Origin: Arctopsyche grandis
Lineage: Eukaryota; Arthropoda; Insecta; Trichoptera; Hydropsychidae
Length of the DNA: 64,000 bases
Direction: 5' to 3'
Assembly: GCF_051622035.1 (NCBI RefSeq)
Contig: NC_135355.1
Location: 22,808,486 to 22,872,485, forward strand
The notes beneath the pieces were generated by a model, which saw only the letters and a list, made by a program, of their open reading frames with translations, was not told where the DNA came from and did no database searches. Made by a program: the position numbers and the translations under genes. This document shows positions 1 through 64,000 of this stretch, piece after piece (positions within the stretch are counted from its first letter, which is position 1; every line of letters begins with the position of its first letter).

Positions 1-380
1 GTACATATGTGCATATTAACATATTTACATACTCAATCTATCAATTCAAATATGTCTATATTATCCGTCATATATGTATATATACAATGTATTTATGTAC
101 ATATGTTCCAATATTATTGATGGAAAATGACTTATTCCACTTTCATAACTGGCACATATTATGACGACGCCTGTTCTGCGGGAGGATACGATGGAATTCA
201 AACAGTTGCAATTCGCAGTGAGTAAAAAACGTTTAATGTTCAGATTTACAAACATCGTGACTAAAATAATTTCAATTTTAGATTTCGAGTATTTTAAGAA
301 ATTAAGTAAAGTAATTTAAGTTTATTAAATTCTTTGTAATTGTATATATTCTCGAGTAATTTAATGACGTATTGCTTCCT

Positions 381-702
381 TTAAAGCACATTGTTGTAAT
401 AAACCACAGGAACTGAATATAATATATAATATAATATAATTATTATAACATTATTAAATGTGCAATTATGAGTTGTTGACGTACAGATACGTTCTATTGT
501 CACGGGTATTCCATTAGATCCGTCTTGTTGAAGCGAGTGGAATCTATGGTTGATTTTGGTATCACTTTTGATCCTTAACTCAATTTTCACAACCACATCT
601 TGACCTTTCATTTCGTCGACTCGGATTTGTCTTGAGATATGCAAAGTTTTTCTCCAATCCTTTGTGAGAAGCATGCTATAGTACAATATTATTGCGTGGA
701 AT
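381..702 (-). other. Unassigned open segment, possible exon
   Basis: On the minus strand a segment opens after a good acceptor (tttctttatgcag, exon side at 702) and stays open for about 100 codons. It contains a charged stretch (VDEMKGQDVVVKIELRIK) and ends in Cys/Thr-rich sequence. I do not recognise the protein. No donor or partner exon was established, so it may be an exon of a gene to the left, a transposon remnant, or chance. The flanking DNA is AT-rich and noncoding. Confidence 0.2.
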
Positions 703-887
703 CTGCATAAAGAAAATTACTTTCTAGGGATTGAGAAAGTGCAAAAAAAATTTCTTCGTTTTCCATATTATAAGAAAGAGTATAGATACTACCCATATCT
801 CTACCCTACTCTCTTTTTTTTGTGCATGCTTGGGTATAATTTCCTTGAACTTCGGAGAAACTTCTCATTAATTAATTTTGTCTCCAG

Positions 888-1106
888 CTTCTGTGTGGTA
901 AGACGTCGTGCCTGTCGTTGTTGGAACAGTTGGGATTTTATGTCCCAAGTAATTATGTGCATGGTAGACATCATTTGACAGTTGTACCTTTGCCCGCACA
1001 GTTTCTTATCGGATGGCTCATATTCTTCTTATTGAAATCGTTACTAGCGTGCCTGAATGTGATATTTTCCACCTTAGTGAGCGTAGGTTATCAGAGATTA
1101 ATTTAA
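888..1106 (+). other. Unassigned open segment, possible terminal exon
   Basis: After a consensus acceptor (tttgtctccag, ending at 887) a frame stays open for 72 codons to a TAA at 1104-1106. Its second half is strongly hydrophobic (FLIGWLIFFLLKSLLACLNV), which looks like one or two membrane segments. I do not recognise it and see no upstream partner exon. It lies back to back with the minus-strand open segment at 381-702. Chance or a decayed transposon remains possible. Confidence 0.2.
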
Positions 1107-2656
1107 CATATTTGTCTGGTGGCCTGTGCTCATAATTATTTTCATAATTAGATGTGAAGTATGAGTGGAGCTATGATCTTCTCTCTTCTGTTTATTTGAT
1201 ATTTTTACTAAGTACATATGCTATTATTATAATGCTATTGATTTCTATGTATTATGTATATGTAAATGTATTTTTGTCTACATATTTTTTTTCCTCTTAT
1301 ATTTTCAATTATCGCGGTGCATTAGGAATTCATGTGATGCCGCAATAGTCCAAACTTAAATATATGAGATACATATGCAGTGTGTTTAGCCTGTGAGCTA
1401 CACAAGGGCGGTAGAAAGGTATGTTTGGATATCCAGCTGTCATCACGTCGATCTGACAGACAATTCTGATGATTTCGCAAGTGATTAAAATCCTTTAGCG
1501 TTATGTCAGAGACATTTGCTTACTTTAATGAGTGCTGGCCCCCTGTGGTATGTCGATAAAATATCAAAGCGATCGTAAATGGAAATTGTTCAAAATCGGC
1601 TAACAAATTTCTAGGCCGAACCCATAGTCAGTAAATAAAATTAAAAAAAATTATGATTTTTCACAATCACACTCCAATTAACTGTCTTCAAATTGTAAGT
1701 TACTTTGATTTTTACTTTCTATTGGTATTTTGTCCGTTGAAATTCAACAAATGATTTCGCAAAGTAATTACATAGATAAACGTATGAAATTTTTATTATA
1801 CATTGTCAAAAGAGAATGTGATGAGTATAGATCGACGCCAGAGTGCAAAAATGGGCTCAACATTGTCAATTTCTATTGTGATCCTTTTTTTTTGCTCTCT
1901 AGCTTTGTAGGTTGACAATAGGCAAACCCTCTTTTCTGGAAAATAGCACTCTATCGCCTATCCTTAGTAGTAAGTCATTAATGTGCTTTGATATAATATG
2001 CAAATATGAACAAATCATGAACTTATCACCATTACATATGTAGCAAATATGTAGTCAAACATTGTTTTACTAAGATATTTAAGTTAAACAAAGATTTTTA
2101 AATTTGTATGTGGTGGGCACAACAAGCCTGTTGATGAATCACACGTGTGGCATTCCCTCTCTGTTTTCATTAATGTTGAAATAAAAAAGCTATATGTGCC
2201 ACTGTACCGTAACTGCAATCCTGCTATGTACAGCTGACCCCGTGCGTTGTACTCAGTTCAGTGCTGACCTACACCTTGCTACTAGAAAACTAGCTACCCA
2301 TCTCAGTGTCAATGCCGAGGAAACCGGTGCATTCTACCTATGTATATTATGCAAACCCAGTCATTATACAATCGATCGGAACACGCACACCATAGCACGT
2401 GTGTCATGCTAGACCCCAGCCTCGAGGCCCCTACCATATACCTACCATGACTCAAGCCTCAAAGTGTCCCACGCAATCGTCCCACGTTTTGCACCACTGA
2501 GCACAGTTTATGTCGTATGTGCATTTGTGATGTGCTATTCTACAATGATTTGCCAGTACGACCTTCGCAAGCAATATGCTCGTGTTATATTGCATCGTTT
2601 GCATAGTAGGTACGTAGTGTGTCTACCCAACAGCGTTGTTCCAACTTACATATGAT
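1107..2656. other. Gene-free AT-rich stretch
   Basis: No ORF with coding character or recognised protein. Around 1860-1920 a short block (attgtcaatttctattg followed by poly-T and gctctct) resembles sequence at 9550-9600 and 9959-10000, so it is part of a dispersed repeat. The rest shows nothing I can assign. Confidence 0.5.
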
Positions 2657-2664
2657 ATTGTATC

Positions 2665-3585
2665 CAGTGGTGTCACCCCAATTTTGGAATAACGGGTCTC
2701 CAATTTTTTTCAATTTATACATATGAAAAAAATTATAGCCAGCAGTATGGCTTAGCGATAGTTTAGCACCAAGTGATCAGTGGGTTCGATCCGCTATACT
2801 TCTGGTTAAATTTGGGAGTTTTGTGACTCCAAATCGATCGTTTCTTATCAGAGTTTGCCAATTTTATCTGATCATTGTTGAAACGATTCCTTAAATCATC
2901 TTTCCTGTTGTCACAAATCTTCTGTATTTATTGTATGTACAATTTGTAAATATTATGTACAAAATTTAAATCCATAGATGTCTCAATGGATAATTTTATT
3001 AATTAATTGTTATTTCGCATTCTTCAGCTTTTGGAAATACAGTGATTTATGTAATAAAAAAATCCTGCATTATTTGTAATTAATTGTCTAGGAAGGCGCA
3101 TTGGGGTCTTCCTGTCAAGCCTTCCTGGTATATACATATCTATGTAAAATAAAATAAAATATGTATTTTTCGAAAAAAGGTATGCGATCGACTGCGACCT
3201 TTTCGTAGTAGGGCGAAAACACGGCGGTGAACGGCACATCGTGTGCATGGCTCCTCGCTGTGGGTAGTCTCCTTAATTTCTTCAAATATGGGATACACCG
3301 TTATCGATCACTGTCAAGCAATGATAAATACAAGCATACAATTTTACCGAAAAAGGTCCAGAGGGTCATTTTGGGGCGGGGCGTGTCGGGCGTTCAATGA
3401 ATCTGTGCATGGCACGGCTTATTTTTTTCATATGTTTAAAAGTATCTAAAAAAACCACGTGCGACATTCGTATCTTGAAAACAATTTTCAAGATTTGTAT
3501 AATTTTTGACAAAAATTATATGAATATATTTAGATTTCTAACGGGTTTCCGAAAACCCATAGAAACCATTAGGGTGACACCACTG
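2665..3585. mobile_element. Non-autonomous hAT-type element, 921 bp
   Basis: The ends are inverted repeats: CAGTGGTGTCACCC at 2665-2678 and GGGTGACACCACTG at 3572-3585. The element is flanked by an exact 8-bp direct repeat, attgtatc, at 2657-2664 and 3586-3593. A CAGTG terminus with an 8-bp target duplication is the hAT signature. No transposase frame is seen inside. A tRNA-derived SINE (about 2740-2905) sits within it. The block around 3270-3330 is similar, in reverse orientation, to 23640-23690 in the last intron of the myosin gene. Confidence 0.85.
2740..2905 (+). mobile_element. tRNA-derived SINE, copy 1 (nested in the hAT element)
   Basis: The 5' part looks like a tRNA gene. An A-box-like TGGCTTAGCG lies at 2748-2757 and a perfect B box, GGTTCGATCC, at 2783-2792. 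It is followed by the family body (gtgactccaaatcgatcgttt, then cagagtttgccaatttta). Related copies lie at 6659-6830 (plus) and, reversed, at 9130-9325 and 33750-33945. Confidence 0.8.
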
Positions 3586-3593
3586 ATTGTATC

Positions 3594-6200
3594 TCATTCT
3601 ATCTGCTTTAATCTAATTAGGAACTTATTTCCAGTAAATTAATGTTTGCTAGCCCCAGCTATTTTTAACTTCAGAACTAGTACATTCCGTGTGCTAGACT
3701 TGTATTTCAAGAAACTAAATGCGAGCTTTCTACTCCCCTTTTTTATGGCTTCCTAAATATATTCTTCCATTTTAGTGCATGCACATGTTTAATTTCGACG
3801 CATTCATGCATCCTATCCTAGTTTCTTTTCGGTTGTAATTTTTGAAAAAACCACAATATGTGCAATAAAGAATTTATCTATGAGTATAAAGTACCTACAT
3901 TTTTACTAGTGCATGAACACTTTCAATTCAATGAACTTTTACTCAAATTCGTCATGGAGCAAAGACAAAAAGGTTTCTTTTTTAGCAAATATGAATTGTT
4001 GAAATATATTCCACAAATTTTAAAATTCGCCATATAAGTCTCACAATAGGCAATTCTATTTGCTGACAAATTATGTTCACATTATTCACATCGTTAACGT
4101 TTTGTTTGAACAAATGGCGAGAGATAATTATAACCTTCGCTATGTCATTTACACTACAAAAATGAAAAAAAAGTCTTTTCCTGATGTTTTATCAACAATA
4201 CCTTAGCATAAAATTACTTTTTGACTCTACATATACATATGTAAGTAAATTTTATTCTACTTTTTGATAAAATTATATTAGTCTTTATAATTTCCTATTA
4301 ATAAAACCTACAGCGTATTCAGCAAAAGTTGTACTATTTCATTCGTTCACAACATATTAGACAATAATTTGTTCATGCACAAACTATTAGACATAAATTT
4401 AAGTATTCTCAATCGTTTGTCTCATCCTCTCTATGCTTACTCTGGGTAGCAATATCTTTAATATTAGCAGGAACAGGAATTATATCAACGTTGGAATGTG
4501 GTTTCCATAGAATTTCTCTTTTAAGTATGTACTTGGCATTTTGACATCTCAAAGGTTTTGACAGCTAAAATTTCATGTGACACCCGACAAATGAGTCTAT
4601 TAGAAGATAGCTTTTGACTGTTAGCACTTAAACTAAAACCAACAATTCGTGTATGAACAAACTAGTATGTTCATAAACGAACTCGAGTGAGCACTTGGAT
4701 TGTAACATAATACATATGTACATAAACCAGACCAAAGTTTGATTTAACAGTTTCATAAGTCAAACTGCATCATCGACAGTTAAACCGCAGCTATTTTTTT
4801 TAGATATAGTGGCAGATATATGCCACTCAATACATTTACCATTGATTAAACGTTTTTTGAAGGTTTCTATTGATGCGTCAAACAAGTAAAAGAATGAACC
4901 GATCAATTAAAAATCAGAAGCCTGAACCAGAACAATCACATCTTAAAACAATATTTTTAACTGTTAAATCGAGTAAACCGAATGCTAATCGATCTGTCGA
5001 GGTTCAATGTGTGCAAATGATTGAACGTATCAATTTGGTCCCAAATGGAAGAATGACAGGTCAATTTCAGTAGGTGGAAATACACCTATTACTGTATTGA
5101 CCGTGGGGTCGGTTCGCGAACCGTATTTGGGCACACCTGAATGTCGCACAAAGGGCAGCAATCGCAGGAGACACGCTCTGATGATGAATCGGAAGCGACG
5201 ACAGGAAGGAAGGAATTAATTCGCTGGTGCACAATGGCTGCTCACTGCTCTACGCCAAACCGATTGCCGTTCTACCTGATGACGTTTTTTTCTGGTGAAT
5301 ATCAATATATCACCGTAACTAAATATCTATCTTTTTTATCTACATATGTGCATATGTACATTCTGTGACTTCAATACAATTGATTAGTCCTAGTTCTATA
5401 CTGCGTCATCTTACATATATATGTGCAGCTTCTATTTATACCAACTTTAACACTAAATTTGGTATATTATCTCAAGGCACAGGTTTTCTGAAAAAGTTTT
5501 TTCAACTTTCAACTTTCACCGGTTTGAGCAACGCCGGGTAATTCAGCTGATATACGTAATTTGAAAAGCAATGAATCGATCGTGCATCTCTTGTGTCCAT
5601 GAACAAAATAGTCATAAATTAACACAGCATTGAGACTTAATATGATTGATACGTCATTAGTTCTTTGAAATGTCATAAAAACGTTTTCATACATTTCCAT
5701 GAGAAATTTCAGAATTTTTAAAGGTCGAATGATATTAAAACATGCTGGTACCATTATATATGTACATATGATAGGTTGCGTTCGTTCGCCTTCAAACGTA
5801 AAAGTTTCATTTAATCAACTATCGAATTTATCACAATTAACCGCAGAATCGATCCACCATAACCAATTTTGGAGAAAAGCAAAGACGAGGCTTTTGTGCC
5901 ATGAAAACACTATCTATTTGTAGCCTTTTCTGCTTTGTGACGTTTAAGGTCAAACTGACTCCACGCTCTTTATACCTTGCTGTCTTTTCTTTGTGCTATT
6001 ATATTCATTCAGCCGTTGAATGTGGTCAATCGACTGTTTTATTTTCAAATTGTACATTTAGTTAAATTGATGACGGTTTAAATTGTATATTTACTTCATT
6101 ATTTTTATCTTAGTCTTATTCTACTCGAACTAGGAATTCCAAAAATACTGACATTTGTCATCGAAAGGCTTCTCATTGTTAAATCAAAATATGTATCTAC
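3594..6200. other. Gene-free stretch with dispersed repeats
   Basis: No recognised gene. The segment 4590-4705 (tgttagcacttaaactaaaa and a downstream cacttggattgtaac) is shared, inverted, with 12590-12776. A 14-bp perfect palindrome CGGTTCGCGAACCG lies at 5110-5123. ORFs of 60-80 codons near 4870, 5141, 5509 and 5699 have no recognisable similarity. Confidence 0.5.
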
Positions 6201-6374
6201 CAGTGGCGTGCCGTGAAAATCTTTTTTCTTTTATCGCACAGCTTTACTTGCGTTTGCGCGAGCAGGATACAAGGGGATTCGGTATGACGTCACCTAGTCC
6301 CCTTGTATCCTGCTCTCGTACACGTATGTAAGGCTATGTGATAGTAACAGGAAGATTTCCACGGCATGCCACTG
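6201..6374. mobile_element. Palindromic MITE, CAGTGGCGTGC family, copy 1
   Basis: Terminal inverted repeats CAGTGGCGTGCCGTG (6201-6215) and CACGGCATGCCACTG (6360-6374). Inner arms contain agcaggatacaagggg and its complement around a centre with a TGACGTCA palindrome. It has the same terminal design as 12418-12560. No convincing target duplication was found. Confidence 0.75.
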
Positions 6375-6658
6375 GTATGAATGTATTTGGAAATATATAG
6401 TCTCAGGTATAGGAACGATATTTTCGGCATATTTTTTCTTTGATTTTAAATATCATCTGATAAACTTAGCGGTTCCTTTAAATAGCAGGTCAAAAGAGTT
6501 TCGAGTTTTGTAAACAAAAACGGTAGTACCGGTCTTGAAATTCCAATGTCCTCACTCTTCTCTTCATTACTTCTGAATACATATTCTGATTAACTAATTG
6601 AAACTATTGTGTTGGGATATCTTTGTATACGTCAAAATTCTCCAAGTGACTCAACCAG

Positions 6659-6830
6659 CAACATAGCTCAGTGGTTAGTGTATAATGCTAACAACTGAGG
6701 GGTCACGGGTTTGAGCCTTGATCCAGTGTTGCTGGCTATACCTCGGATATATGTATATATGTGTCTCCAGATCGATCAATTTCTATCAGAGTTTGACAAT
6801 TTAACTGATTTCGTTGTTGAAAATATATTT
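6659..6830 (+). mobile_element. tRNA-derived SINE, copy 2
   Basis: The A-box region is atagctcagtggttag and the B-box region gggtttgagcc, one step from GGTTCGAGCC, as expected from CpG decay. The family body follows (ccagatcgatcaatttctatcagagtttg). It is the plus-strand relative of the copies at 2740, 9130 and 33750. Confidence 0.8.
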
Positions 6831-6892
6831 ATATATGTATATATAAATTCACGAAATTCTATCGTGTTTCCATACAACAGTTTTGAATACCT

Positions 6893-7437
6893 ACATATTA
6901 GTCCGGTCAATTTAGACATTCAAGGATACATAAATTCACAACAAGCTGAAAGTGAGTAAAATTGTTCAAAACATAAATGATATGTCAAAACTCCTCATCG
7001 TTCTGATACCTGGAAAAAATTTTACCTGAGGTCAAAGGTCAAAAGTATGGGGTTTTTCGCGATTTTCAGCAAAACGGTAAGTTTTATCATAAAATTACCT
7101 CAGACAAAATTTGTAGATCATAAAATTATCTATAAAAATTGTATCAATACTTTTTTTTCTAAGAGCTACCGTTTCTGAGTTATAACGATTCAAAAAGTTG
7201 TAAAAGTTGTAATCGTCATAATATGCATTAGTACGCCACGTTTATTCCAGCGCATGAGTATTACTGCAGCATTTCAAGATGAAATAGAGAAATATTTTGA
7301 ATATGAATCAGAATGACGAGGAGTTTTGACATGTCATTTATAATTATGTTTTGAACAATTTTACTCATTTTCAGCTTGTTGTGAATTTATGTACCTTCAC
7401 GCTTACTTTTTGGTCTAATTTGACCGGACTAATATGT
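6893..7437. mobile_element. MITE with long terminal inverted repeats, about 545 bp
   Basis: The left arm (acatattagtccggtcaa..., from 6893) and right arm (...ttgaccggactaatatgt, to 7437) are inverted copies over roughly 110-120 bp, including ttgttcaaaacataaatga and caacaagctgaaa. The interior has no ORF. It abuts the end of the SINE copy at 6659. Confidence 0.8.
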
Positions 7438-8070
7438 ATGTAAAATATGTTGCTTATCTTATTAGTTTTCAATGAAAACAATTCAAATAATTTAACTAGA
7501 ATTTCTGTGTTGTAGTGGAATAACTGAATACTATCTTAGGGATTAACTGTTATCTGATGAAACGAGGTTGTGATATCAAGCGAAAAAAATTATAACTAGT
7601 TTTAGGCGAAAAAAATCGTCATACATTGACGATGAGGTCCGTTTATTTATCCAATTAACAGTAAGATATTAGTTTTTTATTGAGAGACAAATATAAAATG
7701 AACTGTAGAAGACGAATTTGCTTCAAAACAGAGGAATGCTTGTGCAACGATCGACGTAACAGTTTGTTTACGGACGTTAAGCCACAAAAAACTTCCGTAA
7801 CAAAATCAACCTACTGTTGTGGATAATGTTGGTGTTATGCAAGATGGTGCTTCTTAAAAGCTTTTCCCACAATTGTAAAATTAAAACAATCGCATGCAGT
7901 AGCGTGCATCGTGTCATGTCGGAATTAAATTCGAATCACATTGTCGTGATACACTAATTTCAATCAATCTGATTTACACACTAACATAAATGATGAATAA
8001 TCCATAGTTTGTTTCTATGTACATATGTAGTAACATGATACAAAGTGCAACTATTGATGCTTTAAGGTCG
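7438..8070. other. Gene-free AT-rich stretch
   Basis: No ORF, repeat or RNA gene that I can support. Confidence 0.5.
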
Positions 8071-8077
8071 TAATAAG

Positions 8078-8180
8078 TAGTCACCGGAGCCTGAGGGGGC
8101 CGTGTATTGTTCAAAGGTTGTAAATGCATTGTTAAAGGTTTGCCGAACAATGGATAGCACTGTGACTATCCTACCTCTAG
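8078..8180 (+). mobile_element. 103-bp element with 7-bp target duplication, copy 1
   Basis: A 103-bp unit begins tagtcaccggagcctgaggg and ends actatcctacctctag. It is bounded by a 7-bp direct repeat, taataag, at 8071-8077 and 8181-8187. A second copy at 60297-60399 differs at two positions and has its own duplication. Inside, TAGTCAC (8078-8084) pairs with GTGACTA (8162-8168) and CATTGTT pairs with AACAATG, so a transcript could fold. No ORF. The family is unknown to me. Confidence 0.8.
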
Positions 8181-8346
8181 TAATAAGATTATTCCGTCCA
8201 GCATACACAATATGAAGAATCACTTCTTTCTTGGGTTTAAATGTTTCCCTTTCATTATATGTAATTGCAAGTATCGATAACGTTCACATTCTGTTCATTT
8301 TTCTTGTACAATAGATGCAAAATATCCAAGATGGAAGATACGTATG

Positions 8347-8547
8347 CAGTGCCGATTTTAGTGGGGGCTGAGTCGGGCGCCAAATAAGTTAGGGCGCCAC
8401 ACGATGCGCCTAAGGCCCTCTAAAATTTAAAATTAGAGCGCCAAAAGCCATACAAAATTTTAGATTAGAGCGCTAAAGGCGAAATTTTTTTCTAAGGGCG
8501 TTTAGAAAAAAATCCCGAGGGCGCCATTGGGTGTAATGCCGGCACTG
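8347..8547. mobile_element. hAT-type MITE, 201 bp
   Basis: Starts CAGTGCCG and ends CCGGCACTG. An exact 8-bp direct repeat, tacgtatg, flanks it at 8339-8346 and 8548-8555. The interior contains reiterated ggcgcc/agagcgcc motifs. The termini and 8-bp duplication indicate hAT. Confidence 0.85.
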
Positions 8548-8586
8548 TACGTATGTATAATCAATGTACATAGTACTGAACGCACG

Positions 8587-8824
8587 GTGAAGCGACACGA
8601 CGCGACAAGAATAATCTCAAGTATCATAGTAACTACATATACATACATACATATATGGTAACTGATAACAATCCCTCACTTCCCGTCATACACTTATAGT
8701 GAAGTGACAGGAGGCGACAAACCATTACCGATGAAAGTCCATAGTTTCCCTATCGTGTCACATCATAACACTTGCACTGATGATCAATCGATAGTATTCG
8801 TCGTTTTCTATTGTGTCGCTTCAC
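8587..8824. mobile_element. Candidate MITE with GTGAAGCGACAC ends
   Basis: GTGAAGCGACAC at 8587-8598 and its exact complement GTGTCGCTTCAC at 8813-8824 bound a 238-bp interval. A related internal motif (agtgaagtgacaggaggcgac) occurs near 8698. No target duplication was identified. Confidence 0.5.
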
Positions 8825-9129
8825 TATGCTTTCTGGCTGAAATAACAGTAAGTCATACATGAATAATTGGGAGACTAACTGCCCAGAAAAACATTAGTAA
8901 AAAAAAAAAACAGTTTGTTCTCTTCTCCTGTAGCACATACCAATTTGATGGCTTCGTCATCGGTCGCTAGGTTCATCGAGCTCATCAATCAGATTTCTGT
9001 AATCTAAAGTAGATATGCTAATCTGATCATTTGATTAATTTAATTTTTATTTTTTTAAATAAATTTTTACCATTTAAATTTTTTTTAACCATTTCGATTT
9101 ATTAAACAACGGAACTCTCCCCTAGACGA

Positions 9130-9325
9130 CATGTGACCAACTTTGCACATATGAGGGTAGGTGGTTTCAATAATGAAACCAGATTAAAGTGGCAAACTCT
9201 GATAGAAAAAAATTGACCTGGAGTCATATACATAAATTCAGGTCTGACCAGCAATCCTGGATCCCTTGAAACCTTGAACCCGTGACCCTTCAGTTGTTTG
9301 CATTATACTCTAATATGTTGCTGGT
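9130..9325 (-). mobile_element. tRNA-derived SINE, copy 3
   Basis: Read on the minus strand it gives gtataatgcaaacaactg, ggtcacgggttcaagg (B-box region), then the body (tctatcagagtttgccac) and the shared tail ccacctaccctcat. It is most similar to the copy at 33750-33945. Confidence 0.75.
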
Positions 9326-9535
9326 TTACATCTAATTTTGTTTTTGCATCCATATTATTCTTGTATTTTTTTGATACGAGTAGCTTGGACCGACTAAGTT
9401 GAACGTTACACGAAGCGTGGATACAGGTGATCCAACCGTTTTTGAACGTTTGGACGTCCAAATTATTATATTAGTCCAATTGACTTGGTCCAAGCTAATC
9501 ACTTGGACCGGCGAACAAGATACTCGACGGCTAAA

Positions 9536-10060
9536 AAAATGGTTCACTATTGTCAATTTCTATTGTTAACCATTTTTTTTGCTCTCCTGCTTTTACGGAC
9601 AATGGAGAAGTATATTGTTATGTTATAGCAGCAACTCGATCGCCGATCTCTAGTCATCACAGAGATCGGCGGACAAGTTTCACTATTATAGGAAGTCCGC
9701 TGGGTAGTAGGGAGGATTGCAGGAGAGAGAGACAAGTAAAAGCGATCTCAATTCAATCTTATATGTTTATTTAGAACAATAGGTAATCGATGCGGGTACG
9801 CAACCGGCGCGTCAAGGCGCGACGCCAACTGTCACTACCGGACAAGGTTCGGTAGTACCAACCTTAACATTAATACATACAGTGCATAATACCAACTGTT
9901 AGGCATGAGCCACCTCATTATACATAATTATAATCATTTTATATTAATATCCTACACTATTGTCAATTACTATTGTCCTACAAAGCAAGAGAGCAAAAAA
10001 AAAGGATGAAAAAAGTGAACCATTTTTTGTAGGCAAAAGAAACTTGTCCGCCAATTGTCG
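9536..10060. repeat. Inverted-repeat region sharing attgtcaat..attgt blocks
   Basis: The block near 9541-9600 (ggttcactattgtcaatt, poly-T, gctctcctgctttta) recurs in inverted form at 9959-10025, and once more near 1860-1915. Between them a perfect hairpin, gccgatctct / agagatcggc, lies at 9642-9670 with a 9-nt loop. It is probably a decayed inverted-repeat element. No ORF of note. Confidence 0.5.
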
Positions 10061-12410
10061 GTCATTTTGGCAAAATTGTAAATAAAATAAAAATTATAAA
10101 TTAGGAAGATGAGCTACATAAAATGTTTGTATCCAAAAGTGAAAGTATCCAGATATACATATGTACATATATAGATGGTGAAAGGTTGACTATGATGATG
10201 GCAATGGTGATATGTGATCTTTTACTAGCAGAGACAGACAATTCTTATATTTTGTGTCCAAAAATGGTTAATATCAATCTAATATGAAGTAGCCAAATTA
10301 CCCTGCGTTGCTTAAGTGGGTGAAAGTCAACATATAACTTTTTTTAGAAAATTTTGTATGTCCCCAGGACTCCGACCCTTTCCAAAGAGTTCGATTACCT
10401 TCAGTATACCAAATTTGGTATACTCTCCGTCCGGACAAACCGACTGTACATATGTACATCTTCACATCATTCTAGATCTTTTCGGCAGCATGTATTGATA
10501 TTGTTGCAAAACGGCGTAGCTGGTTCAAATGACAATTTGCACAGTGCGATTTATCAAAAGAACCGCACTGGCCACAGACGACGACGGCTACTTGTGCAAG
10601 ATGTTCTCTTGTAACTCGCGGAGCTTGCTCGAAGGTGAACGGCCTCACTTCTTATGCTTAACCGTTGTTCGAATCTGTTCTAACTGGATGAAATTGCATT
10701 CGTTCGTTGCATGTGTGTGTCTACTTACTCTTATGACAATGAAATCGAAACACACGTTCATTTTTATCCAACAATGTCGTTCACTTTTACGGCAGAATGT
10801 GGTGCAACGCGGACGTGGCGTGATACCATTGTGTATCGTATTCCGTACTGCACACTGCATGCATGTATGTTATTAATCAGATTCTTTCGTCCGCTGATAT
10901 TCTCACGTAGATTGTTATTCAGTCTGGAAAACGAAAGTTGAAAAAAAAGTCGACATTCATCAACAATCAATCGGCATACATCTAGCGAATTGTTCTTGAA
11001 CCAGTTGAATTTCATCCCCGAAGTTTTTGATTATAATAGCATGCGAACTGCGATCCCTTCACTGATGTATTCTGACAAATTTGTTTTATTATTTCAAATA
11101 TTGACGAATAAAACATGCTTGTTTAAAGAAAATTTCACATCGTCCTACACGGGGCCGCGACTACAATATGTACAAATGTGTGCAACGCACACAGGCGGCC
11201 GAAATATAAAGGCGGCCGATAGAAATGAGAGCCGAAAAAATTATATTCCTTAAAAAATACGAAACAAGAGATTGTACTTTTTAAAATGCATTTATTTAGT
11301 TTCTCTTGTATACTTGTGGATTGCTGTTGGAAGCTACAAAAGGTAACACACCCGAATTATAATAATTCGGGGAAATAACGGGATAGCAGGTATAGATTTG
11401 GTCCGCATAGAGCTACGTTTTCTATGTTCTATTATTTTTGCGACATAAGGATGTTGAGTATTGGTTGGTCATCGAAAGAAAAATGTCCTGGTTGTGGGAT
11501 TGGGGGTAAAATAACTATATTTTCATGAATGAACTTTATATCGTTCAGTCTTTCTTTTCATCTGGTCCTGTTCAGAACTAAACGTTTTGGTTTTCTGTCT
11601 GTTTTTCTTGTTAATTTTTATTGTGATTAAAATTTTCAACATTATGCCCCGAATTATAATTTAAGTTTCCACGGCCGAACTCCTAAACGCAGCCCTGGTC
11701 CTACATGTGTGTAATTACTTTCAACAGTTCCCAGAAACTGTATGCGAACCCCCTTTGAATTCTAACCCATGCAAAATTCATGACACAACCATATAATAAT
11801 AATCGATACACTTCAATGCCACACTGAATATTTCACTAGTTTGACATTTAAATCTATCAATATGCATAATGCATTGCATAATTTCGAGATAGACGCATGG
11901 GGTCAACTTTCATCGGTGCTGAAATCTATACTGCTGAATTATGAAACATGGTTTAAATTTACTTCTTAGTCGAAATCGAGTCCTTTTTTATTGAGTATGA
12001 ACTTGAGGTTTGTGTGCGTTGTTAAGAGGTCGTTCTGTGCGTTGGAGGAGGACATCTGCAGAGCGGGCCAAGAGTACCGTTCTCTGAACCCACTGCTGCT
12101 CTATAACGGCAGCACGCTGCTCCACTTCTTGTCCAGATGAATCGTGGTCCGATGGTTCCACGAGCGATCGTGATCTTTCGAATCTACTCTAACTGTCCGT
12201 CTTTGTGTCTATTCAACTACTGTCATATACATACATACATACGTACATTCATACTTTTACAAAACGGAAGTGTATGTTGTTTATAACGTTCTTAATTTAG
12301 CTGAGAGTTATACAGCTCGAGACATACTCTGCCTAACTATTGATTTGAAATTTAACTCGGGAAGATATCCTTACCTATGCAGGAAAAGCATTTAGTTTAA
12401 TGAGTTTATA
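10060..12410. other. Accessory stretch without a named gene
   Basis: A more GC-rich patch lies at 10500-11250. On the minus strand around 10480-10655 a frame without a Met reads with a CGQC...CANC cysteine pair pattern between stops. It could be a fragment of a zinc-binding protein or transposon gag, but I cannot name it. Elsewhere nothing is supported except the open segment at 11988-12188. Confidence 0.35.
11988..12188 (-). other. Unassigned open segment, possible exon
   Basis: On the minus strand, after an AG acceptor (cggacagttag, exon side at 12188), the frame is open for 66 codons to a TAA. It is rich in Glu, Gln and Arg, for example EQQWVQRTVLLARSADVLLQ. Composition is unlike the surrounding AT-rich DNA and is coding-like. 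I do not recognise the protein. It may be a stray exon or a retroelement remnant. Confidence 0.25.
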
Positions 12411-12417
12411 TATGTAC

Positions 12418-12560
12418 CAGTGGCTTGCGGTGAAATTCTCTCTCCTTTTGTCGTACAGCCTTACTTAATGTGCGAGAGCAGATACAAGAGGAACAGGCTG
12501 TTCGCGCACATTAAGTAAGGCTGTACGACAAAAGAGAAAGAATTTCACCGCACGCCACTG
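12418..12560. mobile_element. Palindromic MITE, CAGTGGCGTGC family, copy 2
   Basis: A near-perfect hairpin. The left arm CAGTGGCTTGCGGTGAAATT, gtcgtacagccttacttaat and on is complemented by the right arm ending CACCGCACGCCACTG at 12560, leaving about 30 bp of loop. The termini match 6201-6374. Confidence 0.8.
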
Positions 12561-12589
12561 AATTATGCACATATGTATATGTTAGTCCA

Positions 12590-12776
12590 AGTGTCCACTC
12601 CGGTTCATATATGTACGAACTATTGGTTTTAGTTTAAGCGTTAGCAGTCAAAATATATCTTCAAGTAGACTCACAAACTAGTTCGTTTGTCAATTTATTT
12701 TTTGCGTACATTATCACTGGCCAGATTGGTTCGTGTATGAACAAACTAAATGAAATGTATACTTGGACTGTAACAT
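12590..12776. repeat. Dispersed repeat shared with 4590-4705
   Basis: gttagtccaagtgtc at the left and tacttggactgtaac at the right are imperfect inverted ends. The body, reverse-complemented, matches 4590-4705 (ttgactgctaacgcttaaac against ttgactgttagcacttaaac). Probably a MITE family with two copies here. Confidence 0.55.
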
Positions 12777-12792
12777 TTTTATCTATACATAT

Positions 12793-14920
12793 ATACAGTG
12801 GCATCACTAGGGGTGATGTCACCTGGTGCGGTAAAACAATTGTCCCTCCCTCCCCCCTATCAACTTCCCCGTGGAATTTCTCTGATTCCTTTCGTTTTAG
12901 ATCATGCAGGTTTTTTGTATAGTTTTTGTTAGTAAATTACATTCGTCGTTTTTAAGGAGCTCCTAAAGAAAAGTATTTGAAGATAGTAAATATTTAAAAA
13001 AAAAAACCACCCCTTTTCATCGTTTTTTCAAAATAATCCGGTCAGAACATCTTAGCTGACCAATATGAATCGCGTATTTTTCTCTCCACTGTTAATCGTC
13101 GTAAAGTTAAATATAAAGCTGTCGCAATGACAATGAAACAAGTTTAATTTTAGATGTATCATATTGTAAATCAATCGGCTCAATGAATCGTGATGGTTAT
13201 CGCGATGGCATCAGTTTAATTTAGTCTTATAATCAAATTAATCATACGATTTTGACAACAGGGCTGTATCATATCGTCAACTTTTAATTATTTTTAAAAT
13301 AATATATATATGTACCTTTGAGCGGTAAAACCGAATAAACAACCTAATTGCCATAATTATAGAACGCTGACTATTTTGTACAAGAATTTGCCGCACTTAG
13401 AGTCGTTGTTTCCGGACAGCAACGACAGCTAAAAATATACGAGATAAGCACATCTCAAATGTGTGATTACAGAGCGTAATTCTGCACCAGGTGTGCCGCT
13501 TACTTCCTTTTTGATTCGTAAAACGAACGGTATTCTAACTGCGTTATGCAGCTGTTTCTAATATGACTTAACGAAATTTTATACATACACATACATAGGT
13601 ATATATATTTTACGTTTAGTATTTTTGAATCGGAAAACTAGATCCTTGAAATTATCAGTACATAACGCAAGTTTTAACAACCATAAAAACACACGATACA
13701 TCGATTTGAAGTTTTTTTTTCAATGTCAAAATATTCTGATAAATTTTATTTTAATTAAGTTATATATTTTAAAGCATGTCTCTGGTTGCAACACTCATTA
13801 TCAAACTCAATCGTCGGCAATTTCTTTTATAGATTAATTTTTTTCATTGCTATCATATGTATGTACATAATTGTGAATATTATCATCCGAAGTTTATATG
13901 ATAATGTTATCTTCAAGTTTTAAATTGAATATTTCCTTTTATTAAAATCCTCAAACCGGGTATAATTTTTTTGTTGAAACTCGCATTTTCTTCTCTAAAA
14001 CACAATCTCGGTTCGCACGGTCTTGAAAACGCTGACAATAGCAAAATCGGGAAATCCGCACAGAAGTCTTTGTGTGTGTTTTATGTGAAACGTTTTGCAC
14101 GATTTCGAATGATGTGTTTGCAATCTGTCTATCGGCATTTTCATCATCCATTTAACTGCTTTATATTGTCTGATTTTAACTCATGTTACAATACAATTCA
14201 ATTAATCATAATTATGTATGCTTATACATAATTATAATAAATATACTAGTGTTGTGCCCGATGAAATATCATCGCATGGGTTATGGCTTGTCAAATTATT
14301 AAATAAAAAATAAATGTGTCGGTCCTGTTTTCGATCCGCATGCGGTCGTTTTTTTTTCAAATACCTTTTAAATATATTTAATTTAATATTTATATTCAAT
14401 TGTTCAATATGAAAAATGGTAAAAATACCTACCTTCCTACATTTAAACAATATAAAATACCAATAGATAAATTAATGAATTAATTAAATAAATAGATTTT
14501 TAATAGATGGTTTCAAATGCTCAGAGACTTGTTTATCTAGAGGAAACATTGGTAGCAAACAGTGTATATAGAAGTATTTTGTTGATCGTTATTATGTTCG
14601 TATTATATTCGTACGTTTTGTTGTCAGTGTTTTTACTGTGACGTACATACATATGTCGAATTGAAACAATTATTATAGTACGGCTAACGTTATCTTACAT
14701 AAACACAGACACATAGAATAGCGCTATTATATATATATGATTGAATTGCTTATTTGAAATACTTATGCATGTAACTATTTAAAAGTAGTAAATACGATGG
14801 TCATTTTCATTGAATACGTATTTTAGTAATTTCACAGCGACTCATTTTTTTTTGTCACCTCTGAAATGTAACTTTTATAATATATTTTTGCCTACTGAGC
14901 ACGAATATAACAATTAAAAA
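12793..14920. other. Gene-free AT-rich stretch
   Basis: The first 80 bp (cagtggcatcactagggg, then a CT-rich run) look like one end of a cut-and-paste transposon fragment. Beyond that there is no ORF or element that I can support. Confidence 0.45.
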
Positions 14921-14924
14921 TAAT

Positions 14925-15245
14925 CTATATATATATATATACATATATATATAAATTAATGTCTGTGTGTGTGTCTCGAATAGGCTACTAAACCACTGAA
15001 CCGATTACGATGGAACTTTCAGGATTTGCTGTATGCATGTCCGGGAAGATTATTGTGAAAAAATAACGGGAAAAACGGGAATGGGTGTCATGCAACGCTA
15101 TAATGTCAAACGTTTTCGCGTCGCGACCAACGTGTTCGTTGCCTGCGTTTTTCCGACAGATGGGAACGGGAACGGGAATTGGATGCGTTATTGTGGCGTT
15201 GCAACGCATGCCGGGTTCAGCTTGTTCTATATATATTATATATTT
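14925..15245 (+). repeat. Dispersed repeat fragment (TA run, then tgtctgtgtgtgtg)
   Basis: A TA-rich run leads into aatgtctgtgtgtgtgtctc, ctactaaaccactgaaccga, ggatttgctgtatgcatgtc and a block with repeated cgggaacgggaa. This layout is that of an interspersed repeat common in arthropods. No protein frame survives. Its superfamily is not assigned. Confidence 0.5.
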
Positions 15246-15249
15246 TTTT

Positions 15250-16720
15250 ATAAAATCGGTTTTTCGTTTTTTGGCATTAAATAATATAAAAAATATTACA
15301 AAGTTTTTTTAATTTTATGCTAAAAATATTTAAATCTCCAGTCAGATTTTTTTATTTGTTGTATTTAAAGGAAATACGTTTCATTTTTATTTAGTTTCAT
15401 CGAAACATGGGGACCACTCTAATATGTATACAAAATGTATTTTCTGTCTTACATTCATCGAAAAAATTATCACATTTCAAAAATCAATTTATGATAATAA
15501 AAAGTCGATGAAGAATTTGAGAAATAAAACTGATCAGTTTATATACGCAATGAATTCCATGAAAATTGCGAAATAATACAATTAGGCTTGTGAAAATCTT
15601 ATCGCACCTTATCTATCTACAGATATGGGTATCAGTTTCAGTCAAACCGCTAATACTATTACTCACTACAGCCAACGTACGAAACATCACTTTAAATGAC
15701 TAATTGACAAGTAAATATACGTATGTATAAATACTTTAAATAATCTCAATGAAATCAATCACGGAATTAAACCTGGTCGCATGATTCAACCCGTATACGT
15801 ACATAATTTCTGAAATGCCCTATTGTCGGTGAACGAGTTTTATACGATATTTACGTGCCCTTTACCTGATATTTCAGTATCACTTCTAAAATACCATCAC
15901 TAGTACAGTACCACGAACGGAAATCTGAAAAGTGTGCATTTTATGGTATACACAGTATTATTCGAAGCGTATCGGACATGCTCTGCTTGAGATGTGATCA
16001 CAGATATTCAAATAGGAATTGAATTCGGTGAAAATTGCGTTCACTCTTTCAAAATGCGAAAGTATATTTACATATTTATGCAACAAAACAGTCATTATAT
16101 TGAATGTTGATTGTGGAAGAAACAAACTGCGGTGAAAAATGTGATATATTTATGTGAAGGCTAATTTAGAATTAATGTCAATCTTGTTTTATCTTCATAT
16201 CTGAAATATAAATTTATATTTCTAAAAGCTGATTGTAACTGCCCTGACGGATTGATTCTCTATATTACATGCTTATTGTAACGAAACCATTCCAGTGCCT
16301 TACGTCATTTACTTATTCCTACGTACATACATACATATGTAATACGTACGTGAAAATAAATACGTATTTAATGATTTTAAATTCGTATATTATTTCGTCA
16401 TTATCTCTTCAGTGTGTTCTTAGCAAAATTTATATCGTTTGCTGTCTGTTTAAAAACTTTATGTGATAATTTATCGAAAAATAAATAAATTTAAAATTAA
16501 GAATACACTATTCACCTGAGTTCATTCTCTTTTAAAATATTGACTCTAAAATACACATCCAGAGAAACTATTATTATATTTCTCTGTACATACCACAAAA
16601 ACACATAATAAAAATTAACACTATTGTACTGATTTGTAACAATAATTACATGCAAATATTTTTTCAATAAAAGAACATGCTGAACTTTATTTATTTTATT
16701 AATTTTACGCATTTATTTTT
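15250..16720. other. Upstream region of the myosin VI gene
   Basis: AT-rich with no ORF of interest. It presumably contains noncoding first exon(s) and the promoter of the downstream myosin gene, but no convincing TATA/initiator pair or donor was found. A short upstream ATG at 16722 opens an 8-codon frame overlapping the myosin start. Confidence 0.4.
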
Positions 16721-16740
16721 CATGAATGAAGATTTCCAAA

Positions 16741-19700
16741 ATGGATAAACAAGTGGTGTGGGCTCGTGATCCAAATGATTGTTTTATATTGGCTAAAATT
16801 CACGAACTGCTAGGTGATGACGTTGAAATTGTCCCAATCGATCCTAAATTTAACAAGAGAACCTGTTCTTATGGCGACCTATTCCCAGCTGGAGATTATT
16901 CAAGAGATGTGGACGACAATTGTGTGTTGAAATTCTAATATAGAAAGTATATTATTCTTTATGAATTTATTTGATAATGTATTTTCGCATCATTTCAGGT
17001 AATTTAATGTTCCTTAATGAACCTACTTTACTCAATAATGTGCAATCGAGGTATAAGAAAGACAAAATATATGTAAGTGTTCTCATCAAAATATTTACTC
17101 AAATAATTAAACATTAAAATATATCAATATTTACTTTTTTTTAGACGTATGTTGCAAATATATTAATAGCTGTCAACCCCTATAAGGAAATTAGAAATTT
17201 ATACTCATCGGAGACAATAAAAAAATATCATGGAGCGTCTTTGGGTAAATTGCCTCCACACGTGTTCGCAATCGGTATGTTTTAATGTAGTGGAATAAAT
17301 TTGAGCTTACTAGAAAATTAGAACATATTATACTTATTTATACTATTATCAGCTGACAAATCATTCAGAGACATGAAGTCAATGAAACAATCCCAATCAA
17401 TAATCGTGTCGGGAGAATCCGGTGCTGGTAAAACAGAATCGACTAAATATATCCTTAAATATTTGTGTGACTTGTGGGCTGCTGGAGCTGGCCCCGTGGA
17501 ACAAAAAATTTTAGATGGTTTATATTTTTCGCAATTATTATTTTCTATGGATTTTAGCTATTATACAACTGTCTTTTTTTAATGAATAATTATTTCAGCA
17601 AATCCTGTATTAGAAGCCTTTGGGAATGCCAAAACTACCAGAAACAACAACAGTTCTCGTTTCGGCAAATTCATGGAAGTTCATTTTAGTAATAATTGGC
17701 AGGTCGTCGGAGGACATATATCGCATTATCTTTTAGAAAAATCGCGAATATGTATACAATCACCTGAAGAACGAAACTATCATGTATTTTATATGCTATG
17801 TGCAGGTGCACCTCCGTCTCTAAGACAATCGTTAAAACTTACAAAACCTGATGATTATACGGTATACACTCATATATTATATATACATCATTACTACTAT
17901 TAATATTTTACTTTTTTTAATTATTAAATTAATTCTATTGTTGAATAACAGTACTTGAAGAATGGTTGCACTCAATATTTCACAAATAAAAATTCAGAAA
18001 AGAAAATTAATACGAATCAAAAGAGTAAGCAACACGAATCCAGAGGTGGCTTAAAAGATCCGATGTTGGACGATGTAGAAGATTTCGCTAAACTCGATCA
18101 GGTTAATTTCAATGTTGTAATTGTAATACAATACACATGTACAGATGTACGTAGGTATAGTGTTGTTTTATCTGCATGACTTATGTATTTAGGCTTTGTC
18201 TCGACTTGGAATATCGGAGTCTGAACGTATGGCAATATATGCTTTAGTAGCAGCTGTGTTGCACCTTGGAAACATTGAGTTTGAAGATTCTCCTGAAGAC
18301 GTTCGAGGTGGTTGTAAAGTGAAGCGTCAGTCAGAATCGACATTAACGGAGGCAGCTCGTCTCCTCGGCATAGATCCTGGAGAATTACGCATGGCCCTTG
18401 TATCAAGATTGATGCAAAGTTCACGTGGAGGTGTCAAAGGCACTGCTATTATGTTCGTATAAATTAAGCCAACTCTCTCACATCGATAATCAATTTTTTT
18501 TTTTAAATAAACAATTACTTTTTTATATTTCTAGGGTTCCCTTAAAGATATACGAAGCCAATAATGCTAGGGATGCATTAGCTAAAGCAGTTTATAGTAA
18601 ACTTTTTGACCATATTGTTTGCCGAATCAACCAAAGTATTCCATTTCAAGCATCTAGCTACTATGTTGGTATTTTAGATATTGCTGGTTTTGGTAAGTTT
18701 ATCTAACTATTTCGTGTGTCTTAATCTACATTTATATCACATCAATTATATAAATGTATACTTTGAACGAATTGGAAATAACTTCGTATATAAATATGAA
18801 ATGTTTCTATATTTTTTATAATAAAAAATATATTGTTACAGAATACTTTACCGTCAATAGCTACGAGCAGTTTTGTATCAATTATTGTAATGAAAAGCTT
18901 CAACAATTTTTCAATGAAAGGATTCTTAATCAAGAGCAACTTCTTTATAAACAAGAAGGTTTAAACGTACCTAAAATATCGTATGTCGATAATCAAGATT
19001 GCATTGGTAGACATATTATACACATACATATCGTTTATTTATACTTTTATTAATGATCTGAAATGGAAAATACTAAATATGTATTTTTACTAAAATTATA
19101 GATGTAATAGAGAGCAGGGGTGGAGGCATATTTAATTTATTGGACGAGGAATCAAAATTGCCTAAACCAGACTACATACATTTCACAATGTCGGTACATA
19201 AACAGTGGGGTGGAAAAACCAATAGTAGATTAGCTCTGCCTAGAAATTCCCGATTGAAATCCCATAGAACTATCAGAGATGATGAAGGGTTCTTGATCAG
19301 ACATTTCGCTGGAGCTGTTTGTTACAATACAGTAAGTTCAATCGAGGAAATATCTGTTGCATAATAATTCATTTTAATAAAAACTAAACTTATTTTATTT
19401 ATAGAATCAATTTATAGAAAAAAATAATGATGCTCTACATGCGTCTCTTGAATTTCTTGTTCAAGAATCAAATAACAAATTAATACAAGGACTATTCCAA
19501 AATAGTTTAAATAATCATGCTTCGAAAGGAAAATTAAATTTCATATCTGTTGGATCGAAATTCCAGACCCAGCTAGGAGAACTTATGGAAAAACTAAATA
19601 AAAATGTAAATGATTTCAATCAGTTCGTTTATCAAATCTTAAAAGAAAGTACCATTATTTTATATATGATTGATTTTTAGGCTACAAACTTCATCCGATG

Positions 19701-19905
19701 TGTCAAGCCTAATTCTCGTATGGTGGACAATGAATGCGAAAGCAGTCTCATCCTAACTCAATTACAATGCAGTGGTATGATCTCAGTTTTGGAGCTAATG
19801 GAACATGGTTTCCCATCGAGAGCTCCGTTTCAAGAACTTCATTCTATGTATAAATCTTATCTTCCACCAAAACTTAGCGCATTAGCTCCTAAGATATTTT
19901 GTGAG
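16741..19905 (+). CDS. jar: Myosin VI motor-domain exons 1-12
   Basis: Coding exons: 16741-16921, 16999-17072, 17145-17274, 17353-17517, 17599-17861, 17952-18101, 18193-18452, 18535-18692, 18842-19006, 19102-19331, 19405-19605, 19681-19905. They encode the ATPase head: the nucleotide P-loop in exon 4, switch I in exon 5, switch II split at the exon 8/9 junction (DIAGF then EYF), and the actin-binding stretch with FIRCVKPN and QLQCSGM in exon 12. Introns are 55-150 bp. Exon 7 ends in AT before gttcgt and resumes with GGTTCCC, giving MVPLK, which is conserved in the family. Confidence 0.94.
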
Positions 19906-22900
19906 GTAGTTCGTTTTGCAATAAATTACACATATTTAAACTAATGTCATTGTGAAATCAACAACAATCGAATTGAATTCCAGGCTGTTTTGCATAGTTT
20001 TAAACTCAACAATAGAGATTTTAAATTTGGTCTCACCAAAGTATTTTTCCGACCGGGTAAATATGCAGAATTTGATACAATTATGAAATCCGATCCAGAA
20101 AATCTGAAAGCCATTGTTGACTCTGTCTCATTATGGCTAATCAAATCAAGATGGAGACAATCTATATTTGGAGTTATAAGTATAATAAAATGTAAGTTTA
20201 TATGTATAATTTTAATTTTATAACACAGAATTTTCTATTGTATAAATAATTAAATTTAAAAATTTGTTTATCAATTTCAGTGAAAAACAAAATACTTTAC
20301 CGTCGTGAATGTTTAATTTTGCTTCAAAAATCTATACGTGGTTACATTGTAAGAAAACAACATAAGCCACGATACAAAGGTATCATGAAAATCAAAGCAT
20401 TACAAATCAATCTTGCAGACATGGCAAAAGTTACTAATGAACTCAAAACCGATAAGCCTATAGCACAAAAGAAAAACGAAGAGTTGAAAAATGCTATTAA
20501 TAATGCTTGCCGCCAGATCAAGGTATTATATTTCATTTTTGTGGAAAATATCTTTTGGTTGTGTATATAATCTACATTATAAATTTGAAATTTCAGAACA
20601 ATGAAAAAATCTCTAGTAAAGCTATTGATGATATGTACAATGATTTATCTAAAACACTTGAATCCCAAATGGCAGCGCTACAGTCTGCAATGATAGCACA
20701 AAAGAATAGGTTATTATATTGGATCTAAATTATAAATGTTGATAATGTAAAAATGTATATGAGTGTGTATTAAATTCAATATATTCCGTTTTTTAGAGAC
20801 GAGCAAGAACGTTTAAGGAAAATTGAGGAGGAAATGAAGGCCAGAGAAGAAGCCAAACGAAAAGAAGAACAAAGATTAAGGGATGAAGAAGAAAATAGAA
20901 AAATGTAAGACACATTTAATTTTGTTTTTATTTTTTGAAATATTTATTTTAAAATCTATTTTATTTAATATGCAGTAAAATAGAAATGGAATTACGAAGA
21001 AAGGCCGAAGAAGCAGAGAGACTGCGGCAAGAAGAGGAAGACAAATTAGTTGCCAAAAAGTTACAGGAACAACTTGATCAAGCCGCCAAAGATGAAAGAG
21101 ATGACAGAGAAAGGTTTATTTTATATTGCTAAATTTTGTTTATTTACTGTCACTTTCCTACTATAATATTCCAATATTTAATATTTTTAGATTGGATCAA
21201 GAGAGACAAGATCATGATATGGCAGTAAGGCTAGCAAAAGAAACAAACGGTCATGTTGAAGGATCTCCGCCACAACTACGAAGGTATAAAATAATATATT
21301 TTAGTGTTATTGTGCCAGTTATTTGATTGAATCTAGACACAATTCAAAAACATAAAAATCTCACTGTAAATTAGACAAGATCTTCCGATTTGTATATTAT
21401 ATATGTATATAAAAATTCTGAAACAGACAAGGAACATAACTAAAAATTTGTTCAATAGCTTCTTTTCACGTGTCTTTTTGTTTGTTTACATCAAAAATAA
21501 TTTTTGTGAAAATATTCCCAGCAGCTATCCGAACTATGACGGGACCTTAAATGGAGATAATAAATTAAACAGGTACACTAGCAAGCTCACTCTAAACGTA
21601 TTTGGCAAGCTTGGCACATTTTACTAAAACTTTTTTCTATCAACACACTAATGCATTTTAAAAACGCTTAATAGATGCAAGTAGCTATGCGCACGTTTTA
21701 TATTATTATATTTTGCCTTAACCTACATATGTATGTCTTTTGCATGATTTTACACTATTTGTATAAATTAATATTATACATATATGTATGTGTAATATTC
21801 AAAACTGAGTGATTGTTTCGACATGCATACATACATATATATAATATTGATAATTCTGGCACTGTCTACCTAATATACTAATCATATTAACCTAAATGAT
21901 TATATTTTTTTCGTAACACGTATAATATTATGTATTTTATACCCTAGAATGACCATTTTTTTTAACACAAACAACAATGGATTACTAGAAAATGTCATTA
22001 AATTTAATTCTAGGTTTGTGTGTAGAAACGCTAATCATTATTTAGTACATATGTATTTCAAATTTGGCATCATTGAAAATCTGCAAGTTCAAAATTCAAT
22101 GTGTTGATATTATTATCGACGAATTTTAAACAAATGAAGAAATATATTTTAAACTTCACCTGTTTTTTTTTTTTTTGTGATGTTTCTTTTTCAAATTTAA
22201 ATATGAATGTATTTAATATTTTGAACTTGCAGCACAATATATGTGTTTCATCCACCGATTTAAATAGCATTCTACTTTTCAGGTCTGAAAAAGTTAGGAT
22301 GCAACAAGCCATGCAAGAGAATCAAAAGTTTGATTTATCAAAATGGAAATATTCAGAGCTCCGTGATACAATTAATACATCATGTGATATAGAATTGCTT
22401 GAAGTAAGTTCATAGTTAAGTTTGTCACTAATTTATCAAACGTTAACAGTCGAAAAAAATTTGCCAATACATTAATCATTTTCAGGCATGCCGTCATGAA
22501 TTCCATCGAAGATTAAAAGTTTATCATGCTTGGAAGGCAGGGAAACAAAAACGTACCACTATGGCAGAGTCTGAGCGTGCTCCACGCTCGGTGATGGAAG
22601 CAGGTTATTACCAAAAATCAACTTTATATTATATATGTAAACTCAACAGTATTTAATTTTGACATGTTATGTTTATAGCTAAAGTTCCGAGGGTCCAACA
22701 GAAAGCGGGAGCACCCACTGCACAACATCGATATTTCAAAATTCCATTTGTTCGACCACAAGTCGACACTGATGGTAAAGATACTCAAACTGGCGAGAGA
22801 AAGGGGTGGTGGTATGCTCATTTCGATGGGCAGTTTGTCGCTAGGCAAATGGAACTGCATCCTGACAAATCACCAGTTTTACTTAGTGCAGGTTAAGATT

Positions 22901-24310
22901 TAGTCCGTTGGGACAGAAACAATTATACGAGTAGTGTCTTAAAATGAACACTTCGAGAAGTAAATATTCGAAAGCATAAGTCAATTTTTGGAGATGAGAT
23001 CTACTATACATCAACACGTCAGACATAATCCATCATTTTCCTCGGCATAATCTGAAATTATGAAATGGTTTTGAAAACAAGTTGAAATGTTAAAAAAAAT
23101 TCTAGCACGCCTGATCTATGCTATGGTGAACCTGGAGTGTTTTTGGTAATATTTTATCCTTGTGTTAAGAGGGCTGGACACCAGCGCTTTGTCCATACAA
23201 ACGTATTACACTTCTCCCTTCCTCAATTATGGCACTAGAGAACTTATTTTTTAATATGCTATGGAAATCCACCATAGGCATGTTTCTCTGGTCTTATTTT
23301 TTTTATTAGTTATTTTTTATAGGAGCTAGGAGCCGCCAAACATCTATAAAATCGCCTCTTTTTTACACCCACGAAAAGAGTCCAGCGTGCTTATTTAACG
23401 GTTGATTTTTAAAAAAATACGAGCACACAAACAGAAAATATCTTTCTCATACCGATGATGAAATTTTTTTTTAAATTGGTCCAGTTTCGGAGGAGAAAAC
23501 TGGATAATACGAAACCTCGATTTTGTCGATTTAAAATAGGTATTATCTGGTCGAAACGCAACTATCGCATTCACTCAATATATGTACATATATATCGAAG
23601 AAAGGAACGGCAGCAAAATAAAGGTTTCGGGTATACAACCCTCTTTACATCGGTTTGGCAGTGATCGATAACGGTGATTCCTATATTTGAAGAAATGTAT
23701 GAGAAATTTGTCGAAATAATAAAATCTTTTCGAATTAACAATGACACAAGGATACGCCCATTACAGCTGTAGTCCACCTAGGCATGCTGGGCCATGTGAT
23801 TCAATACAAATCATTCGCCATGATTTGTCAGTGTGTGACTTCTTCCTGTGGGGCTTTTGGAAGAGAGACGTGTATGCTCATCGATTAGGAATTGAAGGAT
23901 AGCATCCGAGCTGAATTTCAGAGTCTATGCTAAGAAAATTGATGGATAATGTTTGACAACGTGCTGATCTCACCCGAGTGACATTATCGTCAAAAAATGA
24001 CTATATGACACAATGCTACATATATTTTGTAGTTCAATTTAATTTGTTTATGAGTATTTCTTCATACCCAAAGTCTTCATTTTCTAGATACTAATCGCTT
24101 TTTATGCATGTACATACATATGTACGTATTTGTATATTATATGTGAGTTTTTTGGTAGGTGTGGATGATATGCAGATGTGTGAACTAAGTCTCGACGAAA
24201 CTGGTTTGACACGTAAAAGGGGGGCGGAAATTCTTGAACAGGACTTTGTACGTGAATGGGAGAGGCATGGCGGTGCTTCCTATGCAAGTCCTTCCGATCG
24301 CCGCAAGTAG
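16741..24310 (+). CDS. jar: Unconventional myosin VI (jaguar-type), complete
   Basis: Actin motor that moves toward the pointed (minus) end, carrying endocytic and cell-shape cargo. I traced 22 core exons with GT-AG introns. Their 3,708 nt give 1,235 residues, close to the usual 1,250, with every phase consistent. Landmarks: P-loop GESGAGKT (about 149-156), switch I NNNSSRF (about 199-205), switch II DIAGF (about 456-460), the converter and insert-2 region before one IQ-type motif, a charged alpha-helical stretch, and a cargo domain with RRL (about 1083) and WWY (about 1158). The start at 16741 was chosen because aaaATGG is a better context than the in-frame ATG at 16726. Two in-frame cassette exons are possible at 21522-21572 and 21948-22013. 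The gene is convergent with Vps13. Confidence 0.96.
19984..20522 (+). CDS. jar: Myosin VI converter, insert-2 and IQ exons 13-14
   Basis: Coding exons: 19984-20191 and 20281-20522. Exon 13 carries [14 protein letters not shown] and then a segment ending VISIIK. Exon 14 opens [18 protein letters not shown], the single IQ-like calmodulin site. The segment before the IQ corresponds to myosin VI insert-2, which in this family redirects the lever arm and reverses motor direction. Its presence marks the gene as class VI rather than a plus-end myosin. Confidence 0.92.
20597..24310 (+). CDS. jar: Myosin VI tail exons 15 to end
   Basis: Coding exons: 20597-20709, 20797-20904, 20976-21113, 21191-21283, [cassettes 21522-21572 and 21948-22013], 22283-22403, 22486-22603, 22679-22891, 24159-24310. 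The first four encode alternating Lys/Arg and Glu runs typical of the single alpha-helix and medial tail. The later ones encode the cargo-binding domain ([52 protein letters not shown]). The last intron (22892-24158) is far longer than the others because it contains transposon remains. Stop TAG at 24308; an AATAAA lies near 24453. Confidence 0.92.
21522..21572 (+). CDS. jar: Myosin VI tail cassette exon A (51 nt), predicted
   Basis: An interval flanked by acceptor tattcccag and donor AG|gtacac, phase 2 to phase 2, open in the myosin frame for 17 codons ([17 protein letters not shown] plus R). It sits between the helical tail and the cargo domain, where vertebrate MYO6 has alternatively spliced inserts. 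The acceptor is a tandem NAGNAG (cccag|cag), so one Ser codon could be included or dropped. Inclusion is not proven. Confidence 0.55.
21948..22013 (+). CDS. jar: Myosin VI tail cassette exon B (66 nt), predicted
   Basis: Flanked by acceptor tataccctag and donor AG|gtttgt, phase 2 to phase 2, open in the myosin frame for 22 codons ([20 protein letters not shown] in the middle). It could replace or follow cassette A without shifting the frame. Its AT-rich, Asn-rich content makes chance plausible, so confidence is lower than for A. Confidence 0.4.
23640..24000 (+). mobile_element. Decayed Tc1/mariner-type transposase remnant in last myosin intron
   Basis: At 23819 a frame reads [20 protein letters not shown], matching the conserved C-terminal part of mariner-like transposases (PDL..CDFFLWG.). 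A frame change then leads to [13 protein letters not shown] near 23905-23943, where the downstream helix is expected. Stops and frameshifts show it is dead. Just before it, 23640-23690 shares sequence with the hAT element at 2665-3585. Confidence 0.7.
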
Positions 24311-25634
<1,324 letters not shown>

Positions 25635-25660
<26 letters not shown>

Positions 25661-26110
25661 GTTTTTGTAATATTGTTACGTATACTAAAAAGAGCCGCCG
25701 AGTAATTGCGATCGGATTAGGCTGGGTAGCGTCCTGACAGACCGTGTGACCGGTATAAGTGGTTTTAAGGATTAGCGACAGGCTAAGTGTCAGTAAGCTA
25801 AACAATGATTGCACTTCCCAGAATTGACCTGTACCGTGGGAGCGAATGTCGTGGGAAGACATATCCGTACGTGACCATAACAACAGGTAGACGTCGAAGA
25901 TGTCCTGAGAGATCTATCCCTTATAAGGCGATACTTAGGCGATATAATTGCATTCTGGACTGAGCACTGCCAGTGCGTGTATCTCCTTAATCATCAATAA
26001 ATGCTGTGAAACGACTGTTGGCCTTTACTTGGATCCTCCACCCACCCCTACGCAACAATATAAACCGTTTAAACATGGCAAATCTAATACTAAACATTTT
26101 GAATAGTTTT
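25635..26110 (-). repeat. CTAGT..GGCTTCGCTCGG family repeat interrupted by a solo LTR
   Basis: Left part actagtggtattacacggct and cactcggtttttgtaatat, right part ataaaccgtttaaacatggc. Together they restore the same order seen intact at 51648-51700 (actagtggttttacccggct, then tgtaatataaactgcttaaa). The solo LTR at 25674-26055 therefore landed inside this older repeat. Confidence 0.75.
25674..26055 (+). mobile_element. Solo LTR, 382 bp
   Basis: Begins TGTTACGTATAC and ends CCCCTACGCAACA, giving short inverted TGTT...AACA termini. It has a 4-bp direct repeat atat on each side (25670-25673, 26056-26059). Inside are a TATA-like cttataagg (about 25920) and an AATAAA (about 25996) near the 3' end, the usual LTR layout. 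No internal retroelement region or second LTR is present. Ty3/gypsy or Bel/Pao origin is likely; I cannot choose. Confidence 0.8.
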
Positions 26111-26159
26111 ATTTTATTTAAGTTTTTCTGAATATTCGTTTGTTTTTTTTTTATTAAAT

Positions 26160-26186
26160 AGAGAAATGTTATTATAACATTTCTCT
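26160..26186. repeat. Perfect 13-bp-arm hairpin
   Basis: agagaaatgttat and ataacatttctct are exact complements around one central base. Function unknown. Confidence 0.8.
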
Positions 26187-26835
26187 GTCAGTAGTAGTTT
26201 AAAGTGTAATTGTAATTAAAAATGGTATGTCTTGTATGAGTTCGCAATTAATCAGAAGCCCTGCAAGATGTTAAAAATAAATGACAGAATACAAAAACAA
26301 ATATTATTTTATTTAACATATAATACAACTGAAGTCAAGATCATAGCATATAAAGTTTGATAAAATATAATGATAGTAAAGCACTGATGCTGTATTAGGT
26401 ATAGCAAAAATAAGAAAAGTATTACACAAAATTGTGACCAATTAGCAAAATTTTCAATAGACCAATAGCTGTGATTTTTTAGAATGGAAATATTATATAT
26501 TTTAATATCGTACATAATTTTAAACAAAAAAAAGTATAATTATGCAATTGCTCATTGAAATTAAAACAGCATTATAATTTTAAAGCGTTTTTTTTTTTAA
26601 TTAAGCCAAATTTGACTAATAACGATTTAGATAGATTAACTCAGTTTAGACCTCATAAGGCTTATTTAAATATTGGTCAAATAATGCAAAAAAATCTCAA
26701 AAGTATGATGCATCTTTGAGTATCGGATTGGAATAGTTACAGTACATGTACATTTTTGTATTAAAAAAATATATGGTAATTAGGAATCGATTGCATATAT
26801 ATTTTAAATATTATACCCAAAATTTATCATATGAA

Positions 26836-27012
26836 ATAGAGGGCTCTAAACTTTTTTAAAATGGGGGCCAAATAAAAAAAAAATAAGTACTATGAGAACT
26901 GAATCGGGTCAGACATTCTAGAAATTTACTAGTGTTATTGTTGACCATTTTTGGTATTTTATAAATTCGTTACACATTCTGGCCTACACACCATAGTTTG
27001 GTGACCCCTGAT
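26836..27012. mobile_element. Degenerate hAT-like MITE
   Basis: The right end, tagtttggtgacccctga, is the familiar complement of the CAGGGGTCACCAAAC hAT terminus. The left end, agagggctctaaac...gggggcca, is a decayed counterpart. No clean target duplication. Confidence 0.5.
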
Positions 27013-29367
27013 ATAAAGGTATACAAATGTATGCAGTGAAAACAACAATATGATTTAACTATTATTACAACAATATAATTAATTAAGACACATCACACTC
27101 TTAAGATTGTTGTACATATATATATTTATAAATTGACAATACATTCATTATATGGATGTACAATATTTAAGCATTTATGAACAAACAATTATCATATAAA
27201 TGGGAATCATATATGTATTCTTATAACTTTCCAAGGTGAAGCCATAAATAACAGTTGTTTTATAACTTTTCACTTGTTGAACCAAAGTTTTAAGGATAAA
27301 GATTGAAAATTATATATGTATTATGTACATATATACAAGAAGGGAACCATAACAAGAAACAAGACCCGGTTAAACCTGCAACTTTTATAATTTTAAGTTA
27401 CTTATTTAAAAAATTGCTGTTACCTATTTCCCCACCTTAACAATATTGAAATAAACAAAAAATCAAGTGACAAGATTATTATATGTATAATAAGTAATAA
27501 TATACATACATATAGATGTATGTGCTACGATATACACATATATTACAACATAATTATCAAACAACTGTTAAAATATCTAACCTCACACTAACAGTCGAAA
27601 ACTGTTCAATAAATATTTATTCAATTTAATGTAATCGGTCCCCTTTACGGTCTGCTTATATTATATTATCCAGCACTGCAGGTCAACAGCTCGGCACAAA
27701 TTGCACGGAAAATACTATTTCTATTCATACTAAACAGCACCACCCATTTTCGGCACATTCATGCTTATTTTGGACAAGTGCAAGGCAAAATGGGATTAGA
27801 CATATATTACAGAGTTACATAAATACTGTCACAATATGACGTTTCTGAAAATATTTATATGCCCTTTCGTTAGTACGGGTGCACTCGCCACTATGACGTC
27901 ACGTCATGCGTGAATGTTTCCACAGTGATACGTTTCTAACATGTACTGCTGTATAATATGAATAGATCGTGTCGGTTCTTGCTGTTACGGATACGTCACA
28001 TACACATTACAAGATATGAATGTGTCCATATAGAATATACTTAAGAATATTTTTCGTACTGCTGTTTACGTGCAATTGTTGGCTCGAGCTGTACTGATAT
28101 AAACGAACCTCTAATTGTTGTATTCCATACTTTGTATATTTTATATAACATTAAATACAAACAACAAAGCTAATAAAATATGCATACTACAAAAAATAAA
28201 CTCAATTATATTTTTTATTCCTTTCAATAATGATCTCCTTAAACAGTAACTATTTACTAATGTGAAAATTATCGTAATAAGCTATTCCTCTGAAGAGACC
28301 ACTTTTTTCATCGGTTCAAAAACAAAAACGTTTTTATTGATATTCAACTTACAAAGTACGTAATAAATTTATTGTTACACACAACGAAGACTAGACATAA
28401 CACTTGGGATACAATTATAAATACATACGTAGAATATGTAGAATGAAACGAAAATATCACATTATTAAATCGTAGTAGAAAATCTAATATTACATAGCCA
28501 GTATTAAATTAGTATTAGTTTTATACATATTTAAGTATATTTTTCCAAATAGTGTTTTCTCATTCAGTTTTTTGTTACCAGTGACGTGAAAAGGTCATCA
28601 TTGATGTGTTTTTAATAATAAAAGTTAACGCCTTGCGCTGTAGACAGAATAGATTCTGACAAACGAAACTGACGGAAAACACTTACATATGTAGTAGGTT
28701 TTACCCTTTCTTTTTCAATTTAATGAAACATGAACAACCAAAGCCTCAAATGGTAAGTCTAAAATGAAGTAACTGTATTGTGAAATATTGACAATAAAAT
28801 AAAACAATAATACTGGAAGACAGAGCTAATCAATTATGACTTTAGTCATCATGGTGAAAATATTTTCATTGTTCTTTGTTGTACTGGAAAATACTGTTTC
28901 TATTTTAAACAGAATGATATAATCTTAGAATAAAAAAAAAACAGAGACATTTGTGTATGAATTTAAAATATTATTTAAAAATAAATGCGAAATATATGAC
29001 TGAAAAATAAACTAAACCATAAGGAGTCCAATTTGATTATTAAAATAAATGCTCATACTCTTCATTGTGCATTGTGGACACGTCTAAAAAAAATTAAGTA
29101 TCAACGGTTGACACAAAATTTTACAAAAACATCTCTTACTGTAAATCCGATGAAAATTCCAAGCAATATTAATAAAAAATAACAGTGCAAATATTAAAAC
29201 GACATTCTAAAAGTTTCAATGTGGTGAAAGTTAAAAAAATAAGCGATGCGCATTAAAGCGACGCGAACGCTGTAAGCAGTTAGCTTGTGCCACGGCAGCC
29301 AGCTGATTTGAGACAGTGCATATAAGCCGACTGAAAAAAGCCGGTCATCCGAGGCAGGTTCCTCATG
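27013..29367. other. 3' flank of Vps13 and intergenic spacer
   Basis: AT-rich. On the minus strand the nearest AATAAA downstream of the Vps13 stop is at 28333-28338, so the 3' UTR may be about 1 kb. A TGACGTCACGTCA palindromic block lies near 27894-27907. Otherwise no ORF or element that I can support. Confidence 0.4.
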
Positions 29368-31738
29368 TCAACAAACGTTACGAATGAGCCGCTCACACTC
29401 CGAGACCAAATATTTCCTTTGTGATGGCTCATGGAGTAATATAAGTTTACCCGAAGTAGAACTACCAAACAATCCTTTCTTTTTGCCATCAGCTACGGGT
29501 ACTAAGACGCCCTTATCGACAACAGTCGGCACGTTAGGAAGCTCTTGCCACGTGTATGACCAAACAACCTAAAAATAAACAATGTCGTCGATACATATGT
29601 ACATACTTTCAAATGCAATTAAAATACAGTCATTAATATCCCACCTGCCAACCACCAAACACATTATTCTTTTCTACATATGCTATTCTTTTATCAGTGC
29701 AAAGCACGACTTCTTTCAATTGTATGACCCACAAATGAATTTCGTAAACATCGGTCGCTATATATTTACCCTGAATTACACATAAATAAACGATCAATAT
29801 AATGTTTTTATTTCAATTTCAATTAACTTATAAACGGCAAAACTACCTTGTCTAAATCCCTCAAAAGTTTGAATCCTTCGGCACTTCGTCGTGAATATGG
29901 ACGTACAAGTCCATCAGCTTCTAACCAACGGGGTGGACGGTATCTTGTAATTTCGGATGACATATCAGCTGCCCTAAATATGAGCCAAACGTTAATACAA
30001 TTTCGAACATAACTAGAGTGTGTATTTAATAGTAACAGTTTACCGTTTAACAGCGTCTAAGGAGCCAGATGCAAAATCTACAACTCCAGCAGTGGGACGA
30101 GCCACAAGACCAACGGCACCTTTACCCAAGCCTTTGAAAAAGCCACCGACTCCTTCTTCACGAGCTCCAGATATAGGCTTAGTAAACACACCTGTTACAC
30201 CATCAACCACGCCCTAAAAATAATAAAATAAAGAATAAATATGACTGCATTGGTACCGAGTACAGTGGAAATCTACAGGAAAGATCATAATGTGATTTTG
30301 AACACAAAGATCCAGAGATGAGTTCTCCAGTAATGAATACATATTTTTAATCGAAATAAATGAAAACTTGCCATGAAAAGACCTTTGCCACTGCGAGCAA
30401 TGCCCTCTTGCAAATTGGCCGGAGGTTTGTTAATGTTATCTCTTCGTTTACGTTGATATTCCTCATCCAATGATAAGGCAGCCAATCCATGACCCATAGC
30501 TCCAGCAATTCTTGACACAGCACCTGCTGCTCCACCAACAGTATGCCCAACTAAAGAACGCATCCCCAATAAAAGACCCTCAGCAAATTCACCTGGACCT
30601 TGGATGGCTCCCTAAAATTAATTATAATTGTTATATTATTGTAGATATTTTCAAAATAAATAAAAAACATTGTTTTTTTTAATAGTATCAACCTGAAACG
30701 GTTCATAAAACAAATCTTCAACTCCTTTTGTGATGCCTATAACTAAACCATATGGATTGCCAATAACGTCTAGTCCCAAAACAAGCACGTACAATTGTTT
30801 CAACGCTTGGCCAGTGTAATGTTTTGTCGCCGTAGAAATCAACTCTTTCTGGGATAAAAATTCATATTTCCTTTCATAATACGCCAACCTTAAAACACGC
30901 AAAAAACATTTGTCGCAATTTTTCAATCAAAAATATTAGTATGATAATTTTAAAGTACACACTTGAAGATAACATCATTCATATCTGTAAGAGTAACACC
31001 GAGTCCTTGAAGTAATGTGCCGACAAATGTTGGCAATTGGGTCGCTCCACCCAAAGAGAATGAAACATGTACTTTGAGAGGAGACAGATGTAACTGATCG
31101 TAGAAATGTTTCATATCGGATGCTGCTCCAGCAGCGACAACTGACTCAAGTGGTCTGCCAGCTGCTTCCAAGTCAAGTGCAAAACGTTCTGCCTACAAAT
31201 CAATACAAACGTATATTAATAAAAAGTTTCAATCTCAAAAAATTCAGGAAGTTTATTTTTTGCTTACCGCAACGTTTTCAGATATTTCTTCTTGAGGAAA
31301 CATTCCCATAAGTGCATTTATAAGACCCATATCAATTTTAACGTGGAATTCTTGGATTAGGATTTTAAAGTATTTATATTGTTTAACTTGCGTATGTTCC
31401 ATGATTCTTTCAACAACGCAAAGTTCAGCAAAAGGTTTTATTGCTAAAACAAAAACAAAGCAATTTAAATATGCATTATAAAATTACATATATCAATGAA
31501 AAATACCACTACAATATAGACCTTGAGATGATGCTACACTACGTGGAGGTGGTACAGGAGCAAGTACAACAGGGAATGTTGGAGCTGGCAGCTGTTGATC
31601 GGCTTGTAAGCGATGTAAGCGTGCATGCAATTGTGTCTTATGTGTACCGCCACCCCATTGAACCCACAATCCAGGTTGCAGAGTACGTCGTAATCTTCGT
31701 TTCTGTGGTCTCAACATTTCCATTGTTTCGAAGTCAAC
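29368..31738 (-). CDS. Vps13: Vps13 exons 47-55 (C-terminal ATG2-C-like helices and PH-like domain)
   Basis: Exons: 31738-31522, 31443-31268, 31192-30963, 30888-30693, 30611-30372, 30213-30044, 29973-29847, 29770-29645, 29568-29368. They encode [20 protein letters not shown], the amphipathic membrane-attaching helices ([32 protein letters not shown]) and the C-terminal domain ([34 protein letters not shown]). Exon 51 is followed by a GC donor (ATG|gcaagt) rather than GT. Stop TGA at 29368-29370. Confidence 0.93.
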
Positions 31739-34583
31739 CTATTTAATCAATTATATAATTTAAATATAAAATTCAAACAATATAATTTGTAAAAAGAGAT
31801 ACACAATTGCCTCAGTTTTTGTATCTATAAGTGCTCTTCCCGGAACTGTATGTTTGGCAACATCGCATTCGGCTTGAAACCGTTGATACGCATCTTCAAA
31901 AAGTCCAGTATCCCTGATACTAAGCGATTTAAAGCGGCGCGATCCATGTTTAGACTGTTCCCAAATTATACCTGAACTATAACGACAAAATAAAACATTT
32001 GAATACACAAACAAACGTATTTTATTGAAAAATAGTGCATGTTCATCATACCTGGCTATACTTAAATACAAAATTTCCTGTCGCACAAGATTGTTTACCA
32101 AAGATAATCCCATTCCGTGCATGGAAATTGTCACTTCAGTGTTAATTATGCCGGATTCTCCAGCAGTATGTGCACCATGAGCTAATAAAACATCAGCTGT
32201 AAACAGTAAAATTCTCTGCATCCCGTCTAAAAATGATACCCAATACACCCGAGTATCATTGCCAACCCTATAATATATTTTAAAAATATACATATGTAAA
32301 TTACGTTTTAAAAATAATAGCTGAATCAATCTGAAAAAGCCCAAACATACATAAAATCGCCGAGACCATCTTTTCTTAAATCATTTTCTACCTCTTTCTT
32401 CTTAAATCCTTCACATATTATGACACGTGGACCTGCAGGATTTTCCCAAGTATACATCAAACTATGCATACCCAACACTTTTCTGTGAATATAAAGGAAC
32501 ACCATTAATACAAAAAATTAAGTTAGTAAATTACGAATACACAAACGATCTGTTTACTTTATATTAATGCTTTCTTTCTCCCACACACTGATAGGATAAG
32601 TCGTATGATTGATTATAAGAGCCGGAGCAAGACCGGGACGATACTGTCCAAGAGTAACATAAACACCTCCTTCAGTTATCAGTGTTTCTACATTTATTCC
32701 TCCATACTAAAACACACACACACACACAATGAATAAATATAATATATTACACATAAAGCCAGAAATATCATCAAAATAAAATATGTATGTATTACCTGAT
32801 TATATAATCTTAAAAGTGATGTATGTTGATCAGTATAGATGAAAGGGGCACTGACAGCTGGGTTATCAGCAACTTTCAACCTCATCAATTTATCACTTTT
32901 TTCAGATTTTGGCCAAAAGGCTTTACTAGAATTGGCTTCGATCTAAAAAGAAATGGTGTTTAAATGCATACACAATGCAATTTTATGTTTTTAATACTCG
33001 AAGCACATCATTTACCTTCACATATTGATCACCCGGTCGGTCAACTTCTTGGCATTCAATAATAAACGGCGCATTGTTGATAAGTAGAAAGTATGGTGTG
33101 AATGTTACCTGTTTTGTCAAGCTATTATATGTCAATGTATTGGAAACTCCAACCTATTAGAAACAATTTGTTATTTGAATATTTATTACAGATAATTTGA
33201 AATACAATAAAATTAACAATGTATGAAATTAGTACTTGATAAACTCGACCGCCAGTGTTGCAAACGACTACTCCGGAGCTACCAGGTACATCAAGTGAAA
33301 ACTTTTCAGACCAGTCACCATTTTCAATACGAATCGAAGCTTTCTTTTTGCCAAAGAAATTTTTAGCGCGGAATGAAAATAGTATAGGTTCCTTATAATC
33401 CGCTGGATGATATAAAACATTACTCAATTCCTCTGAACTCTAAAATATTGAAGAAAAAAATTTAAAGATAAATATGGAATAAAAAAGAATACAAAAATAT
33501 GTTAACATTATAATCAAGTCTTATAAATATGCTCCATCACCATCATATATTAAATGCTTGTTTTAAAAAGGTAAACACAAATACCCAATTTCCAATAGTT
33601 AATATATGACCGTTTAATACACCAAGCGCGTTATTTATATTTTATTTTTACCATAGTGTCATTATGGAATTGACCCAAGGCAACATCTATGGTATTAAAC
33701 TTGTACATATACAAATTTATAGATTATAAATTTGAAATTATATTCAAGCAATGGTGACAGATGAGGGTAGGTGGCCAATTTTTTAGGAACCGTTTCTACA
33801 TTGAAATCAGTTAAATTGGCAAACTTTGATAGGAAACGATCGATCTAGAGTCACATATCCGAGGTGTGGCCAGCAACACTAGATCAGAGCTCAAACTCGT
33901 GACCCCTCAATCGTTAGCATTATACGCTAACTACTGAGCTATTTTACAAATATGTATATTTCTATAATGTAATTTATAATAACTAATACATATTACATTT
34001 TACTCAAATGTGAAGGCTCATCTCGATATTAGAATGTTATTATACAATTACCAACCATTTTAATTATAAAGAAAGAGATTGACCCCCACATTAAAAATAA
34101 TCTAAGATATATTACATACATTTATTTATAAAACTAAAATATATGATAAATATTTCAAATAAAATATAGAAAATATAAAAAGGAAATATACTCATGCAAT
34201 ATTTTATAAAATGTTCAAATTACTTTAAATAATTGCAATGTAACTTTGAATAAACGTGTACCTCAAATAAAATATGTAAATGAAAATAGTGGGGTCTATG
34301 TTAAAAACAAATAAGCCATAGCTGAAAATGTATGTAAATATAAAAGAAAGCAAGACCTAAAATGCAAGATATACTCAAAATAATCAAGCATTACTATTGA
34401 TCACAACGGATGTACCTTACAAGGACTGTCACTTGAATCACTTCGTTCATTTTTCCGAGATTTCTGTAATAAAGTATAATTCAGTTCTATGCATAAAAAA
34501 CTTTTACATTAGCGGAAAAACCAAACTAACTTTACAGTTGAAAATCGCTTACATACATATTATTACACAAAACCCAAAGACAA

Positions 34584-34660
<77 letters not shown>

Positions 34661-37600
34661 GTATATACATAAAATTGACTTTTCACAATTTAAAGATAAT
34701 ATATCATACCCTATAAGCCAATGGGAGACCAGTCTTGTTGAGCATCCAAAATGGACAATAGAGTGAAAAATGTTGGCTTCCATTAACTTCGGTGCAATGC
34801 ATTCCCAGATCTAAAGTCATCTTCATAGTACTGTCATAAGAATCAAATGACCAAACTGCAAATTCTGGGGCATTTTCTGGAATTTCGCTTGTACATACCC
34901 AGCATTTTTCCAAATATGAAGGTAACTAAATCATATCATTTAATCATAATGTTAAAACTATAAAAGCGATTTGATAAACTGAAATTTAAATATAATATAA
35001 TAATTACCATGACAACAATTGAAGTATCACCAGGTTGAACTTGCGGTAAATGTAAAGTAGCTCCAGGTTTAACTATTTGCTCCAGCGGTTTTTGAATCCC
35101 TTGTGGTGAAACGATTATGTCTACAGGAAGCGTATTTTGTAAAACTACAGCTGGTCTCAAATATATGTTATAACAAGCAGACACCATTGTGTGACGAGAG
35201 GTGTCAGCAAGGAACACTTGTTCCATCACACCCACCGCCTAAAACATATTTCGTAATTAGTTATTTTGTTCAAACATGGTATTCAATCTTTTTTTTTTAA
35301 CTTAGCACACATACCTTCATGAAGAATTTATCTTTTTGATTTCTATTCCGCGAATCACATTTCAATAATTTAGTTTGCTTCAAAGATCTTTGCAAATCTC
35401 TCCAAACAAACGGAACAACCGATACTGTATATCCTTCAACGGAGAAGAAGATTTCGCTTGTAGGTGTGTAAACAGCACGTAATGGAAGATTCATAACTCC
35501 TTTTGGTTCAACATCACCGAGAGACTCTGCATCATTTCCAGTTACTGTCATAAAATACACTCTCACGGGCACAGATAAGTGATTAATAACCTATTATTGG
35601 ATAAAGATAAAATAAACTTAATTTTTTGGTACATACAGGTGCAATAGATTATAAAATAATATATTTTTAAAAACCTGAATAACACTGCTAAGATTAATTT
35701 GAATAGTTCCTTCAACCACAACCACCTCTGATATTATACCGTGGCTATCATTAACAGCAGAAGCTTTGTTGGCAACGGGATAATTTTTAAGAGGAAAATA
35801 TCGTTTATCAGCTTTCACCACAGGAAGACATAATTCATAATCTAGTTCAACAATCTGTAAACACATTATGTAATAATAAGAAGTAAAATTTCATAAAGAA
35901 GTACAATAAATAGTATCCAAATTTTATGAACGTCAAATATGTATGTCTTATTCTACCTTCACATGTAATTTCCATTCTGGTAATCGTTCATTTAGACCTG
36001 TGGCTTTCACCAAACCTGACTTCAATTGTAAAGAAACTGACGCTCCATGTTCCAACATAACGTCTCTATAACATTCACAAAAACGAATATGAATAAAATA
36101 TATAAAATAAATAAAAACTCGAAACTTAAAATATACTTACTTATACATTGAGGGTGCATTGATTTTTTGTTGACTGCTATCATTTTCCCCAGATTCGTAT
36201 ATAATAAATGGGTCTTTTTCCAAGAGCAATATAACTGTTAACCCAGTATCATTTTTGACGAGATATGGAGACGTTCCTTCAGTTGGTTTAGTTTGTAAAT
36301 CACCTTGAACAGCGCTTGAAAATGATTTACCGAGTTGTGAAAGAACCTAAAACAATTTTAAAAGAAATCAAAATTAGTACATATGTATGTAGATTATAAG
36401 GTAGGATTTCTTTGATAATATATTCATAATAAAGTCATACTTGTAGGGCCGTATTTGTTACTGTTAATTCCAATGTTTCTGAACTACTAATTTGTACAGA
36501 AAGATTTGGTTGTGGAAGATTCATTTCCCCATCAACATTATCTCCAATTGCAGTAGGTGATGTTTCTGCAGTTGGTGAGAGTGAAGCAACACTAGCAAAA
36601 CCTTCTTGATTATTAGCATTCTTGTTCATATGTACCTAAAAAACAAAATTTATAAAAAAAATAATAATTCTGAAACGAATACCATTATTAAACGAGTAAA
36701 AAGGATATACTAACTTGCATTCTTAGTTCCCACGGAATATGGACATATTGATTGTCTTTAACAACTTCTACGGGTTCAATAAGTGGTTCCCATAAGGCAA
36801 GATGATTGTTATAATACGACACCTGCATTGCCCATGTAGACTCCATATCCAACTGAATAACAATATTAGCTTAAGAATCATATGTATGTATATATCAATT
36901 AAAAAAATTATATATAAGGACAGATAACTGACTTGTCCGCTCCAATCTTTGATTAGAGCTTCCAACGAAGCCTGCATACTCAACATAGGAATAGTATCAT
37001 TGCCTATACCAGTTTCTATACATAGCACAATAACAGGAGCAGAAAGAAGACATATCTCTCCAGACACTGCTGGAACCTCTGCACTCTTCTCGGGCGACAT
37101 GTCTCCACACACATCCAAAGCATCTTCAGCCAATTCTGTGAAGTAAATTTTGAATAAATTTTTGATAATACAAAATTATGTAATATTAAAATTTAAATAT
37201 GCCATTACCTGTTCTGAGAAACCAATATGTATGTTGTTGGAATTGTTTAATATCCCATAAATCTTTGAATATATCAAATGGTTGCTGTTGAATTACAGCA
37301 TCGTCATCAGACTTCGTCATTGTGGCCATTACCCGATTTAATAAATCAATGGTTGCTAAACATTAGGAAAAAACAATTGAGTGATTGGATAATCGGGTAG
37401 CCATTAGTTTGGTATAATCTTGGAATTCTTTGAATTAAATTTAGCATAATTGAGATGTCAAAATATTTTAGATTTGTTGCATTCCGATTAATCATAATGT
37501 ACCTTATTAAAATAAAAAAAATTAAGAAAGGAAATTATAAATAAACAATTATAAAAACCATACCGGGTGAAACATTAAGTCTTATATCTGTAACGGCCAA

Positions 37601-40600
37601 ATCCACATGCCAACCCGCATTTAAATGAGCTGATGCAGCTAGTGTTAAATCACAAGGCACTAATACGGAATAACGTCCGCTGTCGCGTTTACCCAACTTT
37701 GAATATTTACAAGTAAACAACTGTAATTGCTTTATAGAGCCACTCATAACTTTCTGATCATCAGTCATCCGCATTTTAAATTCTATTTCATTCTGAAATA
37801 ATAATTATTAATTTTTCATTAGCATAAACTAAGAAATTAAAAAATACATACATAATATATTATAAATTGACAAATACTTTATTAAAAACAAGAAATTGAT
37901 TTGATTCATATAAAAGTTGATTGAACATGAAATAAGTAAAAATAACTCACATTGAGAACGAGAGCTTGACAGTCTTTATTATCCATTGATTCAACCAACA
38001 AAATATCAGGTTTTTCAACTTTCAAATTAACAGTTGTCATTCCCTTAGGTTTATCTTCAGTTTGAGATTTTAATGGTTCTTGACTAATTTTAGATACCTT
38101 GCGAGAAACCTTAAATAAAAATTGATTTTTAAACACTTGAACAAACGTAGACAATAGCCGCATGTAGTCTGGCAATTACCATCCGTGAATCACTCGGTTT
38201 ATTTTGCAGTACAGCCTCTGCATTATGCACTTTAACATTATCAATTTGTGGTGTGGCTTCAGAACTTACAGCTGCTAACCCGCTTGTTACAAAATCACCA
38301 ATTTTCATCATAAAATCCATGGATAAAATTAAGCTGAAGCTGAAAATGCGAACATCCACTGGAAAAGAAAAAAATAATAATTAAAAAAATCGATAAATTT
38401 AATAAGCACATCGATAAAACATGAACTTACAGAAAATATCATCCTGCTTTTGAGTGAAAGTTATATCTATCATACTTCTTAGCTTTTCGGGAGATTCCGG
38501 GGATGTGTTGTTGATATCATCACTTCCAAACTGAGTTTTTCTTTGCATAAACCGGGTCAATTTAGATTTACGATTGGGTCTTGTATCGTCAAGCACACAA
38601 TCCACGAGCAATAAAGAAGTTTGCAAACAATTATTTGAAAGCATTTTACCTTTCACTGACAGAAGTAACAAGCTAAATCGAGCTAAACCAACTTCTTCAG
38701 TACTACCAAATGGTGATAAAACTTGATTCTGAAATTATTTAAGCTAGTATAATACATACATTACATGTAGATTTCATTGACTATTAAAATTACACAATAA
38801 TTCTTACATTTTCTGATGCTTTATTCATCATTTCAATTGTCAAACTGTCCATGGTAAAAGTAAATTTAATAACTGTTTTTGGAACTACTGAAGTTTCAGG
38901 GATATCTTTTAATTTAGCCATATGCACAGCTACTTCCGATTTTTTCAAAACTGAAGATCTTGAATCAACACTCATGCTGGTTTTCAATTGTGGTCTCTGA
39001 GCAGTGCTAGGAGGTGCTTCAACTTGTGGTGTTCCTTCAGTCAAGTTTTCAGATAGAATTTTCATAACCATCTTTAGGTCATCGCTTCCTATTATAACCT
39101 ATTTGTTAAATAAAAAAATATTTAAATAGAAGTGAATATGTTAAGATATATACGTATATACAATATAAAAAATAAAATATACCGTTATGGCTTTTAATCT
39201 TCCCGACATCTCAATATCAGGTAATTTATCATACCACGATGTTAGATTTCTTTTGACAATCAAATTAAACGAAGTTGGTTGTAATAACATTTTTTCATTA
39301 CTAATACTATCCATGTAGGGGGTTAATTTAACCCTTGATAATTTCAAATTTTCTAAAGCCAACGTCAGTTCATCTACAATCACTTCCATGTTATTCTGAA
39401 AAATTTCATCATACAAAATAAATAAAATATATGCACATATGTGACTATTGAAAATAAGAACACGAAAAACTTACATCGACATTCATGCTTATAAATTTAT
39501 TTTTTAGGGTTATATTTCCAAAATCAACCATAACAGCATAAGGACTTTTTGAATTCTCGGGAGCGATAACAATGGGAGCTTTTAAACTAACAAACATCGC
39601 AACTTTGGTTGCTTTTTCATAAGCATTTTGAACATTTGCTTTGGCAGATTCTGCAGCCATTGCTGATGCGTCTTTTATAGCTTGTTGTGCCGTTTGAAAA
39701 TTGTTGAGGAAATTCTAAAATTAAAATCAATGATAAATATATGTAGATACCAAAATTATTTTTCTTATTCATTTAAACTTAAAATCTACTTACCAGCATC
39801 GAAGAAACAAACCAATTAAGAAAAACGATTCGCACACAGCTAATTCTTGCTTTAATTGAAATATCTTCATCGTTTGGATATATATCCGTATTATATAATA
39901 CAATCTCGACATTTAAAGCATCTCCATCAACTATGCCAAGGATCTAATAAGGAGAAAATATGTCAATAAATTATATGTTAACTAAGGAATCCCAGTATTT
40001 TAGCAAAAATTTTACGTACTAATTAACTTATTTCATATATTTACCTCAGTATGTATAGTTTCTCGATTTTGATCGATAACTTTAATATCTTGAAGATTAG
40101 CGCTAACTTGCATGTAAGATTCTCGCATTGATAAACTAGATTTAAATCCAAACACAGCTACTTTTGCTAGAGATCTTTTTTCTGTAGCAAATTCGACACC
40201 AACTTTTTCAATAAAAATTTCGACTTTAAGACCGATAGTCTCATTTTGAATTGGTTTCTTTTTTTTTGACTCTACAATATAATAAACATACAATATAAGC
40301 TTTATAATAAACATAATTATACAAAATTTTTGTAATTCATATTTGCTTTACTTTTAGCAGCTTTTGCTGTTGGTAATTCTTCATCTTCTGGTATAGTTGA
40401 TAAAGGAGTTCCCGCAGTTGCAATTCTGTCTTTTTCGCCTTGAACAGCATTGAGCCTTGTCTAAAACAAAATTTATTAAAAACCAAAATGTCAGTCTCAT
40501 TTAAAATTTTAGAACTACAAAATTAAAAACAAACCTGAAATTGATTGGCAACAGTTAATAATTCGTGTAAGCCTTCTTGATGAAGTAGTAAATGTAAAAT

Positions 40601-43600
40601 TCTAAAGTCCAATTCAATGTATTGTTCAACAGACCGATGTTTACCATGAAAATCTGGACATTTTTTGTCAACCTAAAATTTGAGTTAATTTAAATATTGA
40701 ATTAACATATTATGACTTATTATATTTGGATGACTCAACTTACATTACAATATTTTACTGAAAAAAGATATTGGTCTGTATCACTAAATCGTGGGGTATG
40801 AACAAGTTTTAAAGGCTCTGATGAAGAACTACGATACAATGATAATTCTACACCAACTAGAGTTGCACTTGCTTCTAACATGAGAGTCTTTTGAACAGCG
40901 CAAAGTTGAAGGCCAGTAAGTGCAAATGAGGCTAATTTTTCATTGTTTTCAATTTGTAATTTGTTCTCACCCAGTTTTTGTTTCCTCATGACTGTGAGAA
41001 CGAATTCTAAATAATACAAATAAAACATAATTAGTATTGTTTAATTAAAAAAAAAACGATATTATATTACAATATACATTTATTTCATTTTTATAATACC
41101 ATCCATTATGAAATTAGCTTCAATTTCTGTCATCTGTACAAAGTCATCTTGTTCTGAAGGTTGAACCTTTCTTTCAGCTTGACGTTTTTTGTTCTCAGCA
41201 GGGTCAAAATATTTCAATAAAGATAAACTAGATGATCTCGATTCGGCTGACTATAAAAATTATTAGTATTATTTATAAGGCACATTCAAAAACAAATACA
41301 TAAGTACCAGAAAAATGAAAATTAAATAACCTTTAGCGGTAATAGTTGCTGTTCATCTTTTGGAAAAGGTACACTCACAAGAATTTCTAACATTGTCATC
41401 AATCTGAAAATATACCAGTTATGTCATTACACTAGTATAAATATTCGTTATACACAAAATGCTAGTTTACATCCTCATCACCTATCTTCGGAAGCATTGA
41501 CAGCAATTTGAGTTAAATGGCCAAATACTTTGATTTTAGGAAGTCTTGGATCATCAGTTATTAAACATTTTTCAATTTCTATTTTCAGTGTAGTTGGTTG
41601 TAGCAAATGCAATGTAGTCACATCACTTTCAACTATGCAAGAGTTCCAATCTTCATCTTTGTCAGCAATGACCACCTAAAATTAAAATTATTACAAAAGA
41701 TTTCAAAAGATGTTTGGATTTAAAGTATTCCAAATTAAATTGTATATTATATTTTAATTTATTTTATTCCAAATTATATTATTATATTTTAAGTATAAAG
41801 GATTTTAGGTATTCCATAGCAAGTATATCAAAAATATACCTGCATATCAGTCAATTTTAAAATGAACTTGTCGTATGAGTGTAAAATTGCTTGTTTTAAG
41901 ATTTCATCATCATCGGCGCCAGCTTTGAATAGTTGATGCACGTCAAAAGCTTTTTCAGAACGAGGAGCCGACTTAACACTAACTGCTCCAAGGTTGACAA
42001 CAACACAGGACTCTTTCCTGTTGGGTAATATAATAAAAATTAAAAGCTTAAACCAAAAGGGTTATTGTGTCAAACAACAATTTTAAAATTCATTTACCCA
42101 GTGTAAATACCACTATGAGGAAAAATTAAATAAGAAGAACAAATATCAATATCAATGTCGACTATAGAATGTTGACTGACGGCATACTGAAGACCAAGGG
42201 CAGATTTTTGTTTGAGATTTGAAAGTTTACTTTCAGCTGCAGCTTGCAATCTAGGAAAATAATGACATTTAAGTAAGTGTAACAAATAAACTAGATATTT
42301 ACACATAATACTTACTGCGATAGAGCAGATGACTCAGACGGTGGTTTAAATATTTCAACAATTTTAATTATTGTCTGCGCATCGTACACAACTTCTAGAG
42401 GTCTGGCGGCTAATTTTATTCTTTGACCACACGAGGAATCTGAGAAAATGTTGCATTTTAAATTAAACAATTTAATATGAATGTAAAATATTAAAATTTA
42501 ATATAAAACTTGTCAAATACCAAGTGGATTAGTTTCAAACATCACGTCAAGCAAGCTTATTCCAGGAGTTATCTGCTTCGAAGTAACAAGTCGAGGAGTC
42601 ATATTGTTTTGTTCTAGACCAGCAACTGTGAATTCTCGCATCCTTACTACCACCCTATCAAAAACGATGCAAATTAAGTAAATCTCCATCGCACAATTTT
42701 ACAAGCCAATTTTTTCAACAAATACTCATCTAAAGGGGAAAAGGAAAAATACATCTTAACCAATACTAACTTTAATGCGTTGGCACTGGGCCGTTGCTCT
42801 AGAGACGCTTGCACGTGATTCAATTTCGATGTGAGCACATTGACATGATCATCTGTCACACAAAGTACCAAACAACCCAAAGAAAAGTGACATTCAGTTG
42901 CCACAAACTCTATTGGCAAATGAGTAGGTGCAGAATTTTCCTGATAATCAATGGCTTGAAATAACTTTGACTTTTCATCCGTTGTCATAGCTTGCTCAAA
43001 TTGCTTCACTAAAATTAATAAATAATACGATTAAATAAACTAATTACAAAGTAATATTTTTCAGACCATCATGAAAATATGTAAGGAAAAAGTACATACT
43101 ACATATGATGTACACTTTAACCAATAATAATATTAAATAACTTACTAATGTGTGTAGTTTCTGATAATTCTTCATCTTTAGGAGAACTACTACCCCACCA
43201 AGAGCCAAACCAGCCCCTGTTTTTCTTTGCCTCTTCTTGAGCTTTACCTAGTCTAGCCACCTAAAAAAATATTTGAAGATTTTATTTAAATATACACACT
43301 AATTTAAAGACGATAAATAAAAATAAAAATGCTTACCTCCATTTCAATTCGTTGTCTGATAACGACCAGATTGAATAAATCGATTTTCTTTTCACAATTG
43401 TCTAAGAGACACTGAACATCTTTGGAAATCTTATTTTTAGCAGTCTGTAATTTAGTTTGATAAGCTACAGCATATTGTCGACACATATTGCGATGATTGC
43501 AAATATGATTCCAATCCCAATTCCGTTTCTTGCGTCTTACTTCACTTTCTAATATACAAGTATATGCAAAGTGCCACCACTCTTTATAATTCCCTCGATA

Positions 43601-46013
43601 TGATGTTAAAAGAGGACGATATTGTCTAAACAAAAAAATGTATTATTTGGTTGTTCACTTTTTACTGTGAATATAGATTTACATATCAATGGTTTGGTGC
43701 ACAGATATGTATTGTATGTCCATTTTTGAATTTGTATCAAATTTTAAGTTCATAGATGCTGGATTAATTTTTATTTTGCCAGTTTTTCCAGCTAACTTAA
43801 AATGCGAAACAAATTAAAAATGGATATACAATATATGTGCACCAAGCTATCGATTTGTTATTATATATGTAGGTTCACATGTATGATAGTTACTTTACCT
43901 ATATGGCGTTCCTTTTGCCATTCTATCCATAGAATCAGCTAATCTCATAATATCTTGATATTGGGCCTTGGTAATTCCGATCGCTAAACGATCCATATCT
44001 AAATTCAGCACACACTTTGGAATGACAAATTTGGGTGTATCTTGTTCTGGTTTCGGATTTAATTTCAGTTTTGCTGATGCATTAATTGGTCCCAATACTG
44101 AAAACACACCATTTAAGAGATAAGAAAAATACAAATACAGTATAAAAATGAATTTAAAATAAGCTTTTACTGTATTTAAAATCGGGTTGAACAGATTTTG
44201 TAGCAATTTCTGCTTGGAATTTCCTTAACATTTCCTCCCGAGTTAAATTTGTATACAAAAAAGAAGAAGGATTCCAATAAAGTGCCAAACCTTCCAAATC
44301 CAACACCTATAAATAAAGATACATAATTACTTAATAGTACAATAAAATTATAGAGATAATGTTTATATGTACATATATACATATGTATGTATATGATTTC
44401 AAATTACATGTAATGGAATAATTTTGTATGGAATTTAATACAAACAAAACCAATAATAATTACACACCTTAAAGATTTTTGTTACAGCATCAACAACTAC
44501 TGTTTGTCGCCATTTATCGTCTGTGGTATTTACGGACAAATTGTGCAAACTAATGCCCAGCGAAAATGGAGAGTTTGGATTAGTAATTTTATCTTCATAT
44601 CTAATGTGTATATCTTTTATGTTTAACTGAACATTTTTTATTATTTGAGTCACAAGTTTTTCAACGAAAGAATCATCTACTTTTGGTTCATCTGAAAATT
44701 AAACAAAAGCAGTTTTAGAAGCACATTGACATGATATTTGTTTTAAACAAAAATAAAATTACCTTTCTGTGATTCACGTTTCTTGGCATCTTCTACTCTC
44801 TGTAATTCATTTTGTTTATTTTGAAGTAATAGCTTATCTTCTTTTTCAGGATCAAATTTTACTTCTCTGTTTGGTGTGACTAGTAGAAACAATCTCTCTA
44901 TAGACGCCTCCACAGATGCACCATACAAATTTTTCCATGGTATTTTCAAAACTAATTTGCCTAAAATGTGCAAAAAATTAAATCAACTGAAATATTCGCG
45001 GTTGAGTCATTTCAAATTAGTATCAATTAGAATCAATCATACCTAGCCAAGGAGTCAATTGGTATGTCAGGGTTAAAAAATTCGTAATAGATAAAATAAT
45101 GTGAATATATCTACATAAAAAATTTAATAGTCTTTTGTTTGTCAAATTTTGATAAGAACGAAAGACAAGTTACAACATAAAAGCTATAATATAAATATTA
45201 TCACTGCCAATTCTTTTATGAGACTTAATTTTATGATTTTATGGTCATTCTATATAAAAATTATGTTAAAATTGGAGATTCTTTTCGTATTGAGAACAGT
45301 CAACAATAAAATTGACTAATCATTCTAAATCAATACATACCTAAATGTCCAAAGATTGTCTGTACAGGTAAATCTAGGTCATCTAGTGCACTTTGTTTCA
45401 GCACTAAATTTTCCAACACTACATCACCTGAAAAAATAAAAATAAAACATCGATGTGAAATTTAAAAAAAAATGTACATTATATAGTGCATACATATAAT
45501 ATATTGATGGTTGCACAATTACACATATCAAACTTGTCAAAAATGACAATATGCTAAGCAAAATGTGGTAAATATATCGATAACAAATAATAATTTTAAC
45601 ATAATATTGAGAAAGTTTACTTTGAACAAAAAATGAACAATCCATATCTGTCACCTTTCAGACTCCAAAATAACGTGCATTTAAATAGTTTTAACAACCA
45701 TATTTGAAATCAAACAAATCTTACGTGAAAAAAAAATACACCACAAATAAAATATGTTTGTACCCAGTCATCGGTTAACACTACGCAGATGTATTTAAGA
45801 ATAAATGCAGTAAAAAGACAGCAAATATGCCATTTTTTTCAAACGTAATGATAAGATATGTAAATAGTATGGGCAATGCGGTGTTAAAATGAGTGCGCAG
45901 AGCGAATGTTTACCTCCCCATATGCCAATTTTGAGTTGCGATCTGTCGAGATTTTCAACGTAATCGCCCAAGAAGCGGTTGAGGACGTCAGCCACCACCG
46001 ACTCGAACACCAT
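29368..46013 (-). CDS. Vps13: VPS13 (VPS13A/C-type) bridge-like lipid transfer protein, complete
   Basis: Rod-shaped lipid conduit acting at membrane contact sites, in mitochondrial and endolysosomal lipid homeostasis. I traced 55 coding exons; their 9,879 nt give 3,292 residues in one uninterrupted frame, near the fly protein and human VPS13A. It starts [20 protein letters not shown], the diagnostic chorein N-terminus, with [14 protein letters not shown] in exon 3. The middle is a long series of beta-rich repeats. The C-terminal third has the VAB/SHR-BD region, then ATG2-C-like helices with [12 protein letters not shown] and a terminal PH-like domain ending RLIRNVC. The A/C rather than B/D type is judged from the whole N- and C-terminal sequence. 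It is convergent with the myosin VI gene and divergent from the TMEM161 gene. A SINE and a TA repeat sit in introns. Confidence 0.96.
31805..36346 (-). CDS. Vps13: Vps13 exons 33-46 (VAB / SHR-BD region)
   Basis: Exons: 36346-36141, 36065-35957, 35854-35675, 35590-35315, 35238-35008, 34925-34710, 34463-34416, 33439-33236, 33153-33016, 32942-32796, 32706-32558, 32482-32351, 32267-32052, 31976-31805. Hallmarks are [52 protein letters not shown] and [20 protein letters not shown], the adaptor-binding repeats used for recruitment to organelles. The 48-nt exon (34416-34463) uses donor AAG|gtacat. The nearer gtaagg site would create a stop in the next exon. Confidence 0.92.
33440..34415 (-). other. 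Large Vps13 intron
   Basis: At 976 bp it is one of the largest introns of the gene. It carries a SINE (33750-33945) and, near 33650, a block resembling 25570-25612 downstream of the myosin gene. The rest is featureless AT-rich DNA. Confidence 0.7.
33750..33945 (-). mobile_element. tRNA-derived SINE, copy 4 (in Vps13 intron)
   Basis: On the minus strand: atagctcagtagttagcgta (A-box region), ggtcacgagtttgagct (B-box region), the body tagatcgatcgtttcctatc and caaagtttgccaatttaact, and the tail ccacctaccctcatctgt. It is the best-preserved full-length copy in the window and has the same orientation as the host gene. Confidence 0.85.
34591..34655. repeat. (AT)n microsatellite in a Vps13 intron
   Basis: About 32 uninterrupted AT units between the 48-nt exon (34416-34463) and exon 38. 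Confidence 0.95.
36441..39943 (-). CDS. Vps13: Vps13 exons 21-32 (central rod, second half)
   Basis: Exons: 39943-39794, 39714-39475, 39395-39183, 39098-38808, 38728-38431, 38358-38180, 38109-37951, 37792-37564, 37355-37209, 37135-36933, 36852-36715, 36635-36441. They continue the hydrophobic-groove repeats ([64 protein letters not shown]). Exons 24 and 32 include low-complexity Ser/Thr/Glu/Asn linkers that are probably surface loops. Eight of the twelve have lengths divisible by three. Confidence 0.92.
40045..43008 (-). CDS. Vps13: Vps13 exons 9-20 (central rod)
   Basis: Exons: 43008-42771, 42654-42521, 42439-42316, 42250-42098, 42017-41840, 41675-41482, 41403-41331, 41250-41100, 41006-40744, 40672-40535, 40460-40352, 40271-40045. 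The products are alternating amphipathic strands of the repeating beta-groove with [18 protein letters not shown] and [16 protein letters not shown]. They include a charged linker ([20 protein letters not shown]) split between exons 19 and 20. Exon 9 uses donor AA|gttagt, chosen because the next exon then restores KVVVRMREF. Confidence 0.92.
43146..46013 (-). CDS. Vps13: Vps13 exons 1-8 (chorein region)
   Basis: Exons in transcript order: 46013-45914, 45427-45341, 44960-44763, 44691-44468, 44306-44171, 44097-43899, 43625-43337, 43260-43146. They encode the N-terminal lipid-scooping chorein domain (first about 130 residues) and the following conserved segment with [22 protein letters not shown] and the Trp-rich [10 protein letters not shown] block. 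Exon 6 ends in phase 2 and exon 7 resumes RQYRPLL. A second exon-like block of matching phase lies between them at 43683-43791. Confidence 0.93.
43683..43791 (-). CDS. Vps13: Vps13 candidate alternative exon (109 nt), predicted
   Basis: Between exons 6 and 7, on the minus strand, an acceptor (gcattttaagttag) and donor (AT|gtaaat) bound 109 nt. They are open in one frame ([20 protein letters not shown] and on) with phase 1 at the start and phase 2 at the end. That fits splicing from exon 5 to exon 7 in place of exon 6, but not inclusion together with exon 6. No homology to exon 6 is apparent and skipping exon 6 would remove 66 conserved residues. Treat as unproven. Confidence 0.25.
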
Positions 46014-46052
46014 GGCTGAAGAGAGGCCGAAGCTGAAGTGTGTTCAGCTGAG

Positions 46053-46084
46053 CCTCCGCCTCCACCTCCACCTCCGCCTCTGCC
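46053..46084 (-). promoter_or_regulatory. G-rich tract in the Vps13 5' leader
   Basis: On the coding (minus) strand this is a run of GGAGGCGGAGGTGGAGG type with eight or more GG doublets spaced by one or two bases, 40-71 nt upstream of the Vps13 ATG. If transcribed it could form a two-tier G-quadruplex in the 5' UTR. A CACTGA tandem (46084-46106) and a CACCAT tandem (46214-46247) lie just upstream. The transcription start is unknown. Confidence 0.4.
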
Positions 46085-46213
46085 ACTGACACTGACACTG
46101 ACTACGTCGCCTCTCACCACTGTCAACTCTACCGCCCTGAACTGCGCGCTGACATCACCCCGCATCCGCACTTTGACAGAAAACACAACATAACACCCAC
46201 TTTTATGACCATC

Positions 46214-46247
46214 CACCATCACCATCACCATCACCATCACCATCACC
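46214..46247. repeat. (CACCAT)n short tandem repeat
   Basis: About five and a half hexamer units of CACCAT upstream of Vps13. The long minus-strand ORF across it, with a Met-Val run, is an artefact of this repeat. Confidence 0.85.
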
Positions 46248-46841
46248 TCATTACAAAATTGACAATTAATATAAGATCCATGCGACAATACCGAGCACTT
46301 ATTCAATACTAACTCAGCAATACATTGATCTATCGTTATTTAGCGTTCGTTCAGTATTTAAATTTAAGTGGCTCCTCGCTTCCATTTAAGAAAATTATCC
46401 ATACTGATCTTTCGGACATAAGTCTTGATTAGTCGTGAATTATAACCAGTGCAGTTTACAGAAAGTTTAGAGTTAACAGTTTACAGACAAACTAAAAAAA
46501 TATATTCAAATCAATACAAAATAATGGAAAATGCGAAATTAGCAAAATTTTGTACATTTGTAAAATTAAAATAAAAAAAAGTTGAAAATTACAAAACTTT
46601 TGGTTAAATGAATTTGTCTGGCTATTATTTTATTGTTTTTGGTTTTTACTGGCTTTTAAATTCGTCCGCAAAACATCAATATTGAGAGATTGGACAATTT
46701 CATCTTCTATTTAAATTTGGGGCAACGATTGTTGTGCGCAATCCCAATGTGCGAAATAATCCGTTTACTGCAGGGAACACATGTAAAAAGCCAACTCTCT
46801 TTTATATAAATCGTTGTGCATATTTTTGAGGGTTCGATGAT

Positions 46842-47009
46842 TACTAGTCAAATGTGAACCGGTCACAGGACAACCGGTCGCTCTAGATCGGTCACACGTG
46901 ATCACCCGTCACACTAAAACATGGTCACACCTTAAAACTGGTCATACCCTGAAATCGATCAACCAGTTTTCTCGTGACCGATTGGTGACTGGTTCACATA
47001 TGACTAGTA
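46842..47009. mobile_element. Small inverted-repeat element with GGTCAC motifs
   Basis: tactagtcaaatgtgaaccg at the left and ggttcacatatgactagta at the right are near-exact complements. The interior repeats ggtcaca/ggtcat units many times (ccggtcacaggacaaccggt and on). It looks like a MITE whose core grew by repetition of its own end. No ORF. Confidence 0.65.
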
Positions 47010-47094
47010 GTCCATTTACCATTTTTCAGCAATGGCAGCACTGTGCGAGCTGTCAATTGTCACTTTTCTAGCGACATATATACATATATTTATA

Positions 47095-47343
47095 GGCTGC
47101 CCGCGTTTGGCGTAGGCGGGGTTGGGGTGACGGGTTGAATCTGGTCACCACTACCCCACACCTCACTTTCTGCACTCCATTTCTTCCCGTTTTGCCTCGC
47201 AATGGTCTGTTAAACTATATTAGTTCACTTTTCATTTATCCTTCTCTGCCCCGCCTCGGTTCTAGTTAGGTTATGGTTACTACTTAAATATATTTAGCTG
47301 TCGCTGTATTTATAGCACCCACGCCCGGATTACCCTAATTTAC
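47095..47343. other. GC-richer block before the tandem duplication
   Basis: ctgcccgcgtttggcgtagg, ggttggggtgacgggttg and a C/T-rich run differ in composition from the neighbouring AT-rich DNA and look like part of a dispersed element continuous with the 281-bp unit. No ORF. The missing first exon of the TMEM161 gene should lie somewhere between 46.1 and 48.5 kb, but I could not place it. Confidence 0.35.
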
Positions 47344-47905
47344 TGATGTCCTTATTTTCTATCTCATTCTCACGTGGCAGTTTTCCCTAACCATTGCATT
47401 TTCTTCGACAAACCCCAATGATATTTAATTAAGGTTGTCTTTTTACAATCTGAACGCATTAATGATATTATTATGTATGTAAGTTTGGATTCGTAGAATC
47501 TGTGACGATAATTTAATTAATAAAATGTTTACTATTAGATTAGCCATGTTTAAGCGGTTTATATTACAAATACCGAGCGAAGCCGAGTAAAACTACTAGT
47601 TAACTACATATGTATATATTGACTTGATGTCCTTATTTTCTATCTCATTCTCACGTGGCAGTTTTCCCTAACCATTGCATTTTCTTCGACAAACCCCAAT
47701 GATATTTAATTAAGGTTGTCTTTTTACAATCTGAACGCATTAATGATATTATTATGTATGTAAGTTTGGATTCGTAGAATCTGTGACGATAATTTAATTA
47801 ATAAAATGTTTACTATTAGATTAGCCATGTTTAAGCGGTTTATATTACAAATACCGAGCGAAGCCGAGTAAAACTACTAGTTAACTACATATGTATATAT
47901 TGACT
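47344..47905. repeat. Exact 281-bp tandem duplication
   Basis: 47344-47624 and 47625-47905 read identically (start tgatgtccttattttctatc, end atatgtatatattgact), with a 4-bp continuation tgat to 47909. Each unit contains one right end of the CTAGT/GGCTTCG family (accgagcgaagccgagtaaa, actactagtt). A very recent duplication or an assembly artefact. Confidence 0.95.
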
Positions 47906-47939
47906 TGATCTTCTAATTTATACATATAATATTTGTAAT

Positions 47940-48130
47940 ATAAACAGCTTAAACATGGCAAAACAATCCAATAGTAAACATTCGTTCGTTACTTTATTTT
48001 ATTAAATTTATTATAATATTCAACAATGTGGATATTGTCATTATAGAAACTTTGATTTTTTTTCGATGTTTCCAACAAACCTTACATACAAATTCTCTTT
48101 CAAAATTATATATTAGATTAAAATTTCTAT
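47940..48130 (-). repeat. CTAGT/GGCTTCG family repeat, truncated copy
   Basis: Minus-strand relative of the family: ttgtaatataaacagcttaa, catggcaaaacaatccaata, then ccttacatacaaattctctt and caaaattatatattagatt, the same order as 51680-51900. It lacks the cggcttcgctcgg terminus. Confidence 0.6.
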
Positions 48131-48553
48131 TTTTATTATATTTCAGCATATGTATGAAAAGTTTCATATTCTGTTATACATACATAAGTTTTTTTTTATA
48201 ATTTGTAAAACATTTTTCTCATCATAATTGAAAATTAAAAAAAATTCAAACTTCCTTTTTATATAAAATAAATAAATACCGTATTTTAAATGTGTATTCA
48301 GAAATATGTTAATTATTATATGGAAACAAATGATTTTTCCCTTGATCTCAGTATTGTATAAAAAGTTTAAGATGTGTTTGTAGATACAACACGTAAGTGT
48401 CAATTGTTCAACCTAAAAAAACTTTTTCAATTATGATCACTCTAACAAATTGTGCACGTTCCTCGAACAAACTGAAAGTGGCTTATATTTATCACCGTAG
48501 AAACTTTATTTTTATTAGTGAGAATTTAAATTTTGATTTGTTTTTATTTTCAG

Positions 48554-50859
48554 GCACTCCTTGGAGCCCAATTGGTGATCACCTTGGTGATGGTGTCTGT
48601 CATTCAAAAAATTGGATCTCATTATTCGTTTGCCAGATGGCTTCTGTGTTCTACCGGTCTCTTTAGATATTTGTATCCTACAGATGATGAATTGCGGACT
48701 CTAGCTGGTGTTCCGAAAGAAAAAGGAAAATCAAAAAAATCTCATAAGGGATCTGAAACAAACGGAAAAGTCGAAACTTTTCATGTCTCCCGTAGTCTTG
48801 ATATTCAATTAGATACTGCAAAAGTTTCACCTTTAGATGTCATTCATCTTAGATACTATGCTGAATATCAATGGCTTGTTGATTTTGCCTTGTATTCAGC
48901 TGTTGTATATTCGCTTACGGAGGTTAGTGTCGATGTTGAATTCATATTTTTTTATTTTGTTATTTTTATTATAATTTAAAATGTTTTCAGGTTTACATCA
49001 ATTTCTTTCCACTGAAGGATGAACTCAATCTTAGTATGATGTGGTGTTTATTGGTGCTGGGATTCTCATTGTATCCTTTATTTTTTAATCGAAATTGTAT
49101 ACATATATGTTAAACTACCACTATGCTAAATTAAAAACATTTTAATATATATATTTCTTTAACAAAACTACAGTAAAATTTTAGTTACACTCACACTGCA
49201 ATATTTTTCATGTGAAGAATCTATCGGAGAGCGCTCAACGTGTATAGTGTCAGGTTGTGCTTATTTACTTTTGGCTATGATGATTATGATAGTTGATGAA
49301 CAAACACTTGAAGTTGGACTAGAAAAAGCTTATACAAGTTTTAATGAAAGTGCCTCGATATTTTTAAATAATCAAGGCTTGTCATCCAAGTAATATAAGT
49401 TTAATTAATTAAATATCTTAAGAACGAACCATATCAAAAACAATCTTCACATTTATCTGTTTATATTTTTCTTACAGTGGACCCGCTTCTAAGCTTGTGA
49501 TTAAATTCTTTATGGCTGTTTGGTGCGGCATCATGGGATCTCTGTTTACATTTCCTGGACTTAGGATTGCTCGAATGCATTGGGATTCACTAAAGTAACA
49601 TTTTACCCAATTCTTTACTATTTTTTTTTTATTCTTGCGAAAAATCAGTTTTTCTTTGTTTTTAGCTACTGCAAGGAAAATAAAATGCTTCAACTTTTGT
49701 TGAATATCAGTTTTATCTTACCATTTATACTTGTAACACTGTGGATCAAACCAATTACTAGAGATCATCTGACCACTAAAATGTTTGCAGGAATGCAACA
49801 ACCGCTGTAAGATAAATTTAATACCAAATAAATAATTAATATTTCATTTTAAAATCCATTAATTATTTGAAAATGTATTTATTTTCAGAATGACTGAAAG
49901 TGGTTTTGACAGTCTTCGTTTCATATTAGTGGCATGTACTGTTATTCTTCGCATAGCTTTGATGCCATTGTATCTTCAGGCGTATCTAAATATGGCATAT
50001 AATAGAGTTGAAGAGCAAAAAAAGGAAGCTGGCCGAATTACGAATTTAGATTTACAAAAAAAAGTAATGTCGCGTTATATACATACGAGCCGTTATATTT
50101 GAAAGTGGCGGAAGTCCAATTTTCAGTTCCAAGACATTATTTCCGTTTGACTTAATTCACAAATTGTAATCATTTCTTTTAATTCGATATGTTCAGAATC
50201 TCGGAAAATCAGGATAAACGTATTACAGGCCACCAGTATTTTTAAATATTGTTAAACGCAAAACATTATATTTAATGTTTTGCACGGTATTTCTCGAAAT
50301 TAAGAAAATATGACTTTTGCCACTTTCAAATACGTATTCAACTTTTGTGCGATATAATGAAATTAAACGTAACTATCATACATATTTTCTCATTGTTGCA
50401 GATTGCTGCTGTGTTTTACTACTTATGTGTTGTTACTCTACAATATGTTGCTCCACTTATCATGTGTCTATACTTTTCGTTAATGTACAAAACACTGGGA
50501 GGGTACACATGGAAAGGTTTATTCTTCGAATCCCCTGGTGCTGATGAATGTGGTCTAGATGCCCTCGGTGATACAACTATAAGTACATCAGACGAAACTA
50601 ATGACGATCAAACGGTAATGCAGTCAGTGCAGCATTTTCATTTAGCAATGGAAAATCTTAAATCGGTTTGATATCAATTTGTTTACTATTTATTATATTC
50701 TTGCAAAACTAATTTTTATTATATTTATATGAATTTCAGGTATTTACTACCGATGTGTTTCGAGGCTTGCTAGGCTTTGCTACGTGGTGGAGTTGTTTTA
50801 TATGGTTTGCTACTAGCTCAATGGGAATGGTTTACCAGTCGTATTTCCATAAATCATAA
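48554..50859 (+). CDS. TMEM161A/B-type multi-pass membrane protein (first exon not located)
   Basis: Eight exons encode 493 residues plus stop: 48554-48922, 48991-49070, 49174-49389, 49478-49594, 49666-49806, 49889-50063, 50402-50665, 50740-50859. All phases agree, and the length fits the family (about 480-490). Diagnostic segments are YSFARWLLCSTGLFRYLYPT, EYQWLVDFALY, FFMAVWCGIMGSLFTFPGLR, LWIKPITRD, LQAYLNMAYNRVEEQKKEAG and FYYLCVVTLQYVAPLI, with about eight hydrophobic spans. Vertebrate TMEM161B affects cardiac rhythm and excitability, but the molecular role is poorly known. The reading begins ALLGAQLVITLVMVSV, so the initiator Met lies in a tiny upstream exon that I could not fix. Divergent from Vps13; AATAAA at 51089. 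Confidence 0.94.
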
Positions 50860-51088
50860 CATTCATCTTTAGAATAGTCCAATTATAATTTTAGAATAAG
50901 ATCATCTTTGTGAAAATTTGTATGTTGAAACATATTTTTAGATAGAATGTAAATTGTTGCAATACAATACACATGTGTATGTAGCGCTAAAGTATGCAAT
51001 TACATATTTTTTGTTACTTTATATATTTTTATTTGTACATTATTTTTACGCAATGATCTAAAGTTATTGTTATTTATTTGATTTGTGT

Positions 51089-51094
51089 AATAAA
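51089..51094 (+). terminator. Poly(A) signal of the TMEM161-type gene
   Basis: AATAAA about 230 bp after the stop codon, followed by T/G-rich sequence (ttggtttcattgtattgttg). Confidence 0.6.
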
Positions 51095-51647
51095 CTATTT
51101 GTTATAAATTTGGTTTCATTGTATTGTTGAATGTGATTAACCCTTTTAATACATTGCAAATCTTCATCAGGTTGACTGGACATATCTATCTTTACGCATT
51201 TTTATTTTAAATTAATACAATTTCTTTAATTTTTGCATGCATTGAAATATCCAAAATGTTGGCTCTTCAACACCAATTAAAAGCCCTAACAATAGCTATT
51301 TTGTGATGAATTCGTATTTACTGCTGTCGCATAAGCTGATGATCTTGGATCACTTAAGTTGTTATTAGTCATGTCATGAAGCATTTAAAATTTTACAAAT
51401 GTCTAGTTTTTGTTTTGTTTTTATAAATCAAACTAAATAAAAGTGTTTAAAAAAAACCATAATACACATATGGATTCTTAACCATATAAAAGATAATAAG
51501 AAAAATAGCGTTGACTAGAGTTTTAGAAACTAGTTTTTATCTCACTAAAAGAAAATAATAACATTCTAGATATTTCTCGGGTCTTTTTGATATGCTTTAT
51601 ATTATAGTAAGATAAATTTAGTGTTATCTACTCGTTTATATAAGATA

Positions 51648-51900
51648 CTAGTGGTTTTACCCGGCTTCGCTCGGGATGTGTAATATAAACTGCTTAAACA
51701 TGGCTTATCTAATAATAAACATTCATTTGTTTTTTTTTATTAAATTTATTTGAATCGAAAAAAAATAATATTCCACGATATCGTTATTGTCGTCATATAA
51801 ACAATTTGTTCGAAACGTCACGGATTCTACGAACCAAAACTTACATACATACATACAGTCTCTTTCGAAATTATATATTAGATTATATAAAATAATATAT
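51648..51900 (-). repeat. CTAGT/GGCTTCG family repeat, best-preserved copy
   Basis: Begins actagtggttttacccggct and tcgctcggg, continues tgtaatataaactgcttaaa and catggcttatctaataataa, then cgtcacggattctacgaacc, and ends near ttcgaaattatatattagat. Reverse-oriented relative of 47460-47603, 47741-47884 and 54152-54316. Confidence 0.75.
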
Positions 51901-53950
51901 TATAATTACTGTATACAGACTGAAATAAATGTTTCAATGTGAATAATGTATTGGTGTTTAATTATTTTCATCAGAATTTTTTTTGTTAATATTTTATGCC
52001 AACTTACATTGTAGGTTATGAAAATGGATAAAGCATGGCAAAATATACATTGAAATACATAATACGAATTGCTAGTGAGATAAATTGGCGAAACATGTAT
52101 GAAATCATATGAAATTTAAAATAAAATCCATATACACACCTATATATTAAATTAATAATGCAAGTATAAGAGAGAAATATCTTAAAGCACACATTTCCTT
52201 TTTTCTGTCATCGGTGACTAAATGACAAAATAAATTTAAAAACTTCTCTCTTTTCAATGATAACAATATGCTCTTTTATTCGTTTTTTAATTCCATCATT
52301 TTTCAATGTTATTCTTCATAGATATATAATACATATATTATACATCTATGGTTATTCTTCTATAAAGTGACCATTTTACATGTTTTTAGGTTATATGACA
52401 AAACCAGGACATTTTTTTCAAAAGAATGTTTCTAAATATTTACTTGAATTATTAAAAACATTAATAAACATTATATAGAAAATTATGAAAGCATATTTAT
52501 GAAAATAAAAAATATAGAAGAGGCTTGTAAAAAAATGATTTTAATATTTATAAACAGGTTCATCCTAAGGATGCTGCCAGGACAGATATCCAAAAAACCA
52601 GTACTATACTGGTAAAACCAGTACGAATGGTCATCTTATTCTACTAGAATTATTTGGAAGTCGCTGGATATAATCATTAAATACATACGCATATGCAATA
52701 CGCATGTGCATGCAAATGTATCATTCATTGTGACATCGCCCATCCGCAGTTACTCATACGCCCATACACGATCATAGTTTTGGTATAAATGTATTATTTA
52801 TTTTAATTTCAGACTACTATTATTTTCAATGCAAATTGCGATTGTGTCTGCCATTCTCGAGTTCCTCAGTTTAATTCAGAGAAAAACTAATTTGCACCAA
52901 ATTCGTTCCGGGAAAATGAGGACTACGGACAAAGAATGATTGAAAATACGTTCGGAAAACATTTTTAGGATAAGTAGGTATTATATATTTACATATGAAT
53001 GTGTAACTAGTTTACTATTTGGCTCAATAATTTGGAAATTATACCACGTGAAATCTTCTTTCCATATTTTACGAGCGTATACAGGATTAGCTTAATAGCA
53101 TTAATAAATAAACATTTAATTAAAAAGTCAAACAATTCTTATCCTAAATCATAAACTAGAAAAGATATCATTGAACAGCCAACTCATTGATTTATTTATG
53201 TCTTAAGGGCCCACAGACGAACAACTTGGTTGGTCAAGCACGTCTATGGACCATATATAGATTGATAATACATCTCGTTTTAAGTGGGAAACTCACGTTT
53301 TATTTAGTATAGACCGTTCCGTCTCATTACTAAATATAATATGTCAGGATTTTCTTGTTTTAGAAAAAAAAACCACTAAATGTTGTATCCATTATGATTT
53401 GTGAAAATTATCATAAGCTGCAACGTTGGTTGACTGTGATTTGATGAAAAATCTTGAAATTTCTAATTACACAACCAAGTAACGTGAATTATTTTCTTTA
53501 TCAAAATTATTGGTTGAATATATTTTTTAAATTGTTGCTTTGATTTCGTTCACTTAAGCAAAAATATCAGTTAGTGTAAAAAATTCTAAAATATCTCGCT
53601 GCGCGGATTTTATAGTTCTATTAATTATAGAAAATTATTATATTTAGGTTTAATTATAAAAATGTTATGATTTTAGCTGTTTTAGGAATATTTTTACTCA
53701 TTTGATTGTATGAATGTTATTATTTTTATATAAAAAAACGCTTCCTCTATTTTTGTCAGTTTTACGATTTACGAAAGGTCAGTATTTGTATTAAATGGCT
53801 AGTATCTATCGTTCAGTATACAAGTGGTTAGTATTTATAATAAATGATCCGTATTATATTTTGGCTGGTATCACCACTAGGTTGATACGATCTTGATGGA
53901 CAATTCCATCCAACATCCATTGCTATTTGTTCTGGTGAATGTATGTCAGA
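51901..53950. other. Gene-free AT-rich stretch
   Basis: No gene recognised. An interval at 52366-52640 starts aaagtgaccatttta and ends gaatggtcatctta, resembling the ends of the TTAA-flanked element at 63691-63989. It is probably a decayed relative. Confidence 0.45.
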
Positions 53951-53956
53951 TTCTTA

Positions 53957-54656
53957 TATGTACTGTCCATTTGTTATTTATACTGAAATTAAATAATATA
54001 ATACTGACCATTTTGTTAATAAAATACTGACCGAAACATGATTATGTTTTTACCGAAATTGATTAAAATACTGGTCATTTAATTTGTTGCCTATTTTTTT
54101 TTATTTAACATAGTAACGACTTGTAGCAATTCTGTAATGTCACTATATAATTTTGAAAGATACTCTGTATGTATGTTTGTTTGGTTCGTAGAATCCGTGA
54201 CGTTCAATTTAATAAAAAAAACAAATGAATATTCAAATAAATTTAATCAAATGTTTACTATTAGATTATCCATGTTTATATTACGAATACCGAGCGAAGC
54301 CGGGTAAAACTACTAGTAGTAAATACAAAAAAAATAAAAAACATGGTAAAAATCATATACTGAAAAACATGGTAAAAATGATGATAGAATTTTTTTTACT
54401 GAAATGGGGGCCTCAAGTTTTAAATGCGCTTGGGGTCCCCCATTTACTTGATTCGCAACTGCATAGTGACATTACAGAATTGCTACAAGTCGTTACTATG
54501 GCAAATAAAAAAAAATAGGCAACAAATTAAATGACCAGTATTTTAATCAATTTCGCTAAGTACATAATCATGTTTCGGTCAGTATTTTATTAACAAAATG
54601 GTCAGTATTATATTATTAAATGTCAGTATAAATAACAAATGGACAGTACATATTAG
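53957..54656. mobile_element. Foldback element with roughly 190-bp inverted arms
   Basis: The left arm, 53957-54147 (tatgtactgtccatttgtta ... tgtaatgtcactat), and right arm, 54463-54656 (atagtgacattacagaattg ... taacaaatggacagtacata), are near-identical inverted copies. The left arm has a few substitutions. The 315-bp centre contains a copy of the CTAGT/GGCTTCG family (54152-54316). The 97-codon ORF across it is noncoding. Confidence 0.85.
54152..54316 (+). repeat. CTAGT/GGCTTCG family repeat nested in the foldback centre
   Basis: tttggttcgtagaatccgtg, atgtttactattagattatc, and the terminus taccgagcgaagccgggtaa, aactactag. Same order as the copies at 47.4-47.9 kb. Confidence 0.75.
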
Positions 54657-54996
54657 AAGATATGTACTTGAAAAACTAACAGTTTTTGTAATAAAATAGG
54701 TATTTATTTCATTTATTATTAATGTACGAACGTATTGTTGACAATGATAATAATTTGTAAGTTATAAATTTTGGTAGCAAAGGCCCGTGCTTATTTTCAA
54801 TGTATGATAAACCGTCACTTTGGCAAAATTATAAACAAAATTGTCCTGTATTTTCAACTCGCATGATCCCGAAAAATATATCTAATTATGTCTCAATGGC
54901 CAGAACGTAATAAATATTTTCTTTACACATATTATTCTTAACGCTGTAATCACAACGATAGTGCGGTGCGTGTATGGGCGCCCTTCGTAATGACGA

Positions 54997-55004
54997 GAAC
55001 GTTC
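54997..55004 (+). promoter_or_regulatory. Partial heat-shock element upstream of Hsc70
   Basis: GAAcgTTC, two of the three inverted nGAAn units, about 55 bp upstream of the TATA box. Possibly a weak accessory HSF site. Confidence 0.35.
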
Positions 55005-55025
55005 TTTGACCGCGTGCGCGCGCAC

Positions 55026-55040
55026 GGAATGTTCTGGAAC
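55026..55040 (+). promoter_or_regulatory. Perfect three-unit heat-shock element
   Basis: gGAAtgTTCtgGAAc: three exactly spaced alternating units (GAA 55027-29, TTC 55032-34, GAA 55037-39), ending about 20 bp upstream of the TATA box. Predicted HSF binding site for the Hsc70 gene. Confidence 0.75.
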
Positions 55041-55043
55041 CCG

Positions 55044-55051
55044 TGACGTCA
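55044..55051 (+). promoter_or_regulatory. CRE/ATF-type palindrome TGACGTCA
   Basis: An exact TGACGTCA between the heat-shock element and the TATA box. A second one lies at 55710-55717 in the first intron. Confidence 0.5.
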
Positions 55052-55058
55052 CTATGTC

Positions 55059-55094
55059 TATAAAAGCCACGGAGCAGTTGGCGACGCTTCAGTC
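55059..55094 (+). promoter_or_regulatory. Hsc70 core promoter: TATA box plus initiator
   Basis: TATAAAAG at 55059-55066 and a perfect arthropod initiator TCAGTC at 55089-55094. The predicted start is A at 55091, 32 bp after the first T of the TATA box. The surrounding sequence is unusually GC-rich for the window. Confidence 0.75.
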
Positions 55095-55173
55095 CACGGC
55101 CAGATATCGAAGAGAAAGGCCCGCCTAGAGTTGTCAGCGTCTCTACTAGCAAACTCACACCTGCCTTGCAAAA
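55091..55173 (+). other. Hsc70-4: Predicted noncoding first exon of Hsc70
   Basis: Sequence from the predicted start to a possible donor, AAAA|gtaatt, at 55174. The donor is weak and another downstream may be used. The coding exon begins exactly at its acceptor (tctcttttctag|ATG), so a 5' UTR intron of about 1.9 kb is required. Confidence 0.45.
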
Positions 55174-55496
55174 GTAATTACCCTTTCAATACGTACACTT
55201 ATTTTATTTATATTTATTCACCACCACACCATACCGCATCGCTCATTCCAAACCGGAAGTCGAACAAATTGAACTCGGAACTCCATCCGCGTCCACACCC
55301 CATACCATACCGCACACGTGGTTGGCTCTTTTCACAATTCGCATATCGTTCTATTGTATTATATTTCATCATACATTTCCACTACACAGTATCGAAGCGT
55401 TATATTTTATATGGCAATCGGGGTTTGTGCGCACGTGCATTTCGCCTAATCATTCAAGCGCGGGAAAGGACGCTTTGTTGGCGGCCATCTTGTCGC

Positions 55497-55509
55497 TTCC
55501 AGAAGTTTC
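55497..55509 (+). promoter_or_regulatory. Second perfect heat-shock element, intronic
   Basis: TTCcaGAAgtTTC, three exactly spaced units, about 400 bp downstream of the predicted Hsc70 start. It is immediately followed by the palindrome GAACACGTGTTC (55510-55521). Confidence 0.65.
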
Positions 55510-56094
55510 GAACACGTGTTCTCGTGTCGATCGCTCTCGTCTCCTACACTTTGTAGTAGTCATCGCAATCGCAATCGTATTCGTAATCGTAACGTGCTCT
55601 TCATCATCGACGATTCAATCGCCGTTCGTGCGGCCCCCCGCCATACACGCCGGCCACTTATCGATTTGCCGGCGGCCATTTTGCTTTGGTGACCTTTTGG
55701 CGCGGCTCGTGACGTCACGTTGCCTTTGTCGATGTAATATTACCCGCGTGGTTCTAGTCGTTTCTACCCGCCGCCCTGCCGCCCCGCCGCCCCGCCTGGT
55801 AACCGAAGAACGCCGGTCGTTGTTCTATTTCAAGGTGACCTCACCGACTACCGACATCGATAATGCTTATCGCGACCGCTGATAAAAGCTATCTGTAATG
55901 GTTTCCTGTTTTGAGTCGAATCTCTACAGCATAGGTTGTTTTCACACTAGAAGGCCACGCTCGAAAACGCCATGTCGAAACCACGTGGGTTTTTAAAAAG
56001 TTTTTGATCCAACTGATCAACGCCATCGGCGGGAATCGATACCTTGGGTGGTTTAAATATTCATACAGATACTGGTCACAGATAGCATATCTAG

Positions 56095-56414
56095 ATGGTT
56101 ACACGACAATTGGTGCAAGTCCAAAAGGTTCAACGACAAAATGTACCACCCGCGGACAATATGTCCACGAAAATAATGTTAAAGCGACAAAATTGCGGTT
56201 GAGAACACCTGTAATTTGTACTAATTTAACAACATTCGCGATCTATACGATAAAAAGTACCATATACATCGATATATATAATACAATAAAAAGTTACTTT
56301 TTCCATTAAAATACGAAAATTTAGGATTTTTGAACATTTTGTCGCTTGAACATTATTTCCGTGGACATTTTGTCGTTGAACCTTTTGGACTTGCATCAAT
56401 TGTCGTGTAACCAT
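56095..56414. mobile_element. Inverted-repeat MITE in Hsc70 intron, about 320 bp
   Basis: Left arm atggttacacgacaattggt, gcaagtccaaaaggttcaac, gacaaaatgt; right arm is its near-exact complement, ending gacaattgatgc / cgtgtaaccat at 56414. The arms extend about 95 bp and include repeated cgacaaaa(t) motifs. No ORF. Confidence 0.8.
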
Positions 56415-56454
56415 ATTTCTTCACATGTGAGAATCACCGCTATCGATCGCTATT

Positions 56455-56789
56455 AAGGTCTGTTCATACCATTGATGTATAATACACTAGATGGGCCCTG
56501 ACTTTGGTGATTTTGGTCGGAGATCTTGTCTTCACTAACTGAGGGGTGCGGGGGGTTTAACTAGCGGGGAAGTTGGGAAAAAAAGGTTTTCCCTACGACG
56601 CAGCGGCACCTACCCACTGAGAGAAACTGCAGGTACATTCTGCGGTTTAAACCGTATCCTGCAGGTACATTCTATATGGACGCGTAAATGCGCATGCGCG
56701 AATGGAGTATGAATACGTCCATATAGAATGTACCAAAGAATACTATCCGCACTTGCATGACACCTGCTGGATAGGTATGAACAGACCTT
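56455..56789. mobile_element. MITE with 16-bp perfect ends in Hsc70 intron
   Basis: AAGGTCTGTTCATACC at 56455-56470 and its exact complement at 56774-56789. Nested inside is a second inverted repeat: ggtacattctatatggacg near 56662 and cgtccatatagaatgtacc near 56724. There is also a direct repeat of ctgcaggtacattct. Confidence 0.75.
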
Positions 56790-57067
56790 TGAACGTGTCG
56801 GTATGAGGATAATATCACTGAAAACGCTATGGGAATGAGGCTTGCGAAGGGACACAGTGGTGTAGATGCAGCGTATTAATACGCCTAGCTTTTTTTTTTT
56901 TCATGTACAAAACTCTACATGCCTTTCTGTTTTTACCTCACAATGGCGCTTTAATTAAAATAAATGGAATGTGTGTTCAGTTAACTTGACCCAGATTGAA
57001 AATGGTGCCACATCGCTAAGGCGTTCAGTAGCAGTTGATATTTATTTGTTTCTTCTCTCTTTTCTAG

Positions 57068-59219
57068 ATGGCCAAAGCACCAGCGATCGGTATTGATTTG
57101 GGCACCACATATTCCTGCGTTGGAGTCTTCCAACATGGAAAGGTCGAAATTATCGCCAACGACCAAGGCAACAGAACCACGCCATCATATGTGGCGTTTA
57201 CAGATACTGAGCGTCTCATCGGGGATGCCGCCAAGAACCAAGTTGCCATGAACCCTAACAACACCATCTTTGGTAAGTAACATGCATAACAATTGTGTTC
57301 ATTTAATCTTACATTTATCATGATGACAACAAACATAGACTAGAGTTTCTGATTTTCCATGATCACAATAGCAAATCTGAGGTTGATTTCATGATAATTA
57401 TAATTCTTTTTGTTGAGGCTGCGGTATCTGATTTTTATTTTTTATTTTTACAGATGCTAAGCGACTCATTGGTCGCAAGTTCGAAGACGCAACTGTCCAG
57501 GCTGATATGAAGCACTGGCCTTTTGAAGTCATCGATGATGCAACAAAACCTAAAATTAAGGTTAACTATAAGGGCGAAGATAAGACATTCTTCCCAGAAG
57601 AAGTTAGCTCAATGGTCCTCACCAAAATGAAGGAGACTGCCGAAGCGTACCTCGGAAAAACTGTACAAAATGCGGTCATCACCGTCCCAGCTTATTTCAA
57701 CGATTCTCAGAGACAAGCTACCAAAGATGCGGGAACTATTTCCGGACTGAATGTTCTGCGAATCATCAACGAACCGACTGCCGCCGCCATCGCGTATGGC
57801 TTAGATAAGAAAGCTTCAGGAGAACGTAATGTACTCATCTTTGATCTTGGAGGTGGTACCTTTGATGTATCTATTCTGACGATTGAGGATGGTATTTTTG
57901 AAGTCAAGTCGACGGCTGGTGATACTCATCTTGGAGGTGAAGACTTCGACAATCGAATGGTAAATCATTTTGTTCAAGAATTCAAGAGGAAATACAAGAA
58001 GGATCTAACTTCAAACAAGAGGGCTCTTAGGCGTCTTAGAACTTCTTGCGAAAGGGCGAAGAGAACACTTTCGTCTAGCACTCAAGCTAGTATCGAGATT
58101 GATTCTCTCTTTGAGGGTATTGATTTCTACACTTCAATCACCCGTGCGCGTTTTGAAGAGTTAAATGCTGACCTCTTCAGATCGACCATGGAACCCGTTG
58201 AGAAGTCTTTGCGCGATGCAAAGATGGACAAGGCTCAAGTACATGACATTGTTTTGGTTGGTGGTTCCACTAGAATCCCTAAAGTACAAAAACTGTTGCA
58301 AGACTTCTTCAATGGTAAGGAGTTGAACAAATCCATTAATCCCGATGAAGCTGTTGCATATGGCGCTGCTGTGCAGGCTGCTATTCTTCACGGTGATAAG
58401 TCTGAAGAGGTTCAGGATCTTTTGCTCTTGGATGTCACCCCCCTATCGTTGGGTATTGAGACTGCTGGAGGTATGATGACAACTCTCATTAAAAGAAATA
58501 CCACTATTCCCACCAAACAAACTCAAACATTCACCACCTACTCCGACAACCAACCCGGTGTATTGATTCAGGTATTTGAAGGCGAGCGTGCCATGACTAA
58601 GGACAACAATTTACTCGGCAAGTTTGAACTCACTGGCATTCCTCCAGCACCCCGTGGTGTACCTCAAATTGAGGTTACTTTTGATATTGACGCCAACGGT
58701 ATCTTGAATGTATCTGCTCTTGAAAAGACCACAAACAAGGAAAATAAGATCACCATTACAAATGACAAAGGCAGATTGTCAAAGGAAGACATCGAACGGA
58801 TGGTTAATGAAGCTGAGAAATACCGAAGTGAGGATGAAAAACAAAAGAGCACGATTACTTCCAAGAATAATCTAGAATCTTACTGCTTCAACATGAAATC
58901 TACAATGGAAGATGATAAGGTCAAAGGCAAGATCACAGAAGCCGAAAAGAATACCATCATGGAGAAATGCAATGAAACCATTAAATGGTTGGACTCGAAC
59001 CAACTCGCTGAGAAGGAAGAATATGATCACAAGAAGAAGGAATTAGAGTCTGTATGTGAACCAATCATCACTAAGATGTTCCAGGGTGCTGGTGGTATGC
59101 CTGGAGGTCCTGGGGGACCAGGAGGACGTATGCCACCTGGCTTTGAAGATATGCATGGTGCTGGAGCTCCTCCCAGTGGTGGTGGTAGCGCTGGACCCAC
59201 AATCGAAGAAGTCGATTAA
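57068..59219 (+). CDS. Hsc70-4: Cytosolic heat-shock cognate 70 (Hsc70-4 type), complete
   Basis: ATP-dependent chaperone for folding, clathrin uncoating and protein targeting. Exons 57068-57272 and 57454-59219 give 656 residues (fly Hsc70-4 has 651). Near the N-terminus is [14 protein letters not shown]; then [10 protein letters not shown] (about 197-206), [14 protein letters not shown] (about 334-347), the substrate-binding domain, a Gly/Met/Pro-rich tail and the cytosolic EEVD terminus, which binds TPR co-chaperones. No signal peptide or KDEL, so it is not the ER form. The intron after TIFG and the noncoding first intron argue for a cognate rather than an intronless inducible HSP70. Codons are more GC-rich than in neighbouring genes, as expected for high expression. 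The promoter has a perfect heat-shock element, so expression may also be inducible. Confidence 0.97.
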
Positions 59220-59346
59220 ACAACAATTAAATACGAAATTCATTCCCAGCTCAGTATTATTTCTGAAAATTCCATGATTTTTTTTACAGCGCAAGTTCCT
59301 TAAAGGTCTAACTTTTTTTTTCGCCAAATAGTTAGCTTTCAACTTC

Positions 59347-59352
59347 AATAAA
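59347..59352 (+). terminator. Poly(A) signal of Hsc70
   Basis: AATAAA 128 bp after the stop codon, followed by an A run and T-rich sequence. Confidence 0.7.
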
Positions 59353-59399
59353 CAACAATATTAAAAAAAAAAGTTTTTCTTTTATCAAATCCCTTTATT

Positions 59400-60289
59400 A
59401 CTTTCCTCTTTTTCATATAAGGTTAAAATGTATTTCTCATTGACGTGGTTGTCATGGATGTTGTAAGTAGGATTGGACGATCCGTCCAAGGAGTCTTCCT
59501 GGGTTCTTCCACAGGGCTGTGGACTTTAATCAATATTTACCGACTCCGTCAAATCAATATTTTGTTAAGATGCACTAATCTTGCCAATGTATTGAATTAT
59601 AGCGATTTTCAATACAAAGAATTAAAAAAATCACTGAAAATTGGCATCAACCTAAATTATTGAATTAGTAATGTAAAAAAGATATAAATAATAAAAAGTA
59701 AGTATGTATGCATTCATAGTATGTTTCCATGAATATCATACATATGTAAAGATCGATTTAATAAAGTATCTTAATTTAATGTAACAGGAAACATCGGTTT
59801 TGGCCAGAACATTGCGATTTTATTTATAACTTAATTTATATTCATGATTTTATAAAGAAATTGAATTTCAATTTTCAAATCGATCACTTAAATAAAAAAA
59901 TTAGAGACTTGTTAACGCGTTCTGTAGTACTATTAAAAAAAATAAAAGGTTTGTTTACGATTACGTTTGAAATGCTCAGACTCCACACATCCCTGGTAAA
60001 AACTAAAATTTGAAGGTAAAACGTGTCTGCTCAGTACAATAAAATATGTACATATACATATATACACATCTCAGTGCAAGCTGAATAAGTAGTGTATGAT
60101 TTTTATAAGCTTCTTATCAGCTTGCTTTCGATTATTTAGGTTTTAAATATTTAAAGTAATTATAAATTCATAGATTTGATTCGAAAGTTGAGGTTTGTAT
60201 ATACATAGTTATAAATTCATAGATTTTGAATAGAAAAAATTGTGTTAAAATGGTTTATAACACTGGTACATACAGATAAATGTTATAAG
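59400..60289. other. Gene-free spacer after Hsc70
   Basis: AT-rich. The 72-codon ORF at 59445 has no recognisable similarity. No element supported. Confidence 0.45.
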
Positions 60290-60296
60290 TTATAAC

Positions 60297-60399
60297 TAGT
60301 CACCGGAGCCTGAGGGGGCCGTGTATTGTTCAAAGGTTGTAAATGCATTGTTAAAGGTTTGCTGAACAATGAATAGCACTGTGACTATCCTACCTCTAG
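60297..60399 (+). mobile_element. 103-bp element with 7-bp target duplication, copy 2
   Basis: Differs from 8078-8180 at only two positions (gctg for gccg, tgaat for tggat) and has the same boundaries. It is flanked by ttataac at 60290-60296 and 60400-60406, a duplication different from that of copy 1, which proves independent insertion. Confidence 0.85.
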
Positions 60400-60409
60400 T
60401 TATAACATT

Positions 60410-62727
60410 TCTCTGGGTACACACTATTACGGATTGCATAGGATCTTATTAGTAGACTGCCGATAGTCACAATGCTTTTTCCAGGAATCGGGGCGGTTTA
60501 GCTCTACAAAGCTTGAGTCCAAAAAAATTTATAATTTATTCATATATAAACAGATATACATTTGTATGTATTATTCGCAAGATTAATCTGCTAATTCGTA
60601 AGATTAGTCTGCAAACATATACGTAATTAATTCTAATGGTTCATATACATACACATACGAATAAACAATTTTTTATTTAATAACAACATTGAAATAAAAG
60701 ACAAGTGATATATATAATTTATTTATTTAACAAAGCATTTTAACATGTTGGTTTGTTTATAATTTACATATCTAAGTCTCATATTCACAGGCGAATAAGG
60801 GCTGGGTGAAATATTTGGGGTAGAGGTTTCTATTCAAAATATAATAATATCACTTTCTAATATATACAAAGACATTAATAATACATAAACATATCAATGC
60901 TTCAAGTTTGCAACAACTACAATTAATCATGATTTGATAACATTTTGAGTATTTTTTGAACCAAAATTTAAAACATTTTGGTATAAAATACAATCTGTTT
61001 TACTGTATACAATGAAACCAAAATATAAATAAACAAAAGTGGCAAAGGACTTGTAACGCGGTAATATTACATACATTGAACGAGCGTAAACGTCTTTCTT
61101 ACATCGAATATATGTTGGAAAAGAATTTAAAACTGTTCCAAGTTTTAAATCAGGTACACCAATTTGATAGATATCCTTAAATTAAATTAAACACATTAAA
61201 AGATATGTATTGAATAAATGATAGATGAATCTATTTTCGTATGTATGTATTTGTACATGAAGATTCTGTAACATCAATGTAAACACTAAGCACGCCCGAA
61301 AATTTTTAATACACAAAACACTTAATTGTATACAGTATAAAAATTTTAATATATTATACCTCGCAGTTCTTTATAATAATAATTTGATGTAGGCCGCAGT
61401 TTAGCTTCATCATTGTTACAACTAGTCAGTTCACTGCAATGTTAGTGCAGCTAGGAATTCTTTCGCAGACATAAGATGGGATCGGAATGAGTGTTATGCA
61501 AATTGATATCTAAGATGTTGACAGCATTGAAACATAGTATTTTTTTAGATGATGCGATTTAGTAGGAATTAACAAATAAATTTTCAATGGCAATGTTTTC
61601 TTTTAAATTAACTGAAATTTATGGTTTTCCTTCATGCATTATAAAAAATATATATGGTATTTATGTACACAGTTTCGAATTGAAAATTACAAATGGAATG
61701 GAGTGAGTTCATGAAATATTTTAGGATTTTTGATTAATATTTGAAAGCTGCATAAAAATGATTTTGAAAATGTAATATATATGTACATACATACATATAT
61801 ATGTACATATAAATATGGGTATTTAAAATCCAGAGATGTATCTAAAGATTCGCATTTATATATGGAATTTGTAATGGCTACAACAAAAATTACTGTTTTT
61901 CAATTACCTTTTCCCTTCTCCTTGTTTTTTATTATTTTTTTATGTAACTTAAAGAAAAAATTCTTTATATTTGTTAAATGTGATGTAAAGGGGATAAAGA
62001 AACTTAATAAACTCGAAACTACATACATATAAATGAATTTCGCTTTAACTAATCCTGCCTCTTAAGTGTGAATACACATGCTTTTCAAAATTTTCGAATG
62101 TTGCCATTAAATTAATCAGTATAATGTATTGTGATTTATTTTTATGCACATTTCGAATTAAAATAATTTATCATTAAAGGTTGAAATAATGTAGTGTTTC
62201 CGTATTTATTTATTTTTAACAATAATGATAATTAGTTTGAAGATTGAATTTTAAGTGCTATATAGTTTTTAATTTGCACTTAACTCATCTGAAGAAAAGT
62301 ACTAATTATACTACTGTTATCTACATAGGTATTCTGATTGATTTAATTAGTACATATAGAGAGCATTTTGAACTTGAGCTTTAATCTATATAAAAATAAA
62401 GAATTCTGAAAAATACAAGAAATCGTTATAGTAATAATTACTATTTTTTATCAAGTCAGAATGATAAATGTCAAATATATGAAAAATCCATTCCATTTTA
62501 TATACTTTTCATTCAATGAGTTTTCATTTGTCGGTAAATTATAGTCATACTTATAAAAATATACTTACAAAGAAACAAAAATAATAATAATTTAATTGAA
62601 ATACACACCAATTTTATAAAATTATGAAAAAAAAATTAAAAACACTAAATTTTAAACTTAATATTCATACTGTTAACAATTTTATAAAATTCAAGGTAAG
62701 GCGATATAGTGATGATTTCTGTAGTTG
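60410..62727. other. AT-rich spacer or long 3' UTR
   Basis: No ORF with coding character and no repeat family recognised beyond TACATA-type simple sequence. It may be 3' UTR of the minus-strand gene at 62728. Confidence 0.4.
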
Positions 62728-63158
62728 TCAGTAAGAAGTTCCCGATGATGAACATGGACCTATGATACCATCTAGGCTTGAAGATCCAAAATTTGTTAAG
62801 CCGGGAGATTGTGACAGAGACAGCTGCAATGTGAAAAGAAAAGAAATCAGTAATTCTTATTGACAACTTTGTTATTTTATTCATTTTTTTTTAAATTATC
62901 TATGTACATATGTATGTACTACCTCTCCGCCCTCGTTCACAGCTGGTAACAGGCCATCTGTAGAATTTGGTGTTCTAGGACTTGGTGTAGGAGCATTCTT
63001 TGATTCTCCAGTCATGTTAGCATGTAATTGGGCTAATCTCATTTGCATTTGTTGTCTTTTTTCTTTTTGTTCCCTTTCTTTTTCAAATCTCCTCATGCTA
63101 TAGCTTCTTACTGATGATGAAGTACTTTGAATCGAAGCTAAACTTGATCGTCTTGAAC
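62728..63158 (-). CDS. C-terminal exons of an unrecognised gene (partial)
   Basis: Two minus-strand exons. 63158-62923 follows acceptor catttcaaaaccag, starts in phase 1 and ends GGE before gtagta. 62823-62728 follows acceptor cacattgcag and ends at a TGA. Together they encode about 110 residues: a Ser/Arg-rich stretch (SRRSSLASIQSTSSSVRSYS), a charged probable coiled-coil helix (RRFEKEREQKEKRQQMQMRL), a Pro/Ser/Thr linker (PTPSPRTPNSTDG) and a Ser/Gly-rich tail ending SSSGTSY. This looks like the flexible cytoplasmic or scaffold tail of a larger protein, whose upstream exons are outside the window or beyond a long intron. I cannot name the gene. Confidence 0.65.
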
Positions 63159-63686
63159 CTGGTTTTGAAATGTAAGTTTAGTTTGATTACAGTCGTTAAC
63201 AACTTGTTCACTTTTTATTAATCATAATGTATGTATATTTTATACATGTTCTAGGTATATTATAACAAAAAACTGCTAACTACTTCAAAGTGTGGGTTGT
63301 CTACTAATGTACAAAATAAAAATAACTAATCCCAAAATTAATAATTAATCAAATAAGGTGAAATGTGTTCACAAATAAAACTTACGAACAAATGTATTAT
63401 GTATATGTATATTGTGTAATAAAATAATGTAACAAAAATATAGTATTGGGTAAATTCTTAGTACATTGTACGTTTATACATAATTATACATATGCATGAC
63501 AAATAAAAATAATCAATGGTAAAGAGCTAAAATTAAGATATTATTTTTAATCTGCATTTATGTATTATGAATGCAACCACAACATTTTTTATTCATGTGT
63601 TTATAGATTTTCTTTAAATTTATGTTTTAGCATAAATATATTTTTAAATTTATAATAGATAAATATGTACATACATCTGTATAATG
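63159..63686. other. Intron or spacer
   Basis: Presumed start of a long upstream intron of the minus-strand gene. No exon-like segment with good splice sites was found. Confidence 0.4.
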
Positions 63687-63690
63687 TTAA

Positions 63691-63989
63691 GGTGACCATT
63701 TAATTCAAATTCAAAACCAGATATTGTTTCCAAAAAATATTTCTATATATTTCAATTATAAAAAAGAAGCATTGGATAATCATGGACGCACAATTATAAA
63801 AAAATATATTCATTTTCTCGAATGCGGTTATAAAATTCTAAACAATACTGGATAAAATTACAAATTGTGATTACCAAACATTTTAGAGTTTCAACATTTC
63901 GTTGCTTTTTATCACTGATCGTTCGATAGTTTCATTTTTTCCCTAATTTGTCAATATTTTTGTAGGATAAACAAGACCGGATGGTCACC
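63691..63989. mobile_element. MITE flanked by TTAA (piggyBac-like)
   Basis: GGTGACCAT at 63691-63699 and ATGGTCACC at 63981-63989 are exact inverted ends. TTAA lies immediately outside on both sides (63687-63690 and 63990-63993). TTAA duplication is typical of piggyBac-type (or Kolobok-type) insertions. No ORF inside. Confidence 0.7.
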
Positions 63990-64000
63990 TTAATATACAT

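What the first reader, a model, noticed from the sequence alone, without database searches (positions are those of the whole stretch)
8078..8180. Twin 103-bp structured elements with 7-bp target duplications
Two copies 52 kb apart (the other at 60297-60399) are identical except for two transitions. Each is flanked by a different exact 7-bp direct repeat (taataag; ttataac). The unit has no ORF, no tRNA-type A/B boxes that I can accept, and no long terminal inverted repeats. It does have paired internal segments (TAGTCAC/GTGACTA, CATTGTT/AACAATG) and a degenerate internal duplication (attgttcaaaggttg, attgttaaaggtttg). A 7-bp duplication is uncommon among DNA transposons (Dada-type elements make 6-7 bp). 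Either a tiny, recently active DNA element or retro-inserted copies of a small structured RNA would fit.
Basis: partly seen in the sequence, partly recalled or inferred. Interest (0 to 1): 0.7.

Follow-up and report, generated by a model that had tools for sequence, protein, structure and literature searches.

The report
Tiny hAT-type DNA transposon (MITE)
The two 103-base twins are copies of an ordinary, very short and recently active DNA transposon without genes of its own, which duplicates 8 bases (not 7) where it lands and whose family is present in more than a thousand copies in this insect-like genome.

Summary
The twins are real, but the edges are off by one base. In both copies a G precedes the supposed 7-bp repeat, and the unit's own last base is G. 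The element is 102 bp (8078-8179; 60297-60398) with 8-bp duplications GTAATAAG and GTTATAAC. Copies elsewhere in the genome have C, T or A as that base, duplicated on both sides, so it belongs to the target. Of 33 full copies in loci from an element-only search, 26 have an exact 8-bp duplication, 5 one mismatch, 2 none. The target consensus is the palindrome GTnATnAC, a case of the hAT pattern nTnnnnAn. Ends read TAG; the 3' end TAGAGGT resembles Tol2's CAGAGGT. Mean divergence is 0.85%: recent spread. The element is a shortened form of 133-bp and 144-bp relatives with better inverted repeats: a non-autonomous hAT-type MITE. A 7-bp (Dada-like) duplication, retro-inserted RNA and SINE are rejected. 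No transposase gene with these ends was found, though few were examined, so hAT membership rests on target and ends. Some copies (5 of 30 loci) sit in each other's duplicated target, giving arrays with 8-bp spacers, as already described for P elements.

The parts
8078..8179 (+). 102-bp hAT-type MITE, copy 1 (5' TAGTCACCGG; 3' end read inward TAGAGGTAGG)
8070..8077 (.). 8-bp target site duplication, left (GTAATAAG)
8180..8187 (.). 8-bp target site duplication, right (GTAATAAG)
60297..60398 (+). 102-bp hAT-type MITE, copy 2 (two transitions from copy 1, unit positions 67 and 76)
60289..60296 (.). 8-bp target site duplication, left (GTTATAAC, a perfect palindrome)
60399..60406 (.). 8-bp target site duplication, right (GTTATAAC)
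8078..8084 (+). 5' terminal TAGTCAC, repeated inverted at 8162-8168 (GTGACTA), 11 bp inside the 3' end
   Evidence: sequence
8162..8168 (+). GTGACTA, inverted partner of the 5' end, in the part of the 3' end that differs from the 144-bp relative

Best explanation
A non-autonomous cut-and-paste DNA transposon (MITE) of the hAT type, 102 bp long. Shown: fixed ends, 8-bp target duplication with consensus GTnATnAC, high copy number, low divergence, likeness to longer relatives (133 bp and 144 bp) that share ends and target. Inferred: a hAT transposase made by an autonomous element elsewhere in the genome binds the terminal and subterminal motifs, excises the element and inserts it across an 8-bp staggered cut at nTnATnAn; repair makes the duplication. 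Because each insertion doubles a good target, further copies land in the duplicated site and build short arrays.
For: Element-only genome search: 237 candidates, 40 scored; 40 of 46 matches cover the whole unit (one from base 3) at 98-100%, the other 6 are partial neighbours. In the 30 loci cut from it (one is the window's own copy 2), 33 full copies: 26 with exact 8-bp duplication, 5 with one mismatch, 2 without; none of the 26 extends to 9 bp; target T 25/26, A 26/26, T 26/26, A 24/26 at positions 2, 4, 5, 7. Pool of 78 copies: 66 exact 8 bp, mean divergence 0.85% (pool partly biased by a query that held the target). Exact 20-bp 3' end, shared by the 102- and 133-bp forms: 2591 times in the genome, reversed-pattern control 0. 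144-bp relative: TIR pattern 1089 times with up to 3 mismatches, control 0; of 20 loci read, 16 have an exact 8-bp duplication, 15 of them nTnATnAn. Alignment of representatives: 102-bp form = 133-bp form minus 31 internal bases; 133-bp form = 144-bp form with a shortened, altered 3' repeat. Literature passages: Hermes prefers nTnnnnAn with 8-bp TSD (PMC10368747); hobo 8 bp, GTNCGNAC (PMC3276498); Tol2 ends CAGAGGTGTAAA (PMC4818426). hAT dimerisation domains (PF05699) are abundant in this genome: 2335 candidates, 150 scored, some in open frames of 628 aa and more.
Against: These are a small part of 2335 hAT candidates. The Hermes DNA-binding family (PF10683) gave no match, but it rang in no control genome either. 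12 of 78 pooled copies and 4 of 20 copies of the 144-bp relative lack an exact 8-bp duplication. The 102-bp form's own inverted repeat is poor: beyond TAG only scattered matches. 8-bp duplications also occur in the P superfamily.
Confidence: 0.85

Rival explanations
1. A MITE moved by a P-superfamily transposase (8-bp or 7-bp duplications).
For: P-element duplicates 8 bp with target GTCCGGAC and 1360 duplicates 7 bp with GTTNAAC (PMC3276498 passages); both are GT...AC palindromes like ours.
Against: Ends begin TAG/TAGAGG, whereas P elements begin with CA (recalled). No match to Tnp_P_element_C, though that family rang in no control genome, so the absence is weak. The fixed AT centre with free positions 3 and 6 matches hobo's GTNCGNAC layout more closely.
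Confidence: 0.08
2. An unusual 7-bp-duplicating element of the Dada or another rare superfamily.
For: Read from the two window copies alone, 7 bp is also exact.
Against: 26 of 33 element-only copies have exact 8-bp duplications in which the first base varies (G, C, A, T) and is the same on both sides. Array spacers are 8 bp in 47 of 58 head-to-tail junctions found by pattern.
Confidence: 0.01
3. Retro-inserted copies of a small structured RNA, or a SINE.
For: Short, non-coding, dispersed, with some internal pairing.
Against: Fold no better than shuffles; no Rfam match at gathering score in the window and none overlapping the unit at E<=10 in 7900-8400; no tRNA; no 3' tail in the sequence; constant 8-bp palindromic target; relatives have terminal inverted repeats.
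Confidence: 0.02
4. A MITE of a cut-and-paste superfamily with 8-bp duplications other than hAT and P (for example Merlin, or an undescribed one).
For: No transposase with these ends has been identified; the AT-centred target differs from that reported for hobo.
Against: The nTnnnnAn target and YAGAGGT end fit hAT without special pleading. Merlin was not searched for.
Confidence: 0.04

Closest known systems
hAT superfamily, Ac-type (hobo, Hermes, Tol2) and the MITEs they mobilise
   Same: 8-bp duplication; palindromic nTnnnnAn target (hobo GTNCGNAC, here GTnATnAC); ends YAG, 3' end TAGAGGT as in Tol2 CAGAGGT.
   Different: Centre of the target fixed as AT; only 102 bp; 5' end (TAGTCACC) departs from the family TIR; mobilising transposase not found.
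Mar, a hAT (Buster) MITE of Drosophila (PMC3517528, passages)
   Same: hAT MITE in an insect, 8-bp TSD, 11-bp TIRs, recent mobilisation.
   Different: Mar is 610 bp, TIR CAG(G/A)GGTAGGC, target nnnTAnnn (Buster); ours is nTnATnAn, i.e. not Buster-like.
Tandem double insertions of P-element (work cited in review PMC9659126, passages) and tandem hAT MITEs in cod (PMC12368964, passages)
   Same: Copies abut with a spacer the length and motif of the target duplication (P-element); tandem hAT MITEs (cod).
   Different: Here the units are 102-144 bp, in both relative orientations, found on many contigs rather than at inversion breakpoints.
Dada elements
   Same: Cut-and-paste DNA transposon.

Membership tests
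hAT-type MITE | 8-bp target site duplication | tested here: met
   26 of 33 exact, 5 with one mismatch, 2 without; none of the 26 extends to 9 bp
hAT-type MITE | target nTnnnnAn, palindromic (Ac branch) | tested here: met
   T 25/26 at position 2, A 24/26 at position 7; 8-bp array spacers T 46/47, A 47/47; consensus from PMC10368747 and PMC3276498
hAT-type MITE | short terminal inverted repeats beginning YAG | tested here: met
   Both ends TAG in the 102-bp form, otherwise degenerate; 144-bp relative has about 23-bp TIRs, TAGAGGTCGGAATCTGAAGGGGC against TAGAGCCCGGAATCTGAAGGGGC
hAT-type MITE | short, non-coding, many near-identical copies | tested here: met
   102 bp; 2591 exact 3' ends of the 102/133-bp forms; mean divergence 0.85% over 78 copies
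hAT-type MITE | autonomous hAT element with the same ends | tested here: inconclusive
   Not found in 50 hAT flanks, nor near 49 hAT hits on C1-C2 (5 of them beyond the capped TIR list); 2335 candidates exist
hAT Buster branch | target nnnTAnnn | tested here: not met
   Centre is AT in 26 of 26
P superfamily MITE | ends beginning CA (recalled) | tested here: not met
   Ends begin TAG
P superfamily MITE | P transposase in the genome | tested here: inconclusive
   PF12596: 0 matches, but no control rang
Dada | 6-7-bp duplication | tested here: not met
   8 bp
SINE / retro-inserted small RNA | RNA-derived body, 3' tail, variable duplication length | tested here: not met
   No Rfam or tRNA match; no tail; 8-bp duplication

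The most novel reading that the evidence does not exclude
The family actively prefers its own duplicated target: transposase held on a resident copy's ends guides new copies into the adjacent 8-bp duplication, so that the MITE seeds self-growing arrays (a route from a dispersed transposon to satellite DNA) beyond what the sequence preference alone gives.
Probability: 0.25. Interest if true: 0.45.

Novelty: new member of a known kind. Interest (0 to 1): 0.25.

Why it matters
It removes an apparently odd 7-bp transposon and a possible new RNA element from the list, and replaces them with a young hAT-type MITE family. The family may be of use as a clean test of double insertion: short, near-identical units of three main lengths, an exactly defined palindromic target, and arrays in which spacer and outer duplications can be compared. 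It also shows a general trap: when an element seems to end in the same base that precedes the target in the sites at hand, a duplication is read one base short.

Tried and rejected
Rejected: 7-bp duplication and Dada; retro-inserted RNA or SINE; Buster-branch hAT (target centre AT, not TA). Led nowhere: exact 20-22-base patterns in viral contigs (two patterns) and prokaryote genomes (one pattern), 0 hits each, as expected for a eukaryotic repeat. Autonomous partner: no end motif in 30 hAT loci and none but a 13-base match in 20 hAT 3' flanks. The 3'-only scan of the 30 loci inside wrongly took all as plus strand (16 are minus-strand hits), so it is void for those; re-oriented them to compare copies. 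One hAT 3' boundary that looked suggestive (L140, TAGAG with TTAATAAC) did not pan out: no matching 5' end in the 4 kb upstream. P-element and Hermes-DBD family searches were empty without a working control. A thought that the 11 junctions without an 8-bp spacer are excision footprints was dropped: at L011 the 15-bp spacer can be read as two overlapping duplications. Literature searches on tandem or nested MITE insertions; on MITEs of one candidate host. No repeat library (Dfam, Repbase) was at hand, so the family may already be catalogued. Left unused: 5 of 10 region calls and 4 of 12 genome searches.

Full report
What is in the window. Two copies of one unit lie 52 kb apart on the same strand and differ by two transitions. 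The flanking repeats are exact at 8 bp too (GTAATAAG and GTTATAAC) and fail at 9. The 8-bp reading takes the unit's last G as target, leaves a 102-bp element and makes both ends read TAG from outside in (TAGTCACCGG, TAGAGGTAGG). A scan of the window for 8-bp nTnnnnAn repeats around [CT]AG...CT[AG], 40-800 bp apart, finds just these two places; 30 dinucleotide shuffles average 0.27.

The genome decides between 7 and 8. The window lies in a 475.7-Mb assembly. A first search with the element plus 7 bases each side gave 1008 candidates, 40 scored, 46 matches; since that query held the target, its copies are biased to TAATAAG. Even so, copies with CTAATAAG (L010, L018) and TTAATAAG (L020) on both sides show that the eighth base is duplicated. 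An element-only search gave 237 candidates, 40 scored; 40 of its 46 matches cover the whole unit (one from base 3) at 98-100%, and 6 are partial neighbours. In the 30 loci cut, one of them the window's own copy 2, 33 full copies were read: 26 with an exact 8-bp duplication, 5 with one mismatch, 2 (L054, L073) without; none of the 26 extends to 9 bp. Position counts of the 26: 1 G16 C6 A3 T1; 2 T25 A1; 3 mixed; 4 A26; 5 T26; 6 A13 and mixed; 7 A24 G1 T1; 8 C14 G9 T2 A1. The target is the palindrome GTnATnAC.

Age and number. In the loci fetched up to, 78 distinct full copies have mean divergence 0.85% from their majority sequence, 31 of 78 are identical to it, and 66 of 78 have an exact 8-bp duplication (pool partly biased as said, and both searches rank by likeness to the query, so older copies are under-sampled). 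The exact 20-base 3' end occurs 2591 times genome-wide, with 0 for the reversed control; this counts 102-bp and 133-bp forms together. The number of 102-bp copies alone was not counted.

Relatives. Several loci carry a 133-bp form next to the 102-bp form. The pattern TAGAGGTCGGAATCTGAAGGGGC with up to 3 mismatches occurs 1089 times, control 0. Of 20 such loci read, 14 are 144-bp elements with an exact 8-bp duplication, one is 143 bp, one 173 bp (L122, different inside), and 4 have no exact duplication; 15 of the 16 duplications fit nTnATnAn, the exception being GTCAGTAC. Alignment of representatives shows the 102-bp form as the 133-bp form less 31 internal bases, and the 133-bp form as the 144-bp form with an altered, shortened 3' repeat. 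The direction of descent (144 to 133 to 102) is inferred. The RNA fold is no better than shuffles and nothing in Rfam matches.

What moves it. The 8-bp duplication with nTnnnnAn is the documented habit of Hermes (PMC10368747, passages; PMC2803484, passages) and hobo, for which the population study gives GTNCGNAC (PMC3276498, passages). Tol2 ends CAGAGGTG (PMC4818426, passages) resemble our TAGAGGT. The Buster branch has nnnTAnnn (PMC3517528, passages), which fails here: the centre is AT in 26 of 26. P elements also make 8-bp GT...AC duplications but begin with CA (recalled). hAT dimerisation domains are plentiful: 2335 candidates, 150 scored, with open frames up to 873 aa. So hAT-type is the best reading at about 0.85, and direct proof is missing.

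Arrays. 20 of 79 copies abut another family end across exactly 8 bp; at spacings 4, 5, 6, 7, 9, 10, 11, 12 the counts are 0, 1, 0, 0, 0, 0, 1, 0 (end match at least 8 of 10 bases to one of five reference ends; pool partly biased, and both members of a pair can count). In the element-only sample it is 5 of 30 loci (L051, L052, L056, L062, L070), L062 and L070 with diverged neighbours. A whole-genome pattern for head-to-tail junctions with a 0-30-base gap found 58 places, control 0; 47 of 58 gaps are exactly 8, with A, T at positions 4, 5 in 47 of 47. At L009, L051 and L056 outer and inner duplications agree, which fits insertion into an existing duplication; at L011 they do not, and at L012 and L052 one side has a mismatch. 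Four pairs of junctions 110 or 141 bp apart are trimers and could also have grown by recombination. Head-to-head and tail-to-tail junctions were seen in loci but not counted genome-wide. A rough expectation for random use of target sites, with 2591 copies, is 0.6 head-to-tail pairs for nTnATnAn sites or 6.8 for [GC]TnATnA[GC] sites, against 47 seen (site counts from the window). The junction pattern is looser than the one that gave 2591, so the 74-fold and 7-fold excesses are upper figures. Double insertion is known for P elements (cited in PMC9659126, passages) and tandem hAT MITEs are reported in cod (PMC12368964, passages), so this is a good example rather than a new kind of thing.

Host. 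The window holds a long open frame at 57432-59219 that I recognise as an Hsc70-type chaperone (recalled, not searched). The 13 large contigs (29.5-42.7 Mb) would fit a psyllid such as Diaphorina citri; this is a guess from memory and nothing rests on it.

Verdict. Observation partly confirmed (8 bp, 102 bp); a young hAT-type MITE, new member of a known kind, low to moderate interest.

Noticed in passing
47344-47909: A 281-bp unit present as 2.0 tandem copies at 100% identity (Tandem Repeats Finder): a very recent tandem duplication or an assembly artefact.
   Followed up: no
24796-24929 and 34583-34667: Long (TA)n runs of 134 and 85 bp.
   Followed up: no
57432-59219: 595-aa open frame that looks like the main exon of an Hsc70-type chaperone ending in EEVD (recognised from memory).
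   Followed up: no
L122 (G000:C2:17385896-17386296): A 173-bp element with the family's left end but a different interior and right end, with exact duplication ATCATTAC: another deletion or chimeric derivative.
   Followed up: partly
L075-L103: A hAT family with a 628-aa open frame in many closely similar copies, over a dozen of them on contig C2 between about 30.8 and 34.4 Mb: a local cluster of intact-looking hAT transposons without the MITE's end motifs nearby.
   Followed up: partly
G000:C1:36415523-36415563, C1:40322230-40322281, C13:23749229-23749275 and others: 11 of 58 head-to-tail junctions have spacers other than 8 bp, several made of repeated or palindromic target motifs; overlapping targets or excision footprints, not resolved.
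   Followed up: partly
8373-8530: Stretch with repeated 'gggcgcca'/'agcgcc' motifs about 200 bp after copy 1, perhaps the edge of another repeat.
   Followed up: no
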